From Enterococcus malodoratus ATCC 43197 (GTDB lineage Bacteria > Bacillota > Bacilli > Lactobacillales > Enterococcaceae), in NCBI RefSeq assembly GCF_000407185.1, contig NZ_KE136483.1, positions 1-64,000 of the forward strand: a stretch of DNA of 64,000 bases, given 5' to 3'. Below, in pieces: positions 1 to 64,000 of this stretch. How positions within the stretch are numbered: position 1 is the first letter of the stretch; every line of letters starts with the position of its first letter. Under the pieces are notes generated by a model. It worked only from the letters and a program-made list of their open reading frames with translations, was not told where the DNA came from and did no database searches. The position numbers were made by a program, and so were the translations under genes.

Positions 1-25
1 CGAAGTTTACTCAAAAGATTACTAG

Positions 26-141
26 TGTGGTGGCGATAGCGGGAAGGATACACCTGTTCCCATGTCGAACACAGAAGTTAAGCTTCTTAGCGCCGATTGT
101 AGTGAGGGGTTGCCCCTTGTGAGATTAGGACGTCGCCACGC
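26..141 (+). rRNA. rrf: 5S ribosomal RNA
   Basis: The start (TGTGGTGGCGATAGCG) and end (GACGTCGCCACGC) pair as the closing helix of 5S rRNA, and the inner CCTGTTCCCATGTCGAACAC segment is the conserved loop region. The 23S and 16S genes should lie just upstream, outside the window. The tRNA cluster follows after 8 nt, so it is probably cotranscribed with the rRNA operon. Confidence 0.96.
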
Positions 142-149
142 GAACTTAT

Positions 150-222
150 GGGGGTTTAGCTCAGCTGGGAGAGCATCTGCCTTACAAGCAGAGGGTCAGC
201 GGTTCGAACCCGTTAACCCCCA
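150..222 (+). tRNA. tRNA-Val (TAC)
   Basis: A 73-nt cloverleaf with acceptor GGGGGTT/AACCCCC, anticodon loop CTTACAA and a TTCGAAC T-loop. It is the first tRNA after the 5S gene. No CCA is encoded. Confidence 0.97.
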
Positions 223-225
223 TTT

Positions 226-298
226 GAGCCGTTAGCTCAGTTGGTAGAGCATCTGACTTTTAATCAGAGGGTCACTGGTTCGAGCCCAGTACGGCTCA
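226..298 (+). tRNA. tRNA-Lys (TTT)
   Basis: A 73-nt cloverleaf with acceptor GAGCCGT/ACGGCTC and anticodon loop CTTTTAA. It lies three bases after the Val gene. Confidence 0.97.
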
Positions 299-307
299 TA
301 AGTATAT

Positions 308-389
308 GCGGGTGTGGCGGAATTGGCAGACGCACTAGATTTAGGATCTAGCGCCTTACGGCGTGGGGGTTCAAGTCCCTTCACCCGCA
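308..389 (+). tRNA. tRNA-Leu (TAG)
   Basis: A class II tRNA of 82 nt with acceptor GCGGGTG/CACCCGC, anticodon loop TTTAGGA, and a long variable arm as expected for leucine. Confidence 0.96.
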
Positions 390-411
390 TTTCTATTTTT
401 TTGTTTTTGTT

Positions 412-484
412 GCCGGCTTAGCTCAGTTGGTAGAGCATCTGATTTGTAATCAGAGGGTCGAGGGTTCAAGTCCTTTAGCCGGCA
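412..484 (+). tRNA. tRNA-Thr (TGT)
   Basis: A 73-nt cloverleaf with acceptor GCCGGCT/AGCCGGC and anticodon loop TTTGTAA. Confidence 0.97.
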
Positions 485-488
485 TCGT

Positions 489-560
489 GCGGAAATAGCT
501 CAGTGGTAGAGCACCACCTTGCCAAGGTGGGGGTCGCGGGTTCGAACCCCGTTTTCCGCT
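489..560 (+). tRNA. tRNA-Gly (GCC)
   Basis: A 72-nt cloverleaf with acceptor GCGGAAA/TTTCCGC, anticodon loop TTGCCAA and a short D-loop typical of glycine tRNA. Confidence 0.96.
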
Positions 561-582
561 TTCCTGAAGATCAGGGAGAAAC

Positions 583-668
583 GCCGGGGTGGCGGAACTG
601 GCAGACGCACAGGACTTAAAATCCTGCGGTGAGTGATCACCGTACCGGTTCGATTCCGGTCCTCGGCA
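583..668 (+). tRNA. tRNA-Leu (TAA)
   Basis: A class II tRNA of 86 nt with anticodon loop CTTAAAA and a long variable arm (GGTGAGTGATCACC). Its acceptor starts GCCGGGG. Confidence 0.95.
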
Positions 669-682
669 TTAAAACAACATAC

Positions 683-756
683 GCACCCGTAGCTCAATTG
701 GATAGAGTACTTGACTACGAATCAAGGGGTTAGAGGTTCGAGTCCTCTCGGGTGCA
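683..756 (+). tRNA. tRNA-Arg (ACG)
   Basis: A 74-nt cloverleaf with acceptor GCACCCG/CGGGTGC and anticodon ACG. The A34 is presumably deaminated to inosine to read CGN codons. Confidence 0.96.
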
Positions 757-759
757 TTT

Positions 760-833
760 CGGGAAGTAGCTCAGCTTGGTAGAGTACTTGGTTTGGGACC
801 AAGGTGTCGCAGGTTCGAATCCTGTCTTCCCGA
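760..833 (+). tRNA. tRNA-Pro (TGG)
   Basis: A 74-nt cloverleaf with acceptor CGGGAAG/CTTCCCG and anticodon loop TTTGGGA. Confidence 0.96.
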
Positions 834-848
834 TAGAAACAAAATTAT

Positions 849-921
849 GGGGCCTTAGCTCAGCTGGGAGAGCGCCTGCTTTGCACGCAGGAGGTCAGCG
901 GTTCGATCCCGCTAGGCTCCA
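849..921 (+). tRNA. tRNA-Ala (TGC)
   Basis: A 73-nt cloverleaf with acceptor GGGGCCT and anticodon loop TTTGCAC. It keeps the G3-T70 wobble pair that marks alanine tRNA. Confidence 0.96.
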
Positions 922-933
922 TTTTATTAATAA

Positions 934-1007
934 CGCGGTGTAGCTCAGCTGGCTAGAGCGTCCGGTTCATACCCGGGAGGTCGGGGGTTCGATCCCCTCC
1001 GCCGCGA
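934..1007 (+). tRNA. tRNA-Met, elongator (CAT)
   Basis: A 74-nt cloverleaf with anticodon CAT. The first pair C1-G72 is closed and the anticodon stem lacks the three G-C pairs of an initiator. The body closely resembles Bacillus elongator Met tRNA, and the cluster order Ala-Met-Ile2-Ser-fMet-Asp matches that of Bacilli. Confidence 0.85.
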
Positions 1008-1021
1008 TTTCATTCGAGCCA

Positions 1022-1095
1022 GGACCTTTAGCTCAGTTGGTTAGAGCAGACGGCTCATAACCGTCCGGTCGTAGGTTCGAGTCCTACAAGGTCCA
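1022..1095 (+). tRNA. tRNA-Ile2 (CAT, probably lysidine-modified)
   Basis: A 74-nt cloverleaf with anticodon CAT, acceptor GGACCTT/AAGGTCC, and anticodon stem GACGG/CCGTC. By sequence and by position between Met and Ser it matches the Bacilli tRNA whose C34 is turned into lysidine by TilS to read ATA. The identity comes from recalled similarity; an elongator Met is the alternative. Confidence 0.8.
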
Positions 1096-1110
1096 TTGTG
1101 ACTCTCTTAT

Positions 1111-1200
1111 GGAGGATTACCCAAGTCCGGCTGAAGGGAACGGTCTTGAAAACCGTCAGGCGGGTAAAACCGTGCAAGGGTTCGAATCCCTTATCCTCCT
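1111..1200 (+). tRNA. tRNA-Ser (TGA), copy 1
   Basis: A class II tRNA of 90 nt with acceptor GGAGGAT/ATCCTCC, anticodon loop CTTGAAA and a long variable arm. It is the first gene of a block repeated exactly 525 bp downstream. Confidence 0.96.
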
Positions 1201-1214
1201 TTTAATACTATTAT

Positions 1215-1288
<74 letters not shown>

Positions 1289-1305
1289 TTAAAACTAAAA
1301 AATAC

Positions 1306-1378
1306 GGTTCCGTGGTGTAGGGGTTAACATGCCTGCCTGTCACGCAGGAGATCGCGGGTTCAAATCCCGTCGGGACCG
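1306..1378 (+). tRNA. tRNA-Asp (GTC), copy 1
   Basis: A 73-nt cloverleaf with acceptor GGTTCCG/CGGGACC, anticodon loop CTGTCAC, and discriminator G as usual for aspartate. Confidence 0.96.
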
Positions 1379-1382
1379 CCAT

Positions 1383-1453
1383 GCGGGTGTAGTTTAGTGG
1401 TAAAACCACAGCCTTCCAAGCTGTTGTCGCGAGTTCGATTCTCGTCACCCGCT
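1383..1453 (+). tRNA. tRNA-Gly (TCC), copy 1
   Basis: A 71-nt cloverleaf with acceptor GCGGGTG/CACCCGC and anticodon loop CTTCCAA. It is only 4 nt after tRNA-Asp, whereas in the second copy Phe lies between them. Confidence 0.96.
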
Positions 1454-1469
1454 TTTAGTTTTTTATGAA

Positions 1470-1543
<74 letters not shown>

Positions 1544-1552
1544 TCAAAACAT

Positions 1553-1624
1553 GGCCCGTTGGTCAAGCGGTTAAGACACCGCCCTTTCACGGCGGTAACA
1601 CGGGTTCGAGTCCCGTACGGGTCA
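1553..1624 (+). tRNA. tRNA-Glu (TTC), copy 1
   Basis: A 72-nt cloverleaf with acceptor GGCCCGT/ACGGGTC and anticodon loop CTTTCAC. It differs from copy 2 at 2284 by one base in the D-loop (GGTTAAG against GGTAAAG). Confidence 0.96.
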
Positions 1625-1635
1625 TTTGTTTTTTC

Positions 1636-1725
1636 GGAGGATTACCCAAGTCCGGCTGAAGGGAACGGTCTTGAAAACCGTCAGGCGGGTAAAACCGTGC
1701 AAGGGTTCGAATCCCTTATCCTCCT
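1636..1725 (+). tRNA. tRNA-Ser (TGA), copy 2
   Basis: Identical to the gene at 1111, including the spacer that follows it. It is the start of the second copy of the duplicated block. Confidence 0.96.
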
Positions 1726-1739
1726 TTTAATACTATTAT

Positions 1740-1813
<74 letters not shown>

Positions 1814-1830
1814 TTAAAACTAAAAAATAC

Positions 1831-1903
1831 GGTTCCGTGGTGTAGGGGTTAACATGCCTGCCTGTCACGCAGGAGATCGCGGGTTCAAATCCCGTCGGGA
1901 CCG
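1831..1903 (+). tRNA. tRNA-Asp (GTC), copy 2
   Basis: Identical to the gene at 1306. The duplication with copy 1 breaks off right after this gene. Confidence 0.96.
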
Positions 1904-1908
1904 CTTCT

Positions 1909-1981
1909 GGCTCGGTAGCTCAGTTGGTAGAGCAATGGATTGAAGCTCCATGTGTCGGCAGTTCGATTCTGTCCCGCGCCA
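1909..1981 (+). tRNA. tRNA-Phe (GAA)
   Basis: A 73-nt cloverleaf with anticodon loop TTGAAGC and T-arm GGCAG/CTGTC. The acceptor strands GGCTCGG and CCGCGCC leave one mismatch, T4 against C69, where A69 would be expected. It is the only Phe tRNA gene in the window and is absent from the first copy of the duplicated block. Confidence 0.93.
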
Positions 1982-1990
1982 TCAATAGTT

Positions 1991-2061
1991 GCGGGTGTAG
2001 TTTAGTGGTAAAACCACAGCCTTCCAAGCTGTTGTCGCGAGTTCGATTCTCGTCACCCGCT
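1991..2061 (+). tRNA. tRNA-Gly (TCC), copy 2
   Basis: Same sequence as the gene at 1383, with anticodon loop CTTCCAA. Confidence 0.96.
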
Positions 2062-2081
2062 TCTTTTAGTTTTTTTATGAA

Positions 2082-2155
<74 letters not shown>

Positions 2156-2178
2156 TTAAAAAATCTTTTTGGTTTTTT

Positions 2179-2266
2179 GGGGAAGTACTCAAGTGGCTGA
2201 AGAGGCGCCCCTGCTAAGGGTGTAGGTCGGGAAACCGGCGCGAGGGTTCAAATCCCTCCTTCTCCG
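2179..2266 (+). tRNA. tRNA-Ser (GCT)
   Basis: A class II tRNA of 88 nt with acceptor GGGGAAG/CTTCTCC, anticodon loop CTGCTAA, a long variable arm and discriminator G. It has no counterpart in the first copy of the block. Confidence 0.95.
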
Positions 2267-2283
2267 TTTTTTTTTATTATTAT

Positions 2284-2355
2284 GGCCCGTTGGTCAAGCG
2301 GTAAAGACACCGCCCTTTCACGGCGGTAACACGGGTTCGAGTCCCGTACGGGTCA
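2284..2355 (+). tRNA. tRNA-Glu (TTC), copy 2
   Basis: A 72-nt cloverleaf like that at 1553 with one D-loop change. It is the last gene of the cluster and is followed directly by a terminator. Confidence 0.96.
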
Positions 2356-2359
2356 TCCT

Positions 2360-2387
2360 GAGACGTTTTCGAACGTCTCTTTTTTTG
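2360..2387 (+). terminator. Terminator of the rRNA/tRNA operon
   Basis: The stem GAGACGTT/AACGTCTC closes a TTCG loop and is followed by eight T residues. Confidence 0.93.
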
Positions 2388-2437
2388 TGTAGAAAAGACT
2401 TTTTTGTAAGTTTTCAGATTTATTGATGGTTTTGTTA

Positions 2438-2465
2438 GTGACAGACGCTATTTTTCTGTTATAAT
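2438..2465 (+). promoter_or_regulatory. metK promoter
   Basis: GTGACA at 2438-2443 and TATAAT at 2460-2465 are separated by 16 bp. The predicted transcript starts just before the riboswitch. Confidence 0.75.
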
Positions 2466-2471
2466 CGAGTC

Positions 2472-2540
2472 GTTGCAAGTTCCCGATAGGCTCTGGAAAA
2501 GCTCAGAGATTCCTTGTAACCGAATAAAAATTAGGGGGAA
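2472..2540 (+). promoter_or_regulatory. SMK box (SAM-III) riboswitch
   Basis: The segment GTTGCAAG...CTTGTAAC forms the outer helix, the inner part carries GGCTCTGG and CTCAGAGATTCC, and the GGGGG Shine-Dalgarno of metK lies at 2534-2538. This is the layout of the Enterococcus SMK box: SAM binding pairs the Shine-Dalgarno with the upstream anti-sequence and blocks translation of metK. The call rests on recalled sequence similarity and the metK context. Confidence 0.92.
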
Positions 2541-2548
2541 TATTTATA

Positions 2549-3739
2549 ATGGAAGAACGTCGTTTATTTACATCTGAATCTGTTTCAGAAGGACATCCGG
2601 ATAAGGTTGCTGACCAAATCAGTGACGCGATTTTGGATGCGATTTTAGAAAAGGATCCAAAAGCCAGGGTTGCGTGTGAAACATCCGTAACAACTGGACT
2701 TGTTTTAGTTTTTGGGGAAATCTCTACTTCGGCGTATGTAGATATCCAAAAAGTTGTACGCGAAACAATCAAACGCATTGGCTATACAGAGTCAAAATTT
2801 GGGTTTGATGGAGACAATGTTGCTGTTTTAGTGGCGATTGATGAGCAATCAGCTGACATTGCACAAGGTGTGGATGATGCGCTGGAAACTCGTGGAAAAG
2901 AAGAGTTGCTGGATGATATCGGTGCTGGGGACCAAGGGCTTATGTTTGGTTTTGCAGTGAATGAAACACCTGAATTAATGCCTTTGCCTATCTCGTTGAG
3001 CCATCATTTGGTAAAACGCTTGGCCGATTTGCGTAAATCAGGCGAAGTGGCTTATTTTGGTCCAGATGCGAAATCTCAAGTAACGGTTGAATACGATGAA
3101 AATGGTAAACCTTTACGTGTAGATACAGTTGTTATAAGTACACAGCATAACGACCAAGTGGACAACGAAACCATCCAAAAAGACGTTATGGAAAAGGTAA
3201 TCAAGCACGAAATACCGGCTGAATTACTTGATGAGAAAACAAAATACTTCATCAATCCAACTGGACGTTTTGTTATCGGCGGACCTCAAGGTGATGCTGG
3301 TTTAACTGGACGTAAAATTATCGTTGATACTTACGGTGGTTATTCACGTCATGGTGGTGGTGCTTTCTCTGGGAAGGACGCAACGAAAGTTGACCGTTCG
3401 GCTTCATATGCGGCTCGTTATATTGCCAAGAATATTGTTGCTGCTGGTCTAGCTGATAAAGTTGAAGTACAACTTGCTTACGCGATTGGTGTGGCTCAAC
3501 CTGTTTCGATTTCTGTGAATACCTTTGGTACATCAAAAGTTTCCGAGGGTGCTTTGATCAGTGCCATTCGCGAGAACTTTGATCTACGTCCAGCAGGAAT
3601 CATCGAAATGCTTGATTTATTACGTCCTATTTACAGTGATACAGCTGCTTATGGTCATTTTGGCCGAACAGATGTAGATCTACCTTGGGAACATATCGAT
3701 AAAGTAGATGCGTTGAAAAAGAGTTTGAATTTAGCATAA
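2549..3739 (+). CDS. metK: S-adenosylmethionine synthetase
   Basis: Makes S-adenosylmethionine from methionine and ATP in the cytosol. It has 396 residues, the usual family length. HPDK at residues 16-19, GAGDQG near 125 and GGGAFSGKD near 268 are the substrate, phosphate and metal-binding loops. The gene stands alone, with its own promoter (2438-2465), an SMK riboswitch that contains its ribosome binding site, and a downstream hairpin terminator at 3775-3819. The ATG at 2549 sits 10 nt after the riboswitch-controlled GGGGG, which fixes the start. Product feedback at translation is therefore expected. SAM made here feeds the many methyltransferases in the window and returns through MtnN (39531). 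Confidence 0.98.
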
Positions 3740-3774
3740 ATCGTACAGACATAAGTAGTTTATGGAGTTCACGA

Positions 3775-3819
3775 GGCGGTTTCTATTGGTCCTAGATCGA
3801 TGGAGCCGTCTTTTTTGCG
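3775..3819 (+). terminator. metK terminator
   Basis: GGCGGTTTC pairs imperfectly, with G-U pairs, with GGAGCCGTC, followed by TTTTTT. It is weaker than most terminators in the window. Confidence 0.6.
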
Positions 3820-3891
3820 GACTCTGCCAATTAAATAGCAGATAGGAAAATCAATACAAATTTGGAGGGAAAAATGTGAAGAAAAACGAAT

Positions 3892-5352
3892 GTGAAGGTT
3901 GTGACAGCGGGGATTTTTATCGCGACGTTTATGTCAGCGATTGAAGGAACAATCGTGACGACTGCCATGCCGACCATTGTTGGTAGCTTGCATGGTATCG
4001 AAATTATGAATTGGGTCTTTTCAATTTATTTATTGACCAATGCTATGATCACACCGATTTATGGGAAGTTAGCGGATAAGATTGGAAGAAAACCGATTTT
4101 TATTGTTGGGATTCTATTGTTTGTATTAGGGTCGGCCTTGTGCGGAATGTCTAATGAAATGATGACGTTGATCATTGCTCGCGGAATTCAAGGAATCGGT
4201 GCCGGGGCAATTATGCCGGTATCATTAACGATTATTGCGGATCTGTATGATATTGAAAAACGCGCTAAAGTTTTGGGATTGACGAGTGCGGCATGGGGCG
4301 TTGCTAGTGTTTTTGGCCCACTGGCGGGCGGATTGATTGTTGATACGATTGGTTGGCATTGGATTTTCTTTATCAATGTACCGATTGGATTGGGATTGAT
4401 TGGTTTGTTGCAGTATTTCTTTATTGAAGAGAAAAAGGTTCGTCAAGCGAAGAAAATGGATATTTTCGGTTGTTTGTTTTTAATGTCAACGTTAGTAAGT
4501 TTATTGTTAGGCTTCCAATTGTTGGGTGATGAAGGAGTATCGTTACCTGTTGCGGCCTTATTTATTTTAAGTATTCTTTCATTGATGTTGTTTATTCGCA
4601 CGGAAAAGCGTGCGGAAGATCCTGTGATCAATCTAAAATTATTCGGCAATCAAACCTTTGCCAGTGTGAACGTAGTTGCAGCTCTGATCAGTGGTTTTTT
4701 GATGGGATTAGATGTGTACATTCCTATGTGGATGCAGGGAGTGTTGGGAAAACCGGCGGGACTCGGCGGGTTAGTGTTAGCACCAATGTCGATCGTTTGG
4801 ATGTACGGATCCTTTCTATCAGGTCAATTATTACGCAAGTATTCGGCAAAATGGATCATTATTATTGGGCTGATCATTATTTTAGCTGGCGGTGGAACAT
4901 TGCTGGCACTGCCGCAACAAAGTCCTTTCTGGCTGTTTTTCATTATTATGGGCGTCTTAGGTATTGGTTACGGACTGTCTGTCACGACAACGACAGTCGA
5001 GGCTCAAGCCAGCGTACCGAAAGAGGAAATCGGTGTAGCAACTTCATTCAATACTTTGTCTCGTACGATTGGTCAAACGGTCATGGTCTCAGTTTTTGGG
5101 ATTATTTTGAATGTCGCAAATGGACGGCAATTAGTTAAGGCTGGAATTACTGATCTGGATATTATGAATCGACTGATCAATCCCCATACTGCTTTGCAAA
5201 TTGAAGCTGGTTTGCGCGCTGAGTTGCGAAAAATTCTCTTTGACAGTTTGCATTGGGTCTATTTTGCAGGCTTGCTGTTAATCATTTTCGCGTTAGTATT
5301 CAGCTTTATGGTTGGCAAACAAGCGAGAAGTGTTAAACTAAACGAAGAATAA
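3892..5352 (+). CDS. DHA2-family MFS multidrug exporter (start uncertain)
   Basis: A membrane drug/proton antiporter of the EmrB/QacA type. The 486 residues give about 14 hydrophobic segments; GKLADKIGRKP near residue 60 is the MFS loop 2-3 motif A, and GPLAGG near 140 is part of the motif C region of exporters. The only in-frame start is GTG at 3892. However, the strong Shine-Dalgarno GGAGGG (3864-3869) lies 22 nt upstream of it and is ideally spaced for a GTG at 3876, which is one frame off. Removing one T near 3891 would give an N-terminus starting MKKNEVKVVTAG. Either an indel sits here or translation really starts at 3892. An esterase follows after 22 nt, probably in the same transcript. 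The substrate is unknown. Confidence 0.9.
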   Translation: MKVVTAGIFIATFMSAIEGTIVTTAMPTIVGSLHGIEIMNWVFSIYLLTNAMITPIYGKLADKIGRKPIFIVGILLFVLGSALCGMSNEMMTLIIARGIQGIGAGAIMPVSLTIIADLYDIEKRAKVLGLTSAAWGVASVFGPLAGGLIVDTIGWHWIFFINVPIGLGLIGLLQYFFIEEKKVRQAKKMDIFGCLFLMSTLVSLLLGFQLLGDEGVSLPVAALFILSILSLMLFIRTEKRAEDPVINLKLFGNQTFASVNVVAALISGFLMGLDVYIPMWMQGVLGKPAGLGGLVLAPMSIVWMYGSFLSGQLLRKYSAKWIIIIGLIIILAGGGTLLALPQQSPFWLFFIIMGVLGIGYGLSVTTTTVEAQASVPKEEIGVATSFNTLSRTIGQTVMVSVFGIILNVANGRQLVKAGITDLDIMNRLINPHTALQIEAGLRAELRKILFDSLHWVYFAGLLLIIFALVFSFMVGKQARSVKLNEE

Positions 5353-5374
5353 TAGAACTGGGGGATCTAGTTGA

Positions 5375-6163
5375 ATGGCTTTTTTACAAGTAAATGTATA
5401 TTCGAATGTTTTGCAGATGGAAGTAGCGATGAACGTACTTTTGCCGCAAACGACTTACAAAAAAATAGGAACTGAAACTATTGGTGTAACGGAAGACGTA
5501 CCTGTCTTGTATTTGTTACATGGTATGGGCGGGAATCACAGCGTATGGGAACGCCGGACATCGATCGAACGTTATGTGGCCGAGTATCAAATGGCCGTTG
5601 TAATGCCTTCGACGGATCTTGGTTTTTACACGGATACGACTTATGATATGAACTATTGGACGTTTGTCTCGGAGGAATTACCGACGATTGTTCACGAGCT
5701 TTTCCCACAAATCACTCACAAACGTGAAAAAACTTTTGCGGCGGGTTTATCAATGGGCGGTTACGGAGCATTGAAGTTAGGCTTAGCCAAGCCGGAAAAT
5801 TTTGCCGCAGTGGCTTCTCTTTCTGGAGCAGTGGTCTTAGCGGATGTGGAAAGTTTATTATTGGTCCGCAGCGAGGCGTATTGGCAAGGAATTTTTGGTC
5901 CATTAGATCAACTCCAAGGATCGGAGAATGATCCGCTGTATTTACTAGATAAGCTAGCAGCGAGCAATGAGCCGGCACCACGGTTCTTCTTAGCTTGTGG
6001 GACGGAAGATGATTTGTATCCGGCCAGTCAATATATGGCTCATAAAATGGAACAAAAAAAGTTTGATGTGACCTTTGAAGAAGGTCCAGGAAAACATGAT
6101 TGGGTATTTTGGGATGCGTGGATCAAGCGCGTATTGGAATGGTTCAATGAAAAGAGCGACTGA
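5375..6163 (+). CDS. EstA-type esterase, alpha/beta hydrolase
   Basis: Hydrolyses short-chain acyl esters; it resembles the lactococcal tributyrin esterase EstA and the S-formylglutathione hydrolase group. In its 262 residues the oxyanion region LLHGMGGN lies near residue 48, the nucleophile elbow GLSMGG near 124, and the catalytic histidine is probably in KHDW near 240. There is no signal peptide, so the enzyme is cytosolic. The start is ATG 5375, 10 nt after a GGGGG ribosome binding site. It follows the MFS gene closely and ends at a terminator (6151-6183). The natural ester is unknown. Confidence 0.88.
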   Translation: MAFLQVNVYSNVLQMEVAMNVLLPQTTYKKIGTETIGVTEDVPVLYLLHGMGGNHSVWERRTSIERYVAEYQMAVVMPSTDLGFYTDTTYDMNYWTFVSEELPTIVHELFPQITHKREKTFAAGLSMGGYGALKLGLAKPENFAAVASLSGAVVLADVESLLLVRSEAYWQGIFGPLDQLQGSENDPLYLLDKLAASNEPAPRFFLACGTEDDLYPASQYMAHKMEQKKFDVTFEEGPGKHDWVFWDAWIKRVLEWFNEKSD

Positions 6164-6183
6164 TCATCAGCCGCTCTTTTTTT
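6151..6183 (+). terminator. Terminator after the esterase gene
   Basis: AAAGAGCG pairs with CGCTCTTT, extended inside by CTGAT/ATCAG, and is followed by a run of eight T. It overlaps the stop codon. Confidence 0.9.
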
Positions 6184-6218
6184 GTATCTATATAACCAAA
6201 GTAGTACGATTGAATGCC

Positions 6219-6782
6219 TTAATGATTCAGGGCTTCCACGCACAATAAAATTGGTGGGTTATTTTTCTGGTTGATGAATTGATAATTTAGCACACTGAAT
6301 TTTTCTTGCGGCAAGTTTTGGCAAAAATTCAGAACCTCATTTTTTTCGGTTTCGCCGCCCTCATGACCATAATAAATGACAACAATCATGCGTCCGCCGA
6401 CGCTCAAGCGTTTCAAGATGGCAGTCATGGCTTGTTTGGTCGTTTCAGGTAAGGTGACGATCTGCTTGTCACTTTTGGGTAAGTATCCGAGATTAAAAAT
6501 CGCAGCGCGAATTGGTTGATCGCTCGCGATTTTTTCTTCGATCGTTTCATGTCCTGCGAGAAAAAGGGTGGAACGATCAGTGTAGTCTGCTAATTTTTTG
6601 CGAGTATTTTCAACAGCCTGCTCTTGGATATCAAAGGCATAGACATGTCCAGTTGAACCGACCAATTCAGCTAAAAAAAGTGTGTCGTTGCCATTTCCCA
6701 TGGTAGCGTCGATCACATGGTCGCCTTCAGAGACGATTTCTTTTAGTAGTTGGTGGCTAAAGCGTAATGCCGGTAGCAACAT
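6219..6782 (-). CDS. mnmM: tRNA wobble-uridine methyltransferase, MnmM (YtqB) family
   Basis: A class I SAM-dependent methyltransferase of the YtqB family, now known as MnmM, which adds the methyl group at the end of the mnm5(s2)U34 pathway in Gram-positive bacteria. The SAM motif DATMGNGNDT lies near residue 25 and the family motif NLGYLPKSD near 97. A TTG at 6788 is in frame, but AAGGA spaced 8 nt from the ATG at 6782 makes that ATG the better start (187 residues). The start overlaps the end of ytqA by 26 nt, so the two are translationally linked in one minus-strand operon. The ytqA-ytqB pairing is also known from Bacillus. Confidence 0.9.
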   Translation of the reverse strand: MLLPALRFSHQLLKEIVSEGDHVIDATMGNGNDTLFLAELVGSTGHVYAFDIQEQAVENTRKKLADYTDRSTLFLAGHETIEEKIASDQPIRAAIFNLGYLPKSDKQIVTLPETTKQAMTAILKRLSVGGRMIVVIYYGHEGGETEKNEVLNFCQNLPQEKFSVLNYQFINQKNNPPILLCVEALNH

Positions 6783-7737
6783 GACCAAATTCCTTTCTTA
6801 AAGCAAATTTCCCCTGATAGGAGTCGCGACGAATCAATTCTTGATCAATTGCGTTTAAAACTTCCCATTTTTTTAGGCTCCACATTGGACCAATCAATGA
6901 ATCCCACGGTGCGTCGCCAGTTAGACGATGAATGATAATATCTTGCGGAATCATTTCTAATTGATCGCAAATAACAGAAACGTAATCGTCTTTGCTCATT
7001 AATTGCAAACGCCCTTCGGCATAATCCCGCAGCATCTTTGTGTTGCGCATCAAATGCAGCAGGTGCAGCTTGATCCCTTGCACGTCGGAATCCAAAATTG
7101 TCCGGCGAACATTTTCCCGCATCATTTCTAACGATTCACCGGGGAGACCGTTGATTAAATGTGTGCAGACATTGATATTGTGTTTGCGCAGCCGCGCTAC
7201 AGCATCAACATAAGTTGGATAATCATGTGCGCGGTTGATTTTATCACTGGTTGATTCATAGGTAGTTTGTAAACCCAGCTCGACCCACAAATAGAGCCGT
7301 TGATTGAGTTCAGCTAAATACTCCACGACTTCCGGCGGCAGACAATCGGGACGTGTACCAACGGATAATCCAACGACACCAGGCAAGTTGACGACCTGCT
7401 CGAAACGTTCGCGAATCACTTCTACGGGAGCATGGGTATTGGTAAAGTTTTGAAAATAAACGATGTATTGATCAACATGGGGCCATTTCTGGTGCATCAT
7501 GTCGATTTCTTTGTGGAATTGTTGCGGCAAAGGGTCGCTGGGCGCCACGATCATATCACCAGAACCAGAAACACTGCAAAAAGTACAGCCGCCGTGAGCA
7601 ACGGTGCCGTCACGGTTAGGGCAATCAAAACCGCCATCGACGGGAACTTTAAAAATTTTCCCGCCGAATTGCTGACGCAATGCGTAATTCCATGAATGGT
7701 AGCGTTTGGTATCATCATCACTATATTGAAAAGTCAT
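6757..7737 (-). CDS. ytqA: Radical SAM protein, YtqA family
   Basis: A 326-residue radical SAM enzyme of the TIGR01212/YtqA group, related to the Elp3 fold. The iron-sulfur motif appears as CPNRDG...GGCTFC around residues 39-52, followed by the SAM-binding region. The exact reaction is not settled; its constant pairing with MnmM suggests a role in tRNA wobble-base modification, which is inference. The ATG at 7737 has AGGAG 8 nt upstream. The gene begins directly after the stop of the PAP2 gene and overlaps mnmM, so the three form one operon. Confidence 0.88.
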   Translation of the reverse strand: MTFQYSDDDTKRYHSWNYALRQQFGGKIFKVPVDGGFDCPNRDGTVAHGGCTFCSVSGSGDMIVAPSDPLPQQFHKEIDMMHQKWPHVDQYIVYFQNFTNTHAPVEVIRERFEQVVNLPGVVGLSVGTRPDCLPPEVVEYLAELNQRLYLWVELGLQTTYESTSDKINRAHDYPTYVDAVARLRKHNINVCTHLINGLPGESLEMMRENVRRTILDSDVQGIKLHLLHLMRNTKMLRDYAEGRLQLMSKDDYVSVICDQLEMIPQDIIIHRLTGDAPWDSLIGPMWSLKKWEVLNAIDQELIRRDSYQGKFALRKEFGHVATGITL

Positions 7738-8394
7738 TTATTTTCTCCTAATCATTTTTAGATCATAAGCCAATTTTTTCTGTTTATAGTAGGGATAAGT
7801 AAAGAACAGCCAACTACTGCCAAACAGCATTCCGCCAAGCACATCACTGGGGTAATGAACACCGAGATAGATGCGGCTGATTACGATACTTACGATCAAG
7901 AGCCCTACCACGATTTGGGCGATCAAACGCGGCGTTTTTTCTTTGAAAAATAGTCCCATAACAAAAATCAATGTGCCAAATAATAGCGTGCTGGCGGTCG
8001 AATGGCCGCTGGGAAAACTAAAACTGTGCTCAGTTACCATATGGGGCAAGATGGTTGGGCGCGCGCGCTGAAAGAATATTTTCAATAAATGATTACCGGC
8101 GCCGCTGACGAGTGCCATGCTGAGCGCCAACCAAAGCGCCGTGATTTTTTGCTTGTTAAAATAGAATAAACCGACAAAAACAAAGGACAGAAGAACGACA
8201 GTGATTGGGTTCGCAAATTTTGTTACCCATAAAAAGTAGCTATTCATCTGTGGGTATAGCTGGTGAACGGCATGAATGATTCCTCGATCAAAGCCGACTA
8301 AGGTTTCTGGATAAAACCGGATAATGTAACACAGTGCCGCAAAAAATAGCAAAGTGAAGCTGCCGATTAATTGGTAGATGGGTTTATTTTTCAT
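7738..8394 (-). CDS. PAP2-family membrane phosphatase
   Basis: An integral membrane phosphatase of the type 2 phosphatidic acid phosphatase family, 218 residues with about six membrane segments. All three catalytic motifs are present: KIFFQRARP near residue 104, FPSGHS near 126, and SRIYLGVHYPSD near 171. Such proteins remove a phosphate from undecaprenyl pyrophosphate or from phosphatidylglycerol phosphate; the sequence alone does not decide which. It is the first gene of the minus-strand operon, with stop and ytqA start adjacent. Confidence 0.88.
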   Translation of the reverse strand: MKNKPIYQLIGSFTLLFFAALCYIIRFYPETLVGFDRGIIHAVHQLYPQMNSYFLWVTKFANPITVVLLSFVFVGLFYFNKQKITALWLALSMALVSGAGNHLLKIFFQRARPTILPHMVTEHSFSFPSGHSTASTLLFGTLIFVMGLFFKEKTPRLIAQIVVGLLIVSIVISRIYLGVHYPSDVLGGMLFGSSWLFFTYPYYKQKKLAYDLKMIRRK

Positions 8395-8487
8395 TGTTTT
8401 TATGAATCATCCTTTCTAAACAGAAGTATTATATCATGTTTCATCTGCTGGACAATTTTTTTCAAAGCTTTCTTAAGGGGAATTCAA

Positions 8488-8516
8488 TTGAATTCTATTT
8501 TGGAATCTGCTAAGAT
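8488..8516 (+). promoter_or_regulatory. leuS promoter
   Basis: TTGAAT at 8488-8493 and TAAGAT at 8511-8516 with a 17-bp spacer, just ahead of the T-box leader. Confidence 0.7.
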
Positions 8517-8522
8517 GAAACT

Positions 8523-8760
8523 ACTTTGAATATTATTGCCCGGAAGAGGAGTAGTAGAAACGAACGCATCTCAGAGAGCGCACGGTGCTGAAAGTGTGCA
8601 TGCGGAACATTCGAACTTACCTTGGAGCATGATCAATCGATCCGGTTAAGGACCGTTACATCCTTTGAGGTCTGTCATGTGGCAGATGAAAATAGGTGGT
8701 ACCACGTTATTAACGTCCTATGAAAGTTTTTAGAGCTTTCGTAGGGCTTTTTTTCTTACC
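8523..8760 (+). promoter_or_regulatory. T-box leader for leuS
   Basis: A tRNA-sensing leader. The conserved T-box sequence AGGTGGTACCACG is at 8694-8706. Stem I runs from about 8535 to 8625 with GAGTAGTA on its 5' side and GAACTTACC on its 3' side, where the specifier is likely CTT (8616-8618), or possibly TTA one base later; both are leucine codons. The terminator CCTATGAAAG/CTTTCGTAGG plus seven T ends near 8750. Uncharged tRNA-Leu would favour the antiterminator and switch leuS on. Confidence 0.93.
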
Positions 8761-8842
8761 AACAGGCTTTTAGTTTCAATTTAACCACTTCGGCTATATT
8801 ATTATTGTAAACAAAATAAGTTCATATATTAGGAGGAGCAAC

Positions 8843-11356
8843 ATGAGTTACGATCACAAAGAGATTGAGAAAAAATGGCAAAAATATTGGGCAAAACATC
8901 ATGTATTCAATACCCAAGATGATCCTGAAAAACCAAAATTTTATGCCTTAGATATGTTTCCTTATCCATCTGGACAAGGGTTGCACGTAGGTCACCCGGA
9001 AGGCTACACTGCGACGGATGTGATTTCACGGATGAAACGAGCACAAGGATACAATGTTTTGCATCCGATGGGCTGGGATGCGTTTGGTCTGCCAGCGGAA
9101 CAATATGCCTTGGATACTGGGAATGATCCAGCGGAATTTACGAAAAAGAATATTGAAACATTCAAACGCCAAATCAACTCATTAGGGTTCAGCTATGACT
9201 GGAATCGTGAGTTAAATACGACAGATCCGGACTATTACAAATGGACCCAATGGATCTTTGAACAAATGTATGAAAAAGGGTTGGCTTATGAAGCAGAAGT
9301 TCCGGTTAACTGGGTACCAGAACTTGGAACAGTTATTTCTAATGAAGAAGTGATTGATGGCAAGAGTGAACGCGGCGGGTATGATGTTGTTCGCAAACCA
9401 ATGCGTCAATGGATGCTGAAAATTACTGCTTATGCGGATCGTTTATTGGATGATCTAGAAACGGTTGATTGGCCTGAAAGCATCAAAGAGATGCAGCGCA
9501 ACTGGATCGGCCGTTCGATCGGTGCGAATGTCAGCTTCAAGATTGAAGGCAGCGAAGAAACATTCACTGTTTTTACTACACGACCTGATACCTTATTTGG
9601 TGCTACTTATGCTGTTTTGGCGCCAGAGCTGGAATTGGTTCAAAAAATTACGACGGTTGCACAAAAAGCAGCGGTAGATGCCTACATTGATGAAGCATCG
9701 AAAAAATCAGAATTGAATCGGACAGATCTAGCAAAAGAAAAAACCGGTGTCTTCACAGGTGCTTACGCGATCAATCCGGTCAACGGTGAGAAAATGCCAA
9801 TCTGGATCGGGGACTATGTTCTAGCATCATATGGAACAGGTGCGATCATGGCGGTTCCTGCTCATGATGAACGAGATTATGAATTTGCGAAAACGTTTGG
9901 TTTGCCGATCGTTCCGGTTCTTGAAGGCGGCGATGTAGAAAAAGAAGCCTTCACTGGCGATGGTCAGCACATCAACTCAGATTTCTTGGACGGCTTGAAT
10001 AAACAAGATGCCATCGATAAAATGGTGCCTTGGCTGGAAGAAAACGGCTATGGTAAAAAAGAAATTAGTTATCGTTTACGCGATTGGCTGTTCTCTCGTC
10101 AACGCTATTGGGGCGAACCGATCCCTGTGATTCATTGGGAAGATGGTACGACTGGTTTAGTACCTGATTACGAATTGCCATTGGAATTGCCGAAAACCAA
10201 AGATATCAAACCAAGCGGTACTGGCGAATCACCATTAGCCAATATCGAAGACTGGGTCAATGTCGTTGATCCGATTACAGGTAAAAAAGGTCGCCGTGAG
10301 ACCAACACAATGCCGCAATGGGCCGGCAGCTCATGGTATTACTTGCGCTTTATCGATCCGCATAACAAAGAGGCTTTAGCTGATTATGATAAATTGAAAC
10401 GCTGGATGCCGGTAGATCTTTACATTGGCGGAGCGGAACACGCAGTATTGCATCTATTGTATGTACGCTTCTGGCATAAATTCTTGTATGATATCGGTGT
10501 GGTGCCAACCAATGAGCCATTCCAAAAATTATACAATCAAGGAATGATTTTGGGTCAAAGCTTCCGGGATAGCCGTGGAGCACTTGTACCAACCAACATG
10601 GTAGAAAAACGTGATGGTAAATGGTTCAGCATTGAAACTGGTGAAGAATTAGAAGAAGCACCTGCCAAAATGAGTAAATCATTGAAGAACGTCGTAAACC
10701 CTGACGATGTGGTGGACAAATACGGTGCAGATACGCTGCGGATGTATGAAATGTTCATGGGTCCATTGGACGCTTCGATTGCTTGGAGCGAAAACGGTCT
10801 TGAAGGTTCGCGGAAATTCTTGGATCGTGTATGGCGCCTGATTGTCGATGAAGAAGGTAAAATGCGTGACCATATCACGACCTTTAACGATGGTTCATTG
10901 ACGAAGGTTTACAATCAAACGGTTAAAAAAGTAACCGAAGACATGGAACACCTGCATTTGAATACCGCTATTTCTCAACTGATGGTCTTCATAAATGATG
11001 CGTATAAAGCAGAAGCATTAACTTATGAATATGTGGAGGGCTTTGTGCAATTACTAGCACCAATCGCGCCGCATATCGCCGAAGAACTTTGGGCGATCTT
11101 AGGACATGATGAAGACATTTCTTATGTTGCATGGCCAGTTTATGACGAAGAAGCCTTGGTTGAAAATGAAATTGAAGTAATCTTGCAAGTTAACGGCAAA
11201 GTGCGTTCAAAAGTAATGGTCGCTGTGGATCTAGCTAAAGACGAGCTGGAAAAACTTGCGATGGCTGATGAACATATTCAACGTAATATTGAAGGCAAGA
11301 CAATCCGTAAAGTAATCGTTGTGCCAAATAAATTAGTCAATATTGTCGCTAATTAA
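8843..11356 (+). CDS. leuS: Leucyl-tRNA synthetase
   Basis: Charges tRNA-Leu with leucine in the cytosol. It is an 837-residue class Ia synthetase. The HIGH-type motif appears as HVGHPEG near residue 49, the CP1 editing-domain motif [12 protein letters not shown] near 247, and KMSKS near 612; the C-terminal part holds the anticodon-binding and tRNA-binding domains. The ATG follows AGGAGGAG at the usual spacing. Expression is controlled by the T-box leader upstream, and a terminator at 11362-11395 closes this single-gene unit. Two tRNA-Leu genes of the cluster (308 and 583) are among its substrates. Confidence 0.98.
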
Positions 11357-11361
11357 TAGTT

Positions 11362-11395
11362 AGAACTCCGCAAATTTTTGCGGGGTTCTTTTTTG
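11362..11395 (+). terminator. leuS terminator
   Basis: AGAACTCCGCA pairs with TGCGGGGTTCT, followed by TTTTT. Confidence 0.92.
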
Positions 11396-11491
11396 TGTGG
11401 GGGAATATCGTGCTAGTTTTTTTATTTAAAATAGTAGCAAGCGCACTATTCAAATATGCTAGGATGAAGAAAAAGGAAATGAGGAGATCTC

Positions 11492-12403
11492 ATGGAAAAG
11501 ATCACTGAACTGTTAGAAATTCAATATCCGATTTTTCAAGGAGCGATGGCTCATATAGCCCGCTATCCACTGGTCAGTGCGGTTTCTGAGGCAGGCGGAT
11601 TAGGGATTATTGCGGCAGGAGGTTTAAGCGGAGAGGAATTGCGGGAACAAATTCGAGAGACTAAGAAACGTACAAAGAACCCTTTCGCTGTAAATTTGAT
11701 GCTGCAGATGGAAAATATTTCGGAGCAGGTCGATGTGCTGATCGCCGAAGATATTAAGATCGTAACGACTGGCGCAGGGACACCAAAACCGTATATGGAA
11801 AGACTAAAGCAAGCTGGGATCAAAGTCTTTCCTGTGATTCCTTCAGTAAAAATAGCACAAAAAATGGAACAGTTGGGTGTGGACGGTGTGATCGCTGAGG
11901 GGATGGAAGCCGGCGGACACATTGGTGAAACAACGACCATGACATTAATACCGCAAGTCGCACAAGCTGTAAATATACCTGTGATTGCGGCCGGTGGTAT
12001 CGGGGATGGACATGGAATGGCAGCCGCGTTTGTATTAGGCGCATGTGGTGTTCAGATGGGCACGGCTTTTCTAACAACAACAGAATGTCCGATCCACGAA
12101 AATTATAAACAGGCGATCCTACAAGCCAATGATACGGCGACCGTGGTTATTCATAAGGAAAAAGGCGGAGCGATTCGCGGATTAAGGAATGAACTATTGG
12201 AAGGTTATTCCAAAAATGAATCAGGGGAGGTCTTTTCTTTAGCAGCCTTGCAACGGGCGGCGGATGATGGCGATGTTCAGCAAGGCAATGTTATGTCGGG
12301 CCAAATTGCAGGAATGCTAACGCAAGTGCGGCCAGCTAAAGAGCTGATTGAAGCAGTTTATGCTGAAGCGGAAGCTGTCAGTCAGAAGATAGTTTTAAGG
12401 TAA
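11492..12403 (+). CDS. FabK-like enoyl-ACP reductase / nitronate monooxygenase family
   Basis: An FMN-dependent TIM-barrel enzyme of 303 residues. It closely follows FabK, which reduces trans-2-enoyl-ACP in fatty acid synthesis: YPIFQGAMAHIA near residue 12, TTGAGTP near 88, AEGMEAGGHIGE near 132 and AAGGIGDG near 163 match the flavin and phosphate-binding motifs. The same fold includes nitronate monooxygenases, so the substrate is not certain. The gene stands alone, away from any fab operon, between the leuS and murE terminators. The ATG has GAGGAG upstream. It could be a second, stand-alone enoyl reductase. Confidence 0.82.
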   Translation: MEKITELLEIQYPIFQGAMAHIARYPLVSAVSEAGGLGIIAAGGLSGEELREQIRETKKRTKNPFAVNLMLQMENISEQVDVLIAEDIKIVTTGAGTPKPYMERLKQAGIKVFPVIPSVKIAQKMEQLGVDGVIAEGMEAGGHIGETTTMTLIPQVAQAVNIPVIAAGGIGDGHGMAAAFVLGACGVQMGTAFLTTTECPIHENYKQAILQANDTATVVIHKEKGGAIRGLRNELLEGYSKNESGEVFSLAALQRAADDGDVQQGNVMSGQIAGMLTQVRPAKELIEAVYAEAEAVSQKIVLR

Positions 12404-12417
12404 GGATTTTTGAAGAT

Positions 12418-12451
12418 AAAAAAAAGGCTAACGGGAGGTCCCGTTAGTCTT
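12418..12451 (-). terminator. Terminator between the FabK-like gene and murE
   Basis: AAGGCTAACGGGA and TCCCGTTAGTCTT form a long stem with a two-base core. The uninterrupted T run is on the minus strand, so it serves murE best; it may also stop the plus-strand gene. Confidence 0.85.
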
Positions 12452-13940
12452 TAATAAATGTTTCGGCCAATTGATAGTCGCCTTCGTAGGGAAGGTCTTC
12501 ACCGTTAACAGTCATATATTTGTCCGTCCCTTTGCCGGCCAAGATGATCGCATCTTTTGGTCCCGCTTGGTGAATGGCATCTTTGACTGCTTTTTTGCGA
12601 TCAACTTCGAAAAGGACACGAACGTGATCGTTTTGGATTCCTTGCTGAATTTCAGCAGCGATTTTTTTCGGATCTTCGAAATTAGGATCATCACTTGTTA
12701 AAACGGCCACGTCGGCGTACTCACCGATCGCTTGGCCTAATCCTTCTCGGCGCGACTCTGCTTTGTTACCAGTCGAACCGGTGATCACAAGGAGTTCGCC
12801 GTCAGGGTGCTGTTCTTTGGCGAATGCCAGCAGTGATCTCATACTTAAATAATTATGAGCATAGTCGACATAGATGTGTGCGCCATTCGGCTTTAAGAGT
12901 AAATTCATCCGACCGGGCACCAATGCTTTAGCTAAACCTTGGCGACCAGCGGCTTGATCCGCACCAACTAAAGCACTAGCGATCAGAGCGGCTGCGGCAT
13001 TTTCTTTATTGAAATCGCCAGCTAATAGAATTTCATAATCTCCATTTAAGTTGAAACGATCTTTTGTGCTTGATAACGCAAAGGCCAATGGATGTTCCAA
13101 CGGTTTTACTTGATAATCAGCGGGTGCATTGCCGTATGTGATAACAGGAATCGTTTGTTTTTCCGCTAATTCGTTTAATAGATCAAAGTGGTCAATTTCA
13201 TGCTGCAAAATAACCTGACGAGAATTGGCAACTAATTGTCGTTTACAATAGAAGTAATCTTCAAAAGTTGGATGCTCGATCGGTCCAATATGGTCTGGTG
13301 AGATATTCAGAAAAATCCCTACATCAAAAGTTAAGCCGTAAACCCGGGCCACTTTATATGCTTGGGAAGAAACCTCCATGACAAGGTGAGTCATGCCGTT
13401 GGCAACGGCCTCTGCCATCATCCGATACAAGTCTAGTGATTCCGGCGTCGTAAGTTTTGATTTGAAAAAAGTCACGCCATCTAGTGTTGTATTTAATGTA
13501 GATAAAAGTGCAGTCTTTTTATTTGTTGTGATATCTAGAATTTGTTTCGTGAAATAGGCAACGGTTGTTTTGCCTTTCGTTCCGGTGATTCCGATCAATT
13601 TCAATTTTTCTTGAGGATAATCATAAAAGGCCATACTCAATACGGCCAAGGCTTTGCGAATATCCGTTACAATGATCGCTAATTCTGCTGGAACTTCATA
13701 CGGCTGCTCTGCGATGTAGCAGGTCAAGCCTTCTGCTAGGGCTTGTTCCAAGAAACGTTGTTGAAAATTATTGCCTTTACAGAAGAAAAGTGTGTCGGCA
13801 TCGACCTCACGCGAGTCATAAGAAATTTTTTTAAAGTCCTTGTCAAAAGGAGCGGTCAACGTCCAACGCGTTGGCGTAATGAATTCCCTTAATAAATTTT
13901 CTTTTTCAAGGATCTGTTGGATTTGGGTAATTGTCAGCAT
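12444..13940 (-). CDS. murE: UDP-MurNAc-L-Ala-D-Glu--L-lysine ligase
   Basis: Adds the third amino acid to the peptidoglycan stem peptide in the cytosol, using ATP. It is a 498-residue Mur ligase with the ATP loop GITGTKGKTT near residue 116 and the C-terminal domain from about 345. The substrate motif reads DDPN near residue 416 where meso-diaminopimelate enzymes have DNPR, which points to L-lysine and fits an enterococcal wall. ATG 13940 has GGAGG upstream. It is divergent from the lipid II flippase gene, with both promoters in the shared 130-bp gap. Confidence 0.94.
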   Translation of the reverse strand: MLTITQIQQILEKENLLREFITPTRWTLTAPFDKDFKKISYDSREVDADTLFFCKGNNFQQRFLEQALAEGLTCYIAEQPYEVPAELAIIVTDIRKALAVLSMAFYDYPQEKLKLIGITGTKGKTTVAYFTKQILDITTNKKTALLSTLNTTLDGVTFFKSKLTTPESLDLYRMMAEAVANGMTHLVMEVSSQAYKVARVYGLTFDVGIFLNISPDHIGPIEHPTFEDYFYCKRQLVANSRQVILQHEIDHFDLLNELAEKQTIPVITYGNAPADYQVKPLEHPLAFALSSTKDRFNLNGDYEILLAGDFNKENAAAALIASALVGADQAAGRQGLAKALVPGRMNLLLKPNGAHIYVDYAHNYLSMRSLLAFAKEQHPDGELLVITGSTGNKAESRREGLGQAIGEYADVAVLTSDDPNFEDPKKIAAEIQQGIQNDHVRVLFEVDRKKAVKDAIHQAGPKDAIILAGKGTDKYMTVNGEDLPYEGDYQLAETFIKD

Positions 13941-13969
13941 ATCGAGACCTCCAATATATAGTCTAGGCT

Positions 13970-13975
13970 ATTATA
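13970..13975 (-). promoter_or_regulatory. murE promoter -10
   Basis: On the minus strand an extended -10, TGCTATAAT, lies about 30 bp upstream of the start. The -35 match (TTTCTA, 17 bp away) is weak. Confidence 0.6.
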
Positions 13976-14011
13976 GCATAGCTGATCGGTAGTAGAAAAA
14001 GTAAAGAGTGA

Positions 14012-14040
14012 TTGTCAGAAGTGTGATTTAGCTTTACTAT
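14012..14040 (+). promoter_or_regulatory. Promoter of the MurJ-like gene
   Basis: TTGTCA at 14012-14017 and TACTAT at 14035-14040 with a 17-bp spacer. Confidence 0.65.
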
Positions 14041-14068
14041 AAGGGTAACGATTTTGAAGGAGGAGACC

Positions 14069-15712
14069 ATGAAAGAGACACAACCAAGTGATCTGACCTA
14101 TCAAGAAAAAATGATTCAAGGTTCGGCATGGATGTCGATCGGAAGCATTTTTTCGCGACTGCTAGGTGCGATTTACATTATCCCGTGGTATGCCTGGATG
14201 GGAGAAAATGCTCGGACGGCTAATGGGTTATTTAATATGGGGTACACATTTTACGCATTGTTCATGATGATCTCTACGGCGGGTTTGCCAGGCGCTATTG
14301 CTAAACAGATCGCCCGTTACAACTCAATGGGCGAGTATCGAACAAGTCAGCGCCTATTTATCAAAGCCTTGCAGGCGACAGCTATTTTAGGAATTTTCTT
14401 TGGTGGAGTGATGTTTCTAACGGCACCGTTGCTGGCCAGTCTATCCGGTGGTGGACGCGCTTTGATTCCAGTCATTCAAGCGTTAAGTATCGCGGTTGTG
14501 GCGTTTCCTTGTATGAGCGTTTTACGCGGATATTTTCAAGGGCAGCAGGATATGCGGCCTTCTGCAATCTCACAATTAGTGGAACAAGCGCTTCGAGTGC
14601 TGTATATGCTTATAAGTGTTTTCATTATTATGAAGGTTATGAAGGGCGATTATTTGAGCGCAGTGATCCAATCAACCTTCGCAGCTTCGGTCGGGATGAT
14701 TGGTTCCTATGGTGTACTGCTATTTTATTGGTTTAAGGATCGCAAACGCAGTGATCATCAAATGGCCTACAGTTTAAATAAAGCAGCGCCAGCAATTGAT
14801 ACAAAAAAGCTATTATTTGAAACCGTCAGACAGGCGATTCCGTTTATTTTACTAGGGAGCGGTATTACCTTTTATAAATTGATTGATCAGGTCACTTTTA
14901 TTCACACAATGGATGCTAATACGAATTATAGTCATGATCAGTTGGTTGATCTCTATGCGCTTTTCAGTGCGAATCCAGATAAATTGACGATGGTGGTAGT
15001 TGCATTAGGAACATCGCTCGCATTGACAAGTCTGCCAATGCTGACGGAGCTTTTTACTCAAAGACGCAGACCTGAACTGGCTAAACTGGTGAATACAAAT
15101 ATCCAACTTTTTGCGTTCATTATGTTGCCAGCAGTTTTTGGCATGATTCTATTGGCCTATCCTTTGAATACTGTTTTTTATTCGGCCGATGTTTTAGGCA
15201 GTCGAGTTTTGATCGTTGCTTGTTGGTCAGGTCTGGTCTCCGCCTTATTCATGATGCTGTCCACGACTCTGCAAGGAGTATCCCATAGTCGTATCGCGGT
15301 AAAGTATTTGCTAGCCGGTTTATTATTAAAGGCAGTGATTCAAATACCACTGATTGAACTGCTAGAAGTTTATGGTCCTTTAGTGGCAACGTTCTTCGGT
15401 CTAAGTCTAACTTGCGGTCTTTGTTTATGGAAGCTGCGAAGAGTTGTTCGCGCAAACTACCAGCTGGCTCTCCGCCGCTGTGTATTGATTTTGATCTTAA
15501 CACTAGTGATGCTGGTTGTAGCTGTAATTGTGCGGCAATTGAGTTATCTTGCGTTTGATCCTTCATCCCGTTTATCAGCTTTAGTGATCTGTTTATTGAC
15601 GGCAGGTGTTGGCGGCGGTGTCTATTTCTACCTAAGTTTGAAGATTAGACTAGTAGATAAACTCGTAGGCCCACAGGCGATGAAATGGCGGCGACGCCTG
15701 AGAATAAAATAA
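14069..15712 (+). CDS. Lipid II flippase / polysaccharide transporter, MurJ (YtgP) type
   Basis: A polytopic membrane protein of the MOP superfamily, about 14 membrane segments in 547 residues, resembling Bacillus YtgP/SpoVB, which flips lipid II across the membrane. The N-terminal segment GSAWMSIGSIFSRLLGAIYI is typical of the family. A TTG at 14054 is in frame, but the Shine-Dalgarno AAGGAGGAG (14057-14065) lies inside that reading, so the ATG at 14069 is the real start. It is divergent from murE, which makes a precursor of the same pathway, and ends at a strong terminator (15715-15753). The exact lipid-linked substrate is inferred. Confidence 0.87.
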   Translation: MKETQPSDLTYQEKMIQGSAWMSIGSIFSRLLGAIYIIPWYAWMGENARTANGLFNMGYTFYALFMMISTAGLPGAIAKQIARYNSMGEYRTSQRLFIKALQATAILGIFFGGVMFLTAPLLASLSGGGRALIPVIQALSIAVVAFPCMSVLRGYFQGQQDMRPSAISQLVEQALRVLYMLISVFIIMKVMKGDYLSAVIQSTFAASVGMIGSYGVLLFYWFKDRKRSDHQMAYSLNKAAPAIDTKKLLFETVRQAIPFILLGSGITFYKLIDQVTFIHTMDANTNYSHDQLVDLYALFSANPDKLTMVVVALGTSLALTSLPMLTELFTQRRRPELAKLVNTNIQLFAFIMLPAVFGMILLAYPLNTVFYSADVLGSRVLIVACWSGLVSALFMMLSTTLQGVSHSRIAVKYLLAGLLLKAVIQIPLIELLEVYGPLVATFFGLSLTCGLCLWKLRRVVRANYQLALRRCVLILILTLVMLVVAVIVRQLSYLAFDPSSRLSALVICLLTAGVGGGVYFYLSLKIRLVDKLVGPQAMKWRRRLRIK

Positions 15713-15714
15713 AG

Positions 15715-15753
15715 ATACTTCTACTCTTTGATCGAGAGTGGAAGTATTTTTTT
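15715..15753 (+). terminator. Terminator after the MurJ-like gene
   Basis: ATACTTCTACTCT pairs with AGAGTGGAAGTAT (one G-U), followed by seven T. Confidence 0.93.
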
Positions 15754-15859
15754 GTTATAAACCAACGTAAAAATTCAAATTCAATAGAAATTATTTGCAA
15801 AATAATTTAAAAAAAACAAGTGTATTCCTATCTTTTTCTTTACAAAAAGATTTCAATGT

Positions 15860-16120
15860 TTCTAAAAATAATTTTTGTAATACAAGACTAAAACAGTTAC
15901 ATTTGATTGAGTCCGCTTGTAGCAGGCTTTTTGCCGAATGAGAAAAATGTAATATATTTCAAAGTGACACACGAGCCGAGGTTTTGTTACATTGTTTCAT
16001 GTTATTGTAATGAACTGTTACATTATTATTACCCATGAAATACAAAAGGATGGTAAAGTAACTCTCGTAGTCAAGAAGACAGAAGAAAAATACATAAGAA
16101 AATTTGGAGGAAGTTACATA
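15860..16120 (+). promoter_or_regulatory. Upstream region of the LysM/Apf gene with TGTWAY hexamers
   Basis: The 400-bp gap before the LysM gene contains no gene. It has a run of TGTAAT/TGTTAC-type hexamers, at about 15876, 15948, 15985, 16000, 16006 and 16016, with one in the opposite orientation at 15895. A short hairpin GCTTG/CAGGC followed by TTTTT is at about 15916-15932. Such hexamers resemble halves of WalR sites, but the 11-bp spacing is not met. Confidence 0.35.
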
Positions 16121-16765
16121 ATGAAATTAGGGAAAACATTTCTTTTTAGTACAGTATTAGCAGCAGGTGCAGGTTTAGCGATGGGAGCTACAGATGCACA
16201 TGCATCAGAAACGTATACTGTTGAAGCGGGAGATACTTTATCAACAATCTCTCACAAGTTTGCAGGTAACGACAGCTTAGTAAACGCAATTGCAAAAGCA
16301 AATAAAATCTCTAACGTAAATATGATCTTTGCTGGTCAAGAATTAACAATTGATGGCGAAGCTAAAGCTAATGCAGCTCCTGCAAAAGAAGCAGCTCCAG
16401 CTCAAGAATCTGTTTCTGTTCAAGAATCAACACACGCAGAACCAGTTCAAGAAGCAGCACCAGTACAACAAACTCAAGCAGCTGCTCCAGTTCAACAACA
16501 AGCAGCACCAGTTCAAGAAACTGCTCCTGCAGCGACTGCAGCAACAACTTCTTCAGCTAAAGAATGGATTGCTCAACGCGAATCAGGCGGTTCTTACTCA
16601 GCAACAAACGGCCAATATATCGGACGCTACCAATTATCATCTTCTTACCTAAATGGTGATTACTCTGAAGCTAACCAAGAACGTGTAGCTGACCAATATG
16701 TAACTTCTCGTTATGGTTCATGGGAAGGCGCTCAAGCTTTCTGGCAATCAAACGGCTGGTACTAA
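16121..16765 (+). CDS. Secreted LysM protein with Apf-type C-terminal domain
   Basis: A secreted cell-wall protein of 214 residues. A signal peptide of about 28 residues ends at AHA/SE. One LysM domain (about 30-75, starting ETYTVEAGDTLSTISHKF) binds peptidoglycan; a linker rich in Ala, Gln and Pro covers about 80-147; and the end (from SSAKEWIAQRESGG to FWQSNGWY) matches the Lactobacillus aggregation-promoting factor/transglycosylase-like domain. It probably cuts or remodels peptidoglycan, by inference. The start is ATG 16121, with TTTGGAGGAAG upstream and the signal peptide right behind it. It ends at a strong terminator. The repeat-built linker could vary in length between strains. Confidence 0.92.
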   Translation: MKLGKTFLFSTVLAAGAGLAMGATDAHASETYTVEAGDTLSTISHKFAGNDSLVNAIAKANKISNVNMIFAGQELTIDGEAKANAAPAKEAAPAQESVSVQESTHAEPVQEAAPVQQTQAAAPVQQQAAPVQETAPAATAATTSSAKEWIAQRESGGSYSATNGQYIGRYQLSSSYLNGDYSEANQERVADQYVTSRYGSWEGAQAFWQSNGWY

Positions 16766-16781
16766 GATTAAGCATAAATTC

Positions 16782-16814
16782 AAAGCCCAAGTCATTGCGA
16801 CTTGGGCTTTTTTT
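16782..16814 (+). terminator. Terminator after the LysM/Apf gene
   Basis: AAAGCCCAAGT pairs perfectly with ACTTGGGCTTT, followed by TTTT. Confidence 0.95.
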
Positions 16815-16816
16815 GT

Positions 16817-17216
16817 CAGTTCAACTTTTCGTAGTTTGTTTATTTTGAATGAGTTGGATATTAACTATTCTTCCCCAATAAATAGACAAGCCGTTTAGTT
16901 GAATGATATGCGTAGCGACAGACAAAATCATTTTTCCGTTTTTGGGAAAAATGATTCCCTTAATAGGAGTTAGCTGCGAGTTCCACTTTACTCTTTAGAG
17001 TAATTAGTGGAATCGTATGTCAACGATGATAAAAATTTGATTCAAATGTTCCTATTAATGGAGTTGTCTGCACTTTTCGCAGTTTATTTTGAATGAGATG
17101 AATCTTAACTATTTTTCCAAACTTAAATAGACAAGTCGTTTAGTTGAATGATATGCGTAACGACAGACAAAATCATTTTTACGTTTTTGGGAAAAATGAT
17201 TACTTAAATAAAAGGT
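16817..17216 (+). repeat. Intergenic paired-box/hairpin repeat, three units (locus A)
   Basis: Unit 1 has boxes TTCAACT (16820-16826) and AGTTGAA (16897-16903) and a 12-bp hairpin AATCATTTTTCC/GGAAAAATGATT (16926-16956). Unit 2 is a compact hairpin TTCCACT...AGTGGAA (16981-17012) with a second inner stem TTACTC/GAGTAA. Unit 3 (about 17070-17205) repeats most of unit 1, but its left box is degraded. No gene starts after it; the next gene is convergent. The rest of this 465-bp gap holds nothing else that I can see. Confidence 0.75.
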
Positions 17217-17230
17217 GCTTCCTCAATAAA

Positions 17231-18082
17231 TTACCACAATCCTGGAAGTGCTTGGACAGCTATTTCTTTATTCGTAAATGGATGCAGCAGGTGCAGTTCA
17301 TAGGCATGCAGCATCAACCGACCATTAGGATGCTTACTATATAAAGGATCGCCAACTAATGGATGTCCAATACTGGCTAAGTGGACACGAATTTGATGGG
17401 TCCTGCCAGTATCTAATTGACAAAAGACCGCCGTTTGATTCGTTAAGTGTTTCGCGACTGTGACGTGGGTGATTGCGGGTTTGCCACCTTTAGGATCGAT
17501 CCGTCGTTTTTTGCGATCATGCCGATCTCGGCCGATTTTTTTATTGATCGTTAAGTCTTGTTTTATGCTGCCATGAACGATTGCTTGATAGCGGCGATAA
17601 ATTTGTTTTTGTTCTAATAGTCGACCTAAAATCGGCAGCACAAAAGGATTTTTAGCAAATAAAATCGCACCACTGGTCTCTTTGTCTAATCGATGGACGA
17701 CGTGGGGCTGAAAATCAGGTGCTAAATATGCGACTAAATGATTCAATAGAGTTCCTTGTTCATCTGGTTGGTTAGGATGGGTCTTCATGCCTTGAGGTTT
17801 GTTTACGATGATCAGATGCTGGTCTTCGTAAAGCACATCAACCAATCGTTTGTCTCCAAGCAAAATATTGCGTTTGGGATAATCGCCGTCTTCGATCATG
17901 ACCGTGATTTGATCGCCCGGATGGACTAGCGCGTGAAAAGGACTGACCTCGCCATTGATCAAGATTCCTTTGCGAGTTCGAATAAAATGGCGCACCTTTC
18001 GCGGAACTAACCATTCTTGCTCTAAGAGGTCATTGACGGACATCTCGGCAGATTGATCGGGCAGAGTCATAGTAAATTTCAT
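17231..18082 (-). CDS. RluA/RluD-family pseudouridine synthase
   Basis: Converts uridine to pseudouridine in rRNA or tRNA. In 283 residues there is an S4-like N-terminal part (about 10-70), then the catalytic motif HRLDKETSG near residue 130 with the nucleophilic Asp, and DTGRTHQIRVH near 223. Enterococci have several RluA-family enzymes, and the target site cannot be read from the sequence. ATG 18082 has AAGGAG 7 nt upstream. The gene stands alone and ends next to repeat locus A, with no clear terminator of its own. Confidence 0.9.
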   Translation of the reverse strand: MKFTMTLPDQSAEMSVNDLLEQEWLVPRKVRHFIRTRKGILINGEVSPFHALVHPGDQITVMIEDGDYPKRNILLGDKRLVDVLYEDQHLIIVNKPQGMKTHPNQPDEQGTLLNHLVAYLAPDFQPHVVHRLDKETSGAILFAKNPFVLPILGRLLEQKQIYRRYQAIVHGSIKQDLTINKKIGRDRHDRKKRRIDPKGGKPAITHVTVAKHLTNQTAVFCQLDTGRTHQIRVHLASIGHPLVGDPLYSKHPNGRLMLHAYELHLLHPFTNKEIAVQALPGLW

Positions 18083-18333
18083 TAAATTGCTCCTTCTTAT
18101 TTTCTCGCTATTTGAGTATAGTCGGACTGATTTCTTTCATTTTTTACCTTAAATAAAGGATTCATCCGGCCTATTGTATCACTTTTAACGGATATTTAAG
18201 AAAAAAATCAGCTTTTCCTTGAGAAGCCATGCTAGAATATTTTCAAGTGTGTATCCGTCTCGAGCCCCAAGCTTTAAATAGGCGATCTGTGATACACTGT
18301 GTCTGAATTTTGTATAGAATGGAGATCAAAAAA

Positions 18334-20535
18334 ATGGATTTTCAGGAAATTTGGCGCAAATTTAAAAGTGGTGCAAAAATTTTTTGGCAAAAGTTTCGCA
18401 GCGGCACAAAAACTTTTTGGCAATGGATCAAGCCCTACTTGATTCGTTTTCACCATTGGCGCAAACGTATTTGGAAAAAATATCATATCAATAAAATCTT
18501 GCTATTATTAACACTCGTGGGTGTTTTAGTGATGAGTGTCTATCTATTTTTCTTAGCGAAATCAGTCAATGTGGAGACGCTGCAGTCCAGCTTGAAACAA
18601 TCGACGGTTATCTATGATGAAAAGAATGAACAAGCAGGAACCCTCTACGGACAAAAAGGGACCTATGTAGAAAGCGATCAAATTTCTCCGTATTTAAAAG
18701 ATGCGGTAGTTTCTACGGAAGATCGGAATTTTTATAATCACCATGGGTTTGACATCAAAGGGATCGGACGGGCGGCTTTAGGTCTGGTAACCTCTGGTCA
18801 TATTACCGGCGGGGGGAGTACCTTAACCCAGCAGTTGGCAAAAAATGCGTACTTGAGTCTTGACCAAACCTTAGAACGAAAAGCCAAAGAAATTTTTATG
18901 GCGATCGAGATAGAAAAGAAATATGACAAAGATCAAATTTTAACGATGTACCTGAACAATGCTTACTTCGGTAATGGTGTCTGGGGTGTTCAGGACGCGG
19001 CTAGAAAATATTTCGGTGTGGATGCCAATCAATTGAGTATCGGCGAAGCGGCGACTATTGTCGGGATGTTGAAAGGGCCAAGTATTTACAACCCAATCGA
19101 TAATTTGGAAAATGCTGTAAATCGTCGAAATACGGTACTTTCGGTTATGGTCGAAAATGGCAAACTGTCGAAAGAGCAAGAGGATCAAGAAAAGGCTACC
19201 GATCTTGGTTCAGAACTAAATGACACATACTCGTCAGCTGATGCAGGTTATCGTTACCCATCTTACTTTGATGCGGTGATTGATGAGGCTGTGGAGCGTT
19301 ACGGACTATCTGAGAAGGATCTACTGAATAAAGGGTATAAAATCTACACCTCATTGGATCAGGATTACCAGAAGCAAATGGAAGCCGTTTACGAAAACAA
19401 TGCGAATTTCCCTGCAAATGCAGCGGATGGCGCGATGCCGCAATCGGCTTCGGTCGCAATGGACCCAAAAACAGGCGGTGTCCAAGCATTGGTCGGACGA
19501 CGCGGAGAGCATATTTTCCGCAGCTATAACTTTGCGACGCAAATGCAGCGCTCGCCAGGTTCCACAATGAAACCATTGAGTGTCTACTCGTCGGCATTAG
19601 AAGCAGGTTATAAACCCGACAGTGTTCTAAAAGATGAACCGCAGTCTTATTACAAAGCTAAAAACTATGATGGAACCTTCCAAGGGGAAGTACCGATGTA
19701 TCAAGCGGTGGCACAAAGTTTGAACTTGCCGGCAGTGTGGCTGCTGCATGAGCTCGGTTTGAATAAAGGCTATAACAAAGCCGAAGAGTTTGGGATTCCA
19801 TTGAGTAAATCGGATAAATATTACGGATTAGCTTTAGGTGGATTAGAAAAAGGAACTTCTCCAATGCAAATGGCAGCGGCTTACGGTGCTTTTGCGAATG
19901 AAGGAAAAATGTATCAGCCGCATTTGGTTACGAAGATCATCGATTCAACAGGTGCTGTGATCGAAGACAACAGTTCACCTAAATATGAACAAGTGATTTC
20001 AAAAGAAGTGGCAAATGAAATGACCAGCATGCTGTTAGGTACTTTTTCAAACGGAACCGCGGCACAAGCGGCACCGGCTGGATTTACCGTTGCTGGTAAA
20101 ACTGGAACGACCGAAACCAACTTTGATGCTAACAAGGTCAATGATCAGTGGATCATTGGATATACACCAAATATTGTAATCTCAACCTGGTTAGGCTTTG
20201 AAAAAGTTAGTGAGACCCACTATTTGAGCGGTACCAGCGGATCAGAAGTAGGGCAGGTCTTCAAAGCCGAGGCTGAGTCGATTATGCCTTATGCTGGACA
20301 ATACTCCTTTGAGGTAGCGGATGCTTATGCAACAGGCGGTAAAGTCGTGGCGGCTGATGAGGTCAATCAAGGAGCTCAAGATTCGGATCAAAGCAAATGG
20401 CGTGAAGAGCTGAAGGATATTGGCGGCAAAGCTAGCGAAGGAGCAGCCAATTTCTTTGAGAAGGCCAAAGAAGGCGCCAATAAATTGAAGGAAAAGGGCC
20501 AAGAATTGTGGCAGCAATATCAACCAGGAAATTAG
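18334..20535 (+). CDS. pbp2A: Class A penicillin-binding protein, PBP2a type
   Basis: A bifunctional peptidoglycan synthase of 733 residues, anchored in the membrane and acting outside. A basic cytosolic tail (1-55) is followed by one membrane segment (about 57-77), the GT51 glycosyltransferase (EDRNFYNHHG near 130), and the transpeptidase with SPGSTMKP, SLN and GKTGTTE motifs. It is closely similar to pneumococcal PBP2a along its length. In-frame starts exist at 18310 and 18319, but GGAGAT spaced 8 nt from ATG 18334 favours that one. The tail holds a tandem 11-residue repeat, WRKFKSGAKIF then WQKFRSGTKTF. MacP, the known PBP2a activator in pneumococcus, has a likely homologue at 39142. The end of the protein is a charged, Gly/Ala/Lys-rich helix. 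Confidence 0.93.
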   Translation: MDFQEIWRKFKSGAKIFWQKFRSGTKTFWQWIKPYLIRFHHWRKRIWKKYHINKILLLLTLVGVLVMSVYLFFLAKSVNVETLQSSLKQSTVIYDEKNEQAGTLYGQKGTYVESDQISPYLKDAVVSTEDRNFYNHHGFDIKGIGRAALGLVTSGHITGGGSTLTQQLAKNAYLSLDQTLERKAKEIFMAIEIEKKYDKDQILTMYLNNAYFGNGVWGVQDAARKYFGVDANQLSIGEAATIVGMLKGPSIYNPIDNLENAVNRRNTVLSVMVENGKLSKEQEDQEKATDLGSELNDTYSSADAGYRYPSYFDAVIDEAVERYGLSEKDLLNKGYKIYTSLDQDYQKQMEAVYENNANFPANAADGAMPQSASVAMDPKTGGVQALVGRRGEHIFRSYNFATQMQRSPGSTMKPLSVYSSALEAGYKPDSVLKDEPQSYYKAKNYDGTFQGEVPMYQAVAQSLNLPAVWLLHELGLNKGYNKAEEFGIPLSKSDKYYGLALGGLEKGTSPMQMAAAYGAFANEGKMYQPHLVTKIIDSTGAVIEDNSSPKYEQVISKEVANEMTSMLLGTFSNGTAAQAAPAGFTVAGKTGTTETNFDANKVNDQWIIGYTPNIVISTWLGFEKVSETHYLSGTSGSEVGQVFKAEAESIMPYAGQYSFEVADAYATGGKVVAADEVNQGAQDSDQSKWREELKDIGGKASEGAANFFEKAKEGANKLKEKGQELWQQYQPGN

Positions 20536-20538
20536 GGT

Positions 20539-20566
20539 TTGAACCCGTTTCCATTCATGTTACAAT
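20539..20566 (+). promoter_or_regulatory. yheA promoter
   Basis: TTGAAC at 20539-20544 and TACAAT at 20561-20566 with a 16-bp spacer. Confidence 0.65.
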
Positions 20567-20604
20567 AGAAAAGTAACTTTTATAGAAAATGAGGGAATAA
20601 AAAA

Positions 20605-20946
20605 ATGGCAAACATTTACGATTCAGCGAACGGATTGGAACGCGAAATCCGTGAACTACCAGAATTTAAATCACTAGAAGAAGCTTTTGCAGAATTAAAG
20701 AAAAATGAAACAGCTTATGCTGCTTTTAAAGACTTTCAAGCTTTCCAACAAAGCCTGCAAGAAAAACAAATGCGCGGTGAAGACTTCAGCGATGAAGATG
20801 CTGCTCAAGCACAAGGATTAGCTGAAAAGGTTCAACAAGAAGAATTGATCAATGAATTAATGGTGAAAGAACAAGCTTTCAGCGTAATCATCAATGACTT
20901 GAACCGTATTATCATGACGCCAATCCGTGAATTATACGAAGGTTAA
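20605..20946 (+). CDS. yheA: YlbF/YmcA-family protein, YheA (UPF0342)
   Basis: A small, all-helical cytosolic protein of 113 residues that matches the UPF0342/YheA group of the YlbF-YmcA family. Its members YlbF and YmcA act with YaaT on RNase Y in Bacillus; what YheA does is not known to me. Its own promoter and the terminator at 20955-20989 make it a single-gene unit. ATG 20605 has GAGGG 9-10 nt upstream. Confidence 0.87.
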
Positions 20947-20954
20947 TTAGAATT

Positions 20955-20989
20955 AGAAGCTGCGATGCAAATTTGCGTCGCAGCTTTTT
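20955..20989 (+). terminator. yheA terminator
   Basis: AAGCTGCGA pairs with TCGCAGCTT around TGCAAATTTGCG, followed by TTT. Confidence 0.85.
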
Positions 20990-21083
20990 GCATGTTCATT
21001 TTTTTGTGGGAAGTAAAGGAATAATTCCAAATCGATCTCATTTTTAGTAGATTTCAAAAAAATGATTTCTATAAAAAGAACTA

Positions 21084-21165
21084 TCTTACAAAAATCTTAC
21101 AAGACACGAATAAAAATGATAGATAAGAATAAATCGCAGTTTTTTCTTTAGAAAATTGCTATACT
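21084..21165 (+). promoter_or_regulatory. Direct repeats and promoter before the serine hydrolase gene
   Basis: TCTTACA occurs at 21084-21090 and again at 21095-21101, an 11-bp period typical of OmpR-type regulator sites. An extended -10, TGCTATACT, is at 21157-21165. The link to a regulator is inference. Confidence 0.4.
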
Positions 21166-21192
21166 TCAAGCCATAAGGATGGCGAATAAAGG

Positions 21193-22341
21193 ATGAAAAA
21201 AATTGTTATTGGAGGCGGCGGGATACTGCTGCTGTTGGCAGGCTGTTTGCTAGCATGGCATATGCAATCGCTGGACTTCCACGCTAAGAAAGCACCGAAA
21301 ACAAAAATCGAGTCGACAACGACTTCATCGAAAAAGAAAACTAAGAAAACAGAAACATCGGAAACAACGCCCGAGAAAAAGGCAGCCGTCGTTTTACCAG
21401 TAACCGCTAATCAAGAGTTGGATACTTATTTAGCGAACCAGCATTTTTCAGGGACTGCTTTAGTCGTTCGCAAAGGTCAGGTGATTCTTAATCAGTCGTA
21501 CGGATTGGCCGATCAGGAGAAACAGTTGAAAAATACTCCGGAAACTCGTTATTATATTGGTTCCGCGCAAAAGGCTATTATCGCGACAGCGATCTTACAA
21601 TTAGAACAGGCGGGAAAGCTGAAGGTTGAAGACCCTGTCACAAACTATATAAAAGATTTTCCTAATGGGCAGCAAATCACCTTGAAGAATTTACTTAATC
21701 ACACGAGCGGACTGACTGGCCGTACTGAGGGAAGCAAAGAGATTCTCCCGCAGCAGATTATCCAGGAAATCGAGGCGGCCGGCAGCAATTCAGCGGTTGG
21801 GACTTGGCACTATTCAGATAGTAACTATGCTGTACTGGCTTATATTATCCAATTGGTTAGTCAGCAAAATACTGAAGAATACATTCAAGAACATATTTTC
21901 AAACCGGCGAATATGCAGAATACGAATTTTTATCAAAACGATACGCCAACAAGCAACTTGGCAGAAAGCTATCGAGAAAAGACTGGCCGTTTAGAAAAGG
22001 CGCAGCTGCCAAATCTTACACAATTATTCGGTGCAGGAGATATCTATACGACCGCAACAGATTTCTATCTATTTGATCAGGCATTGATGCAAGGAAAATT
22101 AATCAATGATGTTGAAAAAAGCAAGATGATGACTGCGGGCAGTTCTTCAACGTATGGAATGGGTTTTTATGTGAATCCGGGCAGCTATTCCAGTCATGGG
22201 GTTCTTGGCGGCTTTAATACGATCAATACCTTTACCCATACGGGACTGACATATATCATTCTATTAGCGAATACCAATCAGGTTCAGTCTTTGGGGCAAA
22301 CATCAGATCACATTTATGAAGTGCTGAATCAGATGGAATAA
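21193..22341 (+). CDS. Serine hydrolase lipoprotein, beta-lactamase class C / PbpX family
   Basis: A secreted serine hydrolase of 382 residues of the class C beta-lactamase/DD-peptidase fold. The N-terminus ends in LLLLAGC, a good lipobox with Cys18, so it is probably a lipoprotein on the outer face of the membrane. A Lys/Thr-rich linker follows. The SxxK motif is SAQK near residue 125; the second motif reads YSDSNY, where YxN is usual. It probably acts on wall peptides or D-Ala esters, not on antibiotics, but this is inference. The ATG overlaps the stop of a five-codon ORF (ATG 21179 to TGA 21196) that has AAGGAT at its own front, which suggests coupled initiation. Confidence 0.87.
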   Translation: MKKIVIGGGGILLLLAGCLLAWHMQSLDFHAKKAPKTKIESTTTSSKKKTKKTETSETTPEKKAAVVLPVTANQELDTYLANQHFSGTALVVRKGQVILNQSYGLADQEKQLKNTPETRYYIGSAQKAIIATAILQLEQAGKLKVEDPVTNYIKDFPNGQQITLKNLLNHTSGLTGRTEGSKEILPQQIIQEIEAAGSNSAVGTWHYSDSNYAVLAYIIQLVSQQNTEEYIQEHIFKPANMQNTNFYQNDTPTSNLAESYREKTGRLEKAQLPNLTQLFGAGDIYTTATDFYLFDQALMQGKLINDVEKSKMMTAGSSSTYGMGFYVNPGSYSSHGVLGGFNTINTFTHTGLTYIILLANTNQVQSLGQTSDHIYEVLNQME

Positions 22342-22391
22342 AAAAAGTTAGAAACGGCGACTCAAATGAGCGGCGTTTCTAACTTTTTTTG
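22340..22391. terminator. Bidirectional terminator
   Basis: AAAAAAGTTAGAAACG pairs perfectly with CGTTTCTAACTTTTTT. It serves both the serine hydrolase gene and the convergent small gene at 22392. Confidence 0.95.
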
Positions 22392-22574
22392 TTAAAAGAA
22401 TTTTTTGAATTTATCCATTAAACCATCGATCTTATCAGATGCTAGTAATGCCTTAGCTTTTTCATAATACTCGCCAAGGTCATCTTTGTGCATCTCAACA
22501 AACTCTTTGGCTTTATCAAAATTGCCTTCGTTCATTAATTCTTTAGCTTTTTTGATTAACTCATCCTTATTCAT
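22392..22574 (-). CDS. Small helical hypothetical protein (60 aa)
   Basis: I do not recognise the family. The 60 residues are rich in Lys, Glu and Asp and predicted helical throughout, with no signal or membrane segment; the pattern LIKKAKELMNEGNFDKAKEF resembles one TPR-like hairpin. It is likely real because AGAGGG lies 8 nt before the ATG at 22574 and the bidirectional terminator sits exactly at its stop. Confidence 0.7.
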   Translation of the reverse strand: MNKDELIKKAKELMNEGNFDKAKEFVEMHKDDLGEYYEKAKALLASDKIDGLMDKFKKFF

Positions 22575-22773
22575 CCAAGCACCCTCTCTTTTTACAGCAA
22601 TAGTTTATACTATTTGCGCTGTCTTGACGAGGGATAATACTCGGCCAATAGGCAATATCAACATTCATCAAACCATCTTGGTGAAACATTTTGAAAAGAA
22701 CTAAGCAGACCTAATTTAAGCTGTCTTTTCTTTCTTTTTTTTTGAATAAACAGCAGGAAGATTCATAGAAATA

Positions 22774-22787
22774 CGAACAAGTTTTCG
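22774..22787. promoter_or_regulatory. LexA-like box before yhaO
   Basis: CGAACAAGTTTTCG matches 13 of 14 positions of the Gram-positive SOS box CGAACRNRYGTTYG. It lies about 12 bp before a TAAAAT -10 candidate (22799-22804). In Bacillus the yhaONM genes have been reported in the LexA regulon, from memory. The rest of the 317-bp gap shows no gene. Confidence 0.55.
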
Positions 22788-22891
22788 TTTTTTTATGGTA
22801 AAATATACGGGATTGGAATGATGATTTCTTTTCATTTTTCAATAAAGAGAAGTTCTATTAAAAACTAACGCGCTGATTAGGAGGAAAGAAA

Positions 22892-24073
22892 ATGAAATTT
22901 CTACACGCAGCTGATCTGCATTTGGATCGCTCTTTTGAAGGTCTGACAAGTGTGCCTGAGCATTTTCAAAAGCACGTGCTGACAGCCAACCAAAAAATGC
23001 TGCAAAAGATCGTTGATCATGCGATTGAACAAGCGGTCGATTTCATTTTATTGGCTGGGGACACCTTTCATCAGAATCGCCCCACGTTAAAGACGCAACG
23101 CTATTTCTTCCAAGAAATGGCGCGATTAAATGAAGCGGGAATTCCCGTTTTTATGAATTTTGGCAATCATGATTTTTATCAAGCCGATCGTTATTGGTTT
23201 GCTTTTCCAGATAATATTCAATTATTCGTTGATGAACAGGTGGAGACAAAGAATTTTGTTACGAAAGCGGGCGAAAAGATCGCCATTACAAGTTTCAGCT
23301 ACCAGCATCCGACAATTGAAACAGCGATGAGTGAGAAATTTCCGTATAAGGGTGCCGTTGATTTTCAGATTGGGATGTATCATGGCGGACAGATGCCTTA
23401 TGCACCGTTTCAATTAACGGAGTTGTCAGCAAAAGGATACGATTATTGGGCATTAGGGCATATTCATGTACCGCAAGTTTTAGCGGAACGTCCTTTTGTG
23501 ATCTATCCCGGTACGCCGCAGGGTCATACGCAAAAAGAAACAAATTTGGCTGGTGTGACCTTGGTTGAAAGTGAAGGCAATCTGTTGGTTCCTAAGAAAA
23601 TCCCAGTTGAAGTGATTCGCTGGGAAAAACGAATCGTTTCTTTGAAGAACCTTCGTCAACCGCGTGAGCTTTTTCCTTTAGTGCGGAACTTGTCTGCGGA
23701 TCTGCCGACTCTATTGCATTTAGAATTTAGCGACACGGAAGGCTTGGGCGAAGAACTGGCTTATCAAGTAGCTTCAGGAGAACTTTTGGAAGCCTTGCAG
23801 GAGGAAGTCTCACAGGATATTTTTCTATGGCAATTGACATTAGCCGAACAACCGACAGAACGGCCATATCTTGCAGTAAATAAGGATCTAGTTGACCAGC
23901 TAGTCACGACGTATCAAACACCGGAAATTTTTAGCGAGTTATTGGCCGAGTTGGAACAAAATCCTCAACTGCATAGCTTGATGGACCGAGAGTTTAGGGT
24001 GGATACTGTAGCGTCGTTAAAAGAAAAAATGATTCAGAGTTATCGATTTAGGAGGGACGCCGATGTGGATTAA
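22892..24073 (+). CDS. yhaO: Metallophosphoesterase, SbcD-like YhaO
   Basis: A 393-residue nuclease subunit of the SbcD/Mre11 type. The metal ligands are seen in ADLHLD (residue 7 on), GDTFH near 56, GNHDF near 91 and GHIH near 189. YhaO probably works with the SMC-like ATPase YhaN, whose gene overlaps by 11 nt, as a counterpart of SbcCD in handling broken DNA. The ATG follows TTAGGAGGAAAG. The operon continues into yhaM, and a LexA-like box upstream suggests damage control. Confidence 0.92.
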   Translation: MKFLHAADLHLDRSFEGLTSVPEHFQKHVLTANQKMLQKIVDHAIEQAVDFILLAGDTFHQNRPTLKTQRYFFQEMARLNEAGIPVFMNFGNHDFYQADRYWFAFPDNIQLFVDEQVETKNFVTKAGEKIAITSFSYQHPTIETAMSEKFPYKGAVDFQIGMYHGGQMPYAPFQLTELSAKGYDYWALGHIHVPQVLAERPFVIYPGTPQGHTQKETNLAGVTLVESEGNLLVPKKIPVEVIRWEKRIVSLKNLRQPRELFPLVRNLSADLPTLLHLEFSDTEGLGEELAYQVASGELLEALQEEVSQDIFLWQLTLAEQPTERPYLAVNKDLVDQLVTTYQTPEIFSELLAELEQNPQLHSLMDREFRVDTVASLKEKMIQSYRFRRDADVD

Positions 24074-26693
24074 AAAAGCAGAAATCACGAGCTTTGGCAA
24101 GTGGCGTCAGCAAATTTTTTTGTTTGAAGCGAAAAATCAATTGGTTTATGGTTTGAATGAGGCCGGAAAATCGACGCTCTATCAATTTATTCAAGCGATC
24201 TTATTTGGCTTCTCTGCAAAACGAAAAAAAGGGCAAGATTACACACCAAATGACGGCAGCGGATTTGGCGGTCGCTTAATTATTGTTCATCCGACTTATG
24301 GATCGGTGACGATCGAGCGCTACAAGGCAAAAAATAAAGGCAAGGCCAAAGTTTGGCTTGAGGATGGGCAGCAAGGAGAAGAAGAGCTGCTGGAAAAGAT
24401 TCTTTATCCATTGAATCTGCAGCTTTTCCGGCATGTTTTCACTTTTCAACAAGAACAGCTGCAGCAGCTAGATACGTTAAGTGAAGAGAACTTACATGAA
24501 GCGCTGATTTCTTTAGGATTATCCGGCAGCAATGAATTATTTGAGCAGCGGATACAATTGAAGAATAATTATGAAGGAATTTATCGGCCGCGCGGACGCA
24601 AGCAACCTTTAAATCAGGCGCTGCAAAATTATCAGGATTTGCAGCAGAAGATTAAGGAGAAGGAAGCGCGAGAAGCCAGTTTTCAGCAGTTAGTTCGTCA
24701 AGCGGATGAAGAAAAACTGCAGGTAACACAGCAGGCGGCTAGAAATCGACAGCTGCAAGAACAGCGATTGACTTTCGAACAACAGCGCTTGAATTGGTCA
24801 GGCTATGCAGAATTCTTAGAGTTACAAAAAATGGATCTGCATTTGCTGGCCAGTGACGCTGAACAAACGGAACTCCAAACCTTTTATCAGGAATATCAAC
24901 AATTAATGAAGGAACAGGAAAAATTACATGCGGCACTGCAGCAACATAGCGGCAATCAGGAATCTGCGCGCTATTACTTCTACTTAGAAAATGAAACGCG
25001 TATCCAGCAATTAGCAGATGAAAAAGTAGCGATTACCCGAATGTTGGATGAGGATCAGCGGATTGCCGTCAATTTGGCCCAAACGAAGGATACACCAACA
25101 GAGTGGCAGCAAAATCCGCCGCGACCATTTGCAGATGAACCAGCGATTCAAAAACTTTTTGAGCCGCTGCAGGTACAGCAAAAAGCTTTGGCGGAGCAAA
25201 AGATTCGATTAGGATTAGTCAAAGAACAACGAGATCAAGCAGAAGCCGGCTTGAATGACTACGAACAGAAACATCCAGAACTCTTCAATCATAAAAAGAA
25301 TCCCCCATGGTTGTTTATCGCAGCAGGGGTAGGATTAGTACTGGCCTTCTTATTGCCGGTACCTTTGCGCTATATTGTGCTGGCGGCAGCAGTCGCTTGT
25401 GTGATCGGCGGTGTGCTGAGGCAAAACAAACCCGCGGATAAGGATGCTTGGCAAGAGAAGTTGGGACAAATGGATGTTTATGAAGGACAAGTCGCAGAGC
25501 TGTCCGAAAAAACCACACAAAGTCAGCGTAAGGTACAGCATCTGTTTGATCAAATTCAAAAGGAATTACGGCAAAGAAACTTATCCGAAGCTGGGAATGA
25601 GTTTGCGGTAGTCCAAGAAAATCAATGTGCGCAAAACTATTTAGCGCAGCGTCAGACGAATAAAGAATTGCAACAACGTCAATTAGATTTGCGGCAAAAA
25701 TTGATGCAGCAAGAACAGCGCTTTGAGTTTTTAGCAGAATGGCTGCCATTGCAGGAAAAAAATCTGTCGGATAAATTGCGGATTTTGGAACAATTTGCCA
25801 AAGAGATGGAGCAGATTCGTTTTGCTCAGACCTACCAAGAAAATACCGTCCTGCAGCAGCGGATTCACGAAACACAGAAGCAGCAGCAACAGCTTTTAAC
25901 TCAGCAGCAATCATTATTAGAAAAATTCCGGCTGGCGTACCCATCAGAGATTCCAGCATTTTTACAACGAGAAGCAGAAGTGAAACAAAGGCAGCAGCGT
26001 TTGAACGAATTAACCGAGAGCGTCGCTCCGTTGTTTGAAAAAGAAACGACACTGGCAGAAATTGATGATGCCTTACGTATCTTACAACAGGAGATTCAGA
26101 CGGGTGAACAGCAGCTCCATCAATCACAGGAACAAGAGCAGCGTTCACGCTTGCAAATTCAACAAATGCAGGCTGACGGGACGCTGGATAATCTTTATCA
26201 GCAAGTCAGTCAGCAACGGGCGCTGGTAGAAAAATTGACTTCAGATTACGCGGTGGCTAAGTTGGAGAATCAACTGCTGCAAGACATCGCGACAGAATTA
26301 TCGGAGCAGCAATTACCGGAACTCCTGAAACAGGCGACAAGCTATTTCCAAGAGTTGACGAACAATGCGCATAGCCGTTTAGACTTTTCGGAAGGTCTTT
26401 TGACCGTTGATCAGCTGAGTCTTTATAATCTTTCGACGGGAACCAAAGATCAGGTGATGATGGCCTTTCGTTTTGCTTATTTGGCCTTGCAGCAGAAACA
26501 TCCGCTGTGTCCGGTAATCATTGACGATGGCTGGCTGCACTACGATCATCAGCGGAAATATCAGTTTGCTAAATTATTACAGCAATTTAGTCAAAATTAT
26601 CAGGTCATTTGTTTGTCATCTGACCAAGAAATGGTAAGCTATTACCAAGAGCTTCACCAGCCAGTCTGGGAATTGAAGGGAGTCCAACGATGA
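24063..26693 (+). CDS. yhaN: SMC/SbcC-like ATPase YhaN
   Basis: An 876-residue AAA ATPase built like SbcC/Rad50. The Walker A loop GLNEAGKST lies near residue 35, followed by very Gln-rich coiled coils (about 180-400 and 470-760). A pair of hydrophobic segments lies at about 415-455, and the ABC signature region LSTGTKDQV near 795 and Walker B PVIIDDGW near 820 close the head. The hydrophobic hairpin in the middle is a known feature of YhaN and could hold it at the membrane. It overlaps yhaO by 11 nt and yhaM by 4 nt (ATGA), so the three proteins are made together. Confidence 0.92.
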   Translation: MWIKKAEITSFGKWRQQIFLFEAKNQLVYGLNEAGKSTLYQFIQAILFGFSAKRKKGQDYTPNDGSGFGGRLIIVHPTYGSVTIERYKAKNKGKAKVWLEDGQQGEEELLEKILYPLNLQLFRHVFTFQQEQLQQLDTLSEENLHEALISLGLSGSNELFEQRIQLKNNYEGIYRPRGRKQPLNQALQNYQDLQQKIKEKEAREASFQQLVRQADEEKLQVTQQAARNRQLQEQRLTFEQQRLNWSGYAEFLELQKMDLHLLASDAEQTELQTFYQEYQQLMKEQEKLHAALQQHSGNQESARYYFYLENETRIQQLADEKVAITRMLDEDQRIAVNLAQTKDTPTEWQQNPPRPFADEPAIQKLFEPLQVQQKALAEQKIRLGLVKEQRDQAEAGLNDYEQKHPELFNHKKNPPWLFIAAGVGLVLAFLLPVPLRYIVLAAAVACVIGGVLRQNKPADKDAWQEKLGQMDVYEGQVAELSEKTTQSQRKVQHLFDQIQKELRQRNLSEAGNEFAVVQENQCAQNYLAQRQTNKELQQRQLDLRQKLMQQEQRFEFLAEWLPLQEKNLSDKLRILEQFAKEMEQIRFAQTYQENTVLQQRIHETQKQQQQLLTQQQSLLEKFRLAYPSEIPAFLQREAEVKQRQQRLNELTESVAPLFEKETTLAEIDDALRILQQEIQTGEQQLHQSQEQEQRSRLQIQQMQADGTLDNLYQQVSQQRALVEKLTSDYAVAKLENQLLQDIATELSEQQLPELLKQATSYFQELTNNAHSRLDFSEGLLTVDQLSLYNLSTGTKDQVMMAFRFAYLALQQKHPLCPVIIDDGWLHYDHQRKYQFAKLLQQFSQNYQVICLSSDQEMVSYYQELHQPVWELKGVQR

Positions 26694-27634
26694 AAAAAAT
26701 CAAAGAATTAACGGTCGATGAGCAATTTGAAATGTATGTATTGATCAAAAATGCCGATGTTCGTTTAGCTAAAAATGGCAAAAAATTTATCGCGTTTACT
26801 TTCCAAGATACTTCTGGAACGGTCGATGGTAAATTTTGGGACGCGTCCGAAGAAGAAATCAAACGTTATAGAGCCGGACAAGTCGTTTTATTGAATGGTA
26901 AGCGAGAAATGTATCAAGGCAATCCGCAAGTGAAGATCATTCATCTTCGTACCACAAAACCAGAGGAACCAAATGATCCTGCGTTGTACATGGAGCGCGC
27001 ACCAATCAAACGCGAAGAGATGGAAGAAGAAATCAATCAAACGCTGTTCGAGATTACCAATGCGCATTGGAATCGAATCGTTCGTTTCTTATTGAATAAA
27101 TATCAAAAAGAATTTTTCGAGTTTCCAGCAGCCAAACGAAATCACCACGCATTTGCCGGCGGTTTGGCTTTCCATACATTAACGATGCTGCGACTAGGCA
27201 AAGCGATCGCGAAAGAGTATCCGCAATTAAATGCTTCATTGCTATACGCAGGGATCATCATTCATGATCTAGGTAAAGTAATCGAGTTGACGGGTCCTTC
27301 TTCGACCGAATATACAGTAGTCGGAAATCTGGTCGGCCATCTAGTTTTAGTGGATGAAGAAATTACCAAAGCCTGTGCCGAATTGAAGATCGATGATGCG
27401 GACGAAGATGTCGTGATTTTGCGTCATATGGTCTTGTCCCATCACGGATTGTTAGAGTACGGTTCACCTGTACGGCCGCGTATCATGGAAGCAGAGATTT
27501 TACATCAAATCGATAACATCGATGCATCGATGCAAATGATTTCCAGCGCTGTAAAAAATACAGATCCGGGAACGTACACCGAGCGTATTTTTGGAATGGA
27601 TAATCGCAGTTTTTACGTACCGAAAGATATTTAA
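26690..27634 (+). CDS. yhaM: 3'-5' exoribonuclease YhaM
   Basis: A 314-residue nuclease that trims RNA, and single-stranded DNA, from the 3' end. An OB-fold lies in residues 1-90, and the HD domain has HHAFAGGLAFH near 152 and HDLGKV near 193 as metal ligands. The start overlaps the yhaN stop as ATGA. The operon ends at a terminator (27640-27672). Confidence 0.94.
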   Translation: MKKIKELTVDEQFEMYVLIKNADVRLAKNGKKFIAFTFQDTSGTVDGKFWDASEEEIKRYRAGQVVLLNGKREMYQGNPQVKIIHLRTTKPEEPNDPALYMERAPIKREEMEEEINQTLFEITNAHWNRIVRFLLNKYQKEFFEFPAAKRNHHAFAGGLAFHTLTMLRLGKAIAKEYPQLNASLLYAGIIIHDLGKVIELTGPSSTEYTVVGNLVGHLVLVDEEITKACAELKIDDADEDVVILRHMVLSHHGLLEYGSPVRPRIMEAEILHQIDNIDASMQMISSAVKNTDPGTYTERIFGMDNRSFYVPKDI

Positions 27635-27639
27635 AACCA

Positions 27640-27672
27640 AACATGTCGCGGTTTACCTGCGGCATGTTTTTT
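27640..27672 (+). terminator. Terminator of the yhaONM operon
   Basis: ACATGTCGC pairs with GCGGCATGT (one G-U), followed by TTTTTT. Confidence 0.9.
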
Positions 27673-27697
27673 GTTGGGTCATGTTAGGAGGCAGAGA

Positions 27698-28207
27698 ATG
27701 ATTATCGAAACGGCAAGACTTTACTTGCGTGAATTGCAGCAATCGGATCTGGATTCACTGAGTAAAATTCTGCAGGATGAACAAACGATGGTTGCTTATG
27801 AAGGAGCTTTCGATGATACGGAGGTTCAAAGCTGGTTAGAAAAACAGCTTGATAATTATCGACGCGAGAGCTTTGGTCTGTGGGCGGTCGTTTTAAAAGA
27901 AACCAATGAAATGATTGGGCAATGTGGATTGACTTGGCAAGATTTTGCTGGTCAGAAGGTTTTAGAGATCGGCTACTTATTTCAACGAGCATTTTGGCAT
28001 CACGGATATGCAATCGAAGCAGCCGAAGCCTGTAAAAAATATGCTTTTGAACAATTAAACGCGGAAGAAGTCTTTTCGATCATTCGTGATACAAATACAG
28101 CTTCGCAAAAAGTCGCCGAACGAAATGGGATGACCCGCAGCGGCGAATTCGTTAAACATTATCGCGGAGTCACCATGCCCCATTACGTATATTCTGTTAA
28201 AAAATGA
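27698..28207 (+). CDS. GNAT-family N-acetyltransferase, RimJ/RimL type
   Basis: Transfers an acetyl group from acetyl-CoA to an amine; the substrate is unknown. The 169 residues cover the whole GNAT fold, starting with IETARLYLRELQQSD as in RimJ/RimL-like enzymes, with the acetyl-CoA region GYAIEAAEACKKYAF near residue 105. A TTG at 27671 is in frame, but AGGAGG at 27686-27691 places the start at ATG 27698. It stands alone between two terminators. Confidence 0.87.
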   Translation: MIIETARLYLRELQQSDLDSLSKILQDEQTMVAYEGAFDDTEVQSWLEKQLDNYRRESFGLWAVVLKETNEMIGQCGLTWQDFAGQKVLEIGYLFQRAFWHHGYAIEAAEACKKYAFEQLNAEEVFSIIRDTNTASQKVAERNGMTRSGEFVKHYRGVTMPHYVYSVKK

Positions 28208-28231
28208 GTCGCGGCTTGCTGCGGCTTTTTT
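28206..28231 (+). terminator. Terminator after the GNAT gene
   Basis: AGTCGC pairs with GCGGCT around a short loop, followed by TTTTTT. Confidence 0.8.
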
Positions 28232-28379
28232 GTTTATCCATAAATAGTTTAAGAGATGATAGCTTTCAATGCTCAACACCGACTTAAAATGCAAGTCGTG
28301 GTAAGATAAACATAGAGTAATAAATACATTTTTCGCTGTAAAAACAGCGTTTGTTACAAATGAGATGGGGTGAAACCGG

Positions 28380-30800
28380 ATGAAGAAAAAAGAAGAAGTT
28401 CAAACGGTGGAAGAAAATTTTGATGAAGTCGAGATTCCAGCAGAACTAAAAGGATTAACCAATTCGGAGGTTCAGCGAAAAACGGAACAAGGGCAGATCA
28501 ATCAAGTGGAAGACAATTTATTGAAGTCCGACAAGGAAATTATTAAAGAGAATACGATCAATATTTTTAATATTCTTAATTTGGTATTGGCAGTACTGGT
28601 ATTGCTAGTAGGTTCGCCGAAGAATACATTGTTTTTCGGAGTAGTAGTCATCAACACATTAATCGGGATCATCCAAGAGCTGCGGGCAAAACACACGATC
28701 GATAAATTATCGGTCTTGGCTAAAACCAAGGCAGTTGTATTGAGGGATGGCCGCTTGCAGCAGATCGATCAAGAGGAAATCGTTTTAGGGGATATTCTCT
28801 ATTTGCGAAATGGCGATCAGGTGCCGGTCGACGGCAGTTTACTAGCTGGAGCTGGCGTAGAAGTGGACGAGTCATTACTGACAGGTGAAGCGGATCGCGT
28901 ACAAAAAAACAAGCAAGATAAGCTGTTCAGCGGAAGCTTTGTGACAGCGGGCGAATGTTTTTATCAAGGAACGGCTGTAGGGAAAGATAATTTTGCCGAA
29001 CAATTAACTAGTGAAGCGAAAACGAAGAAAACCGGCAGTTCAGAATTAACTAAAGTACTGAGCCGGATGATCGCTGTCTTAACGATCGTCATCATCCCAG
29101 TCGGATTAGGTCTTTTTTATAGTCAGTATCAGGCATCAGATTCAATCAAACAAGCAGTTTTAGGAACCGTTGCTGCATTGGTTAGTATGATCCCAGAAGG
29201 ATTGATGCTGTTAACAAGCGTGGCCTTTGCGGTCGGTGCGGCAAATTTAGCTCGAAAAAAAGTTTTGGTTCAAGCTTTACCTTCAATCGAAACTCTGGCT
29301 CGAGTCGATGTGATCTGTTTGGATAAGACCGGTACGATCACTGATGGAACGTTGAAATTTGAAAATGCATTATTGGAAGATATCTCAGACGATCGATTAC
29401 ACACGATCATGGGCGCGTTACTGCATCATTTAAAAGATCAGAACGCGACGGCAAAAGCTTTACGTGAAGCTTTTCCACCTGCTGACGATTGGCAAGCAGA
29501 AAAAATTGTTCCCTTTTCATCAGCACGCAAATGGAGCGGGGCAACATTTAAGGATCAAGGGAGCTTTGCTTTCGGTGCACCAGAATTTATATTTAAGAAT
29601 ATGTCGGACGAGCTGCAGAATAAGCTTCAGCCTTATTTGGAGGCTGGGCAGCGGGTACTTGTATTAGTAGAGTATCCAGGAATGTTGGAGGAAGAAATGA
29701 CCTATGAGCCGCGTCTGCTTGCAACGTTGATTATCTCGGATAATTTACGGGAAAATGCACGGGCGACATTTGGCTATTTCGCCCAACAAGATGTGGAGTT
29801 GAAGGTTATTTCAGGAGATCATCCGCTGACCGTTTCAAAAATCGCGCAAAAAGCCGGAATTAAAAACGCCGAGACGTTTGTCGATATGTCTAGTTTAGAT
29901 GAACCGATTGATTATACGGCGTTAGTCAATCACACGACGGTCTTTGGCCGTGTTACCCCAAAACAAAAGCAATCTCTGATTCGAGCATTAAAAATAAATC
30001 ACACAGTCTGTATGACAGGTGATGGCGTTAACGATGTACTTGCTTTGCGAGAAGCCGATATTGGCGTTGCCATGGCTAACGGAAGTAGTGCCGCACGGGC
30101 CGCGTCGGATGTCATTTTATTGGATTCCGATTTCGCCCGGATGCAAAATGTTTTGAATGAAGGGCGCCGCGTGATCAATAATATTGAACGTGTTGCTTCT
30201 ATGTATTTAGTCAAAACGATCTATTCGTTAATGTTGGCGGTCATCTTTATGATCATCGCAAGTCCGTATCCCTTTGAACCAGTCCAATTGACACCGATCA
30301 ATGCGTTAACGGTGGGAATTCCTTCCTTCTTCTTGGCATTGAAACCAAGTTATGAACGAATCAAAGGGGATTTCTTGAATAATATTTTACGAGTCTCCTT
30401 GCCAGGAGCTTTGACGGTCGTTAGTGCCGTAATGATTATTCAATTGGCTGATGTTTTGTTTGAGTTAGATTATCAAGCGACATCGACAATGTCGGTCTTT
30501 TTAACTGGTTGCGTTGGTTTGCTGGTCTTGTATAAGGTTTCATTCCCTCTGGATAAGAAGAAAATTGCGTTGATTGCAGTTTTGAGCAGCGCTTATCTAA
30601 GTTGTTATCTATTCTTTAGAACATTCTTCGATTTTGATAAGCTTTGGAATCGTAATTTGTTTTTCGTTATTCCTTTGACCTTTGGAATTTATTGGTTATT
30701 CAAGGGATTGACCTTTGTAATGGATAAATTGGTCGATTGGCGAATTCGCTGGCAAAAGAAACGCGAGGCAAAAAAGAACCCGCAGTCACGAGTTATTTAA
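28380..30800 (+). CDS. Cation-translocating P-type ATPase, CtpE-like
   Basis: An 806-residue membrane pump driven by ATP. It has the actuator motif LTGEAD near residue 168, the transport-site segment SMIPEGLMLL near 271, the phosphorylation motif DKTGT near 316 and the hinge TGDGVNDVLALREADIGVAM near 546. The PEGL core and overall shape resemble mycobacterial CtpE, linked to calcium uptake; the ion is inferred. Near its leader are two small hairpins (CGACTT/AAGTCG at about 28286-28305; CGCTGT/ACAGCG at about 28333-28348). ATG 28380 has GGGGTGA upstream. The gene ends at a terminator (30833-30863). Confidence 0.88.
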   Translation: MKKKEEVQTVEENFDEVEIPAELKGLTNSEVQRKTEQGQINQVEDNLLKSDKEIIKENTINIFNILNLVLAVLVLLVGSPKNTLFFGVVVINTLIGIIQELRAKHTIDKLSVLAKTKAVVLRDGRLQQIDQEEIVLGDILYLRNGDQVPVDGSLLAGAGVEVDESLLTGEADRVQKNKQDKLFSGSFVTAGECFYQGTAVGKDNFAEQLTSEAKTKKTGSSELTKVLSRMIAVLTIVIIPVGLGLFYSQYQASDSIKQAVLGTVAALVSMIPEGLMLLTSVAFAVGAANLARKKVLVQALPSIETLARVDVICLDKTGTITDGTLKFENALLEDISDDRLHTIMGALLHHLKDQNATAKALREAFPPADDWQAEKIVPFSSARKWSGATFKDQGSFAFGAPEFIFKNMSDELQNKLQPYLEAGQRVLVLVEYPGMLEEEMTYEPRLLATLIISDNLRENARATFGYFAQQDVELKVISGDHPLTVSKIAQKAGIKNAETFVDMSSLDEPIDYTALVNHTTVFGRVTPKQKQSLIRALKINHTVCMTGDGVNDVLALREADIGVAMANGSSAARAASDVILLDSDFARMQNVLNEGRRVINNIERVASMYLVKTIYSLMLAVIFMIIASPYPFEPVQLTPINALTVGIPSFFLALKPSYERIKGDFLNNILRVSLPGALTVVSAVMIIQLADVLFELDYQATSTMSVFLTGCVGLLVLYKVSFPLDKKKIALIAVLSSAYLSCYLFFRTFFDFDKLWNRNLFFVIPLTFGIYWLFKGLTFVMDKLVDWRIRWQKKREAKKNPQSRVI

Positions 30801-30832
30801 AATAGTAAAATTTACTTAAATGAATAAAACTT

Positions 30833-30863
30833 TCCCGAAAAGGCTTTCTTTTTCGGGATTTTT
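30833..30863 (+). terminator. Terminator after the P-type ATPase gene
   Basis: TCCCGAAAA pairs with TTTTCGGGA around a short loop, followed by TTTTT. It lies directly before the next promoter. Confidence 0.9.
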
Positions 30864-30871
30864 GGTATAAT
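30864..30871 (+). promoter_or_regulatory. Promoter -10 of the phosphohexomutase gene
   Basis: The extended -10 TGGTATAAT ends at 30871. No convincing -35 is visible. It predicts an untranslated leader of about 150 nt. Confidence 0.6.
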
Positions 30872-30894
30872 AGACTAAAAGTAGAATGGAAGTA

Positions 30895-31030
30895 GGCCAG
30901 TCCAACTTTTCTCAGACTGGTTAATTAGTGAAATAGAAAGTGCATCGAAATATCACGTAGTTGGATGGTACGCAGTATAAAGGTAAGCTGAAAAGAATAA
31001 ACACATTAATATGCATAAGGAGGAAATGAT
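30895..31030 (+). promoter_or_regulatory. Structured leader, single relative of the paired-box repeat (locus D)
   Basis: The left box TCCAACT (30901-30907) is complementary to AGTTGGA (30959-30965). The flanks CCAGT/CTTTTC and ATGGTACGCAG resemble those of the tandem repeats at 38746 and 55991. CCAGTC can also pair locally with GACTGG (30897-30920). Its function is unknown. Confidence 0.5.
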
Positions 31031-31032
31031 CA

Positions 31033-32526
31033 ATGGAGTTAACAAAATTGCAAAACGGTTCAGATATTCGTGGAATCGCTATCACAGCTGAGGATAAAGT
31101 AAAGAATTTAGGGACAGAAGAAGTTCAATTAATCGCTCAGGGAATTCTTAATTGGTTAGCAGACAAGGGTGTGGAGCGTCCGTTTAAGATTGGGATCGGA
31201 CATGACAGCCGCTTGACCGGACCAGAACTAAAAACTGCAATGATAGGAGTTTTTGAATCAGCTGGCTGTGAAGTGTTGGATTTTGGCTTGGCCACGACAC
31301 CAGCACTATTTATGGCGACGCAATTTGAAGAGTTTGCTTGTGATGCCGGGATTATGCTGACAGCTAGTCATTTGCCATTTTATTTCAATGGCATCAAGAT
31401 CTTCAGTCAAACTGGCGGAGCGGAAAAAAGTGATATCGCCTATATTTTGACTCATACTGAAGCTGGTGAAAAAGCGGTTGGAAGTGTGAAGCAAGCGGAC
31501 TTATTATCTCGTTATGCAGCCGATCTTGTTGAAAAAATCCAACGCGGCAGCGGTAGTGAACAGCCATTGAAGGGCATGAAAATTGTCGTCGATGCTGGAA
31601 ATGGCGCCGGAGGATATTTCGCGGATAAGGTTTTGGCAGTTTTGGGTGCCGATACTAACGGTTCACAGTTTTTAGAGCCTGACGGCAATTTTCCAAATCA
31701 TATTCCAAACCCTGATAATAAAGAAGCGATGGCAAGTATCAAGCAGGCTGTGCTGGATAACCAAGCCGATCTTGGCGTGATTTTTGATACAGATGTCGAT
31801 CGTTCAGCGATCGTGTCGAAAGATGGGCAAATGATCAATCGGAATAATTTGATCGCTGTGCTATCGGCGATCGTCTTAAAAGAATACCCTGGCAGCACGA
31901 TTGTTACCAACTCTCCAACATCAGATCACTTGAAACGCTTTATTGAGGAAAAAGGCGGTAAACAATATCGTTACATTTCAGGCTATCGGAATGTCATCAA
32001 CAAAGCGATCGAATTAAATGAAGAGGGGATTGATTGTCAGCTGGCGATCGAAACTAGTTCTCACGCAGCCTTTAAAGAAAATTATTTCTTAGACGATGGT
32101 GCGTATGTGATTGCGAAGGTGTTGATGCTGCTGCCGAAATTAAAAGAAGAGCAGCGAGAGCTGACCGATTTGATGGCGGAGTTAGAACAACCGCTGGAAA
32201 CTTTGGAAATTCGCTATACGATTGCAGGCGAGGATTACAAAGAAGCGGGTCAAAAAATGATCGAAAAATTCCGTAAAGAATTGCCGCAGCAAACTGGTTT
32301 CTCAGAAAATCCTGAAAACCAAGAAGGTGTGCGTTTCTCTGTGAATGATCCTTATGGAAAAGGCTGGATGCTGCTGCGTTTGAGTTTGCATGAACCTTTA
32401 TTAGTCATGCAGGTGGAAAATGATCAAACCGATCAGATTCAAAAACAATTACCGATCTTCCGCAAACTTTTAGCGCAGGATTCGCAAATTGATTTAACTA
32501 AACTTGATCAGCAATTAAATAAGTAA
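31033..32526 (+). CDS. Phosphomannomutase/phosphoglucomutase family protein
   Basis: Moves a phosphate between the 1- and 6-position of a hexose phosphate, feeding polysaccharide and nucleotide-sugar synthesis. It is a 497-residue alpha-D-phosphohexomutase. The catalytic serine is in TASHLP near residue 114 (TASHNP in many relatives), the metal loop DTDVDRS lies near 254, and the sugar-binding loop is in the third domain. Whether mannose or glucose is preferred cannot be decided. ATG 31033 has AAGGAGG 7 nt upstream. A structured leader (30895-31030) precedes it and a terminator (32544-32585) follows. Confidence 0.88.
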   Translation: MELTKLQNGSDIRGIAITAEDKVKNLGTEEVQLIAQGILNWLADKGVERPFKIGIGHDSRLTGPELKTAMIGVFESAGCEVLDFGLATTPALFMATQFEEFACDAGIMLTASHLPFYFNGIKIFSQTGGAEKSDIAYILTHTEAGEKAVGSVKQADLLSRYAADLVEKIQRGSGSEQPLKGMKIVVDAGNGAGGYFADKVLAVLGADTNGSQFLEPDGNFPNHIPNPDNKEAMASIKQAVLDNQADLGVIFDTDVDRSAIVSKDGQMINRNNLIAVLSAIVLKEYPGSTIVTNSPTSDHLKRFIEEKGGKQYRYISGYRNVINKAIELNEEGIDCQLAIETSSHAAFKENYFLDDGAYVIAKVLMLLPKLKEEQRELTDLMAELEQPLETLEIRYTIAGEDYKEAGQKMIEKFRKELPQQTGFSENPENQEGVRFSVNDPYGKGWMLLRLSLHEPLLVMQVENDQTDQIQKQLPIFRKLLAQDSQIDLTKLDQQLNK

Positions 32527-32543
32527 GAATACTTGCAAAATGA

Positions 32544-32585
32544 GCCTCTTCGTCTGATGATAAGAATCAGATGAAGGGGCTTTCT
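32544..32585 (+). terminator. Terminator after the phosphohexomutase gene
   Basis: GCCTCTTCGTCTGAT pairs with ATCAGATGAAGGGGC with several G-U pairs. The T tract (TTTCT) is weak. Confidence 0.7.
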
Positions 32586-32700
32586 CTCAGGCCAAATTTT
32601 GAAGACTTGAGCGATTGGAATTTGTCAGAGGTAAGAGTAAAAACCTGGGAACTATTTTTTAAAGAAAAGGATCTACTAAAACGAGTTAGGAGAGATAGTT

Positions 32701-33054
32701 ATGAATATTACACTAGATGAAGCAGCTAAAGAAAGACTTTCCGCACATTTAGGGGCAGATAAAATTTTGTTGCTAACGTTTGAAGATGGCGTAGGACCCT
32801 ATTCGCAACACGCCATGATCCATATGCAAACGCAATTCTCCATTAACGTCATTTCAAATGAGATGGAAAAAGCCGATTACGATGAAAAAATCCCATCAGA
32901 GATCGGTGACTTTTGGATCAAGGGCTATTCAAAAGAAGATTTGCAAGCAGAAATGCGCATCAAATTTAATCCGCGTTTAAGTACCTTTAGCTTATCAGGT
33001 GAAGGTGGCATGATTGATGACAATCTGGGCTTTATTGATTTTACTAAAAATTAA
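32701..33054 (+). CDS. HesB/IscA-like fold protein without cysteines
   Basis: The 117 residues match the iron-sulfur biosynthesis (HesB/IscA-like) family found widely in Lactobacillales. There is not a single cysteine, so the usual three Cys ligands are missing and it cannot carry a cluster like IscA. Its role is unknown. ATG 32701 has AGGAGAGA upstream. It is followed by a two-component system, but a 130-bp gap makes cotranscription uncertain. Confidence 0.75.
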   Translation: MNITLDEAAKERLSAHLGADKILLLTFEDGVGPYSQHAMIHMQTQFSINVISNEMEKADYDEKIPSEIGDFWIKGYSKEDLQAEMRIKFNPRLSTFSLSGEGGMIDDNLGFIDFTKN

Positions 33055-33114
33055 TTTAATAAGGATCGTCTTTCAGTTTTTACCGGTTCTTTGATATGAT
33101 GGTAAAAATGACGT

Positions 33115-33152
33115 TGCGAACTGGCCTATTATATTTAAGCTGGTTCGTGAAG
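33115..33152 (+). promoter_or_regulatory. Hairpin before the response regulator gene
   Basis: GCGAACTGGC can pair with GCTGGTTCGT over ten positions using G-U pairs. No T tract follows, so it is not a terminator. Its function is unknown. Confidence 0.4.
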
Positions 33153-33183
33153 TCAGATAAATAGAAGAAGGCGGAGGAATACA

Positions 33184-33855
33184 ATGGCAAAAATCATGAT
33201 CGTTGAAGACGAAGCGGTGATTCGTCAATTGATCGGTGAGGAATTAACGAAATGGAGATTCGACGTTTACCAAACAACGGACTTTAATCAAGTCTTTGAG
33301 GAGTTTGAACAGATTGCGCCACAGCTTGTTTTGTTGGATATTAATCTACCGGTCTTTGATGGTTATTATTGGTGTCAAAAAATTCGTGAGGTTTCCAAGG
33401 TTCCGATTATTTTTATTTCTTCCCGAAACACTAACATGGATCAAATCATGGCGATGAATATGGGTGCGGATGACTATATTACGAAGCCGTTCCAAGTTGA
33501 TATTTTGGTGGCAAAAATCAATGCCTTATTGCGTCGCTCTTATAACTACGCCGAAAGCGGTGAGGAGCTGGAACATAACGGCATCACCTTGAATATCGAC
33601 AACAGCAGCATGACTATTAAGGAAGAAGTTGTGGACCTCAGCAAAAACGAATACCGCTTATTATTCATTTTGATGAAGCAGCACGGCAAAATATTAAGCC
33701 GTGACAAATTATTGCGGGCGCTGTGGGATGACGAACGTTTCGTGGATGATAATACATTGACGGTAAATATTAATCGTCTGCGCCGCAAGATCGAGCAGGC
33801 GGGAATTGATGATTATATTCAAACGAAAGTTGGACAGGGGTATATTGTTCCATAA
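33184..33855 (+). CDS. OmpR/PhoB-family response regulator, BceR type
   Basis: A DNA-binding regulator of 223 residues. The receiver domain (1-115) has the phospho-acceptor Asp in LLDINLP near residue 53 and the conserved Lys in TKPF near 102. The C-terminal winged helix (about 130-223) binds DNA. It pairs with the sensor kinase at 33924 after a 68-bp gap. Together they resemble the bacitracin-sensing BceRS/SapRS systems of Firmicutes, but no Bce-type ABC transporter is next to them. Confidence 0.9.
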   Translation: MAKIMIVEDEAVIRQLIGEELTKWRFDVYQTTDFNQVFEEFEQIAPQLVLLDINLPVFDGYYWCQKIREVSKVPIIFISSRNTNMDQIMAMNMGADDYITKPFQVDILVAKINALLRRSYNYAESGEELEHNGITLNIDNSSMTIKEEVVDLSKNEYRLLFILMKQHGKILSRDKLLRALWDDERFVDDNTLTVNINRLRRKIEQAGIDDYIQTKVGQGYIVP

Positions 33856-33923
33856 TGTTAAAGCCACTATATCTGATAGCTTGATAATTTCGTGAAATCA
33901 TCTATGGTCAAAAAGGAGTAAGT

Positions 33924-34946
33924 ATGACATTTGTTAAGTATTTAAAAGATCGATTGCTCGTCTTATTGGGCTGGGCGGTGTTGAGTTTACTGTTGATCTT
34001 TATGGTTTGGTTGACACCGGATCTGCATAATTTTTGGGATAATCTCGGTTATTTATTGATTCTGCAATTGTTTTTGGTCTTTCTTTTTTTCACAATCGAT
34101 TATTATCGGCGAAAAAAATGGTATAAGGCTTTTAATGCCGAAGAAGATTCCCATCTCCAACATTTTGTTGAGGCCGCGACGAACAACGAAGAACGTATGA
34201 TTCAAGAATACGTGAACCAGCAAGTTCGAGAACATCACTCAATGATGGAGCAATTATTAAATAGCCAAAAAGATCAGAAGGATTATTTAGATTCGTGGAT
34301 TCATGAGATCAAGGTGCCGTTGGCAGCGGTGGATCTGATTTTGAATTCGATTGAATTTGATATTCCAGATGATAAATTTGTTTTATTGCAAAATGAGGTC
34401 CAACAAATCGATGAATATGTCGAGCAGATTTTATATTATTCCCGTTCGGATGAATTTGTGAATGACTATTTGATTCAAGAGTATTCTTTGAAAAAAATTA
34501 TTCAACCGATTATACGCAGTCAGGCGAACTACTTTATCCAAAAAAACTTGCAGCTGACTTTGGCTGAAGAGGATGCCAAAGTTCTGACGGATGCCAAATG
34601 GATCGAGTTCATCTTCCGGCAATTATTGAGCAACGCGATTAAATATACGCCCGATCATGGTCAGATCAATATCAGCTTTGAGACGAAAAGCGGCGGTGTT
34701 GCGTTGATTTTAAAAGACAACGGCATGGGCATTCCGCCAGAGGATTTAGGGCGGATTTTTGATAAAGGTTTTACTGGTGAAAATGGTCGCAAGGCGCAGC
34801 AGCATTCTACCGGACTCGGTTTGTATTTAGCTAAAACCTTAGCAGAGAAGCTTGGCGTGGTTTTATCAGCAGAGTCAACGATGAATGAGGGAACGACGAT
34901 GACCTTATTTTTCCCTCGATTAGATTATTATCATGAAGAACGGTAA
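33924..34946 (+). CDS. Sensor histidine kinase, intramembrane-sensing BceS type
   Basis: A 340-residue membrane kinase. Two close membrane segments (about 13-33 and 37-57) with almost no outside loop are typical of intramembrane-sensing kinases. The H-box DSWIHEIKVPL lies near residue 127 with the phospho-His, the N-box LLSNAIKYTPD near 233, and the G-boxes DNGMGI near 269 and GLGLYLAK near 302. Such kinases usually sense the state of a Bce-type transporter under peptide-antibiotic attack. None is adjacent here, so the partner must be elsewhere in the genome. Confidence 0.9.
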   Translation: MTFVKYLKDRLLVLLGWAVLSLLLIFMVWLTPDLHNFWDNLGYLLILQLFLVFLFFTIDYYRRKKWYKAFNAEEDSHLQHFVEAATNNEERMIQEYVNQQVREHHSMMEQLLNSQKDQKDYLDSWIHEIKVPLAAVDLILNSIEFDIPDDKFVLLQNEVQQIDEYVEQILYYSRSDEFVNDYLIQEYSLKKIIQPIIRSQANYFIQKNLQLTLAEEDAKVLTDAKWIEFIFRQLLSNAIKYTPDHGQINISFETKSGGVALILKDNGMGIPPEDLGRIFDKGFTGENGRKAQQHSTGLGLYLAKTLAEKLGVVLSAESTMNEGTTMTLFFPRLDYYHEER

Positions 34947-35021
34947 ATTTTCAGTTTTTGATTGCCAAAATTCCTTTTTTTCGCTAAACTGTTCCAGTTG
35001 TGAATTGAAGGGAGTAAGTTT

Positions 35022-35885
35022 ATGAGTATTTTGATTGCCCTAATACCGATGGTAGCATGGGGAAGCATTGCTTTGGTGAGCGGGAAATTAGGCGGAGACG
35101 CCAATCAGCAAACCTTAGGAATGACGATGGGTGCTTTCGTTTTTGCGTTAGTGACCTATTTTATCGTTCAACCGGCAATGAGTAGTTGGATTTTATTAAT
35201 TGGTTTTTTGTCAGGTCTCTTTTGGTCAGTTGGACAAAACGGTCAGTTCCACGGGATGAAATTCATGGGAGTGTCGGTCGGCTTGCCGATCTCAACCGGG
35301 TTTCAATTAATTTTGAATACCGTCGCCGGTGCAGTGTTCTTTCATGAATGGACCAAGACGAAAGATTTTGTCTTAGGTTTTATTGCGTTAGCTTTATTGG
35401 TCTTAGGTGCATATTTAACGGCACGCAAAGATGATGATAGCGGCGTACAAACCGACGACAGCATGTTAAACTTCGGCAAAGGTTTACGTGCATTGATTTT
35501 CTCAACCTTTGGCTATGGTGTCTATACGATTATCATCACTTGGGCTGGGCTTGATCCGTTAGCGATTATTTTACCGCAAAGTATCGGTATGCTGGTTGGT
35601 GCCAGTTTCTTCGCATTCCGTAAAACGAAAGTTGATCGGTATGTATGGCGGAATATGGCCTCTGGTTTATTGTGGGGGATCGGGAATGTCTGTATGCTGT
35701 TGAGTGTCCAAAATATCGGTTTAGCGATTGGTTTCTCATTATCTCAGATGGGGATCATTATTTCGACATTGGGAGGAATCTTCCTGCTGGGCGAACGCAA
35801 AACTAAAAAAGAATTGTATTATGTCATTATCGGCTGTCTGCTGATCATTGTCGGCGGTGTCGTATTAGGATATATGAAAGCATAA
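35022..35885 (+). CDS. GRP-family sugar porter, GlcU/RbsU type
   Basis: A 287-residue membrane protein with ten predicted membrane segments in two repeats (DMT superfamily fold). It matches the glucose/ribose porter family, such as Staphylococcus GlcU and Lactobacillus RbsU, with the N-terminal MVAWGSIALVSGKLGG typical of that group. It takes up a sugar by proton symport; which sugar is not visible. ATG 35022 has AAGGGAG upstream. It ends at a bidirectional terminator shared with telA. Confidence 0.88.
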   Translation: MSILIALIPMVAWGSIALVSGKLGGDANQQTLGMTMGAFVFALVTYFIVQPAMSSWILLIGFLSGLFWSVGQNGQFHGMKFMGVSVGLPISTGFQLILNTVAGAVFFHEWTKTKDFVLGFIALALLVLGAYLTARKDDDSGVQTDDSMLNFGKGLRALIFSTFGYGVYTIIITWAGLDPLAIILPQSIGMLVGASFFAFRKTKVDRYVWRNMASGLLWGIGNVCMLLSVQNIGLAIGFSLSQMGIIISTLGGIFLLGERKTKKELYYVIIGCLLIIVGGVVLGYMKA

Positions 35886-35921
35886 AAAAATTCGCACACC
35901 TGATGGTGTGCGAATTTTTTT
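35884..35921. terminator. Bidirectional terminator
   Basis: AAAAAAATTCGCACACC pairs perfectly with GGTGTGCGAATTTTTTT around TGAT. Confidence 0.95.
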
Positions 35922-37110
35922 ATTGTCCGGAATTTATTTCCATTAGTTTTTGTTTTAAGTCGTTTTCCATATGACCGATTTCGATCTCGGCTGCTTGGCG
36001 GCGTTCGCGGCCTTCTTTTTGAATCCGCAATGTTTCCTCTAGTGTTTCGACTAGGTCGTTTTGTGTTTGTTGCAACGTATCTAGATCGACGATGCCGCGT
36101 TCGTTTTCTTTGGCGGTCTCGATCGTTGAAATCTTCAACATCTCTGAATTTTTCTTTAATAGATCATTGGTTGTTTCAGATACTTGACGTTGTGCTGTAG
36201 AAGCATCTTTTTGACGTAATAGTGTCAAAGCGATCGCCACTTGGTTTTTCCATAAAGGAATCGCCGTGTTGATTGAGGCTTGGATCTTTTCAGCCAACGC
36301 TTGGTTCGTATTTTGGATCAAACGAATTTGCGGTGCTTGTTGGATCGTAATTTGACGTGCCAATTTTAAATCGTAAGTTCGTTTGTCTAAACGATCCAAA
36401 AATTGTGTATAGTCATTGACGATTTGGACGTCCATTTGATCACCGGAAGCTTTGGCTTTTTCGGTTGCTTCAGGAATCGTAGTCAGCTTCATTTCTTCGA
36501 TCTTCAATTCGGCTGCAGCGATATAAATATTTAACGCATCAAAGTAGTCTTTGTTCTTGGAGTAAAGAGTTTCCAACATTTGGTTGTCTCTCAACAATCC
36601 ATCTTTTTCAACGTTCAATTTTGTAGCGATCTTATCGATTTGAGCACCGATTTTTTGGTATTTCGTAGTGATCTCATATATCGATTGTTTCACTTTACCG
36701 AACATTTTTTGGAAAATATTGCCTTCACCAACGCGTAGTTCATCGGGATTGGCTTCATTCAAACGGTACATCAGCTGATTCAATGAATCACCGACAGGAC
36801 CGATATCCTGTGAAGAGACTGAATTCAACATTGATTGAGAGAATTCGCTCAACTTGGTTTGAGCAGTCGCACCGTAACTGATAACGGCTTGCGAGTCATT
36901 GACATCGATTTTCTTCGATAGCTCTCGCGCTTGTGCTTGTCGTTCGGCTGGTAATTTATCCACTAAGCGATCGGCCTGTTCTTGTGATTGCAAGTGGGAG
37001 ATTTCTTGTTGTTGAACGGGGGTTAAAGCATCGGTGCCAAATGGGTTGCTTAGTAGATCGTCTAACGTACTGTCTACCGGTTTGGTTTGTGAGTTATTTT
37101 CTGGTTCCAC
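35920..37110 (-). CDS. TelA-family toxic anion resistance protein
   Basis: A 396-residue cytosolic, mostly helical protein of the TelA/YceH family, linked to tellurite and cell-envelope stress resistance by unclear means. Long coiled-coil helices fill residues 60-380. The start is GTG at 37110, chosen because AGGAGG lies 8 nt upstream and the sequence follows as MEPENN. It is downstream of the XpaC-like gene, the usual pairing, but a strong hairpin (37129-37158) separates the two, so expression may be partly uncoupled. Confidence 0.9.
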
Positions 37111-37128
37111 TGTGAGTCCTCCTGTTCG

Positions 37129-37158
37129 AAAAAAATCTAGCTCAAGCTAGATTTTTTT
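37129..37158 (-). terminator. Hairpin terminator between xpaC-like gene and telA
   Basis: AAAAATCTAGCT pairs perfectly with AGCTAGATTTTT, with T runs on both strands. Read on the minus strand it would stop or weaken transcription coming from the gene at 37179. Confidence 0.8.
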
Positions 37159-37178
37159 GTTTAGCTATTTTTGTTTTT

Positions 37179-37835
37179 TTATTTTGTGGACAAATCAGGA
37201 TCATGGTCAAGATTTTTTTTCGCGATTGAAATTTCAACATCCATATCATCTAAGTCTTCAGAAACGAATTGTTGATAATCTTTCACGATTAAATCAGCCA
37301 TTTGATCAATGATCTGAGCGCTTTCTTCTAGTTTACCATAAACTTCTTTTGACTTGACCTCATGTCCATTGATTTCTACATAATTATCAGTCAAATCAAC
37401 AATGTTTGGAAGATGCGTATAAAGAAATTGGCTGGCTTCAGGTAAACGAGTTGGTTCTTTTACGAGTTCTTTGAATAATGCTTTCGTTGCCTTCAGCATG
37501 TCATGCCGTAAATCGATTGCTTTCAATTTGGCATTCTTTTGAATATTTTGCTGCAAAGATAAAACTTGCTGTTTAGAAATATTCATTGTTTCACGGAACA
37601 ATTCGATCTCACGTTCGCTCATACCCAATTTTTTATAGTAATCTTCTTTTTCTTTTGTCAGAAATGGTAATTCCTCTTTTTTCTGTGGACGTACTTTTCT
37701 TCCTTTAAATCCACGATAGATCAACCAAAAGCCAACGACCAACATTAAAAAGACGATATAATCGCCGAAGTCCCCTTCAAAAAAGGAGAGGATGCCGATT
37801 GCTGCGATGATGATTGGGAATATTTTACTTCGCAT
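37179..37835 (-). CDS. XpaC-like membrane protein (5-bromo-4-chloroindolyl phosphate hydrolysis family)
   Basis: A 218-residue protein with two N-terminal membrane segments (about 4-19 and 21-40) and a long helical cytosolic part. It belongs to the XpaC family, named for an apparent phosphatase activity in Bacillus that has not been well explained. In Firmicutes it normally precedes a telA gene, as here, so the two probably act together at the membrane. ATG 37835 has AGGAGG 8 nt upstream. Confidence 0.87.
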   Translation of the reverse strand: MRSKIFPIIIAAIGILSFFEGDFGDYIVFLMLVVGFWLIYRGFKGRKVRPQKKEELPFLTKEKEDYYKKLGMSEREIELFRETMNISKQQVLSLQQNIQKNAKLKAIDLRHDMLKATKALFKELVKEPTRLPEASQFLYTHLPNIVDLTDNYVEINGHEVKSKEVYGKLEESAQIIDQMADLIVKDYQQFVSEDLDDMDVEISIAKKNLDHDPDLSTK

Positions 37836-37987
37836 AATAATCCTCCTAGTCTAGTAATAACCCATCACATTATTCATTCAAATTACTTGATTTCTTTACA
37901 CGCTCATCATAGCATGAATTTCTATAGAAATAGTATCGGACTAAAGATGGATTTTTCAGATTTAGAAAAAACATAAGAATTTTCTGT

Positions 37988-37995
37988 GATACAAT
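37988..37995 (+). promoter_or_regulatory. Promoter -10 of the Nudix-macP-mtnN region
   Basis: The extended -10 TGATACAAT ends at 37995. It implies a leader of about 165 nt before the Nudix gene. Confidence 0.5.
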
Positions 37996-37999
37996 AAGG

Positions 38000-38130
38000 C
38001 AGAACCGTCGGGCTACAGCTACTCGGGCTGCCAAGGCCATTTTCGCAGCTATTATTGGGAGAAGATAGGTTACGTAATTAGGCTGAAAAGTTTTAAGAAA
38101 CTCTTGGGATGGTATACGACTTGAAAAATT
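38000..38130 (+). promoter_or_regulatory. Leader before the Nudix gene, distant relative of the paired-box repeat (locus E)
   Basis: It shares TTTTCGCAG (38040-38048) and ATGGTATACG (38109-38118) with repeat locus C. CCAAG (38031-38035) can pair with CTTGG (38103-38107). The pairing is shorter and less well placed than in the other loci. Confidence 0.4.
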
Positions 38131-38166
38131 AATTTCTTGATAGGAAAAAGGGGGAAAGGTGTCGTA

Positions 38167-38745
38167 ATGTTAGAGTATAAAGATTTTGAAGAGAAGACAA
38201 TTGAACGGAAAGAATTGTTTAAAGGAAAGATCATTGATGTTTATTTGGATGATGTCGCCTTGCCAATGGGCGGAACTGCTAAGAGGGAGTTAGTTTTCCA
38301 TCATGGGGGCGTTGGAATCATTCCCATCACTAAAGAAAATAAAATGATCATGGTCAAACAATTTCGGAAACCGCTAGAAAAGGTTGTCATGGAAATTCCT
38401 GCTGGAAAAATTGATCCCGGCGAAGGTCAGCATCCAGAAAAAACAGCGATGCGTGAATTAGAGGAAGAAACGGGCTATCGTACCGAAAAATTAACGTACA
38501 TAAATGAAATGTATTTATCGCCAGGATTTTCAAACGAGAAATTATACATTTACGCGGCGACCGATTTGGTCAAAGTTGAAAATCCGCGACCGCAAGATGA
38601 CGATGAGGTTTTAGAACTTTACGAGTTAACGATGGAAGAAGCAAAACAAGCGATCCAAGATGGATTGATTTGCGATGCGAAGACCATTTTCGCAGTAAAT
38701 TATTGGGAATTGCTGCAATTAAAAAATAAACAAGCCAATTCCTAA
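38167..38745 (+). CDS. Nudix hydrolase, ADP-ribose pyrophosphatase type
   Basis: Splits ADP-ribose or a similar nucleoside diphosphate derivative. The Nudix box is complete: GEGQHPEKTAMRELEEETGY around residue 87. The 192 residues and the N-terminal beta strands fit NudF/YqkG. A TTG at 38137 is in frame, but AAAGGTG (38156-38161) spaced 5 nt from ATG 38167 supports the later start. The order Nudix, MacP-like, Pfs matches the pneumococcal chromosome. Repeat locus B begins at the stop codon. Confidence 0.9.
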   Translation: MLEYKDFEEKTIERKELFKGKIIDVYLDDVALPMGGTAKRELVFHHGGVGIIPITKENKMIMVKQFRKPLEKVVMEIPAGKIDPGEGQHPEKTAMRELEEETGYRTEKLTYINEMYLSPGFSNEKLYIYAATDLVKVENPRPQDDDEVLELYELTMEEAKQAIQDGLICDAKTIFAVNYWELLQLKNKQANS

Positions 38746-39137
38746 AGGTTATCTATTTATACGGCATGAAAATCAGACTCATTTTTCCTCAAGAAAAATG
38801 AATACATTTATAAGAATAAGGATGTCAGTTCCTCTTTTAGTAGGATCATTGAATTGGATATCAAAATGTTCTGATTTGTCTAAAAACGTCAGGCAAAGTA
38901 TAGAGGAATGATATACGGCATGAAAATCAGACTTATTTTTCCTCAAGAAAAATGAATACATTTATAAGAATAAGGATGTCAGTTCCTCTTTTAGTAGGAT
39001 CATTGGATTGGATATCAAAATGTTCTGATTTGTTTAAAAACGTCAGGCAAAGTATAGAGGAATGATATACGGCATGAAAATCAGACTCATTTTTCCTCAA
39101 GAAAAATGAATACATTTATATGAATAAGGAGAGGATC
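38746..39137 (+). repeat. 154-bp tandem paired-box/hairpin repeat (locus B)
   Basis: Two full 154-bp copies differ at three positions only, and a third partial copy runs into the next gene. Each full copy has TTCCTCT (38829-38835; 38983-38989) complementary to AGAGGAA (38902-38908; 39056-39062). A hairpin CATTTTTC/GAAAAATG around CTCAA lies at 38780-38800 and recurs in each copy. In copy 2 the closing C becomes T, which keeps a G-U pair. The last copy ends in AAGGAG, the ribosome binding site of the gene at 39142. Confidence 0.85.
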
Positions 39138-39141
39138 ACGC

Positions 39142-39426
39142 ATGAGCCAATCACCCCTGGTGACGCGCAGCGAATTGCGAAAACGAAAAGAAGAGCAAGA
39201 GCGGTTGGCAGAGGAACAACGAAAAGCTGCTGAACGAACGTATGAAAAAAGAGAGAAAGAAATCAGTAACGTTTATCGTAAAGAATTAAAGAAGAATAAA
39301 CCAGTCACGAAGTCTCGCAGCAGTGAACGCGTGAAACAAAAAGAACGTGGTAGTATACTAAATAAGGCGATTATTTTTGTTCTATTACTTTTGATCGTGG
39401 TAATGTTAGCTGTATTCTTTATTTAG
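39142..39426 (+). CDS. macP: MacP-like small membrane protein, probable PBP2a activator
   Basis: A 94-residue protein with a very basic and acidic helical N-terminal part (about 10-70) and one C-terminal membrane segment (about 74-93). The short start with PLVT, the layout and the neighbourhood (Nudix before, mtnN after) match MacP of Streptococcus pneumoniae, a kinase-controlled activator of PBP2a. A PBP2a gene is present at 18334. The homology is inferred from architecture and gene order because direct similarity is low. AAGGAGAGG before the ATG comes from the end of repeat locus B. Confidence 0.72.
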   Translation: MSQSPLVTRSELRKRKEEQERLAEEQRKAAERTYEKREKEISNVYRKELKKNKPVTKSRSSERVKQKERGSILNKAIIFVLLLLIVVMLAVFFI

Positions 39427-39530
39427 TTATGCATTAAACGGACGGATGTGTTTTATTTAGCGAAACACGTAGGAGTCATCGAATGTATTTAACTAAAAAT
39501 AATTTTATTAATTGAACTAGGAGAATGATT

Positions 39531-40223
39531 ATGAAAATCGGTATTATCGGTGCCATGGAACCAGAAGTTAAAGCATTACGAGAAAGCTTGGAACATCCAT
39601 TATCTTGGGAGCAATCAGGCGCATTGTTCATTTCTGGAAGTCTGGGCAATCATGAAGTGATTGTTGTGCAATCAGGGATCGGAAAAGTTTTGGCTTCGAT
39701 CACGACTTCTGTTTTGATTCAACAATATAAGGTCAATATGGTCATCAACACGGGAACCGCTGGCGGAATCGGAACGGGTCTTTCAATCGGGGATTTAGTT
39801 ATTGCAGACAAAGTTGCCTATTTTGATGTGGATGCGACGACGTTTGGCTATGAAATTGGACAAGTTCCCGGGATGCCTCTTTACTATGAAGGCTCAACAT
39901 ACTTAAAAGGTGAGATGCTGGAAGCCAGCAAAAAAATGAATCAATCCGCACATGTTGGTTTGATCGTTTCAGGCGATACCTTTGTCAGCAGCCCATCAAA
40001 AATTTATGAGATTAAAGCGGCATTTCCTGATGCGCTGGCTGTTGAAATGGAAGGGGCAGCAATTGGGCATACGGCTGCTCAATTTGGCATTCCATTCTTG
40101 ATCGTGCGAGCAATCAGCGACACGGCTGACAGCGAAGCAACAGAAACACACGAAGAATTTGTTAATCGTACAGGAACATTATCTGCACAATTAGTGATTG
40201 AATTTGTAAATCACTTAGTCTAA
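39531..40223 (+). CDS. mtnN: 5'-methylthioadenosine/S-adenosylhomocysteine nucleosidase
   Basis: Removes adenine from methylthioadenosine and S-adenosylhomocysteine, the waste products of SAM use. It has 230 residues, the usual length. It starts MKIGIIGAMEPE, has NTGTAGGI near residue 77 and EMEGAAIGHTA near 171, where the purine and ribose bind, and the catalytic Asp in SDTAD near 195. ATG 39525 is also in frame but touches the AGGAG, whereas ATG 39531 is 7 nt away and gives the family N-terminus. Confidence 0.96.
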   Translation: MKIGIIGAMEPEVKALRESLEHPLSWEQSGALFISGSLGNHEVIVVQSGIGKVLASITTSVLIQQYKVNMVINTGTAGGIGTGLSIGDLVIADKVAYFDVDATTFGYEIGQVPGMPLYYEGSTYLKGEMLEASKKMNQSAHVGLIVSGDTFVSSPSKIYEIKAAFPDALAVEMEGAAIGHTAAQFGIPFLIVRAISDTADSEATETHEEFVNRTGTLSAQLVIEFVNHLV

Positions 40224-40302
40224 CTAATTTGTTACTTACCCGATTTACTTCTTGAAATGAAACAATAGCAATGAAGAACTGAATAATGAGGAGGAACATT
40301 TC

Positions 40303-40848
40303 ATGCGTGCATTACTTTCGATTGACTATACTAATGATTTTGTAGCAACTGACGGCAAGCTGACCACAGGGGAAGCGGGTCAGGCAATTGAGCAAGAGAT
40401 CGTCGCTATGACTGAAAGTTACTTTCAACAAGGTGATTTCATCGTGTTCGCGATTGATGGGCATGATCCCAGTGATCAATACCATCCCGAAAATAGACTT
40501 TTCCCGCCGCATAATGTGATCGGAACGAGCGGTCGTGATTTATATGGTTCGCTGGCTGATTTTTATCAAGCAAATCAAGCGAAGAAAAATGTTTATTGGA
40601 TTGACAAGCGTCATTATTCAGCCTTCAGCGGGACGGACCTAGACATTCGGTTACGCGAACGCGGTATTACAGAACTTTGTTTGACAGGGGTTTGTACAGA
40701 TATTTGTGTCTTGCATACTGCTGTGGATGCCTACAACTTGGGGTATCAATTGATAATCCCAGAAAAGGCTGTCGCAAGTTTTGATGCAACAGGGCATACT
40801 TGGGCGTTGAATCATTTCAAGAATACTTTAGGAGCAAAAATCGTCTAA
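40303..40848 (+). CDS. pncA: Nicotinamidase / isochorismatase-family cysteine hydrolase
   Basis: Probably deamidates nicotinamide to nicotinate for NAD recycling. In 181 residues the catalytic triad is visible: Asp8 in SIDYTNDF, a Lys in WIDKRHYSAF near residue 102, and Cys in LTGVCTDIC near 130. Metal ligands fit DGHDPSDQYH near 52. The length and motifs agree with PncA; another amide substrate is possible. It has AGGAGG before ATG 40303 and a bidirectional terminator after it. Confidence 0.88.
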   Translation: MRALLSIDYTNDFVATDGKLTTGEAGQAIEQEIVAMTESYFQQGDFIVFAIDGHDPSDQYHPENRLFPPHNVIGTSGRDLYGSLADFYQANQAKKNVYWIDKRHYSAFSGTDLDIRLRERGITELCLTGVCTDICVLHTAVDAYNLGYQLIIPEKAVASFDATGHTWALNHFKNTLGAKIV

Positions 40849-40860
40849 AAAGAAAAAAAG

Positions 40861-40896
40861 AAAGCCGCAACGATTTTCTATCGTTGCGGTTTTTTT
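40861..40896. terminator. Bidirectional terminator
   Basis: CCGCAACGAT pairs with ATCGTTGCGG, with A and T runs outside. It serves pncA and the convergent HAD gene. Confidence 0.93.
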
Positions 40897-41570
40897 TATT
40901 TCAAATAGTCGGAGATGAATGTTGTGAAATTTTCAATGACGCCATCTTTTGCTAGACCCTCGGCTTCAAGAACGGCACGGTTTTTTCCATCGGGATCAAT
41001 GGCTACGATCGTACCGATCTTAGCATTGTGAGCAGCTTGTAATCCAGAATAGGAGTCTTCGATTACCAGACAGTTTTTTGGCTCAACACCGATTTTTTCT
41101 GCTGCGATCAGGAAAATATCTGGCGCGGGTTTTCCGGGGAAACTGCCAGTATGGCAAACCATCTGGTCGTAATCGAACCAATTGCCTAGATTTAAGTAGT
41201 CGAAATAGAAATCCATGTTGATCTTCGGTGATGCCGAAGCAATCGTCATAGGAATGTCGTTTGCCTTCAAGTAATCTAGCACATCTCGCAGGCCTTTTGT
41301 AAAATCTTTATGGTTAGAACTTTCTAGAACTGATTTGCGATAGAAAGTCTCTTTTTCATCAGATAATTTTTGAACCTCTTCATCGGTCAGATCCTTTGAA
41401 ATAAAGTTGCGTAAAATCACGTCGTTGGTTTTGCCGTGAAGATTCTTTAAAATGTCTTCCTCAGTCAATTCTTTCTCTGAATATTTTTGGAGTAAATATA
41501 GCCAAGCGGCTTCATGGAGATCAGAATCCATGAACATTGTCCCGTTAAAATCAAAAATGATACCTTTCAT
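40896..41570 (-). CDS. HAD-family phosphatase, beta-phosphoglucomutase-like
   Basis: A cytosolic phosphatase or phosphomutase of 224 residues. The HAD motifs are FDFNGTMF (nucleophile Asp8), TIASASP near residue 114, and VIEDSYSGLQAA near 172, with a helical cap between. The cap type and size fit the beta-phosphoglucomutase/phosphatase group. The nucleophile is DFNGT where DLDGT is usual, as in some sugar-phosphate phosphatases. The substrate is unknown. Confidence 0.87.
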   Translation of the reverse strand: MKGIIFDFNGTMFMDSDLHEAAWLYLLQKYSEKELTEEDILKNLHGKTNDVILRNFISKDLTDEEVQKLSDEKETFYRKSVLESSNHKDFTKGLRDVLDYLKANDIPMTIASASPKINMDFYFDYLNLGNWFDYDQMVCHTGSFPGKPAPDIFLIAAEKIGVEPKNCLVIEDSYSGLQAAHNAKIGTIVAIDPDGKNRAVLEAEGLAKDGVIENFTTFISDYLK

Positions 41571-41707
41571 ACATAACCCTCACTTTTTCCAAGATAGTCT
41601 TAGTTTAGCACTTTTTGAAAACAATTGATGAAAAAGAAAGTATTATTTGCAACTTCAAATCAATCGTTTTATAGTGAGAAAGAATGAAATAAATGGAGTT
41701 GAAATAT

Positions 41708-42088
41708 ATGTTAGACTACTTGGTCATTGCACTTTTTGCATTTGTCGGAGGGACCGCGCGCTATTGGTTAGGCGTTTGGATTCCGGCGGTAGGCGGGTTT
41801 CCATTAGGAACGCTGCTGGTTAACTTATTAGGCTGTTTCATCTTTAGTTGGATCGTCAAACATATTTTGAATGATAGCGATGTTTCCGCTCGTTTAGTTT
41901 TGGGGATGGGCGTTGGATTCTGCGGAGCCCTGACGACGTTCTCTTCGTTTGCTTTAGACACGATGAAATTAGTACAGGCGGGACAAATCGGATTCGCTTT
42001 TCTTTACCTGCTGCTGTCATTTATCGGCGGCTTGGCTATGACCGTGCTCGGTGAAGCGATCTATCACAGAAAGGTGGTAGAGCCATGA
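41708..42088 (+). CDS. crcB: Fluoride channel subunit CrcB/Fluc (first of pair)
   Basis: A small membrane protein of 126 residues with four membrane segments that exports fluoride as a dimer. The motifs GGTARYWLG near residue 14 and GFCGALTTFSSF near 73 are the pore and Phe-box residues. ATG 41693 is in frame, but GGAG (41695-41698) spaced 9 nt from ATG 41708 favours the later start. It overlaps the second crcB gene by 4 nt, so a heterodimer is likely. No fluoride riboswitch is seen upstream. Confidence 0.92.
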   Translation: MLDYLVIALFAFVGGTARYWLGVWIPAVGGFPLGTLLVNLLGCFIFSWIVKHILNDSDVSARLVLGMGVGFCGALTTFSSFALDTMKLVQAGQIGFAFLYLLLSFIGGLAMTVLGEAIYHRKVVEP

Positions 42089-42438
42089 TCGAGACATTAT
42101 TGGCAGGCAGCGGTGCCGCAATTGGAGCCATGCTGCGCTTTACTTTGAATAATTATTTTGAACCTCAGACCAAACGTCTGCCGAGAGCGACTTTTTTCAT
42201 CAACTTGACTGGAAGCTTGCTATTAGGAATTTTCTTTGGTCTCCATCTGTCTGATCCAGTCTATTTATTTTTAGGCACGGGAATTATGGGCGGTTACACG
42301 ACCTTTTCTACCTATAATTTTGAATTGTTTGTCTTATGGAAAAAGGATCGGCCGATGTTTTATCGCTATCTCCTTGGATCATATGGATTAGGGTTACTGT
42401 TAAGCTTTATCGGAATAGTGATCGGTTCAAAACTATAA
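42085..42438 (+). CDS. crcB: Fluoride channel subunit CrcB/Fluc (second of pair)
   Basis: The partner subunit, 117 residues and four membrane segments, with GSGAAIGAMLRF at the start and GIMGGYTTFSTY near residue 67. The ATGA overlap with the first gene links their translation. Firmicutes often have such inverted-topology pairs. A terminator follows at once (42437-42473). Confidence 0.92.
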   Translation: MIETLLAGSGAAIGAMLRFTLNNYFEPQTKRLPRATFFINLTGSLLLGIFFGLHLSDPVYLFLGTGIMGGYTTFSTYNFELFVLWKKDRPMFYRYLLGSYGLGLLLSFIGIVIGSKL

Positions 42439-42473
42439 AAAATGAGTCACAGAAATTCTGTGGCTCATTTTTT
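42437..42473. terminator. Bidirectional terminator
   Basis: AAAATGAGTCACAGAA pairs with TTCTGTGGCTCATTTT (one mismatch or G-U). It overlaps the last codons of the convergent AraC-type gene. Confidence 0.93.
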
Positions 42474-43442
42474 ATTTTCTCTGAAAGTATTTGGCAGCTC
42501 GCCATAGGCCGCTTTAAACTGTTTGTAAAAATGACTGCGATTTTTGAGACCCACCAATTCAACGATCGAGCTGATTGGCAGCGTGGAGCCTTCAATTAGA
42601 AACTTGGCCTGCTTCATTCGCTGTTTTGATAGTAGTTCGGAAAAGGTTTCGCCAGTCTTTTTCTTAATGATATTGCTTAAATAGTTCTTGTTATAGCCGA
42701 GTTGCTGAGCGGCGTTTTCCAGAGAGAGGCTGGCATACTCCTTTTCGATTAATTTTAAGGTGTCAATGACGACCTGATGGTTGGTCTTATCCTTTTTCTC
42801 TTCATAAAAATCATAGGTGCAATTGCCAATCAATTCTGTAAATAAAATCGGAATGTAGAGAGAAATGATCTCATTCGCAAAGATCGGTTCGGTGAAATAT
42901 TTATCGATCATTTGATCGAGGATCATTTGAACATGCTCATTTTGGGAGCAGCGGAAAATCAAATATTCCTTTCGTGAACGGGTCGCCATCGTCTGAGCTA
43001 AGAAATTGAAGAGCACACTATTCTTATCATTCAAACTAGACAGCCAATCGATATCGACTTTATCATTTGGGAAAATAATGTTGATCAGAATGTCCTCTTC
43101 TCCATGTTCACCTAAAGCATGAGAAGAGCCGCGATCGAGCAGTAAAATTTCTCCTTGCTTGATCACTTCGCGTCTGCCATTGATATACTGGACAGATTTT
43201 CCTGAATAGACATAATTCAATTCTAAAAAGTGGTGACTGTGTTCTGGATACGGAGCAAACCGCGGGTGCTTACTGATGTAAATCGAATTATTTTTTAGAA
43301 AGTATTCTTTGAGTAAAACCATGTTGTCTTCTGCCGTTTGAAAGGATCTTGAGGGGATATCAATCACGAATTTTTTCTTATTTAATTGCGCCTCTTCGAT
43401 TTGATTATGGTTCTGTAAATAGTCTTTTACGATTTTATGCAT
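42465..43442 (-). CDS. AraC-family regulator of the rhamnose genes
   Basis: A 325-residue regulator. An N-terminal cupin-like sugar-sensing domain lies at about 50-150 (HSHHFLELNYVYSG near 65), and two helix-turn-helix motifs lie at the end (ENAAQQLGYNKNYLSNII and ISSIVELVGLKNRSHFYKQF). It is divergent from the rhamnose permease gene and probably activates that operon with L-rhamnose, like RhaS/RhaR; the ligand is inferred. An ATG-less extension to 43502 is in frame, but GGGATG spaced about 7 nt from ATG 43442 marks the better start. Confidence 0.88.
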   Translation of the reverse strand: MHKIVKDYLQNHNQIEEAQLNKKKFVIDIPSRSFQTAEDNMVLLKEYFLKNNSIYISKHPRFAPYPEHSHHFLELNYVYSGKSVQYINGRREVIKQGEILLLDRGSSHALGEHGEEDILINIIFPNDKVDIDWLSSLNDKNSVLFNFLAQTMATRSRKEYLIFRCSQNEHVQMILDQMIDKYFTEPIFANEIISLYIPILFTELIGNCTYDFYEEKKDKTNHQVVIDTLKLIEKEYASLSLENAAQQLGYNKNYLSNIIKKKTGETFSELLSKQRMKQAKFLIEGSTLPISSIVELVGLKNRSHFYKQFKAAYGELPNTFRENKK

Positions 43443-43491
43443 GTCAACACATCCCTGTAATTTCGTCACAATCATTCTATATCCACGACAT

Positions 43492-43505
43492 TGAAAACGC
43501 AACCA
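43492..43505 (+). promoter_or_regulatory. cre-like site before the rhamnose operon
   Basis: TGAAAACGCAACCA matches 12 of 14 positions of the CcpA operator consensus TGWAANCGNTNWCA. It lies in the divergent promoter region, as expected for glucose repression. Confidence 0.5.
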
Positions 43506-43553
43506 TAAATTCCGATAATAAACATGTAAATAAATTTAAGGAGCGAGTAAGAC

Positions 43554-44873
43554 ATGAGCGGACAAAGCGGTGGAGGAAAAAAAGAAACGATTGCAGTTTC
43601 TTTAACGAACTATTTGGATTCTGGCTGTATCGTAGCAGGTGCGAGCGGGCTGACCTTATGGGCTCAGCATTTTGGTCTAAGTAGTTTCGCGGTTGGATTA
43701 TTAGGAGCATTGAGTGCAAATGCTTTTGGTGCCGCGATTGGTGCGCTAATTGGCGGGCGTTTATCGGATAAGTATGGACGAAAATTCATCTATACCTATA
43801 ACTTATTGATTTATATGTTCGGCGCATTGTTTATTATTTTTGCAATGAATTTTCCGATGCTTTTAGCAGGATTTTTAATTATGGGATTGTCTGTTGGTGC
43901 TGGAGTTCCCGCATCATGGTCTTATATTGCTGAAATGGCCCACCCTGATTCACGGGCACACAATATCGGCATCTCTCAATTGGCCTGGTCATTAGGGCCT
44001 GCGATCATTTTCACACTAGGTGTAATTTTGGCACCATTAGGTCTGCTTGGAAGTCGTTTATTGTTTGTTTCGTTAGTAGTAGTTGCACTGATTGCTTGGA
44101 TTTTGCAACGTCAATTAGAAGAATCGAAAGACTGGGAAGCAGAAAATGCGCGACAAGCAGCAACAACAGAAAAGGCTCATCCTTACAAAGAGCTGTTTTC
44201 AAATGTTGTGAATAGAAAATCAGTTCTATTCTTAGTGGGCGTGTATTTATTTTGGAACTTAGTAGCAGGTGCGATGGGATTCTTCATGCCATTTGTTTAT
44301 GAAACAGTCGGCGGATTGACCAATTCGCAAGCTAATATGCTGCAAGCAGCTTTGTGGATTTTGACTTCAATTGGTTCGTATTTTGGTTTTGCCAAATTAG
44401 GGGACAAAGTTGATCAACGTAAATTCTATTTTGTAGGCGCTTTAATGGCGGTAGTTTCATGGGTCGTCTTAACCTTCGTTGGGATGTCTTGGTTAGGCTT
44501 AGGAGTTTTCGTAGTTTTATGGGGACTCTCAGCAGGGATTGGGGCCCAAGCCTTCTATGCTTTGTGGGCGTCAGAATTATTTCCAACTAAATTCCGCGGC
44601 GGGGCACAAGGAATCATGTTCTTCTTAGTTCGCGGCAGTTGCGGTGTTTGGTCAATCATCTTCCCTATGATCTTAGCCAGCTTAGGCTTTACCGTTGCTG
44701 GGACAGTTATGATCGGTTTGCTGATTGTATCATTAGTGATTGGAACCGTATGGACACCGCAAACACAGGGGAAAACATTAGAACAAATTACGAAAGAGCG
44801 TTATGGAGACAGTGTCGAAGCTGCAAAAGAAGCAACTGAAGATCTGCCTCATGGCCAAGAGGTAACAAAATGA
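43554..44873 (+). CDS. MFS sugar transporter, probable L-rhamnose permease
   Basis: A 439-residue MFS transporter with 12 membrane segments of the sugar porter type; GGRLSDKYGRK near residue 70 is the loop 2-3 motif. Its place as first gene of the operon, with a 4-nt overlap into rhaB, makes L-rhamnose the likely substrate, but this is inference. ATG 43554 has AAGGAGCGAG upstream. Confidence 0.87.
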   Translation: MSGQSGGGKKETIAVSLTNYLDSGCIVAGASGLTLWAQHFGLSSFAVGLLGALSANAFGAAIGALIGGRLSDKYGRKFIYTYNLLIYMFGALFIIFAMNFPMLLAGFLIMGLSVGAGVPASWSYIAEMAHPDSRAHNIGISQLAWSLGPAIIFTLGVILAPLGLLGSRLLFVSLVVVALIAWILQRQLEESKDWEAENARQAATTEKAHPYKELFSNVVNRKSVLFLVGVYLFWNLVAGAMGFFMPFVYETVGGLTNSQANMLQAALWILTSIGSYFGFAKLGDKVDQRKFYFVGALMAVVSWVVLTFVGMSWLGLGVFVVLWGLSAGIGAQAFYALWASELFPTKFRGGAQGIMFFLVRGSCGVWSIIFPMILASLGFTVAGTVMIGLLIVSLVIGTVWTPQTQGKTLEQITKERYGDSVEAAKEATEDLPHGQEVTK

Positions 44874-46327
44874 CGGAAACCTATATAGCAGTAGATATTG
44901 GTGCATCAAGCGGACGATTGATGCTTTCAGAAAAAAATCCCTTCAACAAAATTTCTTTGGAAGAGGTTCATCGCTTCAAAAATGGTTTTTCTGATAATAG
45001 CGGCACAGACTATTGGAACGCGGATCATTTGATTGAAGAAATTTTGATTGGCTTGGAAAAAGTGAAGCAACGCGGCGTTGAAAAGTGCTATGTCGGTATC
45101 GACACTTGGGGTGTTGATTACTGTTTGCTGGACAAGCAGGGTCAGGCATTAAGTCAACCTGTCAGCTATCGCGATGATCGAACAAAGCAGGCGATGGAAG
45201 AATTTGATCAGCAATTTTCATTGCAAATGCTTTATCAAAAAACCGGAATTCAGCTTCAGCCATTCAATACGGTTTTCCAATTGTTCAAGGAAGATCGGGA
45301 AAAATTGGCTCACGCCAAACAGTTATTATTGATGCCGGATTATTTGGGCTACGTACTGACTGGTCAAGCGGTGTTAGAAAAGACCAATGCATCAACCATG
45401 CAGTTGATGAATTTGAAGTCTAGGAAGCTTGATGAGGATGTATTAACAGCGATCGATGTTGTAAAAGAATTATTTCCGAACCCGGTAGAACCGGGAACTA
45501 TCTTAGGTCCGATCTTAAAAGAAAAATTTCCGACATATGATTTGCCAGATGCGACGTTCATCACGATTGCTTCTCACGATACGGCGTCGGCCGTTGTAGG
45601 AACACCGGGCAAAGGTGACAACTGGGCTTATATTAGTTCAGGGACTTGGTCATTGATGGGCGTGGAGATCGAAGAAGGTATTTCGACTCCAGAAGCGTTT
45701 GAGGCAAACTTCACCAATGAGTGGGGTGTTCAAGGGACGATCCGTTTCTTGAAAAATATTATGGGGATGTGGTTGATCCAAGAAGTAGCTAGAATGCAGG
45801 ATTATCAGTATTCGTATCCTGAGTTGGCTGAACTGGCGAGCCAAGAAGAAGCATTCGTCAGTTTAATCGATGTCAATGACTCGCGTTTTATGAATCCTAA
45901 AAATATGATCACAGAGATTCAGTCTTATTGCCGAGAAGTGGACCAAAAAATACCGAAGACGGCAGGGGAGCTGGCACGTTGTATATATGACAGTTTGGCT
46001 CTGTGTTACGCGGTGGAACTCGAAAAGCTTGAGAAAATTACTGACCGCACGATTACTCAATTGCATATCGTGGGAGGCGGTTCGAACAATGATTTCTTAA
46101 ATCAATTGACCGCGGATGCTTGCGGCATCAATGTTCTGGCTGGACCGGGTGAAGCAACCGCCATCGGCAATATCATCGTGCAAATGGTCGCAACAAAAGG
46201 TTTCGGAACACTGGCAGAAGGACGCGAAGGGATCAAAAAATCCTTTCCGATGAAAGAATTTCAACCACAGATAGACAACCAGTGTGCTATTGAGAAATAC
46301 CAATCATTAACAAAATCATTCGTATAA
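44870..46327 (+). CDS. rhaB: Rhamnulokinase
   Basis: Phosphorylates L-rhamnulose at carbon 1 with ATP. A 485-residue FGGY-family kinase: DIGASSGRLM near residue 9 is the phosphate-1 loop, GIDTWGVDY near 75 and HDTASAVVGTP near 235 are the sugar and catalytic region, and HIVGGGSNNDFLNQ near 399 is the adenosine loop. The start overlaps the permease stop as ATGA. Confidence 0.96.
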   Translation: MTETYIAVDIGASSGRLMLSEKNPFNKISLEEVHRFKNGFSDNSGTDYWNADHLIEEILIGLEKVKQRGVEKCYVGIDTWGVDYCLLDKQGQALSQPVSYRDDRTKQAMEEFDQQFSLQMLYQKTGIQLQPFNTVFQLFKEDREKLAHAKQLLLMPDYLGYVLTGQAVLEKTNASTMQLMNLKSRKLDEDVLTAIDVVKELFPNPVEPGTILGPILKEKFPTYDLPDATFITIASHDTASAVVGTPGKGDNWAYISSGTWSLMGVEIEEGISTPEAFEANFTNEWGVQGTIRFLKNIMGMWLIQEVARMQDYQYSYPELAELASQEEAFVSLIDVNDSRFMNPKNMITEIQSYCREVDQKIPKTAGELARCIYDSLALCYAVELEKLEKITDRTITQLHIVGGGSNNDFLNQLTADACGINVLAGPGEATAIGNIIVQMVATKGFGTLAEGREGIKKSFPMKEFQPQIDNQCAIEKYQSLTKSFV

Positions 46328-46380
46328 AAATGATTCATCATTTTAATGAATAAATAGAAAGAAAAGGGAGCAGAAACGAA

Positions 46381-47658
46381 ATGACAAAAACAGTTGAAGA
46401 ACGTTATGAAGACGCAAAAGCGCGTTACGCAGAAATCGGTGTCGATACGGATGCCGCATTGAAAAAATTACAAGATGTAAAAATCTCAATGCATTGCTGG
46501 CAGGGGGACGATGTAAAAGGATTCTTAAATCCCGATGGTGAATTAACCGGCGGTATCATGGCAACCGGAGATTATCCCGGTGCAGCTCACACTCCGGATC
46601 AATTACGTCAAGATGTTGAGAAGGCTTTTTCATTGATTCCAGGCAGCCATAAATTGAATTTGCATGCCATCTACCTAGATACCGATGAACCTGTCGATTT
46701 AGATGAAATTGAACCAAAGCATTTTGCAAAATGGGCCAGCTGGGCTAATGAACAAGGTGTTGGCTTGGACTTCAACCCAACCTTCTTCTCTCATCCAATG
46801 ATGAAAGACGGAATGACCTTAGCTCACCCAGATAAAGAGGTTCGTGATTTTTGGATTGAACACGGCAAACGCAGCCGTAAAATCGCTGAATATTTAGGCA
46901 AAGAAACCGGACAAACTTGTATCGACAACTTCTGGATGCCAGATGGTATGAAGGATAATCCGATTGATCGTTATACACCTCGGAAACGGATGATGGAATC
47001 ACTAGATGAAATCTTTGCGGAAGATTTGAATGAGGAATATACCCAAGAATCTGTTGAAAGCAAGCTGTTTGGCCTTGGCGCTGAAGCTTATACAGTTGGC
47101 TCCCATGAATTTTATATGGGGTATGGCTTAACCAGAAACAAACTGATCTGCTTAGATGCTGGCCATTTCCATCCAACTGAAGTGATCTCAAACAAATTGA
47201 CCTCACTGGCGCTGTTCTCTAAAGGAATTATGCTGCACGTTTCTCGCCCAGTTCGTTGGGATTCTGACCATGTTGTAATTATGGATGATGAATTACAAGA
47301 AATTGGTAAAGAAATCGTTCGCAATGATCTTCTAGGAAAGACCAATATCGGCCTAGATTTCTTTGATGCCACAATCAACCGGATCGCTGCTTGGGTCATC
47401 GGTACTCGTAATACTCAAAAAGCTCTATTGAAAGCCATGCTGGAACCGATCGAAGACTTGAAGACCATTGAATTGGATCTTGATTATACGAAACGCATGG
47501 CTTTGACCGAAGAATTAAAAGATTTCCCTTATGCTGATGTTTGGAATTACTTCTGTGAACAAAACAATGCTCCAGTCGGCATGGATTGGTATGAAGAAGT
47601 CATGAATTATGAAAGAGATATTTTATCAGCGCGAGACAAAGAGTTCGCACACGCATAA
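46381..47658 (+). CDS. rhaA: L-rhamnose isomerase
   Basis: Converts L-rhamnose to L-rhamnulose, the first step of the pathway. The 425 residues form a metal-dependent TIM barrel. SMHCWQGDDVKGFL near residue 36 is the typical N-terminal motif, and the metal ligands fall in the segments around LDAGHFHPTE near 258 and SRPVRWDSDHV near 285. AAGGGAG precedes ATG 46381. Confidence 0.97.
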   Translation: MTKTVEERYEDAKARYAEIGVDTDAALKKLQDVKISMHCWQGDDVKGFLNPDGELTGGIMATGDYPGAAHTPDQLRQDVEKAFSLIPGSHKLNLHAIYLDTDEPVDLDEIEPKHFAKWASWANEQGVGLDFNPTFFSHPMMKDGMTLAHPDKEVRDFWIEHGKRSRKIAEYLGKETGQTCIDNFWMPDGMKDNPIDRYTPRKRMMESLDEIFAEDLNEEYTQESVESKLFGLGAEAYTVGSHEFYMGYGLTRNKLICLDAGHFHPTEVISNKLTSLALFSKGIMLHVSRPVRWDSDHVVIMDDELQEIGKEIVRNDLLGKTNIGLDFFDATINRIAAWVIGTRNTQKALLKAMLEPIEDLKTIELDLDYTKRMALTEELKDFPYADVWNYFCEQNNAPVGMDWYEEVMNYERDILSARDKEFAHA

Positions 47659-47717
47659 TGAATTGGTGGGGGGCCTTGCCTCCCTGCCTTGTTAGATAAA
47701 ACTTGGAGGAATCAATC

Positions 47718-48551
47718 GTGAAAAATATTTTAGAAGCACCTTTTGTCAAAGAAATGGTAGATGTAACCAGCAACCTGTATCGACTAGGCTGGGATGAACG
47801 GAATGGCGGCAACGTATCTTATCTATTAGAGGAAGCGGACGTCAGAGAATACTTGGATACTGCAAATGTACTGCGGAATATTCCGATGGATTTTGACGGA
47901 TCAGCGCTTAAAGGAAATTATTTCATCGTAACCGGTTCGGGAAAATATTTTAAAAATGTGACTCAAGATCCCGCCAATAATCTTGGTATTTTGCGAGTAG
48001 CTGAAGACGGACAAAGCGTGGATTTACTTTGGGGGTATACAGATGGCGGAGTTCCAACGAGTGAACTGCCTGCTCATTTGATGAGCCATATCGCCCGCTT
48101 AGAAGTTGATCCTGAAAATCGGATCGTAATGCATTGCCATGCGACTCATTTATTGGCAATGACTTTCAGCCATGAAATGACCGCGAAAGCTATCACACGA
48201 ACACTTTGGGAGATGTGTACTGAGTGTATGGTCGTTTTCCCTGAAGGTGTTCAAGTATTGCCATGGTTGATTCCAGGCTCTAATGAGATTGGTGAAGCGA
48301 CGGCCGAAAAAATGAAGCAAGCTCGTTTAGTGCTTTGGTCATTTCATGGTGTTTATGGAGCCGGTCGTACGATGGATGAAACTTTCGGCTTGATTGAAAC
48401 GGCCGAAAAAGCGGCACAAGTCTATACCTATGTTCAGGCGCAAGGTGGTGTGCGTCAAACGATTAGTGATGAAAACTTTATTGCTTTAGCTAAACAATTC
48501 GGCATCACACCAAATCCAGTTTTTTTTGAAGCCGGGGTGCCTAACGCATGA
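47718..48551 (+). CDS. rhaD: Rhamnulose-1-phosphate aldolase
   Basis: Splits L-rhamnulose 1-phosphate into dihydroxyacetone phosphate and L-lactaldehyde. It is a class II (zinc) aldolase of 277 residues. GGNVSYLL near residue 28 binds phosphate, and MHCHATH near 138 with a later His (SFHGVYG near 210) holds the zinc. The reading frame is open from TTG 47703, but GGAGGA lies there, so GTG 47718, 8 nt downstream of it, is the start. It overlaps rhaM by 4 nt. Confidence 0.96.
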   Translation: MKNILEAPFVKEMVDVTSNLYRLGWDERNGGNVSYLLEEADVREYLDTANVLRNIPMDFDGSALKGNYFIVTGSGKYFKNVTQDPANNLGILRVAEDGQSVDLLWGYTDGGVPTSELPAHLMSHIARLEVDPENRIVMHCHATHLLAMTFSHEMTAKAITRTLWEMCTECMVVFPEGVQVLPWLIPGSNEIGEATAEKMKQARLVLWSFHGVYGAGRTMDETFGLIETAEKAAQVYTYVQAQGGVRQTISDENFIALAKQFGITPNPVFFEAGVPNA

Positions 48552-48859
48552 TCAAAAAAGCGGTTCGAATGAAGTTGTATCCTGGATTAAAAAAAGAATA
48601 CGCAAAACGCCACAATGATTTATGGCCTGAAATGCGTGAAATGTTGAAAGCACATGGAGCAAAAAGCTATTCTATCTTTTTCGATCCTGAAACAGATTTT
48701 CTCTTCGGTTATTTGGAAATCGAAGATGAAGAGAAATGGGCTCAAACAGCCGACACAGAAATCAATCGTAAATGGTGGGATTATATGGAAGACGTCATGG
48801 ATACAAATCTGGACCACTCACCCGTAGCGGTAGACCTAGAACAAGTATTTGAGCTGTAA
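48548..48859 (+). CDS. rhaM: L-rhamnose mutarotase
   Basis: Interconverts the alpha and beta anomers of L-rhamnose so that the isomerase can work at full speed. It is a 103-residue ferredoxin-like fold with the family residues MKLYPGLKKEYAKRH near 8 and KWWDYMEDVMDTN near 76. The start overlaps the rhaD stop. A 13-bp hairpin without T tract (48855-48886) covers its stop codon. Confidence 0.95.
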   Translation: MIKKAVRMKLYPGLKKEYAKRHNDLWPEMREMLKAHGAKSYSIFFDPETDFLFGYLEIEDEEKWAQTADTEINRKWWDYMEDVMDTNLDHSPVAVDLEQVFEL

Positions 48860-48886
48860 AAGAGACTGGCAACAGTTTCTTTTACA
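48855..48886 (+). other. Hairpin at the rhaM stop codon
   Basis: TGTAAAAGAGACT pairs with AGTTTCTTTTACA around GGCAAC. There is no T run, so it is more likely an RNA processing or stability element than a terminator. Confidence 0.5.
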
Positions 48887-48980
48887 CATATATGTGAAAT
48901 TGTGTGCAAACGTAGTCGAGATCGAATGCGTTTATAGATGACTCGTTAAAGCCTGCCGAATATTGGAAAGGGAGAGGAAC

Positions 48981-49139
48981 ATGAAATATCTTGTACAGGT
49001 TGAAACACTTGCTGGGGAAAAACAAGAAAAGGATTTTCAAAATTATCGCGAGGCTTTGTGTTGTGCAACAAATTATGTCCACCTCAAATTCAGCAAAATC
49101 ATTCGGCAGGGGGAAGTCATTAATAAATTTAAGTTTTAG
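48981..49139 (+). CDS. Unrecognised small protein (52 aa) in the rhamnose operon
   Basis: A 52-codon ORF starting MKYLVQVETLAGEKQE and ending INKFKF. I do not recognise it. It has two adjacent cysteines (CC near residue 27) and no membrane segment. The ribosome binding site GGGAGAGG, 7 nt before the ATG, is good, and the ORF fills the only gap between rhaM and fucO. It could be a small partner of a rhamnose enzyme or a leader for fucO. Function unknown. Confidence 0.6.
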   Translation: MKYLVQVETLAGEKQEKDFQNYREALCCATNYVHLKFSKIIRQGEVINKFKF

Positions 49140-49236
49140 CAGATAGAATAAATAGAAATAAAACACAAGCAAGTCAAAATATTTTTTTTATAATGGACGT
49201 TGTTTTTTATGACAAGAATTTACAATTAGAAGTCAC

Positions 49237-49250
49237 AGAAAGCGGTTTCT
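49237..49250 (+). promoter_or_regulatory. cre-like site before fucO
   Basis: AGAAAGCGGTTTCT is nearly palindromic and matches 12 of 14 positions of the CcpA operator, differing at the two outer positions. A GATAAT-like -10 lies just downstream. Confidence 0.45.
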
Positions 49251-49301
49251 TTTTATGGGATAATCAATTGTGAAATACAACACAATAAAGGAGAGAATAC
49301 A

Positions 49302-50456
49302 ATGGTAGTCAATCGAATGATTTTAAATGAAACATCTTATTTTGGTAAGGGCGCGATCCAAGAGGTAGCAAATGAAGCCAAGAAGCGCGGATTCAAAAAA
49401 GCTTTGGTCGTTACAGACAAAGATTTATTGAAATTTGAAGTAGCTACGAAAGTCACCGCGATTTTAGATGATGCAGAGTTGAGTTATGAGATATTTGACG
49501 GCATCGTACCTAATCCTTCAATTGAGGATGTTCAGGCCGGAGTGAAAGCCTGTCAGGCGGCCGAAGCGGATTATATCGTGGCAATCGGCGGCGGTTCGCC
49601 AATTGATACAGCCAAGGCGATTGGAATCATTACGACAAATCCTGAGTTCTCTGATGTGATCAGTCTTGAAGGTCCTGCCGATACAAAAAAACCGGCTTTG
49701 CCGATTTTGGCAGTACCAACTACCTCTGGAACAGCAGCAGAAGTGACGATCAATTATGTAATTACCGATGCTGACAATCATCGCAAATTTGTTTGTGTCG
49801 ATCCCCATGATATTCCAGTCGTTGCTTTTGTTGATAGCGATATGATGATGGGGATGCCAAAAGGATTATGCGCTTCAACCGGGATGGATGCTTTAACTCA
49901 TGCGATCGAAGGCTTTATCACCAAGGGTGCTTGGGAAATGAGCGATATGCTTCACATTAAGGCGATCGGAATTATCAGTCATGCGTTGAGAGACTCCGTT
50001 GCGGAAAATCAGGAAGCGCGAGAAAAAATGGCTTTAGGACAATATATCGCTGGTATGGGTTTCTCTAATGTCGGCTTAGGCTTAGTTCACGGAATGGCCC
50101 ATCCATTATCGGCTTGGTATGACACACCTCATGGAGTTGCTTGTGCGACATTACTGCCATTGATCATGGACTTCAATAAGGAATATACCGGTGAAAAATA
50201 CCGGGAAATTGCTATTGCGATGGACGTAGCAGGAGCAGCGGAAATGTCGTTAGCAGAAGTTCGCGATGCCGCTGTTCAAGCTGTGAAGCAATTAGGAATC
50301 GATGTTGGGATTCCTCAAAGCCTGACTGAAATCGGAATGAAGGAAGCGGATGTTCAGCAAATAGCTGAAGATGCTTTTCGAGATGTTTGCTCGCCGGGGA
50401 ATCCACGAGATGCGACGGTGGACGAGATTATCGCGCTATATAAGTCAATGCTATAA
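49302..50456 (+). CDS. fucO: Lactaldehyde reductase / 1,2-propanediol oxidoreductase
   Basis: Reduces L-lactaldehyde, made by the RhaD aldolase, to 1,2-propanediol with NADH, which regenerates NAD under anaerobic growth. A 384-residue iron-containing alcohol dehydrogenase (group III): GGGSPIDTAKA near residue 98 binds NAD, and iron ligands lie in GMDALTHAIEGF near 197 and HGMAHPLSAWYDTPHG near 263. It has its own upstream region with a cre-like site and ends at a bidirectional terminator. Confidence 0.95.
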   Translation: MVVNRMILNETSYFGKGAIQEVANEAKKRGFKKALVVTDKDLLKFEVATKVTAILDDAELSYEIFDGIVPNPSIEDVQAGVKACQAAEADYIVAIGGGSPIDTAKAIGIITTNPEFSDVISLEGPADTKKPALPILAVPTTSGTAAEVTINYVITDADNHRKFVCVDPHDIPVVAFVDSDMMMGMPKGLCASTGMDALTHAIEGFITKGAWEMSDMLHIKAIGIISHALRDSVAENQEAREKMALGQYIAGMGFSNVGLGLVHGMAHPLSAWYDTPHGVACATLLPLIMDFNKEYTGEKYREIAIAMDVAGAAEMSLAEVRDAAVQAVKQLGIDVGIPQSLTEIGMKEADVQQIAEDAFRDVCSPGNPRDATVDEIIALYKSML

Positions 50457-50457
50457 G

Positions 50458-50489
50458 AAAAAGCCAACCTCGCGAGGTTGGCTTTTTTT
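50458..50489. terminator. Bidirectional terminator
   Basis: AAGCCAACCTCGCGAGGTTGGCTT is a perfect palindrome with A and T runs outside. It serves fucO and the convergent usp gene. Confidence 0.95.
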
Positions 50490-50500
50490 AATGAGCTAAA

Positions 50501-50971
50501 TTATTCGTCCTCTTCAGGAACTTTGTTGTCTAAGTCTGTCCGAACAATTAAAACGTCACAAGCAGCGTTGCGAATGACATATTCAGAAACTGAACCGATA
50601 AATAAACGTTCAACCGCATTTAAGCCAGTTGCACCAAGCATAATCAAATCGATTTGATTATTTTCTGGAATTTGATTGGCGATCATCACTTTTGGCGCAC
50701 CATATTCAATGACTTTACTGATGTGTTCGACACCAGCACTTTTTGCGTCAGCTTCATAATCGTCTAACGTTTGTTTCGCCATATCGGTAGCTTGTTCTGC
50801 TAGAACATTATCGAAAGAAGAAACTGTTTGAAACGCACGTGTATCAATGACATGAGCGAGTAGTAATTCCGCTTGATTTCGCTTTGCAACATTTACTGCC
50901 TTTTTGAATGCTAATTCTGCTTCATTAGAACCGTCGACTGCCACCATGATTTTACTGTATTCTTGATCCAT
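50501..50971 (-). CDS. Universal stress protein, UspA family
   Basis: A 156-residue cytosolic stress protein that binds ATP. It starts KIMVAVDGSNEAE and has the nucleotide motif GATGLNAVERLFIGSVSEYV near residue 126. A TTG at 50980 is in frame but directly touches the GGAG; ATG 50971, 9 nt away, is the better start. It is a single gene. Its exact role is unknown, as for most of the family. Confidence 0.93.
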   Translation of the reverse strand: MDQEYSKIMVAVDGSNEAELAFKKAVNVAKRNQAELLLAHVIDTRAFQTVSSFDNVLAEQATDMAKQTLDDYEADAKSAGVEHISKVIEYGAPKVMIANQIPENNQIDLIMLGATGLNAVERLFIGSVSEYVIRNAACDVLIVRTDLDNKVPEEDE

Positions 50972-51029
50972 CGTTTCCAACTCCTTTTCTCATCCTTATT
51001 TTAAATCAAAATTCTTAAAAATGGTACTG

Positions 51030-51314
51030 TTAACCTTTTTTTGTTTTTGATCCCATTAATAAAGCGAAGATGGCCGCAACCACTAAAAGGATGACTAAGT
51101 ACATCATCGAATACGTTCGTTGATTGATGATGCCGACAACGATACTAACAATTCCGAGAAGTGCATAGACATAGCCGAATTGACGTAAAAAGCTGCGAGA
51201 CTCATCTTTTGATTCTTTACTAAAGAGCACTAAAAGTCCTTGCGGTTTTTTTATCAAATAATAGCTGCAGATTAATAAGACAAGTGCTAGTAAAAATAAT
51301 AAAATGCGGATCAT
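51030..51314 (-). CDS. Small membrane protein (94 aa), unknown family
   Basis: I do not recognise the family. The 94 residues have three hydrophobic segments (about 2-19, 46-62 and 70-87) with a basic stretch KKPQGLLVLFSKESKDESR between the first two, and a basic end. The reading frame is open to 51428, but ATG 51314 has GGAGG 8 nt upstream and the longer N-terminus would be read through the terminator at 51332-51364. It follows the probable 6S-like RNA on the same strand. Confidence 0.75.
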   Translation of the reverse strand: MIRILLFLLALVLLICSYYLIKKPQGLLVLFSKESKDESRSFLRQFGYVYALLGIVSIVVGIINQRTYSMMYLVILLVVAAIFALLMGSKTKKG

Positions 51315-51331
51315 TTTTTTCCTCCAATATA

Positions 51332-51364
51332 ATAAAAAGCAATTTGCAGTACGCAAATTGCTTT
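51332..51364 (-). terminator. Terminator after the structured RNA
   Basis: On the minus strand AAAGCAATTTGC pairs perfectly with GCAAATTGCTTT around GTACT, followed by a T run. It lies just before the gene at 51030-51314. Confidence 0.85.
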
Positions 51365-51372
51365 CATTCCAT

Positions 51373-51577
51373 AAAAAATGGAAAATTCCGTCGATGCCGT
51401 TATTCACCCGATAGTATTGATCCCGCAAAATCTAGCAGGTGGGTTCCATGGTCTAAGCATCGAACTACCAAATGAAAAGGCATGTTACCAACTTTGACAC
51501 AAGACGGATCCCAAGATATCAATAAAAATGTTCGGTCAACACTGAAATAGGCAACGCGCACATCACAGAATTTCCAT
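51373..51577 (-). ncRNA. Structured RNA, probably 6S RNA
   Basis: No ORF fits, but the minus strand has a promoter (TTGCGT, 17 bp, TATGAT). The expected RNA of about 203 nt begins with GGAAATTCTGTGATG and ends with CATCGACGGAATTTTCC followed by TTTTTT, and these ends pair as a long closing stem. Further in, GCC/GGC with TATT/AATA, ATTGAT/ATCAAT, and GGGATCC/GGAACCC extend a single rod with internal bubbles. Size, rod shape and closing stem fit 6S RNA, which binds and inhibits RNA polymerase. The identity is inference; the structure is visible in the sequence. Confidence 0.55.
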
Positions 51578-51581
51578 CTCA

Positions 51582-51610
51582 ATCATAGCACAGTCATTAT
51601 TGAGACGCAA
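51582..51610 (-). promoter_or_regulatory. Promoter of the structured RNA
   Basis: On the minus strand TTGCGT (51610-51605) and TATGAT (51587-51582) are 17 bp apart, and TG lies one base before the -10. Confidence 0.65.
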
Positions 51611-51694
51611 CGAATGGGTCTCTATCTCTAAACTTGAAACGACCCAAAATATTTATGTCTTCTATACGTATATTGTATAAAAAAGGAGACGCAT

Positions 51695-52615
51695 ATGTCA
51701 AAAAAAATTGCTTATTTTTTGGTCTATCTATTCATTTTTTTATTTGTCCCTTTTACAGCGGGATCTGAGGCCGCCTCTTTAGAACTTCTTCCACCGATCA
51801 ATCAACAAACAAACTATGATTTAAATGTTGAAGGATTTAAAAAACTGCTTTTTGATCTTTATCAATTTGGAACCGAAACTAGTTATACGATTCAAATTGA
51901 CGGAACGCTTGATCTTAGTCAGACAACTATTGGTACTGATGAAGTCCCATCTGATATTACACTTGAAACGATTACGTTCGGAAGTGTGCCAGCAAAACTG
52001 ACCTTCGAAGGGACTGGTCCTGACACTGAGTTGTATTTGCCAAGTCATTGCTATTTCGGACAAGATATTCGTTTAAGAGAATTGACTTTGCAAGCAGAAA
52101 AAATTTACGGCAATGGGCATCAGCTTTCCTTTGAAGAGATTCAGCATGTCCAAACGACTCAATTGTTTGGCGGCAGCGACCGTGATCTGATAGAGAATCC
52201 TAAACTCATGTTTCAGCAAGTTACTGGCGGAACGTGGGAAATTTATGGCGGAAACGAGTCCGGAACGCTGACAGGAAACCCGATGATACAAATACTTGAT
52301 ATGACAGGAGACATTAATCAACTGTCCGGTGGTTCGCTGGCTGGGAAAATTATTGGAAGTCCTACAACTGAAATCAGAAGTCTTAATGGAACCTTGAGTA
52401 ATTATTATGGCGGCGGAATTGGGGCTGAAGGGAATATCGCCGAAGTAACAGGTGAAGTAAATAATCAATTGACATCCAGTTCAGCTAGTTTTACATTGGG
52501 AAATTTTTTTCGGTGGCGTGGCTCACGGAAAGACTGGACCTATCAATACAACAATCAACGGAACTGGCGGATTTTCGCCAACGGGGATTTTAATCGGTGG
52601 TTCCCAAACAGGTGA
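51695..52615 (+). CDS. WxL-domain surface protein, N-terminal part (frameshifted)
   Basis: A secreted protein fragment of 306 residues with a clear signal peptide (cleaved near AGSEA/AS, about residue 27). From about residue 40 there are beta-strand repeats with many GG and Gly-Asn steps (GGTWEIYGGNESGTLTGNPM), as in right-handed beta-helices. After residue 271 the frame runs into an unrelated tail because of a T7 tract at 52504-52510; with six T the reading would continue as GNFFGGVAHGKTG into the next ORF. The intact protein would have about 1180 residues. AAAGGAG precedes ATG 51695. Confidence 0.85.
   Translation: MSKKIAYFLVYLFIFLFVPFTAGSEAASLELLPPINQQTNYDLNVEGFKKLLFDLYQFGTETSYTIQIDGTLDLSQTTIGTDEVPSDITLETITFGSVPAKLTFEGTGPDTELYLPSHCYFGQDIRLRELTLQAEKIYGNGHQLSFEEIQHVQTTQLFGGSDRDLIENPKLMFQQVTGGTWEIYGGNESGTLTGNPMIQILDMTGDINQLSGGSLAGKIIGSPTTEIRSLNGTLSNYYGGGIGAEGNIAEVTGEVNNQLTSSSASFTLGNFFRWRGSRKDWTYQYNNQRNWRIFANGDFNRWFPNR
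52504..52510 (+). other. T7 tract at the frameshift of the WxL gene
   Basis: Reading GGAAAT then seven T leads to early termination; six T would join the two frames into one protein. It may be a true indel, a phase-variable tract, or an assembly error. Confidence 0.8.
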
Positions 52616-55238
52616 AATCTTTGGAAAAAATCAGGCCATCACAACGGCTATCGATACTAGACAATTTAAAGCAGGCGAAAGGAGTTTTGTCGGCGGAAAT
52701 CAGTACAGTGGTGTGATTCATGGTGGAATCGAAAATCTCATTTATGCTGGAAAAGCCGATCACGGATCTTTCAAGCGGATTGATGGGGGTGCGGGAATGG
52801 ACGTACAGAAAGCGAGCCTGACAAATTCTCCTGATTTGGTTCCGGAGGTCCATTTGACGGATCCGCAAAAACGGACCGCAGAAGAACTCCATTACGATCA
52901 ACTAACACCAGTGGAACGGTTGGCATGGGCAAAAGATCAGACTAGTTTCTTAGTTGAAGGAAATGTCACCACGCGTTTGTTGGGCGGATGCGTCAGTGGC
53001 GGAATGGGTGTTGAAAATAATGTTAGCGGGGCTGGGTATGCTGGGGTAATTGAAAGCAAGATCCACTTGGTTTTAGGTGAAGAAACGCTAGTTTACAGCA
53101 AGCGTTGGGGACAGATTGCTCAAGAAAGAGGAATTGATCCAAACTGCTTACCGAATGAGGACAATCTGGGTTCTAATTATGGATTTAGCGCAGCTGCAGG
53201 TGGCGGGGATAGCCAAAATTTTTGGGAGAATGCTCTTTATATCAAAGGAGAAACAGAAATGAGCATCAACCAGGCATTGTTAAGTTATGCTTACGGCGGC
53301 AGTTTCAGCGGGATGCTTGAAGGAAATTGTCGGTTGCGTCTATCTGGTGGTCAAAGCAGCGGAGTTTGTGGAGCAGGCGGCGGATTTTACCGAATTTATG
53401 GGGATAGTATGCTTGAAGTCACAGGTGGAAAAGTGGAACGATATGCGGTAGCGGGAAGCAATCAGGATCGGCGAATGTTCGGCAATGCCCGGACGGAAAT
53501 CTCTGGCGGCACTTTTCTAGGGCTGCTAGCAGCGTCCTATGGCGTGCGCTCGAATCATATGATTGATGGAAATGTTGAAACTATAGTTAGCGGTGGAACT
53601 TTTACAAAAAGTAATGATGCGACTCAAATAATGGGCGGATTGGCTAAAAATGGAATGATCAGCGGCAATGTTTCGCTGAAAGTAACAGGGGAGCCTAAGC
53701 TTGCTGCGGGAATCGGTATTTCGGCAGCCCGTCCAAGAAATGCCAGCCTATTGAATCGTTTAGGAGGTACAGATAAACAAATTGGTTTCGAATTAACGAC
53801 AAAAGAAATTTTTTCTGAACTTGAGGTATTAGGAGACGGGGGCGAAAACCCTACGTCGCTCTATACACCCAAACTGAATTTAGAAATCAATGCGCCACAG
53901 GGAAGTTTTGCTCTGATTCAAGGAATGATCAAAAATGGCTATACTGGAAAATTGACCCATGACCTGGCGCTAGACATCCAAGCGGCTCAGGGAATCAAAA
54001 AACTTGTCGGCAGTGATCTGACAAGTTTCACGAATCGCCTGATCGCCAACAGCACGGCGAAGATCGCCTTAACGATCGGGGGAGCTCAGAAAGAGATTTC
54101 ATTCGAAACGATTGATAATTTTACACAATTAACTATCGGAAACAAGGTATCAGCAAAATCAATTTTGAACGGCAACGGAGCAGCTGAGGATAATTTTGCG
54201 CAAGAGTATCATCGGTTCGGCGATCTTTCTTTAGAAGAAGGAGCATCTCTGACTGTTGAAAAATTAAAAACTGGCAGTCTTACAGCCGCTAAAAAAACAG
54301 AACTGCATTCGCCAGCTGACGCCGAGAATATTTTTTTGCGAGATTTATTGTCAGAGGAAAAACTAAATTGGCATTTGTTAAGGCTAAAAGAGCAAGAAAT
54401 AGTTGAAGGAAACTATTTTGCTGAGCAAAAAGGTTATTCCGTCCTGACACTCGTTGGAGCTGAAAGCACATTGTCGCCGGAAAATTTTATCGGCTATGAC
54501 GAGACGGGACATGTTTATACGGGGGACATGAATGCCAGTATCGGATTGGCAGTTGCCGCGACAATTATTGACTATCAAGTAGAAAGTTCGTTAGGCGAAA
54601 TTACTCATGATCTGTCTTTGCGGCCGAATAATCATCCTTTGCCGTTGAAGGTTTGGGGGATTGCTGATCGTAAAAAGGGAAAGTTGATTATTCCTGCTGA
54701 GAATAAAATCACTCCGATCCTAAGATTTATTGAGACCGATCAGTTTTCTTTTAAAGAAGCCCAGTTGACTGTGAGTAACGGCGAGAAGAATGCATTAAAA
54801 GAAAATACTTGGCAACCAACAGACCATTATCATTATCAGATCCAAGCTGATTTTCAAAAGGCAGAAGGCAGTTTAAAGCTGCTTTCTGTGCCTGAGCAAT
54901 TTGACTTTGGTCAGCAGCCAATAGGAAAAAGAAGTTCCTTCTTTCCTAGAGTATCTGGCGAACTGATCGTAGAAGATCAGCGACCTGAGAGCGCTCCGTG
55001 GCAATTGACCCTTCAAGCCGAATCTTCAGAGATCGGAGAATTGTACTTTCAAGAGGATGGGAAAATCGTTTCATTGGAGGAGGCAGTTCCATTATTTATG
55101 CAAAAAGGGTCATTGCAAACAAACTTCGATGACTGGGATGAAACAAAAGGAATCTTCTTGTCTGTTCCAAAAGAAAAACAGAAGCGTGGTGAACATACGC
55201 TGACCTTTCATTGGACGTTGAGTACTAAAGTCGAATAA
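52518..55238 (+). CDS. WxL-domain surface protein, C-terminal part (frameshifted)
   Basis: The remaining 906 codons of the same protein. The GTG at 52518 has no ribosome binding site, so this part is made only if the T7 shift is corrected. It continues the Gly-rich beta-helix repeats (GGxxSGxxxGN type, to about residue 400), then an alpha/beta region. The end carries the WxL domain: FDFGQQPIG, VEDQRPESAPWQLTL and finally LTFHWTLS, with the two W-x-L motifs, which binds such proteins to peptidoglycan in enterococci and lactobacilli. WxL genes are usually clustered; this one stands alone. It probably acts in surface binding. Confidence 0.85.
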   Translation: MAHGKTGPINTTINGTGGFSPTGILIGGSQTGEIFGKNQAITTAIDTRQFKAGERSFVGGNQYSGVIHGGIENLIYAGKADHGSFKRIDGGAGMDVQKASLTNSPDLVPEVHLTDPQKRTAEELHYDQLTPVERLAWAKDQTSFLVEGNVTTRLLGGCVSGGMGVENNVSGAGYAGVIESKIHLVLGEETLVYSKRWGQIAQERGIDPNCLPNEDNLGSNYGFSAAAGGGDSQNFWENALYIKGETEMSINQALLSYAYGGSFSGMLEGNCRLRLSGGQSSGVCGAGGGFYRIYGDSMLEVTGGKVERYAVAGSNQDRRMFGNARTEISGGTFLGLLAASYGVRSNHMIDGNVETIVSGGTFTKSNDATQIMGGLAKNGMISGNVSLKVTGEPKLAAGIGISAARPRNASLLNRLGGTDKQIGFELTTKEIFSELEVLGDGGENPTSLYTPKLNLEINAPQGSFALIQGMIKNGYTGKLTHDLALDIQAAQGIKKLVGSDLTSFTNRLIANSTAKIALTIGGAQKEISFETIDNFTQLTIGNKVSAKSILNGNGAAEDNFAQEYHRFGDLSLEEGASLTVEKLKTGSLTAAKKTELHSPADAENIFLRDLLSEEKLNWHLLRLKEQEIVEGNYFAEQKGYSVLTLVGAESTLSPENFIGYDETGHVYTGDMNASIGLAVAATIIDYQVESSLGEITHDLSLRPNNHPLPLKVWGIADRKKGKLIIPAENKITPILRFIETDQFSFKEAQLTVSNGEKNALKENTWQPTDHYHYQIQADFQKAEGSLKLLSVPEQFDFGQQPIGKRSSFFPRVSGELIVEDQRPESAPWQLTLQAESSEIGELYFQEDGKIVSLEEAVPLFMQKGSLQTNFDDWDETKGIFLSVPKEKQKRGEHTLTFHWTLSTKVE

Positions 55239-55243
55239 TTTTG

Positions 55244-55272
55244 TTGAAAAAGAAACAAAAATACCCTAGAAT
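55244..55272 (+). promoter_or_regulatory. marR promoter
   Basis: TTGAAA (55244-55249) and TAGAAT (55267-55272) are 17 bp apart. The spacer contains GAAACAAAAATA, similar to the half-site before the exporter promoter at 55893, so the regulator may also control itself. Confidence 0.65.
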
Positions 55273-55367
55273 GGTCTTGCGCTCGTTGGAGTGTTTGGTT
55301 ACTCATGGTTCATAAAATTCTTTAGAATAGGGCCATACAAGGTGGAAAATACCTGAGGAGGGAACGC

Positions 55368-55835
55368 ATGAACAAAAAAGAAGAAGTTCTTGAAGGCTTT
55401 GCCGAAGTGTTTAATAAGCGAGCTTGGTTGGACAAAGTCAAGATGGAGAAGGCTTTAGCGGGATATGCGGCTTCAGAAGTTCACTGCATCGAGTTTATCG
55501 GCAAACACAAAGATCCAAATGTTACGAAAATGGCTGAATCAATGTATATGACGCGGGGAGCCATCAGTAAGTTGACAAAAAAAATGCTGAAGAAGCAGTA
55601 TATCGAGAGTTATCAAAAAGCGGATAATAAGAAAGAAATTTATTTCAAACTGACCGCCGAAGGAAAAAAAGTTTTTGAAATTCACGAACAGCTGCACAAA
55701 GAGTTTGAAAATCGTGACCAAGCCGTTTTTGAACCGATCAAGAACGAACAATACGACGCCTTTCTAAACTTTCTTGAACGTTATAACCAGCATCTAGATC
55801 AAGAAATCAAAAAACAAAATCTGACAATCAAATAA
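55368..55835 (+). CDS. MarR-family transcriptional regulator
   Basis: A 155-residue winged-helix repressor. The recognition region is seen in MAESMYMTRGAISKLTKKML near residue 55, and the wing in SYQKADNKKEIYFKLTAEGK near 86. It precedes a DHA2 drug exporter (56224) and probably represses it; a perfect palindrome GTTTCCTAGGAAAC sits over the exporter promoter. AGGAGGG precedes ATG 55368, and a terminator (55841-55869) separates the two genes. Confidence 0.9.
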   Translation: MNKKEEVLEGFAEVFNKRAWLDKVKMEKALAGYAASEVHCIEFIGKHKDPNVTKMAESMYMTRGAISKLTKKMLKKQYIESYQKADNKKEIYFKLTAEGKKVFEIHEQLHKEFENRDQAVFEPIKNEQYDAFLNFLERYNQHLDQEIKKQNLTIK

Positions 55836-55840
55836 GGATG

Positions 55841-55869
55841 AAAGCAGTCTCAAAAAGAGGCTGCTTTTT
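55841..55869 (+). terminator. marR terminator
   Basis: AAAGCAGTCTC pairs with GAGGCTGCTTT (one G-U), followed by further T. Confidence 0.88.
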
Positions 55870-55885
55870 ACTTAATCAGTTTTTG

Positions 55886-55926
55886 TTGACACGGAAACAA
55901 AATAGTTATATTGTTTCCTAGGAAAC
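55886..55926 (+). promoter_or_regulatory. Promoter and palindromic operator upstream of the exporter
   Basis: TTGACA (55886-55891) is followed by a TATATT/TATTGT -10 region. GGAAACAA (55893-55900) and TTGTTTCC (55911-55918) form one inverted repeat, and GTTTCCTAGGAAAC (55913-55926) a second perfect one over the -10. This fits a MarR-type operator; the binding protein is inferred. Confidence 0.65.
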
Positions 55927-55990
55927 TAAAAAACGAGTTGTTCTTCGACTGCAGCGAAAACGATTCTAGAAATGAAATAGTTTTAAAACA

Positions 55991-56219
55991 CCGTATGGAA
56001 TAATATACGGCTCGAGAATCCATATTTTCCCCTTAGGAAAATAAATCCTTAATACCGAGAAAGGATGCCAGTTCCACTTTTCGCAGAATAATTCAAACGA
56101 AGACCGCTCGATTTTAGTAAGAGAAAATAGATTTCAACTTGTTTAGTGGAATGGTATACGGCTCGAGAATCTATATTTTCCTCTTAGGAAAATAAATCCT
56201 TAATACCGAGAAAGGAGTT
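55991..56219 (+). repeat. Paired-box/hairpin repeat, two hairpin copies (locus C)
   Basis: The hairpin TATTTTCC/GGAAAATA occurs at 56023-56043 and again at 56174-56194, 151 bp apart, each followed by AAATCCTTAATACCGAGAAAGGA. Between them TTCCACT (56072-56078) is complementary to AGTGGAA (56145-56151), followed by TGGTATACGGCTCGAG. The first copy begins with the inverted pair CCGTAT/ATACGG. The last copy ends in AAAGGAG, the ribosome binding site of the exporter gene at 56224. Confidence 0.8.
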
Positions 56220-56223
56220 CTTC

Positions 56224-57642
56224 ATGACTCAAACATCTAATACATCTAATAAACTACCTAAAGAGGTTCTATCGGCAGCTTGGGCGATCGCCCTTGGCGC
56301 CATCGCACCAATGCTCGACTCTACGATGGTGAATATCGCCATCGATCAATTAACCAAAAACTTTCATACGACACTATCCATCATTCAATGGGCGATTACG
56401 GGTTACGTGTTAGCGTTAGCAATCGCTGTACCGATTGCTGGCTGGTTGATGAACCGCTTCGACGGCAAGAAAATCTTCATCGGGGCTGTGATTCTTTTCG
56501 GGGTCACCTCTGTTCTTGCCGGAATCAGTTGGAATGTCACTAGCTTCATTGTCTTTCGTTTACTTCAAGGCTTTACAGCGGGGATCATCACACCATTGAT
56601 GTCTACTCTGTTAGTTAAAACTGCAGGACCAGAAAATATTGGCCGAGTAATGGCGATCGTCAGTACGCCCATGATCTTTGGCCCAATCCTTGGTCCGGTT
56701 CTTGGCGGATTTATCATTCAAGCTGCCTCTTGGCGCTGGATTTTCTTCATCAATGTCTTTATTATTTTGATCGCGGCGCCTTTGATGATGCGGACATTGC
56801 CGAACTTTGAACCATTTAACCGCAAGAGTAAATTGGATATCTTTGGTATTCTCGATTTATCTGCAATGAGTGCGGCTCTGATTTATGGCATCACTAAAGC
56901 GGCGGATCACGCGACCTTTAAGAATAGTGAATCATTAATTTGGACAGGACTTGGTCTATTATTTCTGATTGTCTATATTGTCTATGATTATCGCAAGCAG
57001 CATGTCACCGTTTTACCGCTGACGATCTTTTCCCATCGGAGTTTTAAGGCATCCAGCGTGGGATTATTCTTTGCCAATATCGCGATTATGGGACCAATGC
57101 TGATTTTGCCGCTGTTCTTCCAAAACTTCCGTCATTTTTCCGCAATGGAGGCAGCGATTGCGCTGATTCCTCAAGGTCTTGGCATGCTGGTGACGCGACC
57201 GTTGATCGGTAAGCTGATTGATAAGCTAGGAGCCAAATATGTCGTGATCGTCAGTTTGATAATCTCCTTGATTGGGACTATTCCTTTGGTTTTTGTCACA
57301 GACAAAACCAGCATGGTTTGGATCGCGTTGGTTTTGTTCATTCGCGGGACAAGCTTTGGCGGTATCAACCTGCCGTTAACCAGCGATGCCTACACCGGAC
57401 TCGCGGATGAAGAATTGCCGGATGCAGGTGTTGGAATCAACATTATCGAGAATCTCGGCTCCAGCTTTGGCTCGGCAATAATCGCTACGGTCGTTGCGAC
57501 TGTCTTGCAAGGAGTGCAGCCAACGATTACTCACGAGTTATCCGCCTATCATGCGGGCTTTCTGTTCTCTGTCATCGCACTAGCCTTGATCTTCATTCCA
57601 AGTATCTTTCTAACGAATAAAACGAAAAGCACAGTCGAATAA
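56224..57642 (+). CDS. DHA2-family MFS drug exporter
   Basis: A proton-driven multidrug exporter of the EmrB/LmrB type with 472 residues and about 14 membrane segments. AWAIALGAIAPMLDSTMVNIA at the start holds the family's Asp in segment 1; WLMNRFDGKK near residue 76 and GPILGPVLGG near 155 are the MFS A and C motifs. A MarR-type gene and operator upstream suggest control by the exported compound. Its ribosome binding site is the end of repeat locus C. The stop codon lies in the loop of the terminator at 57628-57664. Confidence 0.9.
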   Translation: MTQTSNTSNKLPKEVLSAAWAIALGAIAPMLDSTMVNIAIDQLTKNFHTTLSIIQWAITGYVLALAIAVPIAGWLMNRFDGKKIFIGAVILFGVTSVLAGISWNVTSFIVFRLLQGFTAGIITPLMSTLLVKTAGPENIGRVMAIVSTPMIFGPILGPVLGGFIIQAASWRWIFFINVFIILIAAPLMMRTLPNFEPFNRKSKLDIFGILDLSAMSAALIYGITKAADHATFKNSESLIWTGLGLLFLIVYIVYDYRKQHVTVLPLTIFSHRSFKASSVGLFFANIAIMGPMLILPLFFQNFRHFSAMEAAIALIPQGLGMLVTRPLIGKLIDKLGAKYVVIVSLIISLIGTIPLVFVTDKTSMVWIALVLFIRGTSFGGINLPLTSDAYTGLADEELPDAGVGINIIENLGSSFGSAIIATVVATVLQGVQPTITHELSAYHAGFLFSVIALALIFIPSIFLTNKTKSTVE

Positions 57643-57664
57643 TTTCGACTGTGCTTATTTTTTC
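57628..57664. terminator. Terminator overlapping the exporter stop codon
   Basis: AGCACAGTCGAA pairs perfectly with TTCGACTGTGCT around TAAT, followed by a T-rich tract. Confidence 0.88.
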
Positions 57665-58932
57665 TTTTTCCACTCTTCGATTCGTTGATATTGTTGTCCG
57701 AGTGCCTGCTCATATTTACCAGTTGTTTTTGGTTCATAATAATGCGCATCTTTGATTTTGTCAGGTAAGTATTGTTGATCGACCCAAGCATTTTCAAAGC
57801 TGTGTGGATATTGATAGCCGATACCTCGGTTCAAATCTTTGGCTCCTTTGTAGTGGCTGTCCCGCAAGTGATCTGGAACTTCGCCAGCATTTCCTGCCCG
57901 AATATCTGTGATTGCTGCGTCTAAGGCTACGTAGGCCGAGTTAGATTTAGGCGACAAACAGAGATCTACAACGGCATCTGCTAAAGGAATGCGCGCTTCG
58001 GGAAAGCCAAGTTTTTCTGCGGCTTGGACAGCTTGAACAGTTCGGGCAGCGGCTGCCGGATTGGCAAGGCCGATATCTTCATAGCCCATTACCATTAAAC
58101 GGCGGCAAATAATCGGCAGATCCCCCGCTTCGACTAGTCTACCCAAGTAATGCAGTGCGGCATTCACGTCGCTGCCGCGGACGGATTTTTGAAAAGCTGA
58201 GATCACATCGTAATGGGCATCGCCGTCTTTGTCATGAGTCAAGGCTTTGCGTTGCACGCATTCTTCGATGATTGAAAGAGTCAAGTGAATCTTTCCGTCC
58301 TCATTTTTTGGTGTGGACTTGGAAGCCAGCTCCAAACCGTTCAACGAACTCCGCAAATCACCATTGGTGGCACGGGCCAAGTGTCTCAACGCTTCTTCAT
58401 CCAATTCAACCGGGTAGTCCCCTAAACCGCGTTCTTTATCTTCCAAGGCAGATTTGACCGCGGTGATAATGTCCTCTTCATCCAGCGGTTTCACTTCAAA
58501 AATCTGTGTCCGGCTGCGAATAGCGGGATTGATCGTGATATATGGATTTTCCGTGGTCGCGCCAATCATAATGATGCGTCCGCTCTCTAAATGCGGAAGC
58601 AGAAAATCTTGTTTGGTCTTATCTAAGCGATGGACTTCATCAAGTAATAGAATGACCGTGCCGCTCATCTTGGCTTCTTCGGCGACGATCTGTAAATCCT
58701 TTTTTGTATCTGTGGCGGCATTCAACATGCGAAAAGCATAATTCGTTGAACCCGCGATAGCACTGGCAATACTAGTTTTCCCGGTACCAGGCGGTCCATA
58801 CAAAATCATGGAAGAAAGCATCCTAGCTTCCACCATGCGGCGAATAATCTTTCCAGTACCGACCAGATGCTGTTGTCCGACAACTTCATCTAGGTTGCGA
58901 GGACGCATGCGATAAGCTAGTGGCTGCTGCAT
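57655..58932 (-). CDS. rarA: Replication-associated recombination protein RarA (MgsA)
   Basis: A 425-residue AAA ATPase of the clamp-loader type that acts at stalled replication forks. Walker A is GPPGTGKTS near residue 46, Walker B LLLDEVHR near 96, then the sensor GATTENP near 122, with the C-terminal tetramer domain from about 250. ATG 58932 has GGAGG 7 nt upstream. It stands alone on the minus strand with an extended -10 (TGCTATAAT). Confidence 0.95.
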   Translation of the reverse strand: MQQPLAYRMRPRNLDEVVGQQHLVGTGKIIRRMVEARMLSSMILYGPPGTGKTSIASAIAGSTNYAFRMLNAATDTKKDLQIVAEEAKMSGTVILLLDEVHRLDKTKQDFLLPHLESGRIIMIGATTENPYITINPAIRSRTQIFEVKPLDEEDIITAVKSALEDKERGLGDYPVELDEEALRHLARATNGDLRSSLNGLELASKSTPKNEDGKIHLTLSIIEECVQRKALTHDKDGDAHYDVISAFQKSVRGSDVNAALHYLGRLVEAGDLPIICRRLMVMGYEDIGLANPAAAARTVQAVQAAEKLGFPEARIPLADAVVDLCLSPKSNSAYVALDAAITDIRAGNAGEVPDHLRDSHYKGAKDLNRGIGYQYPHSFENAWVDQQYLPDKIKDAHYYEPKTTGKYEQALGQQYQRIEEWKKKK

Positions 58933-58971
58933 AAGAAACCTCCTTGATTAACAATCAGAATATATGTTCTC

Positions 58972-58977
58972 ATTATA
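58972..58977 (-). promoter_or_regulatory. rarA promoter -10
   Basis: On the minus strand TGCTATAAT lies 40-50 bp upstream of the start. No good -35 is seen. Confidence 0.55.
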
Positions 58978-59202
58978 GCATTTTTACATCTATTTTGCTT
59001 TAACCGCGCAACTTTTTGCTGGTTCTGAAAATCTAGCTGGCATTTGTTAGAAAGGAGAAGACGTGGCAGGGTGATTAATAACGGCGGCAAAATAATTAAA
59101 CGAAGGACTTGCGAGCCAGTCAAACATTCGGGATTACTGAGTTTTGGTTGCTGGGCGTAGCATGCGGCAGGATTATTGTGTATCATGGAGAAGGTGAGAA
59201 AA

Positions 59203-59829
59203 ATGGAGCAAGTAATCAATTATTTTAATACGGAAACAACCGAGAATATCGCAAAATATTTGCTGGGTATGTATTTGGAACACGAAACGCCTGAAGGAAG
59301 ATTAGGCGGTTATATTGTTGATTGTGAAGCCTACTTGGGTCCCGACGATGAAGCGGCGCACAGCTACGGTATGCGCAAGACTCCGCGTGTCCGAGCGATG
59401 TACGAAAAACCTGGGACGATCTATCTATATACGATGCATACGCATTTGATTTTAAATATGATCACACAACCAGAAGGTCTGCCCCAAGGTGTGATGATTC
59501 GCGGATTCGAGCCGGTGGAAGGGGTCGACCAAATGATTGCTAATCGTCATGGCAGAACAGGCGCGGCGATTTCAGATGGACCGGGAAAATTGGTCGAGGC
59601 ATTAGGTATTGAGCGTGAATTATATGGGGAATCGATTTTTTCGAGTTCATTGCATCTGGTCCCTGAAAAACGTCGAATACCAAAAACAATCGAGGAACTT
59701 CCGCGTATCGGAATTCCTAATAAAGGAGTTTGGACGGAACGCCCTTTACGGGTTGTCGTTCGGGGAAATCCTTACATAACGAATCAACGAAAGTCTTTAA
59801 TAGAAGAAAACAATGGATGGGAGAAATAA
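59203..59829 (+). CDS. DNA-3-methyladenine glycosylase (AAG/MPG family)
   Basis: Removes alkylated purines and hypoxanthine from DNA, starting base-excision repair. It has 208 residues in the AAG fold. The catalytic Glu is in VDCEAYLGPDDEAAHSYG near residue 40, and the residues MYEKPGTIYLY near 65 line the binding pocket. Upstream starts at 59176 and 59185 are in frame; AAGGTG spaced 6 nt from ATG 59203 favours that one. Two bases later a DUF3013 gene begins, so the pair is cotranscribed. Confidence 0.9.
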   Translation: MEQVINYFNTETTENIAKYLLGMYLEHETPEGRLGGYIVDCEAYLGPDDEAAHSYGMRKTPRVRAMYEKPGTIYLYTMHTHLILNMITQPEGLPQGVMIRGFEPVEGVDQMIANRHGRTGAAISDGPGKLVEALGIERELYGESIFSSSLHLVPEKRRIPKTIEELPRIGIPNKGVWTERPLRVVVRGNPYITNQRKSLIEENNGWEK

Positions 59830-59831
59830 TA

Positions 59832-60308
59832 ATGGCAAAAGAAACCATGATTACTTATTTGGACAGTTACTTAAACAAGAAAATTCCCGATTATGAATTA
59901 GCGTTGGATTGGGACACGCGTAACCGCAGTTTTGAGATCGCTTTTCGTATTTACGGGGAGAACAAAGGACAAATTGAAATCGATGATGTGGATGGTGTAG
60001 CGACCGAAGAAGAAATCATTGAATTTGAAGACGGGATTTTGTTAGTTGATCCTGAAAAATCAGTTTATGACCCAGAAGACTTTTTGGCAGTCATTCCTTA
60101 TGAAGGAAAAAAGGGCATGAAGAAAAATGAATTGATCGCTGTCGTTGATTACTTGAAAGATGTGATCGAAGAGGGTCAAAGCGACTTGTTAGATTTCTTA
60201 GCAGACGATAGTGAAGACGCTATTTTTGAAATGAAATGGGACGATGCAGTTTTCAAGGCGACCATCAAGCCAACAGATAGTAGCTATCTGCCGTATCCAA
60301 GTTATTAA
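59832..60308 (+). CDS. DUF3013-family protein
   Basis: A 158-residue acidic cytosolic protein matching DUF3013, found next to prmA in many Lactobacillales. No catalytic motif is visible and the function is unknown. The frame is open from 59730, inside the glycosylase gene, but GGAG (59819-59822), 9 nt before ATG 59832, fixes the start. It follows the glycosylase stop after 2 bp. Confidence 0.85.
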   Translation: MAKETMITYLDSYLNKKIPDYELALDWDTRNRSFEIAFRIYGENKGQIEIDDVDGVATEEEIIEFEDGILLVDPEKSVYDPEDFLAVIPYEGKKGMKKNELIAVVDYLKDVIEEGQSDLLDFLADDSEDAIFEMKWDDAVFKATIKPTDSSYLPYPSY

Positions 60309-60411
60309 ATGAGTCGGATAAGGATAAATAGAATGAATGATAGACGCGGTGAAGGTCATAATTTTTTTTGAAAAGTGAAATCATGGCTAGGAACTAGGAG
60401 GGGCGAAAAAT

Positions 60412-61359
60412 ATGAAATGGAATGAAGTCAAAGTAACAACGGAAAGTGAGGCAGTTGAAGCTGTCTCAAATATTTTAATGGAAGCTGGCGCATCGGGTGT
60501 TGCGATCGAAGATGCCTTGGATTTTGAAAATTATCAAGAGGATCAATACGGCGAATTATTGGATAAGGAAACTTTTTCTAGCTTAGCTGAGGGAGCTGTC
60601 GTGATGGCCTATTTCCCAGAAACGATTTTCTTGCCGGAAATTTTACCGTTCATTAAAGCCAACATCACAAAATTACCGGAGTTCGGATTGAATATCGGGA
60701 AAAATATCGTGGAAGTAAGTGAAGTGGAAGAGAGCGACTGGGCGACCGCTTGGAAAAAATATTATCATCCGGTTCGTGTAACGCGCTATTTAACGATCGT
60801 TCCCAGCTGGGAAAAATACGAGGGGCAGCATGAGGATGAAAAAATCATTACTCTAGATCCGGGAATGGCCTTTGGAACTGGCACACATCCAACGACAAAT
60901 CTAACCTTGCAGGCATTGGAAACTGTTTTGCGAGGCGGTGAAACGGTCTTAGATGTGGGAACAGGTTCTGGTGTGTTGAGTATCGCCAGCTCTATTTATG
61001 GAGCGAAAGATATTTATGCATATGATTTGGACGAAGTAGCGGTTCGTTCGGCACAAGAAAACGTCGATCTAAATGCCAATACTGAAAATATTCATGTGTC
61101 CGCGAATGATTTGTTAGTCGGTGTGGAGCAAGAGGCCGATGTGATCGTCGCCAATATTTTAGCGGATATCATTGTTTTGATGGTCGAAGACGCTTGGCGT
61201 TTATTGAAACCAGAAGGGACATTGATTGTTTCAGGGATCATCGAAGACAAAAAAGATATGGTGCTGGAAGAAATGTATGCACAAGGTTTTGAAGTCGATC
61301 GAATCTTCCAACAAAAGGATTGGTTTGCGATTATTTTGAAGAAACCAGAGGAAGATTAA
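60412..61359 (+). CDS. prmA: Ribosomal protein L11 methyltransferase
   Basis: Methylates lysines and the N-terminus of ribosomal protein L11 using SAM. In 315 residues the N-terminal substrate domain (1-110) precedes the methyltransferase fold with DVGTGSGVLSIA near residue 182 and NILADI near 247. AGGAGG lies before ATG 60412. The rsmE gene begins 1 bp after its stop, so they form one unit. Confidence 0.96.
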   Translation: MKWNEVKVTTESEAVEAVSNILMEAGASGVAIEDALDFENYQEDQYGELLDKETFSSLAEGAVVMAYFPETIFLPEILPFIKANITKLPEFGLNIGKNIVEVSEVEESDWATAWKKYYHPVRVTRYLTIVPSWEKYEGQHEDEKIITLDPGMAFGTGTHPTTNLTLQALETVLRGGETVLDVGTGSGVLSIASSIYGAKDIYAYDLDEVAVRSAQENVDLNANTENIHVSANDLLVGVEQEADVIVANILADIIVLMVEDAWRLLKPEGTLIVSGIIEDKKDMVLEEMYAQGFEVDRIFQQKDWFAIILKKPEED

Positions 61360-61360
61360 G

Positions 61361-62104
61361 ATGCAGCGCTATTTTATAGATCAGGCCTACCAGCCGTCAG
61401 TAGAAATTAGCGGTGAGGCGCATCATCATATGTCGCGGGTAATGCGGATGACTGTCGATGATCAGGTTTTTCTTGTTTTCAATGACCAAACCGCTGTTAA
61501 AGCGAAAATCGTGGCAATCGATAATGAGCAAGTGACACTGGAAGAGGTCGAAAAAGATGACTTGCAGCGGGAACTACCTATTGACGTTACAATTGCCAGC
61601 GGCTTTCCTAAAGGCGAGAAGCTGGAGCTGATCGTGCAAAAAGGGACAGAGCTGGGTGCTCATGATTTTATCGCTTTTCCTGGCGAAAGCTCGGTGGCGA
61701 AATGGGATGCAAAGAAGCAGCAGAAAAAGCAGCAGCGCTTAAATAAAATCGCGCAAGAAGCAGCCGAGCAATCCCATCGACAAGTTTTGCCGACTGTGAA
61801 TTTTGCTTCAGAAAAAGAATTGATCGCACATTTTACTGACTACGATGCGGTTTTGATCGCTTACGAAGAATCAGCGAAGCAGGGAGAACAGGCTCAATTG
61901 GTTCAAACCTTTCAGCAATTAAAGGCGGGACAAAAACTATTGGTCGTCTTTGGTCCAGAGGGTGGATTGACGCCTAAGGAGATTGAAAGTTTCCAGACAG
62001 CTGGTGCGAAACTTTGCGGTTTAGGGCCGCGGATTTTACGAACAGAAACCGCACCGTTTTATCTTTTGAGCGCGGCGAGCTTCTATTATGAATTGCAGCA
62101 CTGA
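61361..62104 (+). CDS. rsmE: 16S rRNA (uracil1498-N3)-methyltransferase
   Basis: Methylates U1498 of 16S rRNA. A 247-residue SPOUT enzyme with a PUA-like N-terminal domain (1-75) and the knot motifs VFGPEGGLTPKE near residue 195 and LGPRILRTETA near 223. It is coupled with prmA, a pairing common in Firmicutes. Confidence 0.96.
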   Translation: MQRYFIDQAYQPSVEISGEAHHHMSRVMRMTVDDQVFLVFNDQTAVKAKIVAIDNEQVTLEEVEKDDLQRELPIDVTIASGFPKGEKLELIVQKGTELGAHDFIAFPGESSVAKWDAKKQQKKQQRLNKIAQEAAEQSHRQVLPTVNFASEKELIAHFTDYDAVLIAYEESAKQGEQAQLVQTFQQLKAGQKLLVVFGPEGGLTPKEIESFQTAGAKLCGLGPRILRTETAPFYLLSAASFYYELQH

Positions 62105-62109
62105 TTTGA

Positions 62110-62138
62110 TTGAAAAAGCTTACTATAGTTTGTATAAT
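62110..62138 (+). promoter_or_regulatory. Promoter of the (p)ppGpp synthetase gene
   Basis: TTGAAA (62110-62115) and TATAAT (62133-62138) are exactly 17 bp apart, starting six bases after the rsmE stop. Confidence 0.85.
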
Positions 62139-62178
62139 AAGAGCAATCATTTTCAGAAAATAAAGGGGGAAACGTCGC

Positions 62179-64000
62179 ATGGCAAAAGAAGTTGAATTGA
62201 CCGGTCCTGACGTCATCAGGATGGTTAGTACGTACATGGGAAAAGAGCACGTGGCGTTTGTACAAAAGGCTTACGACTTTGCTTATGAAGCCCATAAGCC
62301 CCAGATTCGTAAATCAGGTGAGCCATACATTATCCATCCGATTCAAGTCGCGGGTATTTTGGCTGATTTACATATGGATCCTCACACTGTTGCGACAGGC
62401 TTTTTACACGATGTCGTAGAGGATACACCGGTTACGTTAGATGATTTAAAAGTTGAATTTGGGGAAGACGTCGCTTCATTAGTTGACGGAGTAACCAAAT
62501 TAGGGAAGATCAAATACAAGTCACACGAAGAACAATTAGCAGAAAACCACCGCAAAATGTTGTTGGCGATGGCGCAGGATTTACGTGTCATCATGGTCAA
62601 ACTGGCCGACCGTCTGCACAACATGCGGACTTTGAAATATTTGCGCGACGATAAACAACGGCGAATTGCGCGCGAAACGTTGGAAATCTATGCCCCATTG
62701 GCTGATCGTTTAGGGATGAGCCGGATCAAGTGGGAGTTGGAAGATACAGCACTGCGCTATTTGAATCCAAAACAATACTATCGCATCGTTCATCTAATGC
62801 GCAGCAAGCGTGACGAACGGGAAGGATTTGTTGAGAAATCCGTCAATGAGATCAAGGAAGCGACGAAAGAACTTGGGATCGAAGCAGATATCTATGGTCG
62901 ACCGAAACATATTTATTCAATCTATCGCAAGATGCGGGATCAGAAGAAACAATTCGATGAAATCTATGACCTGCTGGCGATCCGTGTAATCGTGGATTCT
63001 ATTAAGGATTGTTATGCCGTGTTGGGAGCGATCCATACTAAATGGAAACCAATGCCCGGTCGTTTCAAGGATTATATTGCGATGCCAAAGACGAATATGT
63101 ATCAATCACTGCATACGACGATCATTGGACCAAGCGGGAACCCGATCGAAGTTCAGATTCGTACGCATGAAATGCACCAGATCGCTGAGTTCGGGGTTGC
63201 GGCTCACTGGGCGTATAAAGAAGGCAAAACCGATAAACAAGAGACGAATCAAGACAACAAACAGTTGGATTGGTTCCGTGAAATCATCGAATTGCAAGAT
63301 GAAAGCTATGATGCATCCGAATTTATGGAGAGTGTTAAAGGCGACATCTTCAGTGATAAAGTGTATGTGTTTACACCTAAGGGCGATGTTACCGAGCTGC
63401 CAAAAGGTTCAGGTCCGTTGGATTTTGCTTACAGCATCCACACGGATATCGGAAATAAAACTACCGGTGCCAAGGTCAATGGCAAGATGGTGCAATTAGA
63501 TTACAAGCTGAAGAACGGCGATATTATTGAAATTATGACCTCGGCTAATTCCTTTGGACCAAGTCGCGACTGGTTGAATCTAGTGAAAACCAGCAAAGCG
63601 AAAAATAAAATCAAACGCTTCTTCAAAACACAAGATCGTGAAGAAAATGTGTCAAAAGGCCATGATGCAGTCGTTAAGTGTATTAATGACTTAGGTTTTG
63701 TGCCGAAAGAAATGCTGACGAAGGACAAGCTTTCTGATGTCTTGGACAAATTCAATTTCCATAGCGAAGAAGATTTGTATGCAGCAATCGGATTTGGCGA
63801 AATGAGTGCACTGACCTTTGCCAATCGTCTGACGGAAAAAGAACGCCGCGAACAAATGAAGCAAAAACAGCGGGATGCTGTGGATGAGATGGTCAGCAGT
63901 CCGAAAGAACCGGAAAAAATCAAGGTTCGCCACGAAGGCGGAATTGTGATCCAAGGGATCGAAAACTTGTTGATTCGGATCAGTCATTGCTGTAATCCGG
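62179..64000 (+). CDS. relA: Bifunctional (p)ppGpp synthetase/hydrolase, Rel/SpoT (3' end outside window)
   Basis: Makes and breaks the alarmone (p)ppGpp in amino-acid starvation. At least 607 codons are in the window and the frame is still open. The HD hydrolase domain (HDVVEDT near residue 75), the synthetase domain (GRFKDYIAMPK near 295) and the TGS domain (VYVFTPKGDVTELPKG near 396) are complete. The last residues visible, RISHCCNP, begin the conserved-cysteine region before the ACT domain. The hydrolase HD residues are intact, so it should be bifunctional. ATG 62179 has GGGGGAAA upstream. Confidence 0.96.
   Translation, partial: MAKEVELTGPDVIRMVSTYMGKEHVAFVQKAYDFAYEAHKPQIRKSGEPYIIHPIQVAGILADLHMDPHTVATGFLHDVVEDTPVTLDDLKVEFGEDVASLVDGVTKLGKIKYKSHEEQLAENHRKMLLAMAQDLRVIMVKLADRLHNMRTLKYLRDDKQRRIARETLEIYAPLADRLGMSRIKWELEDTALRYLNPKQYYRIVHLMRSKRDEREGFVEKSVNEIKEATKELGIEADIYGRPKHIYSIYRKMRDQKKQFDEIYDLLAIRVIVDSIKDCYAVLGAIHTKWKPMPGRFKDYIAMPKTNMYQSLHTTIIGPSGNPIEVQIRTHEMHQIAEFGVAAHWAYKEGKTDKQETNQDNKQLDWFREIIELQDESYDASEFMESVKGDIFSDKVYVFTPKGDVTELPKGSGPLDFAYSIHTDIGNKTTGAKVNGKMVQLDYKLKNGDIIEIMTSANSFGPSRDWLNLVKTSKAKNKIKRFFKTQDREENVSKGHDAVVKCINDLGFVPKEMLTKDKLSDVLDKFNFHSEEDLYAAIGFGEMSALTFANRLTEKERREQMKQKQRDAVDEMVSSPKEPEKIKVRHEGGIVIQGIENLLIRISHCCNP

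Follow-up and report, generated by a model that had tools for sequence, protein, structure and literature searches.

A folded, probably mobile intergenic repeat of Enterococcaceae at Shine-Dalgarno sequences and behind terminators

Introduction

Dispersed folded repeats are common in bacteria, and how they reach harmless sites is mostly unclear. Palindromic elements derived from IS200/IS605, and those of the REP/RAYT type, have hairpins with a conserved bulge, make no target duplication and enter a short, one-sided target in a fixed orientation; group IIC introns insert behind terminators, and attC sites fold as single strands with extrahelical bases and a variable loop. In the parts of the published accounts used here, BOX, RUP and SPRITE of Streptococcus pneumoniae are described as small dispersed folded repeats that are thought to be parasitic (PMC3049150), and Efa-1 of Enterococcus faecalis as a 163-bp intergenic sequence present in 65 copies, 18 of them complete, that forms two adjacent stem-loops (Petrillo et al. 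2008, PMC2267715).

The repeat reported here forms a tandem array (array B, at locus B) between a NUDIX hydrolase gene and macP, within a 64,000-nt stretch of DNA (the window) from an Enterococcus genome of the avium group. Like Efa-1 as described in those parts of its account, it is enterococcal, intergenic, about 150–160 bp long and present in many copies with an adjacent stem-loop pair, and it may be kin of Efa-1, with which it is compared by description alone; the same parts hold no position relative to Shine-Dalgarno sequences (SDs) or terminators, no tandem units ending in an SD and no count of covarying pairs (PMC2267715), and the words Shine-Dalgarno and leader are absent from the text of that paper. 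With BOX, RUP and SPRITE, on the parts of their account used here, it shares the lack of a clear relation to the function of neighbouring genes and the insertion of units into one another, whereas a nucleotide-exact position at an SD or T-run is not part of that description; SPRITE itself resembles a terminator, whereas the enterococcal units sit behind one (PMC3049150). Relative to known folded repeats, any novelty would lie in the placement at SDs and terminators, the long covarying stem and the existence of two subfamilies, none of which appears in the portions of PMC2267715, PMC3049150 and PMC10969869 that we draw on, and a search of the open-access literature turned up, Efa-1 apart, no SD-placed enterococcal repeat.

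Array B and other copies in the window

Array B consists of a truncated first unit, which lacks box 1 and the loop, and two full units, the second of which runs into macP (Table 1). The initial annotation had recognized two 154-nt units and a partial third; the full units stand, but the partial copy is the first of the array and not the last. In another register, the same DNA reads as two 154-nt copies at 38758–38911 and 38912–39065 (98% alike) followed by a 65-nt copy at 39066–39130. Each full unit carries the box TTCCTCT and, as had been noted, its complement AGAGGAA, at a separation of 66 nt, and the sole hairpin change within the array (CATTTTTC to TATTTTTC) does keep a G-T (that is, G-U) pair. 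The last unit ends in AAGGA, which together with one further base forms the SD of macP; the junction of array and SD that had been noted is thereby borne out. The different but complementary boxes reported elsewhere in the window were likewise found, with TTCAACT/AGTTGAA at 16820, TCCAACT/AGTTGGA at 30901 and TTCCACT/AGTGGAA at 56072.

Two weaker matches complete the inventory. One at 60315–60397 (sequence model, E 2.8e-4), before the gene at 60412, is probably a worn leader-class remnant; the other, at 20989–21085 (E 0.018), lies directly behind a terminator, and a relative (L196) has a unit (E 3.6e-9) at the matching place.

Table 1. Repeat units and associated features in the window; leader-class units end in the SD of a downstream gene and trailer-class units start behind a T-run. 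R1 and R2 are the covariance and sequence-only models.
Feature	Position	Strand	Basis or remark
Trailer-class unit directly behind terminator T-run	16814..16974	+	Site unoccupied in relatives L165, L170, L175
Short stem (TGCGA-G-TTCCACT with AGTGGAATCGTA) between two trailer units; remnant of short-loop unit	16975..17014	+	By eye, motif list
Partial trailer-class unit	17065..17215	+	R1 search
Leader-class unit with reduced second hairpin, ending in SD of phosphohexomutase-like gene	30895..31021	+	Gene matches below curated cut-offs
Weak remnant before NUDIX gene	38029..38151	+	R1 E 1.8e-4; R2 E 3e-5
NUDIX hydrolase gene, upstream of array B	38137..38745	+	PF00293, E 1.7e-18
Truncated first unit, array B (hairpin and tail only)	38746..38822	+	R1 match 38676-38821
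Second hairpin (TCATTTTTC/GAAAAATGA), truncated unit	38779..38801	+	
Full unit 1, array B	38823..38976	+	R1 match 38823-38975, E 1.1e-20
5′ arm of covarying stem, unit 1 (TGTCA, bulged G, TTCCTCT)	38823..38835	+	
3′ arm of covarying stem, unit 1 (AGAGGAA TGATA)	38902..38913	+	
Second hairpin, unit 1	38933..38955	+	
Full unit 2, array B; end is SD of macP	38977..39130	+	R1 match 38977-39129, E 9.2e-21
5′ arm of covarying stem, unit 2	38977..38989	+	
3′ arm of covarying stem, unit 2	39056..39067	+	
Second hairpin, unit 2	39087..39109	+	
SD AAGGAG of macP, supplied by unit end joined to gene	39126..39131	+	
macP, led by array B	39142..39426	+	NF038277, 85.6 bits vs cut-off 45
5′-truncated leader-class unit	55999..56065	+	Sequence-model match
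Leader-class unit ending in SD of MFS (DHA2-type) transporter gene	56066..56218	+	R1 match

Size and distribution of the family

The earlier observation is confirmed, and the repeat belongs to a family larger than the one first described. A covariance model (R1) built from 35 units finds at least 139 matches (E<=0.01) in the 4.62-Mb host genome, a lower bound given that 150 of 4871 candidates were scored. These form 91 arrays, 58 of them single and 33 with two to five units, and the matches are 140–169 nt long in 82 of 139 cases and 100–119 nt long in 34. The search of related genomes with a covariance model, which the initial annotation had proposed, found the family in all 20 genomes of the genus (E<=0.001). 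With stricter filters (E<=1e-4), 43 of 105 genomes and 6 of 17 genera of the Enterococcaceae match; outside the family, none of 23 genomes of the order does (E<=0.001). Among the loci listed from genera g9, g10, g11 and g14, all four genera have leader-type ends (AAGG-AG or a close variant ahead of a start codon), and g9 has trailer-type ends (TAGC) as well.

It is possible, although we lean against it, that the repeat is Efa-1 of E. faecalis in another species. Length, location and the double hairpin fit the description in the parts of that account used here (PMC2267715), and divergent members are present in g9, a genus of the same family that is putatively that of E. faecalis; however, each of the six g9 genomes that were searched yields between 1 and 13 matches, fewer than the 65 copies of Efa-1.

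A covarying stem and a second hairpin

The complementary boxes make up the inner portion of a stem of 12 bp, TGYCA-G-TTCNNCT with AGNNGAA-TGRTA, which has a bulged G (G in 96 of 99 units) and a G-T second pair (also 96 of 99) and encloses a loop of about 17–29 or 51–70 nt. Pairing was tested on matches to a sequence-only model (R2), so the search itself did not score pairing, with some bias left because units with more than one mismatch in the 7-nt boxes had been kept out of the R2 seed. The alignment took in 212 matches (150 of 160 plus 62 of 62), from which we removed 82 whose arms contained gaps or inserts and 31 that nearly duplicated others, leaving 99 units. Seven of the 12 pairs covary significantly in these, no shuffle out of 2000 reaching their pairing frequency (p 0.0005, the lowest value that the test can give); at the most variable one 93 of 99 units are paired where 42.9 would be expected, and T-A, A-T and C-G are about equally frequent there. 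Of the other five pairs, four are almost invariant and one is borderline (p 0.06). The classes taken singly behave alike, with six pairs significant among 36 trailer units (p 0.0005) and six among 28 leader units (p<=0.002), a leader count that is too low because the class label missed TAGG-type ends and left 35 of the 99 units unlabelled.

In the alignment from the host's own genome (145 distinct rows), likewise made with a sequence-only model, 95.8% of cells pair against 82.5% in shuffles, and the covariation score is 0.229 against 0.088, neither value being reached in 500 shuffles; eight pairs are changed on both sides against 6.1 (reached by 5 of 500). Sliding the partner along the alignment gives a score of at most 0.044. 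Judged from a list of its variants, the second hairpin also changes in pairs, as had been claimed: TCATTTTTC/GAAAAATGA, TTATTTTTC/GAAAAATAA, CTATTTTTC/GAAAAATAG, AACTTTTTCG/TGAAAAAGTT and others.

Paired changes could in principle be made without any selection on the fold, by template switching between the arms of a quasi-palindrome. Such correction would have both arms change together and would fit the near equality of three pair types at one position, yet it should also erase the bulged G and the G-T mismatch, both of which persist in nearly every unit, and we regard it as very improbable.

As RNA, two short-loop units fold as proposed (z -3.8 and -5.1), and as DNA they do so but for one or two end pairs (z -3.8 to -5.1 over RNA and DNA). 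The unit of locus B, folded alone as RNA, contains the long stem at a stability not above that of shuffles (z -0.6), and the long stem is missing from its best fold as single-stranded DNA. Over 1089 stem cells (second pair excluded), 20 G-U pairs stand beside 15 A-C mismatches, compared with 30 and 0 in the tRNAs of the window (20 of 25 genes parsed; Fisher p 1.6e-5 against the repeat stem), a small control in which ARAGORN may not report mismatched stems. Subject to that control, the near-equal counts are easier to reconcile with copies that decay once they have arrived than with an RNA that is maintained in working order where it lies.

Placement relative to genes

The arrays follow the orientation of their neighbours. 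With a simple ORF caller, the flanking genes of the 91 arrays are same/same in 69 cases, opposite/same in 16, same/opposite in 6 and opposite/opposite in none; that is, no array is antisense to both neighbours. The initial annotation had named two outcomes that would tell against it, namely loss of covariation in a wider alignment and hits scattered without relation to gene orientation, and it withstands both because covariation holds in the wider alignment and the matches follow gene orientation.

By rule, 52 of the 91 arrays end in the SD of the downstream gene (leader class), with the start codon 5–13 nt after the GG of the SD and most often at 10 nt (20 of 52), and 28 start directly behind a T-run (trailer class; 32 when shorter T-runs are counted). 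The 40 nt before trailer arrays fold at a mean of -17.7 kcal/mol, compared with -3.9 kcal/mol before leader arrays, a difference that marks terminators. Eleven arrays fall in neither rule class: in four (L074, L081, L082 and L083) a fold of equal strength precedes a shorter T-run, L031 has AAGGAG at its end, followed by an ATG that opens a short frame only, L093 lies within another unit's T-run, and L088, L024, L101, L103 and L114 fit neither the leader nor the trailer class.

The initial annotation favoured a regulatory leader that had been duplicated. A cis-acting RNA of this kind, in which the stem and hairpin of a 5′ UTR set stability, processing or translation, draws on the 52 arrays that end in an SD, on the well-formed RNA folds of the two short-loop units, on a locus B stem that appears as RNA and not as DNA, and on the G-U kept at position 2 of the stem. 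Against this, 28 to 32 arrays lie outside 5′ UTRs, behind terminators, and covariation is present in their stems too; G-U is hardly favoured over A-C, the locus B fold is no more stable than its shuffles, and SD accessibility across the 52 leaders is 0.53 compared with 0.50 when the upstream part is shuffled, which is no difference. No Rfam family reaches threshold, and the 23 downstream proteins scanned from the 52 leader arrays have no common pathway or function. We consider a leader RNA quite unlikely, although the leader class could have been kept for an effect on expression, which is a point against a mobile repeat.

Among these 23 proteins, Der, HisIE, RlmH, GlmU, Upp, Zwf, Ffh, Gnd, Rpe, SufB, a dTDP-glucose 4,6-dehydratase, MacP, an MFS transporter, an aquaporin-type channel, a BMC shell protein and a GntR regulator score above curated cut-offs; DNA polymerase I (its reading frame runs off the end of the locus), MenA, a phosphohexomutase, a PTS IIC subunit and an oxidoreductase score below them, and two have no family assigned. 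A known regulatory RNA or riboswitch was rejected, as the repeat loci of the window have no Rfam match at the gathering threshold (for locus B, the five matches with E up to 1 all lie far below the gathering score), as was a short reading frame in the leader spacer, which by eye is not conserved between copies.

Unoccupied sites and copy number

At efp the host genome reads GTAGAAGA, then one unit, then GGAGTG. Eight genomes (G001, G004, G006, G008, G013, G015, G018 and G019) have a short efp leader with the SD in place, the remaining genomes have longer or different leaders, and no unit was found at efp in the 80 named loci compared. Six efp leaders (L141, L142, L146, L148, L150 and L152, from G002, G012, G009, G017, G005 and G003, respectively) carry another short hairpin segment just before the SD, the tail of which resembles that of the repeat; it is perhaps a diverged form or a second repeat family that enters SDs.

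At macP, 14 of 20 genomes have, by eye, a short leader with the SD and no unit, one (G005) has units of its own and three (G018, G010 and G011) have remnants. A terminator T-run that holds a unit in L148 (G017) is whole in L139 and L151; between cydB and cydD, E. gilvus has no unit and E. raffinosus has either one truncated unit or a truncated unit plus two full ones. In L120 a trailer unit lies in the loop of a leader unit, where it splits the family motif CTTTTAGCA, a T-run (by eye). Target duplication amounts to 0–1 nt at the L148 terminator and at the L120 nested site and to 0–2 nt at efp, with exact ends uncertain by 1–2 nt because the empty sites come from other species.

Copy number differs between strains of E. 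raffinosus. By length, CX012922 has two units more between cydB and cydD than the other four records (two of these compared as sequence), F162_2 has one unit more behind cydC than CX012922 and HG-5, and the trpF-trpB interval holds three full units in CX012922 and F162_2 and two in HG-5 and Er676. These differences are gains and losses in tandem, not new insertions. The leader array of CX012922 at this last place (L261, 21055–21639), one truncated and three full units, lies inside the trp operon before trpB. Comparison of the host genome's own arrays with G012 contig 9 and other loci added just three usable pairs.

Trailer arrays behind terminators covary, the 23 downstream genes examined are unrelated and many relatives without a unit keep the same gene and SD, and paired change alone is therefore no argument for an RNA working in place, as it had been taken to be. 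Overall, the earlier interpretation is partly supported, with the small mobile repeat the better half of its guess.

Candidate mobilizers

Oriented insertion at a T-run or AGGA target to the left of the element, little or no duplication, end hairpins, and a bulge and G-T mismatch conserved in an otherwise covarying stem would all suit an element moved by a Y1 transposase (IS200/IS605 or RAYT). However, Y1_Tnp has no match in the host genome, where 5 of 14 control profiles matched, and although 12 of the 20 genomes of the genus have one, eight do not; four genomes without it (G000, G009, G010 and G011) nonetheless hold at least about 51 units each, and none of six Y1 loci checked has a clear unit (best E 0.057). 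With no such transposase in the host genome and no clear link across the genus, we rejected Y1 as a partner and hold this route to be unlikely. The repeat resembles IS200/IS605-derived elements in its subterminal hairpins and its little or no target duplication, although the long stem of locus B is not the best DNA fold, and it differs from these and from REP/RAYT in having two dissimilar hairpins and no Y1 transposase in the host genome.

A search for IS91-type Y2 transposases gave no match, as did its control, and is uninformative. Trailer placement behind terminators recalls group IIC introns, but no unit has an Rfam intron match, and a group II intron reverse transcriptase was set aside as mobilizer, given that the one intron found has no unit beside it. 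That intron (G000, C1:1349035–1349865, L351) encodes a 602-aa maturase and is the single one found in the genome. The repeat shares with MITEs its short length, dispersal and high copy number, but not a clear target site duplication (0–2 nt at most, judged from empty sites in other species). By eye, the trailer ends GCCAGTTC and GAACTAGC are almost inverted copies of each other across 8 bp, and the leader ends are less so.

No larger autonomous copy with a gene in its loop was recognized among 180 5′ arms. A partner lies within about 110 nt in 125 of these and farther away in three, and 52 have none; of the three farther partners, those at 178 and 226 nt are nested or adjacent units and that at 1015 nt (L236) looks like chance.

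Discussion

We suggest that the repeat is probably a non-autonomous mobile element of the Enterococcaceae, the fold of which matters for its spread and the leader subfamily of which restores the SD that it enters. A unit starts at TGYCAG and ends in TAGC or AGGA and comprises the 12-bp stem with its bulged G, a loop of about 17–70 nt, a spacer, an A/T-rich second hairpin and an A-rich tail. The empty sites in relatives show insertion into T-runs (mostly those of terminators in intergenic DNA) and into AGGA at SDs, always the same way round and duplicating few or no target bases. Upon entry, the leader subfamily would rebuild the SD close to the start codon, given that the leader unit itself ends in AGGA, and insertion should thus be nearly silent for the gene. 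Recombination among tandem copies may afterwards lengthen or shorten the arrays, and the folded strand, as single-stranded DNA or RNA, would be recognized by a putative mobilizing enzyme.

A more detailed version of this scenario, which we offer tentatively and would hesitate to adopt as a whole, has the two subfamilies tuned to two signals (the SD, which is rebuilt, and the terminator T-run), with the folded strand read by the putative enzyme and more than 100 insertions accommodated harmlessly between genes. The position of such a repeat is exact to the nucleotide and readable from the sequence, being either a rebuilt SD or the base that immediately follows a terminator. The repeat also cautions that an upstream region with strong covariation is not necessarily a regulatory RNA, and annotation would gain a class of repeat that changes the length of 5′ UTRs between strains in steps of about 150 nt.

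Other structured RNAs in the window

Apart from the repeat, the window holds a 5S rRNA gene with a dense tRNA cluster (1–2600), a SAM-III (SMK box) riboswitch (2468–2551), a T-box (8532–8723) and, on the minus strand, 6S RNA (RF00013, 73.7 bits; 51381–51574).
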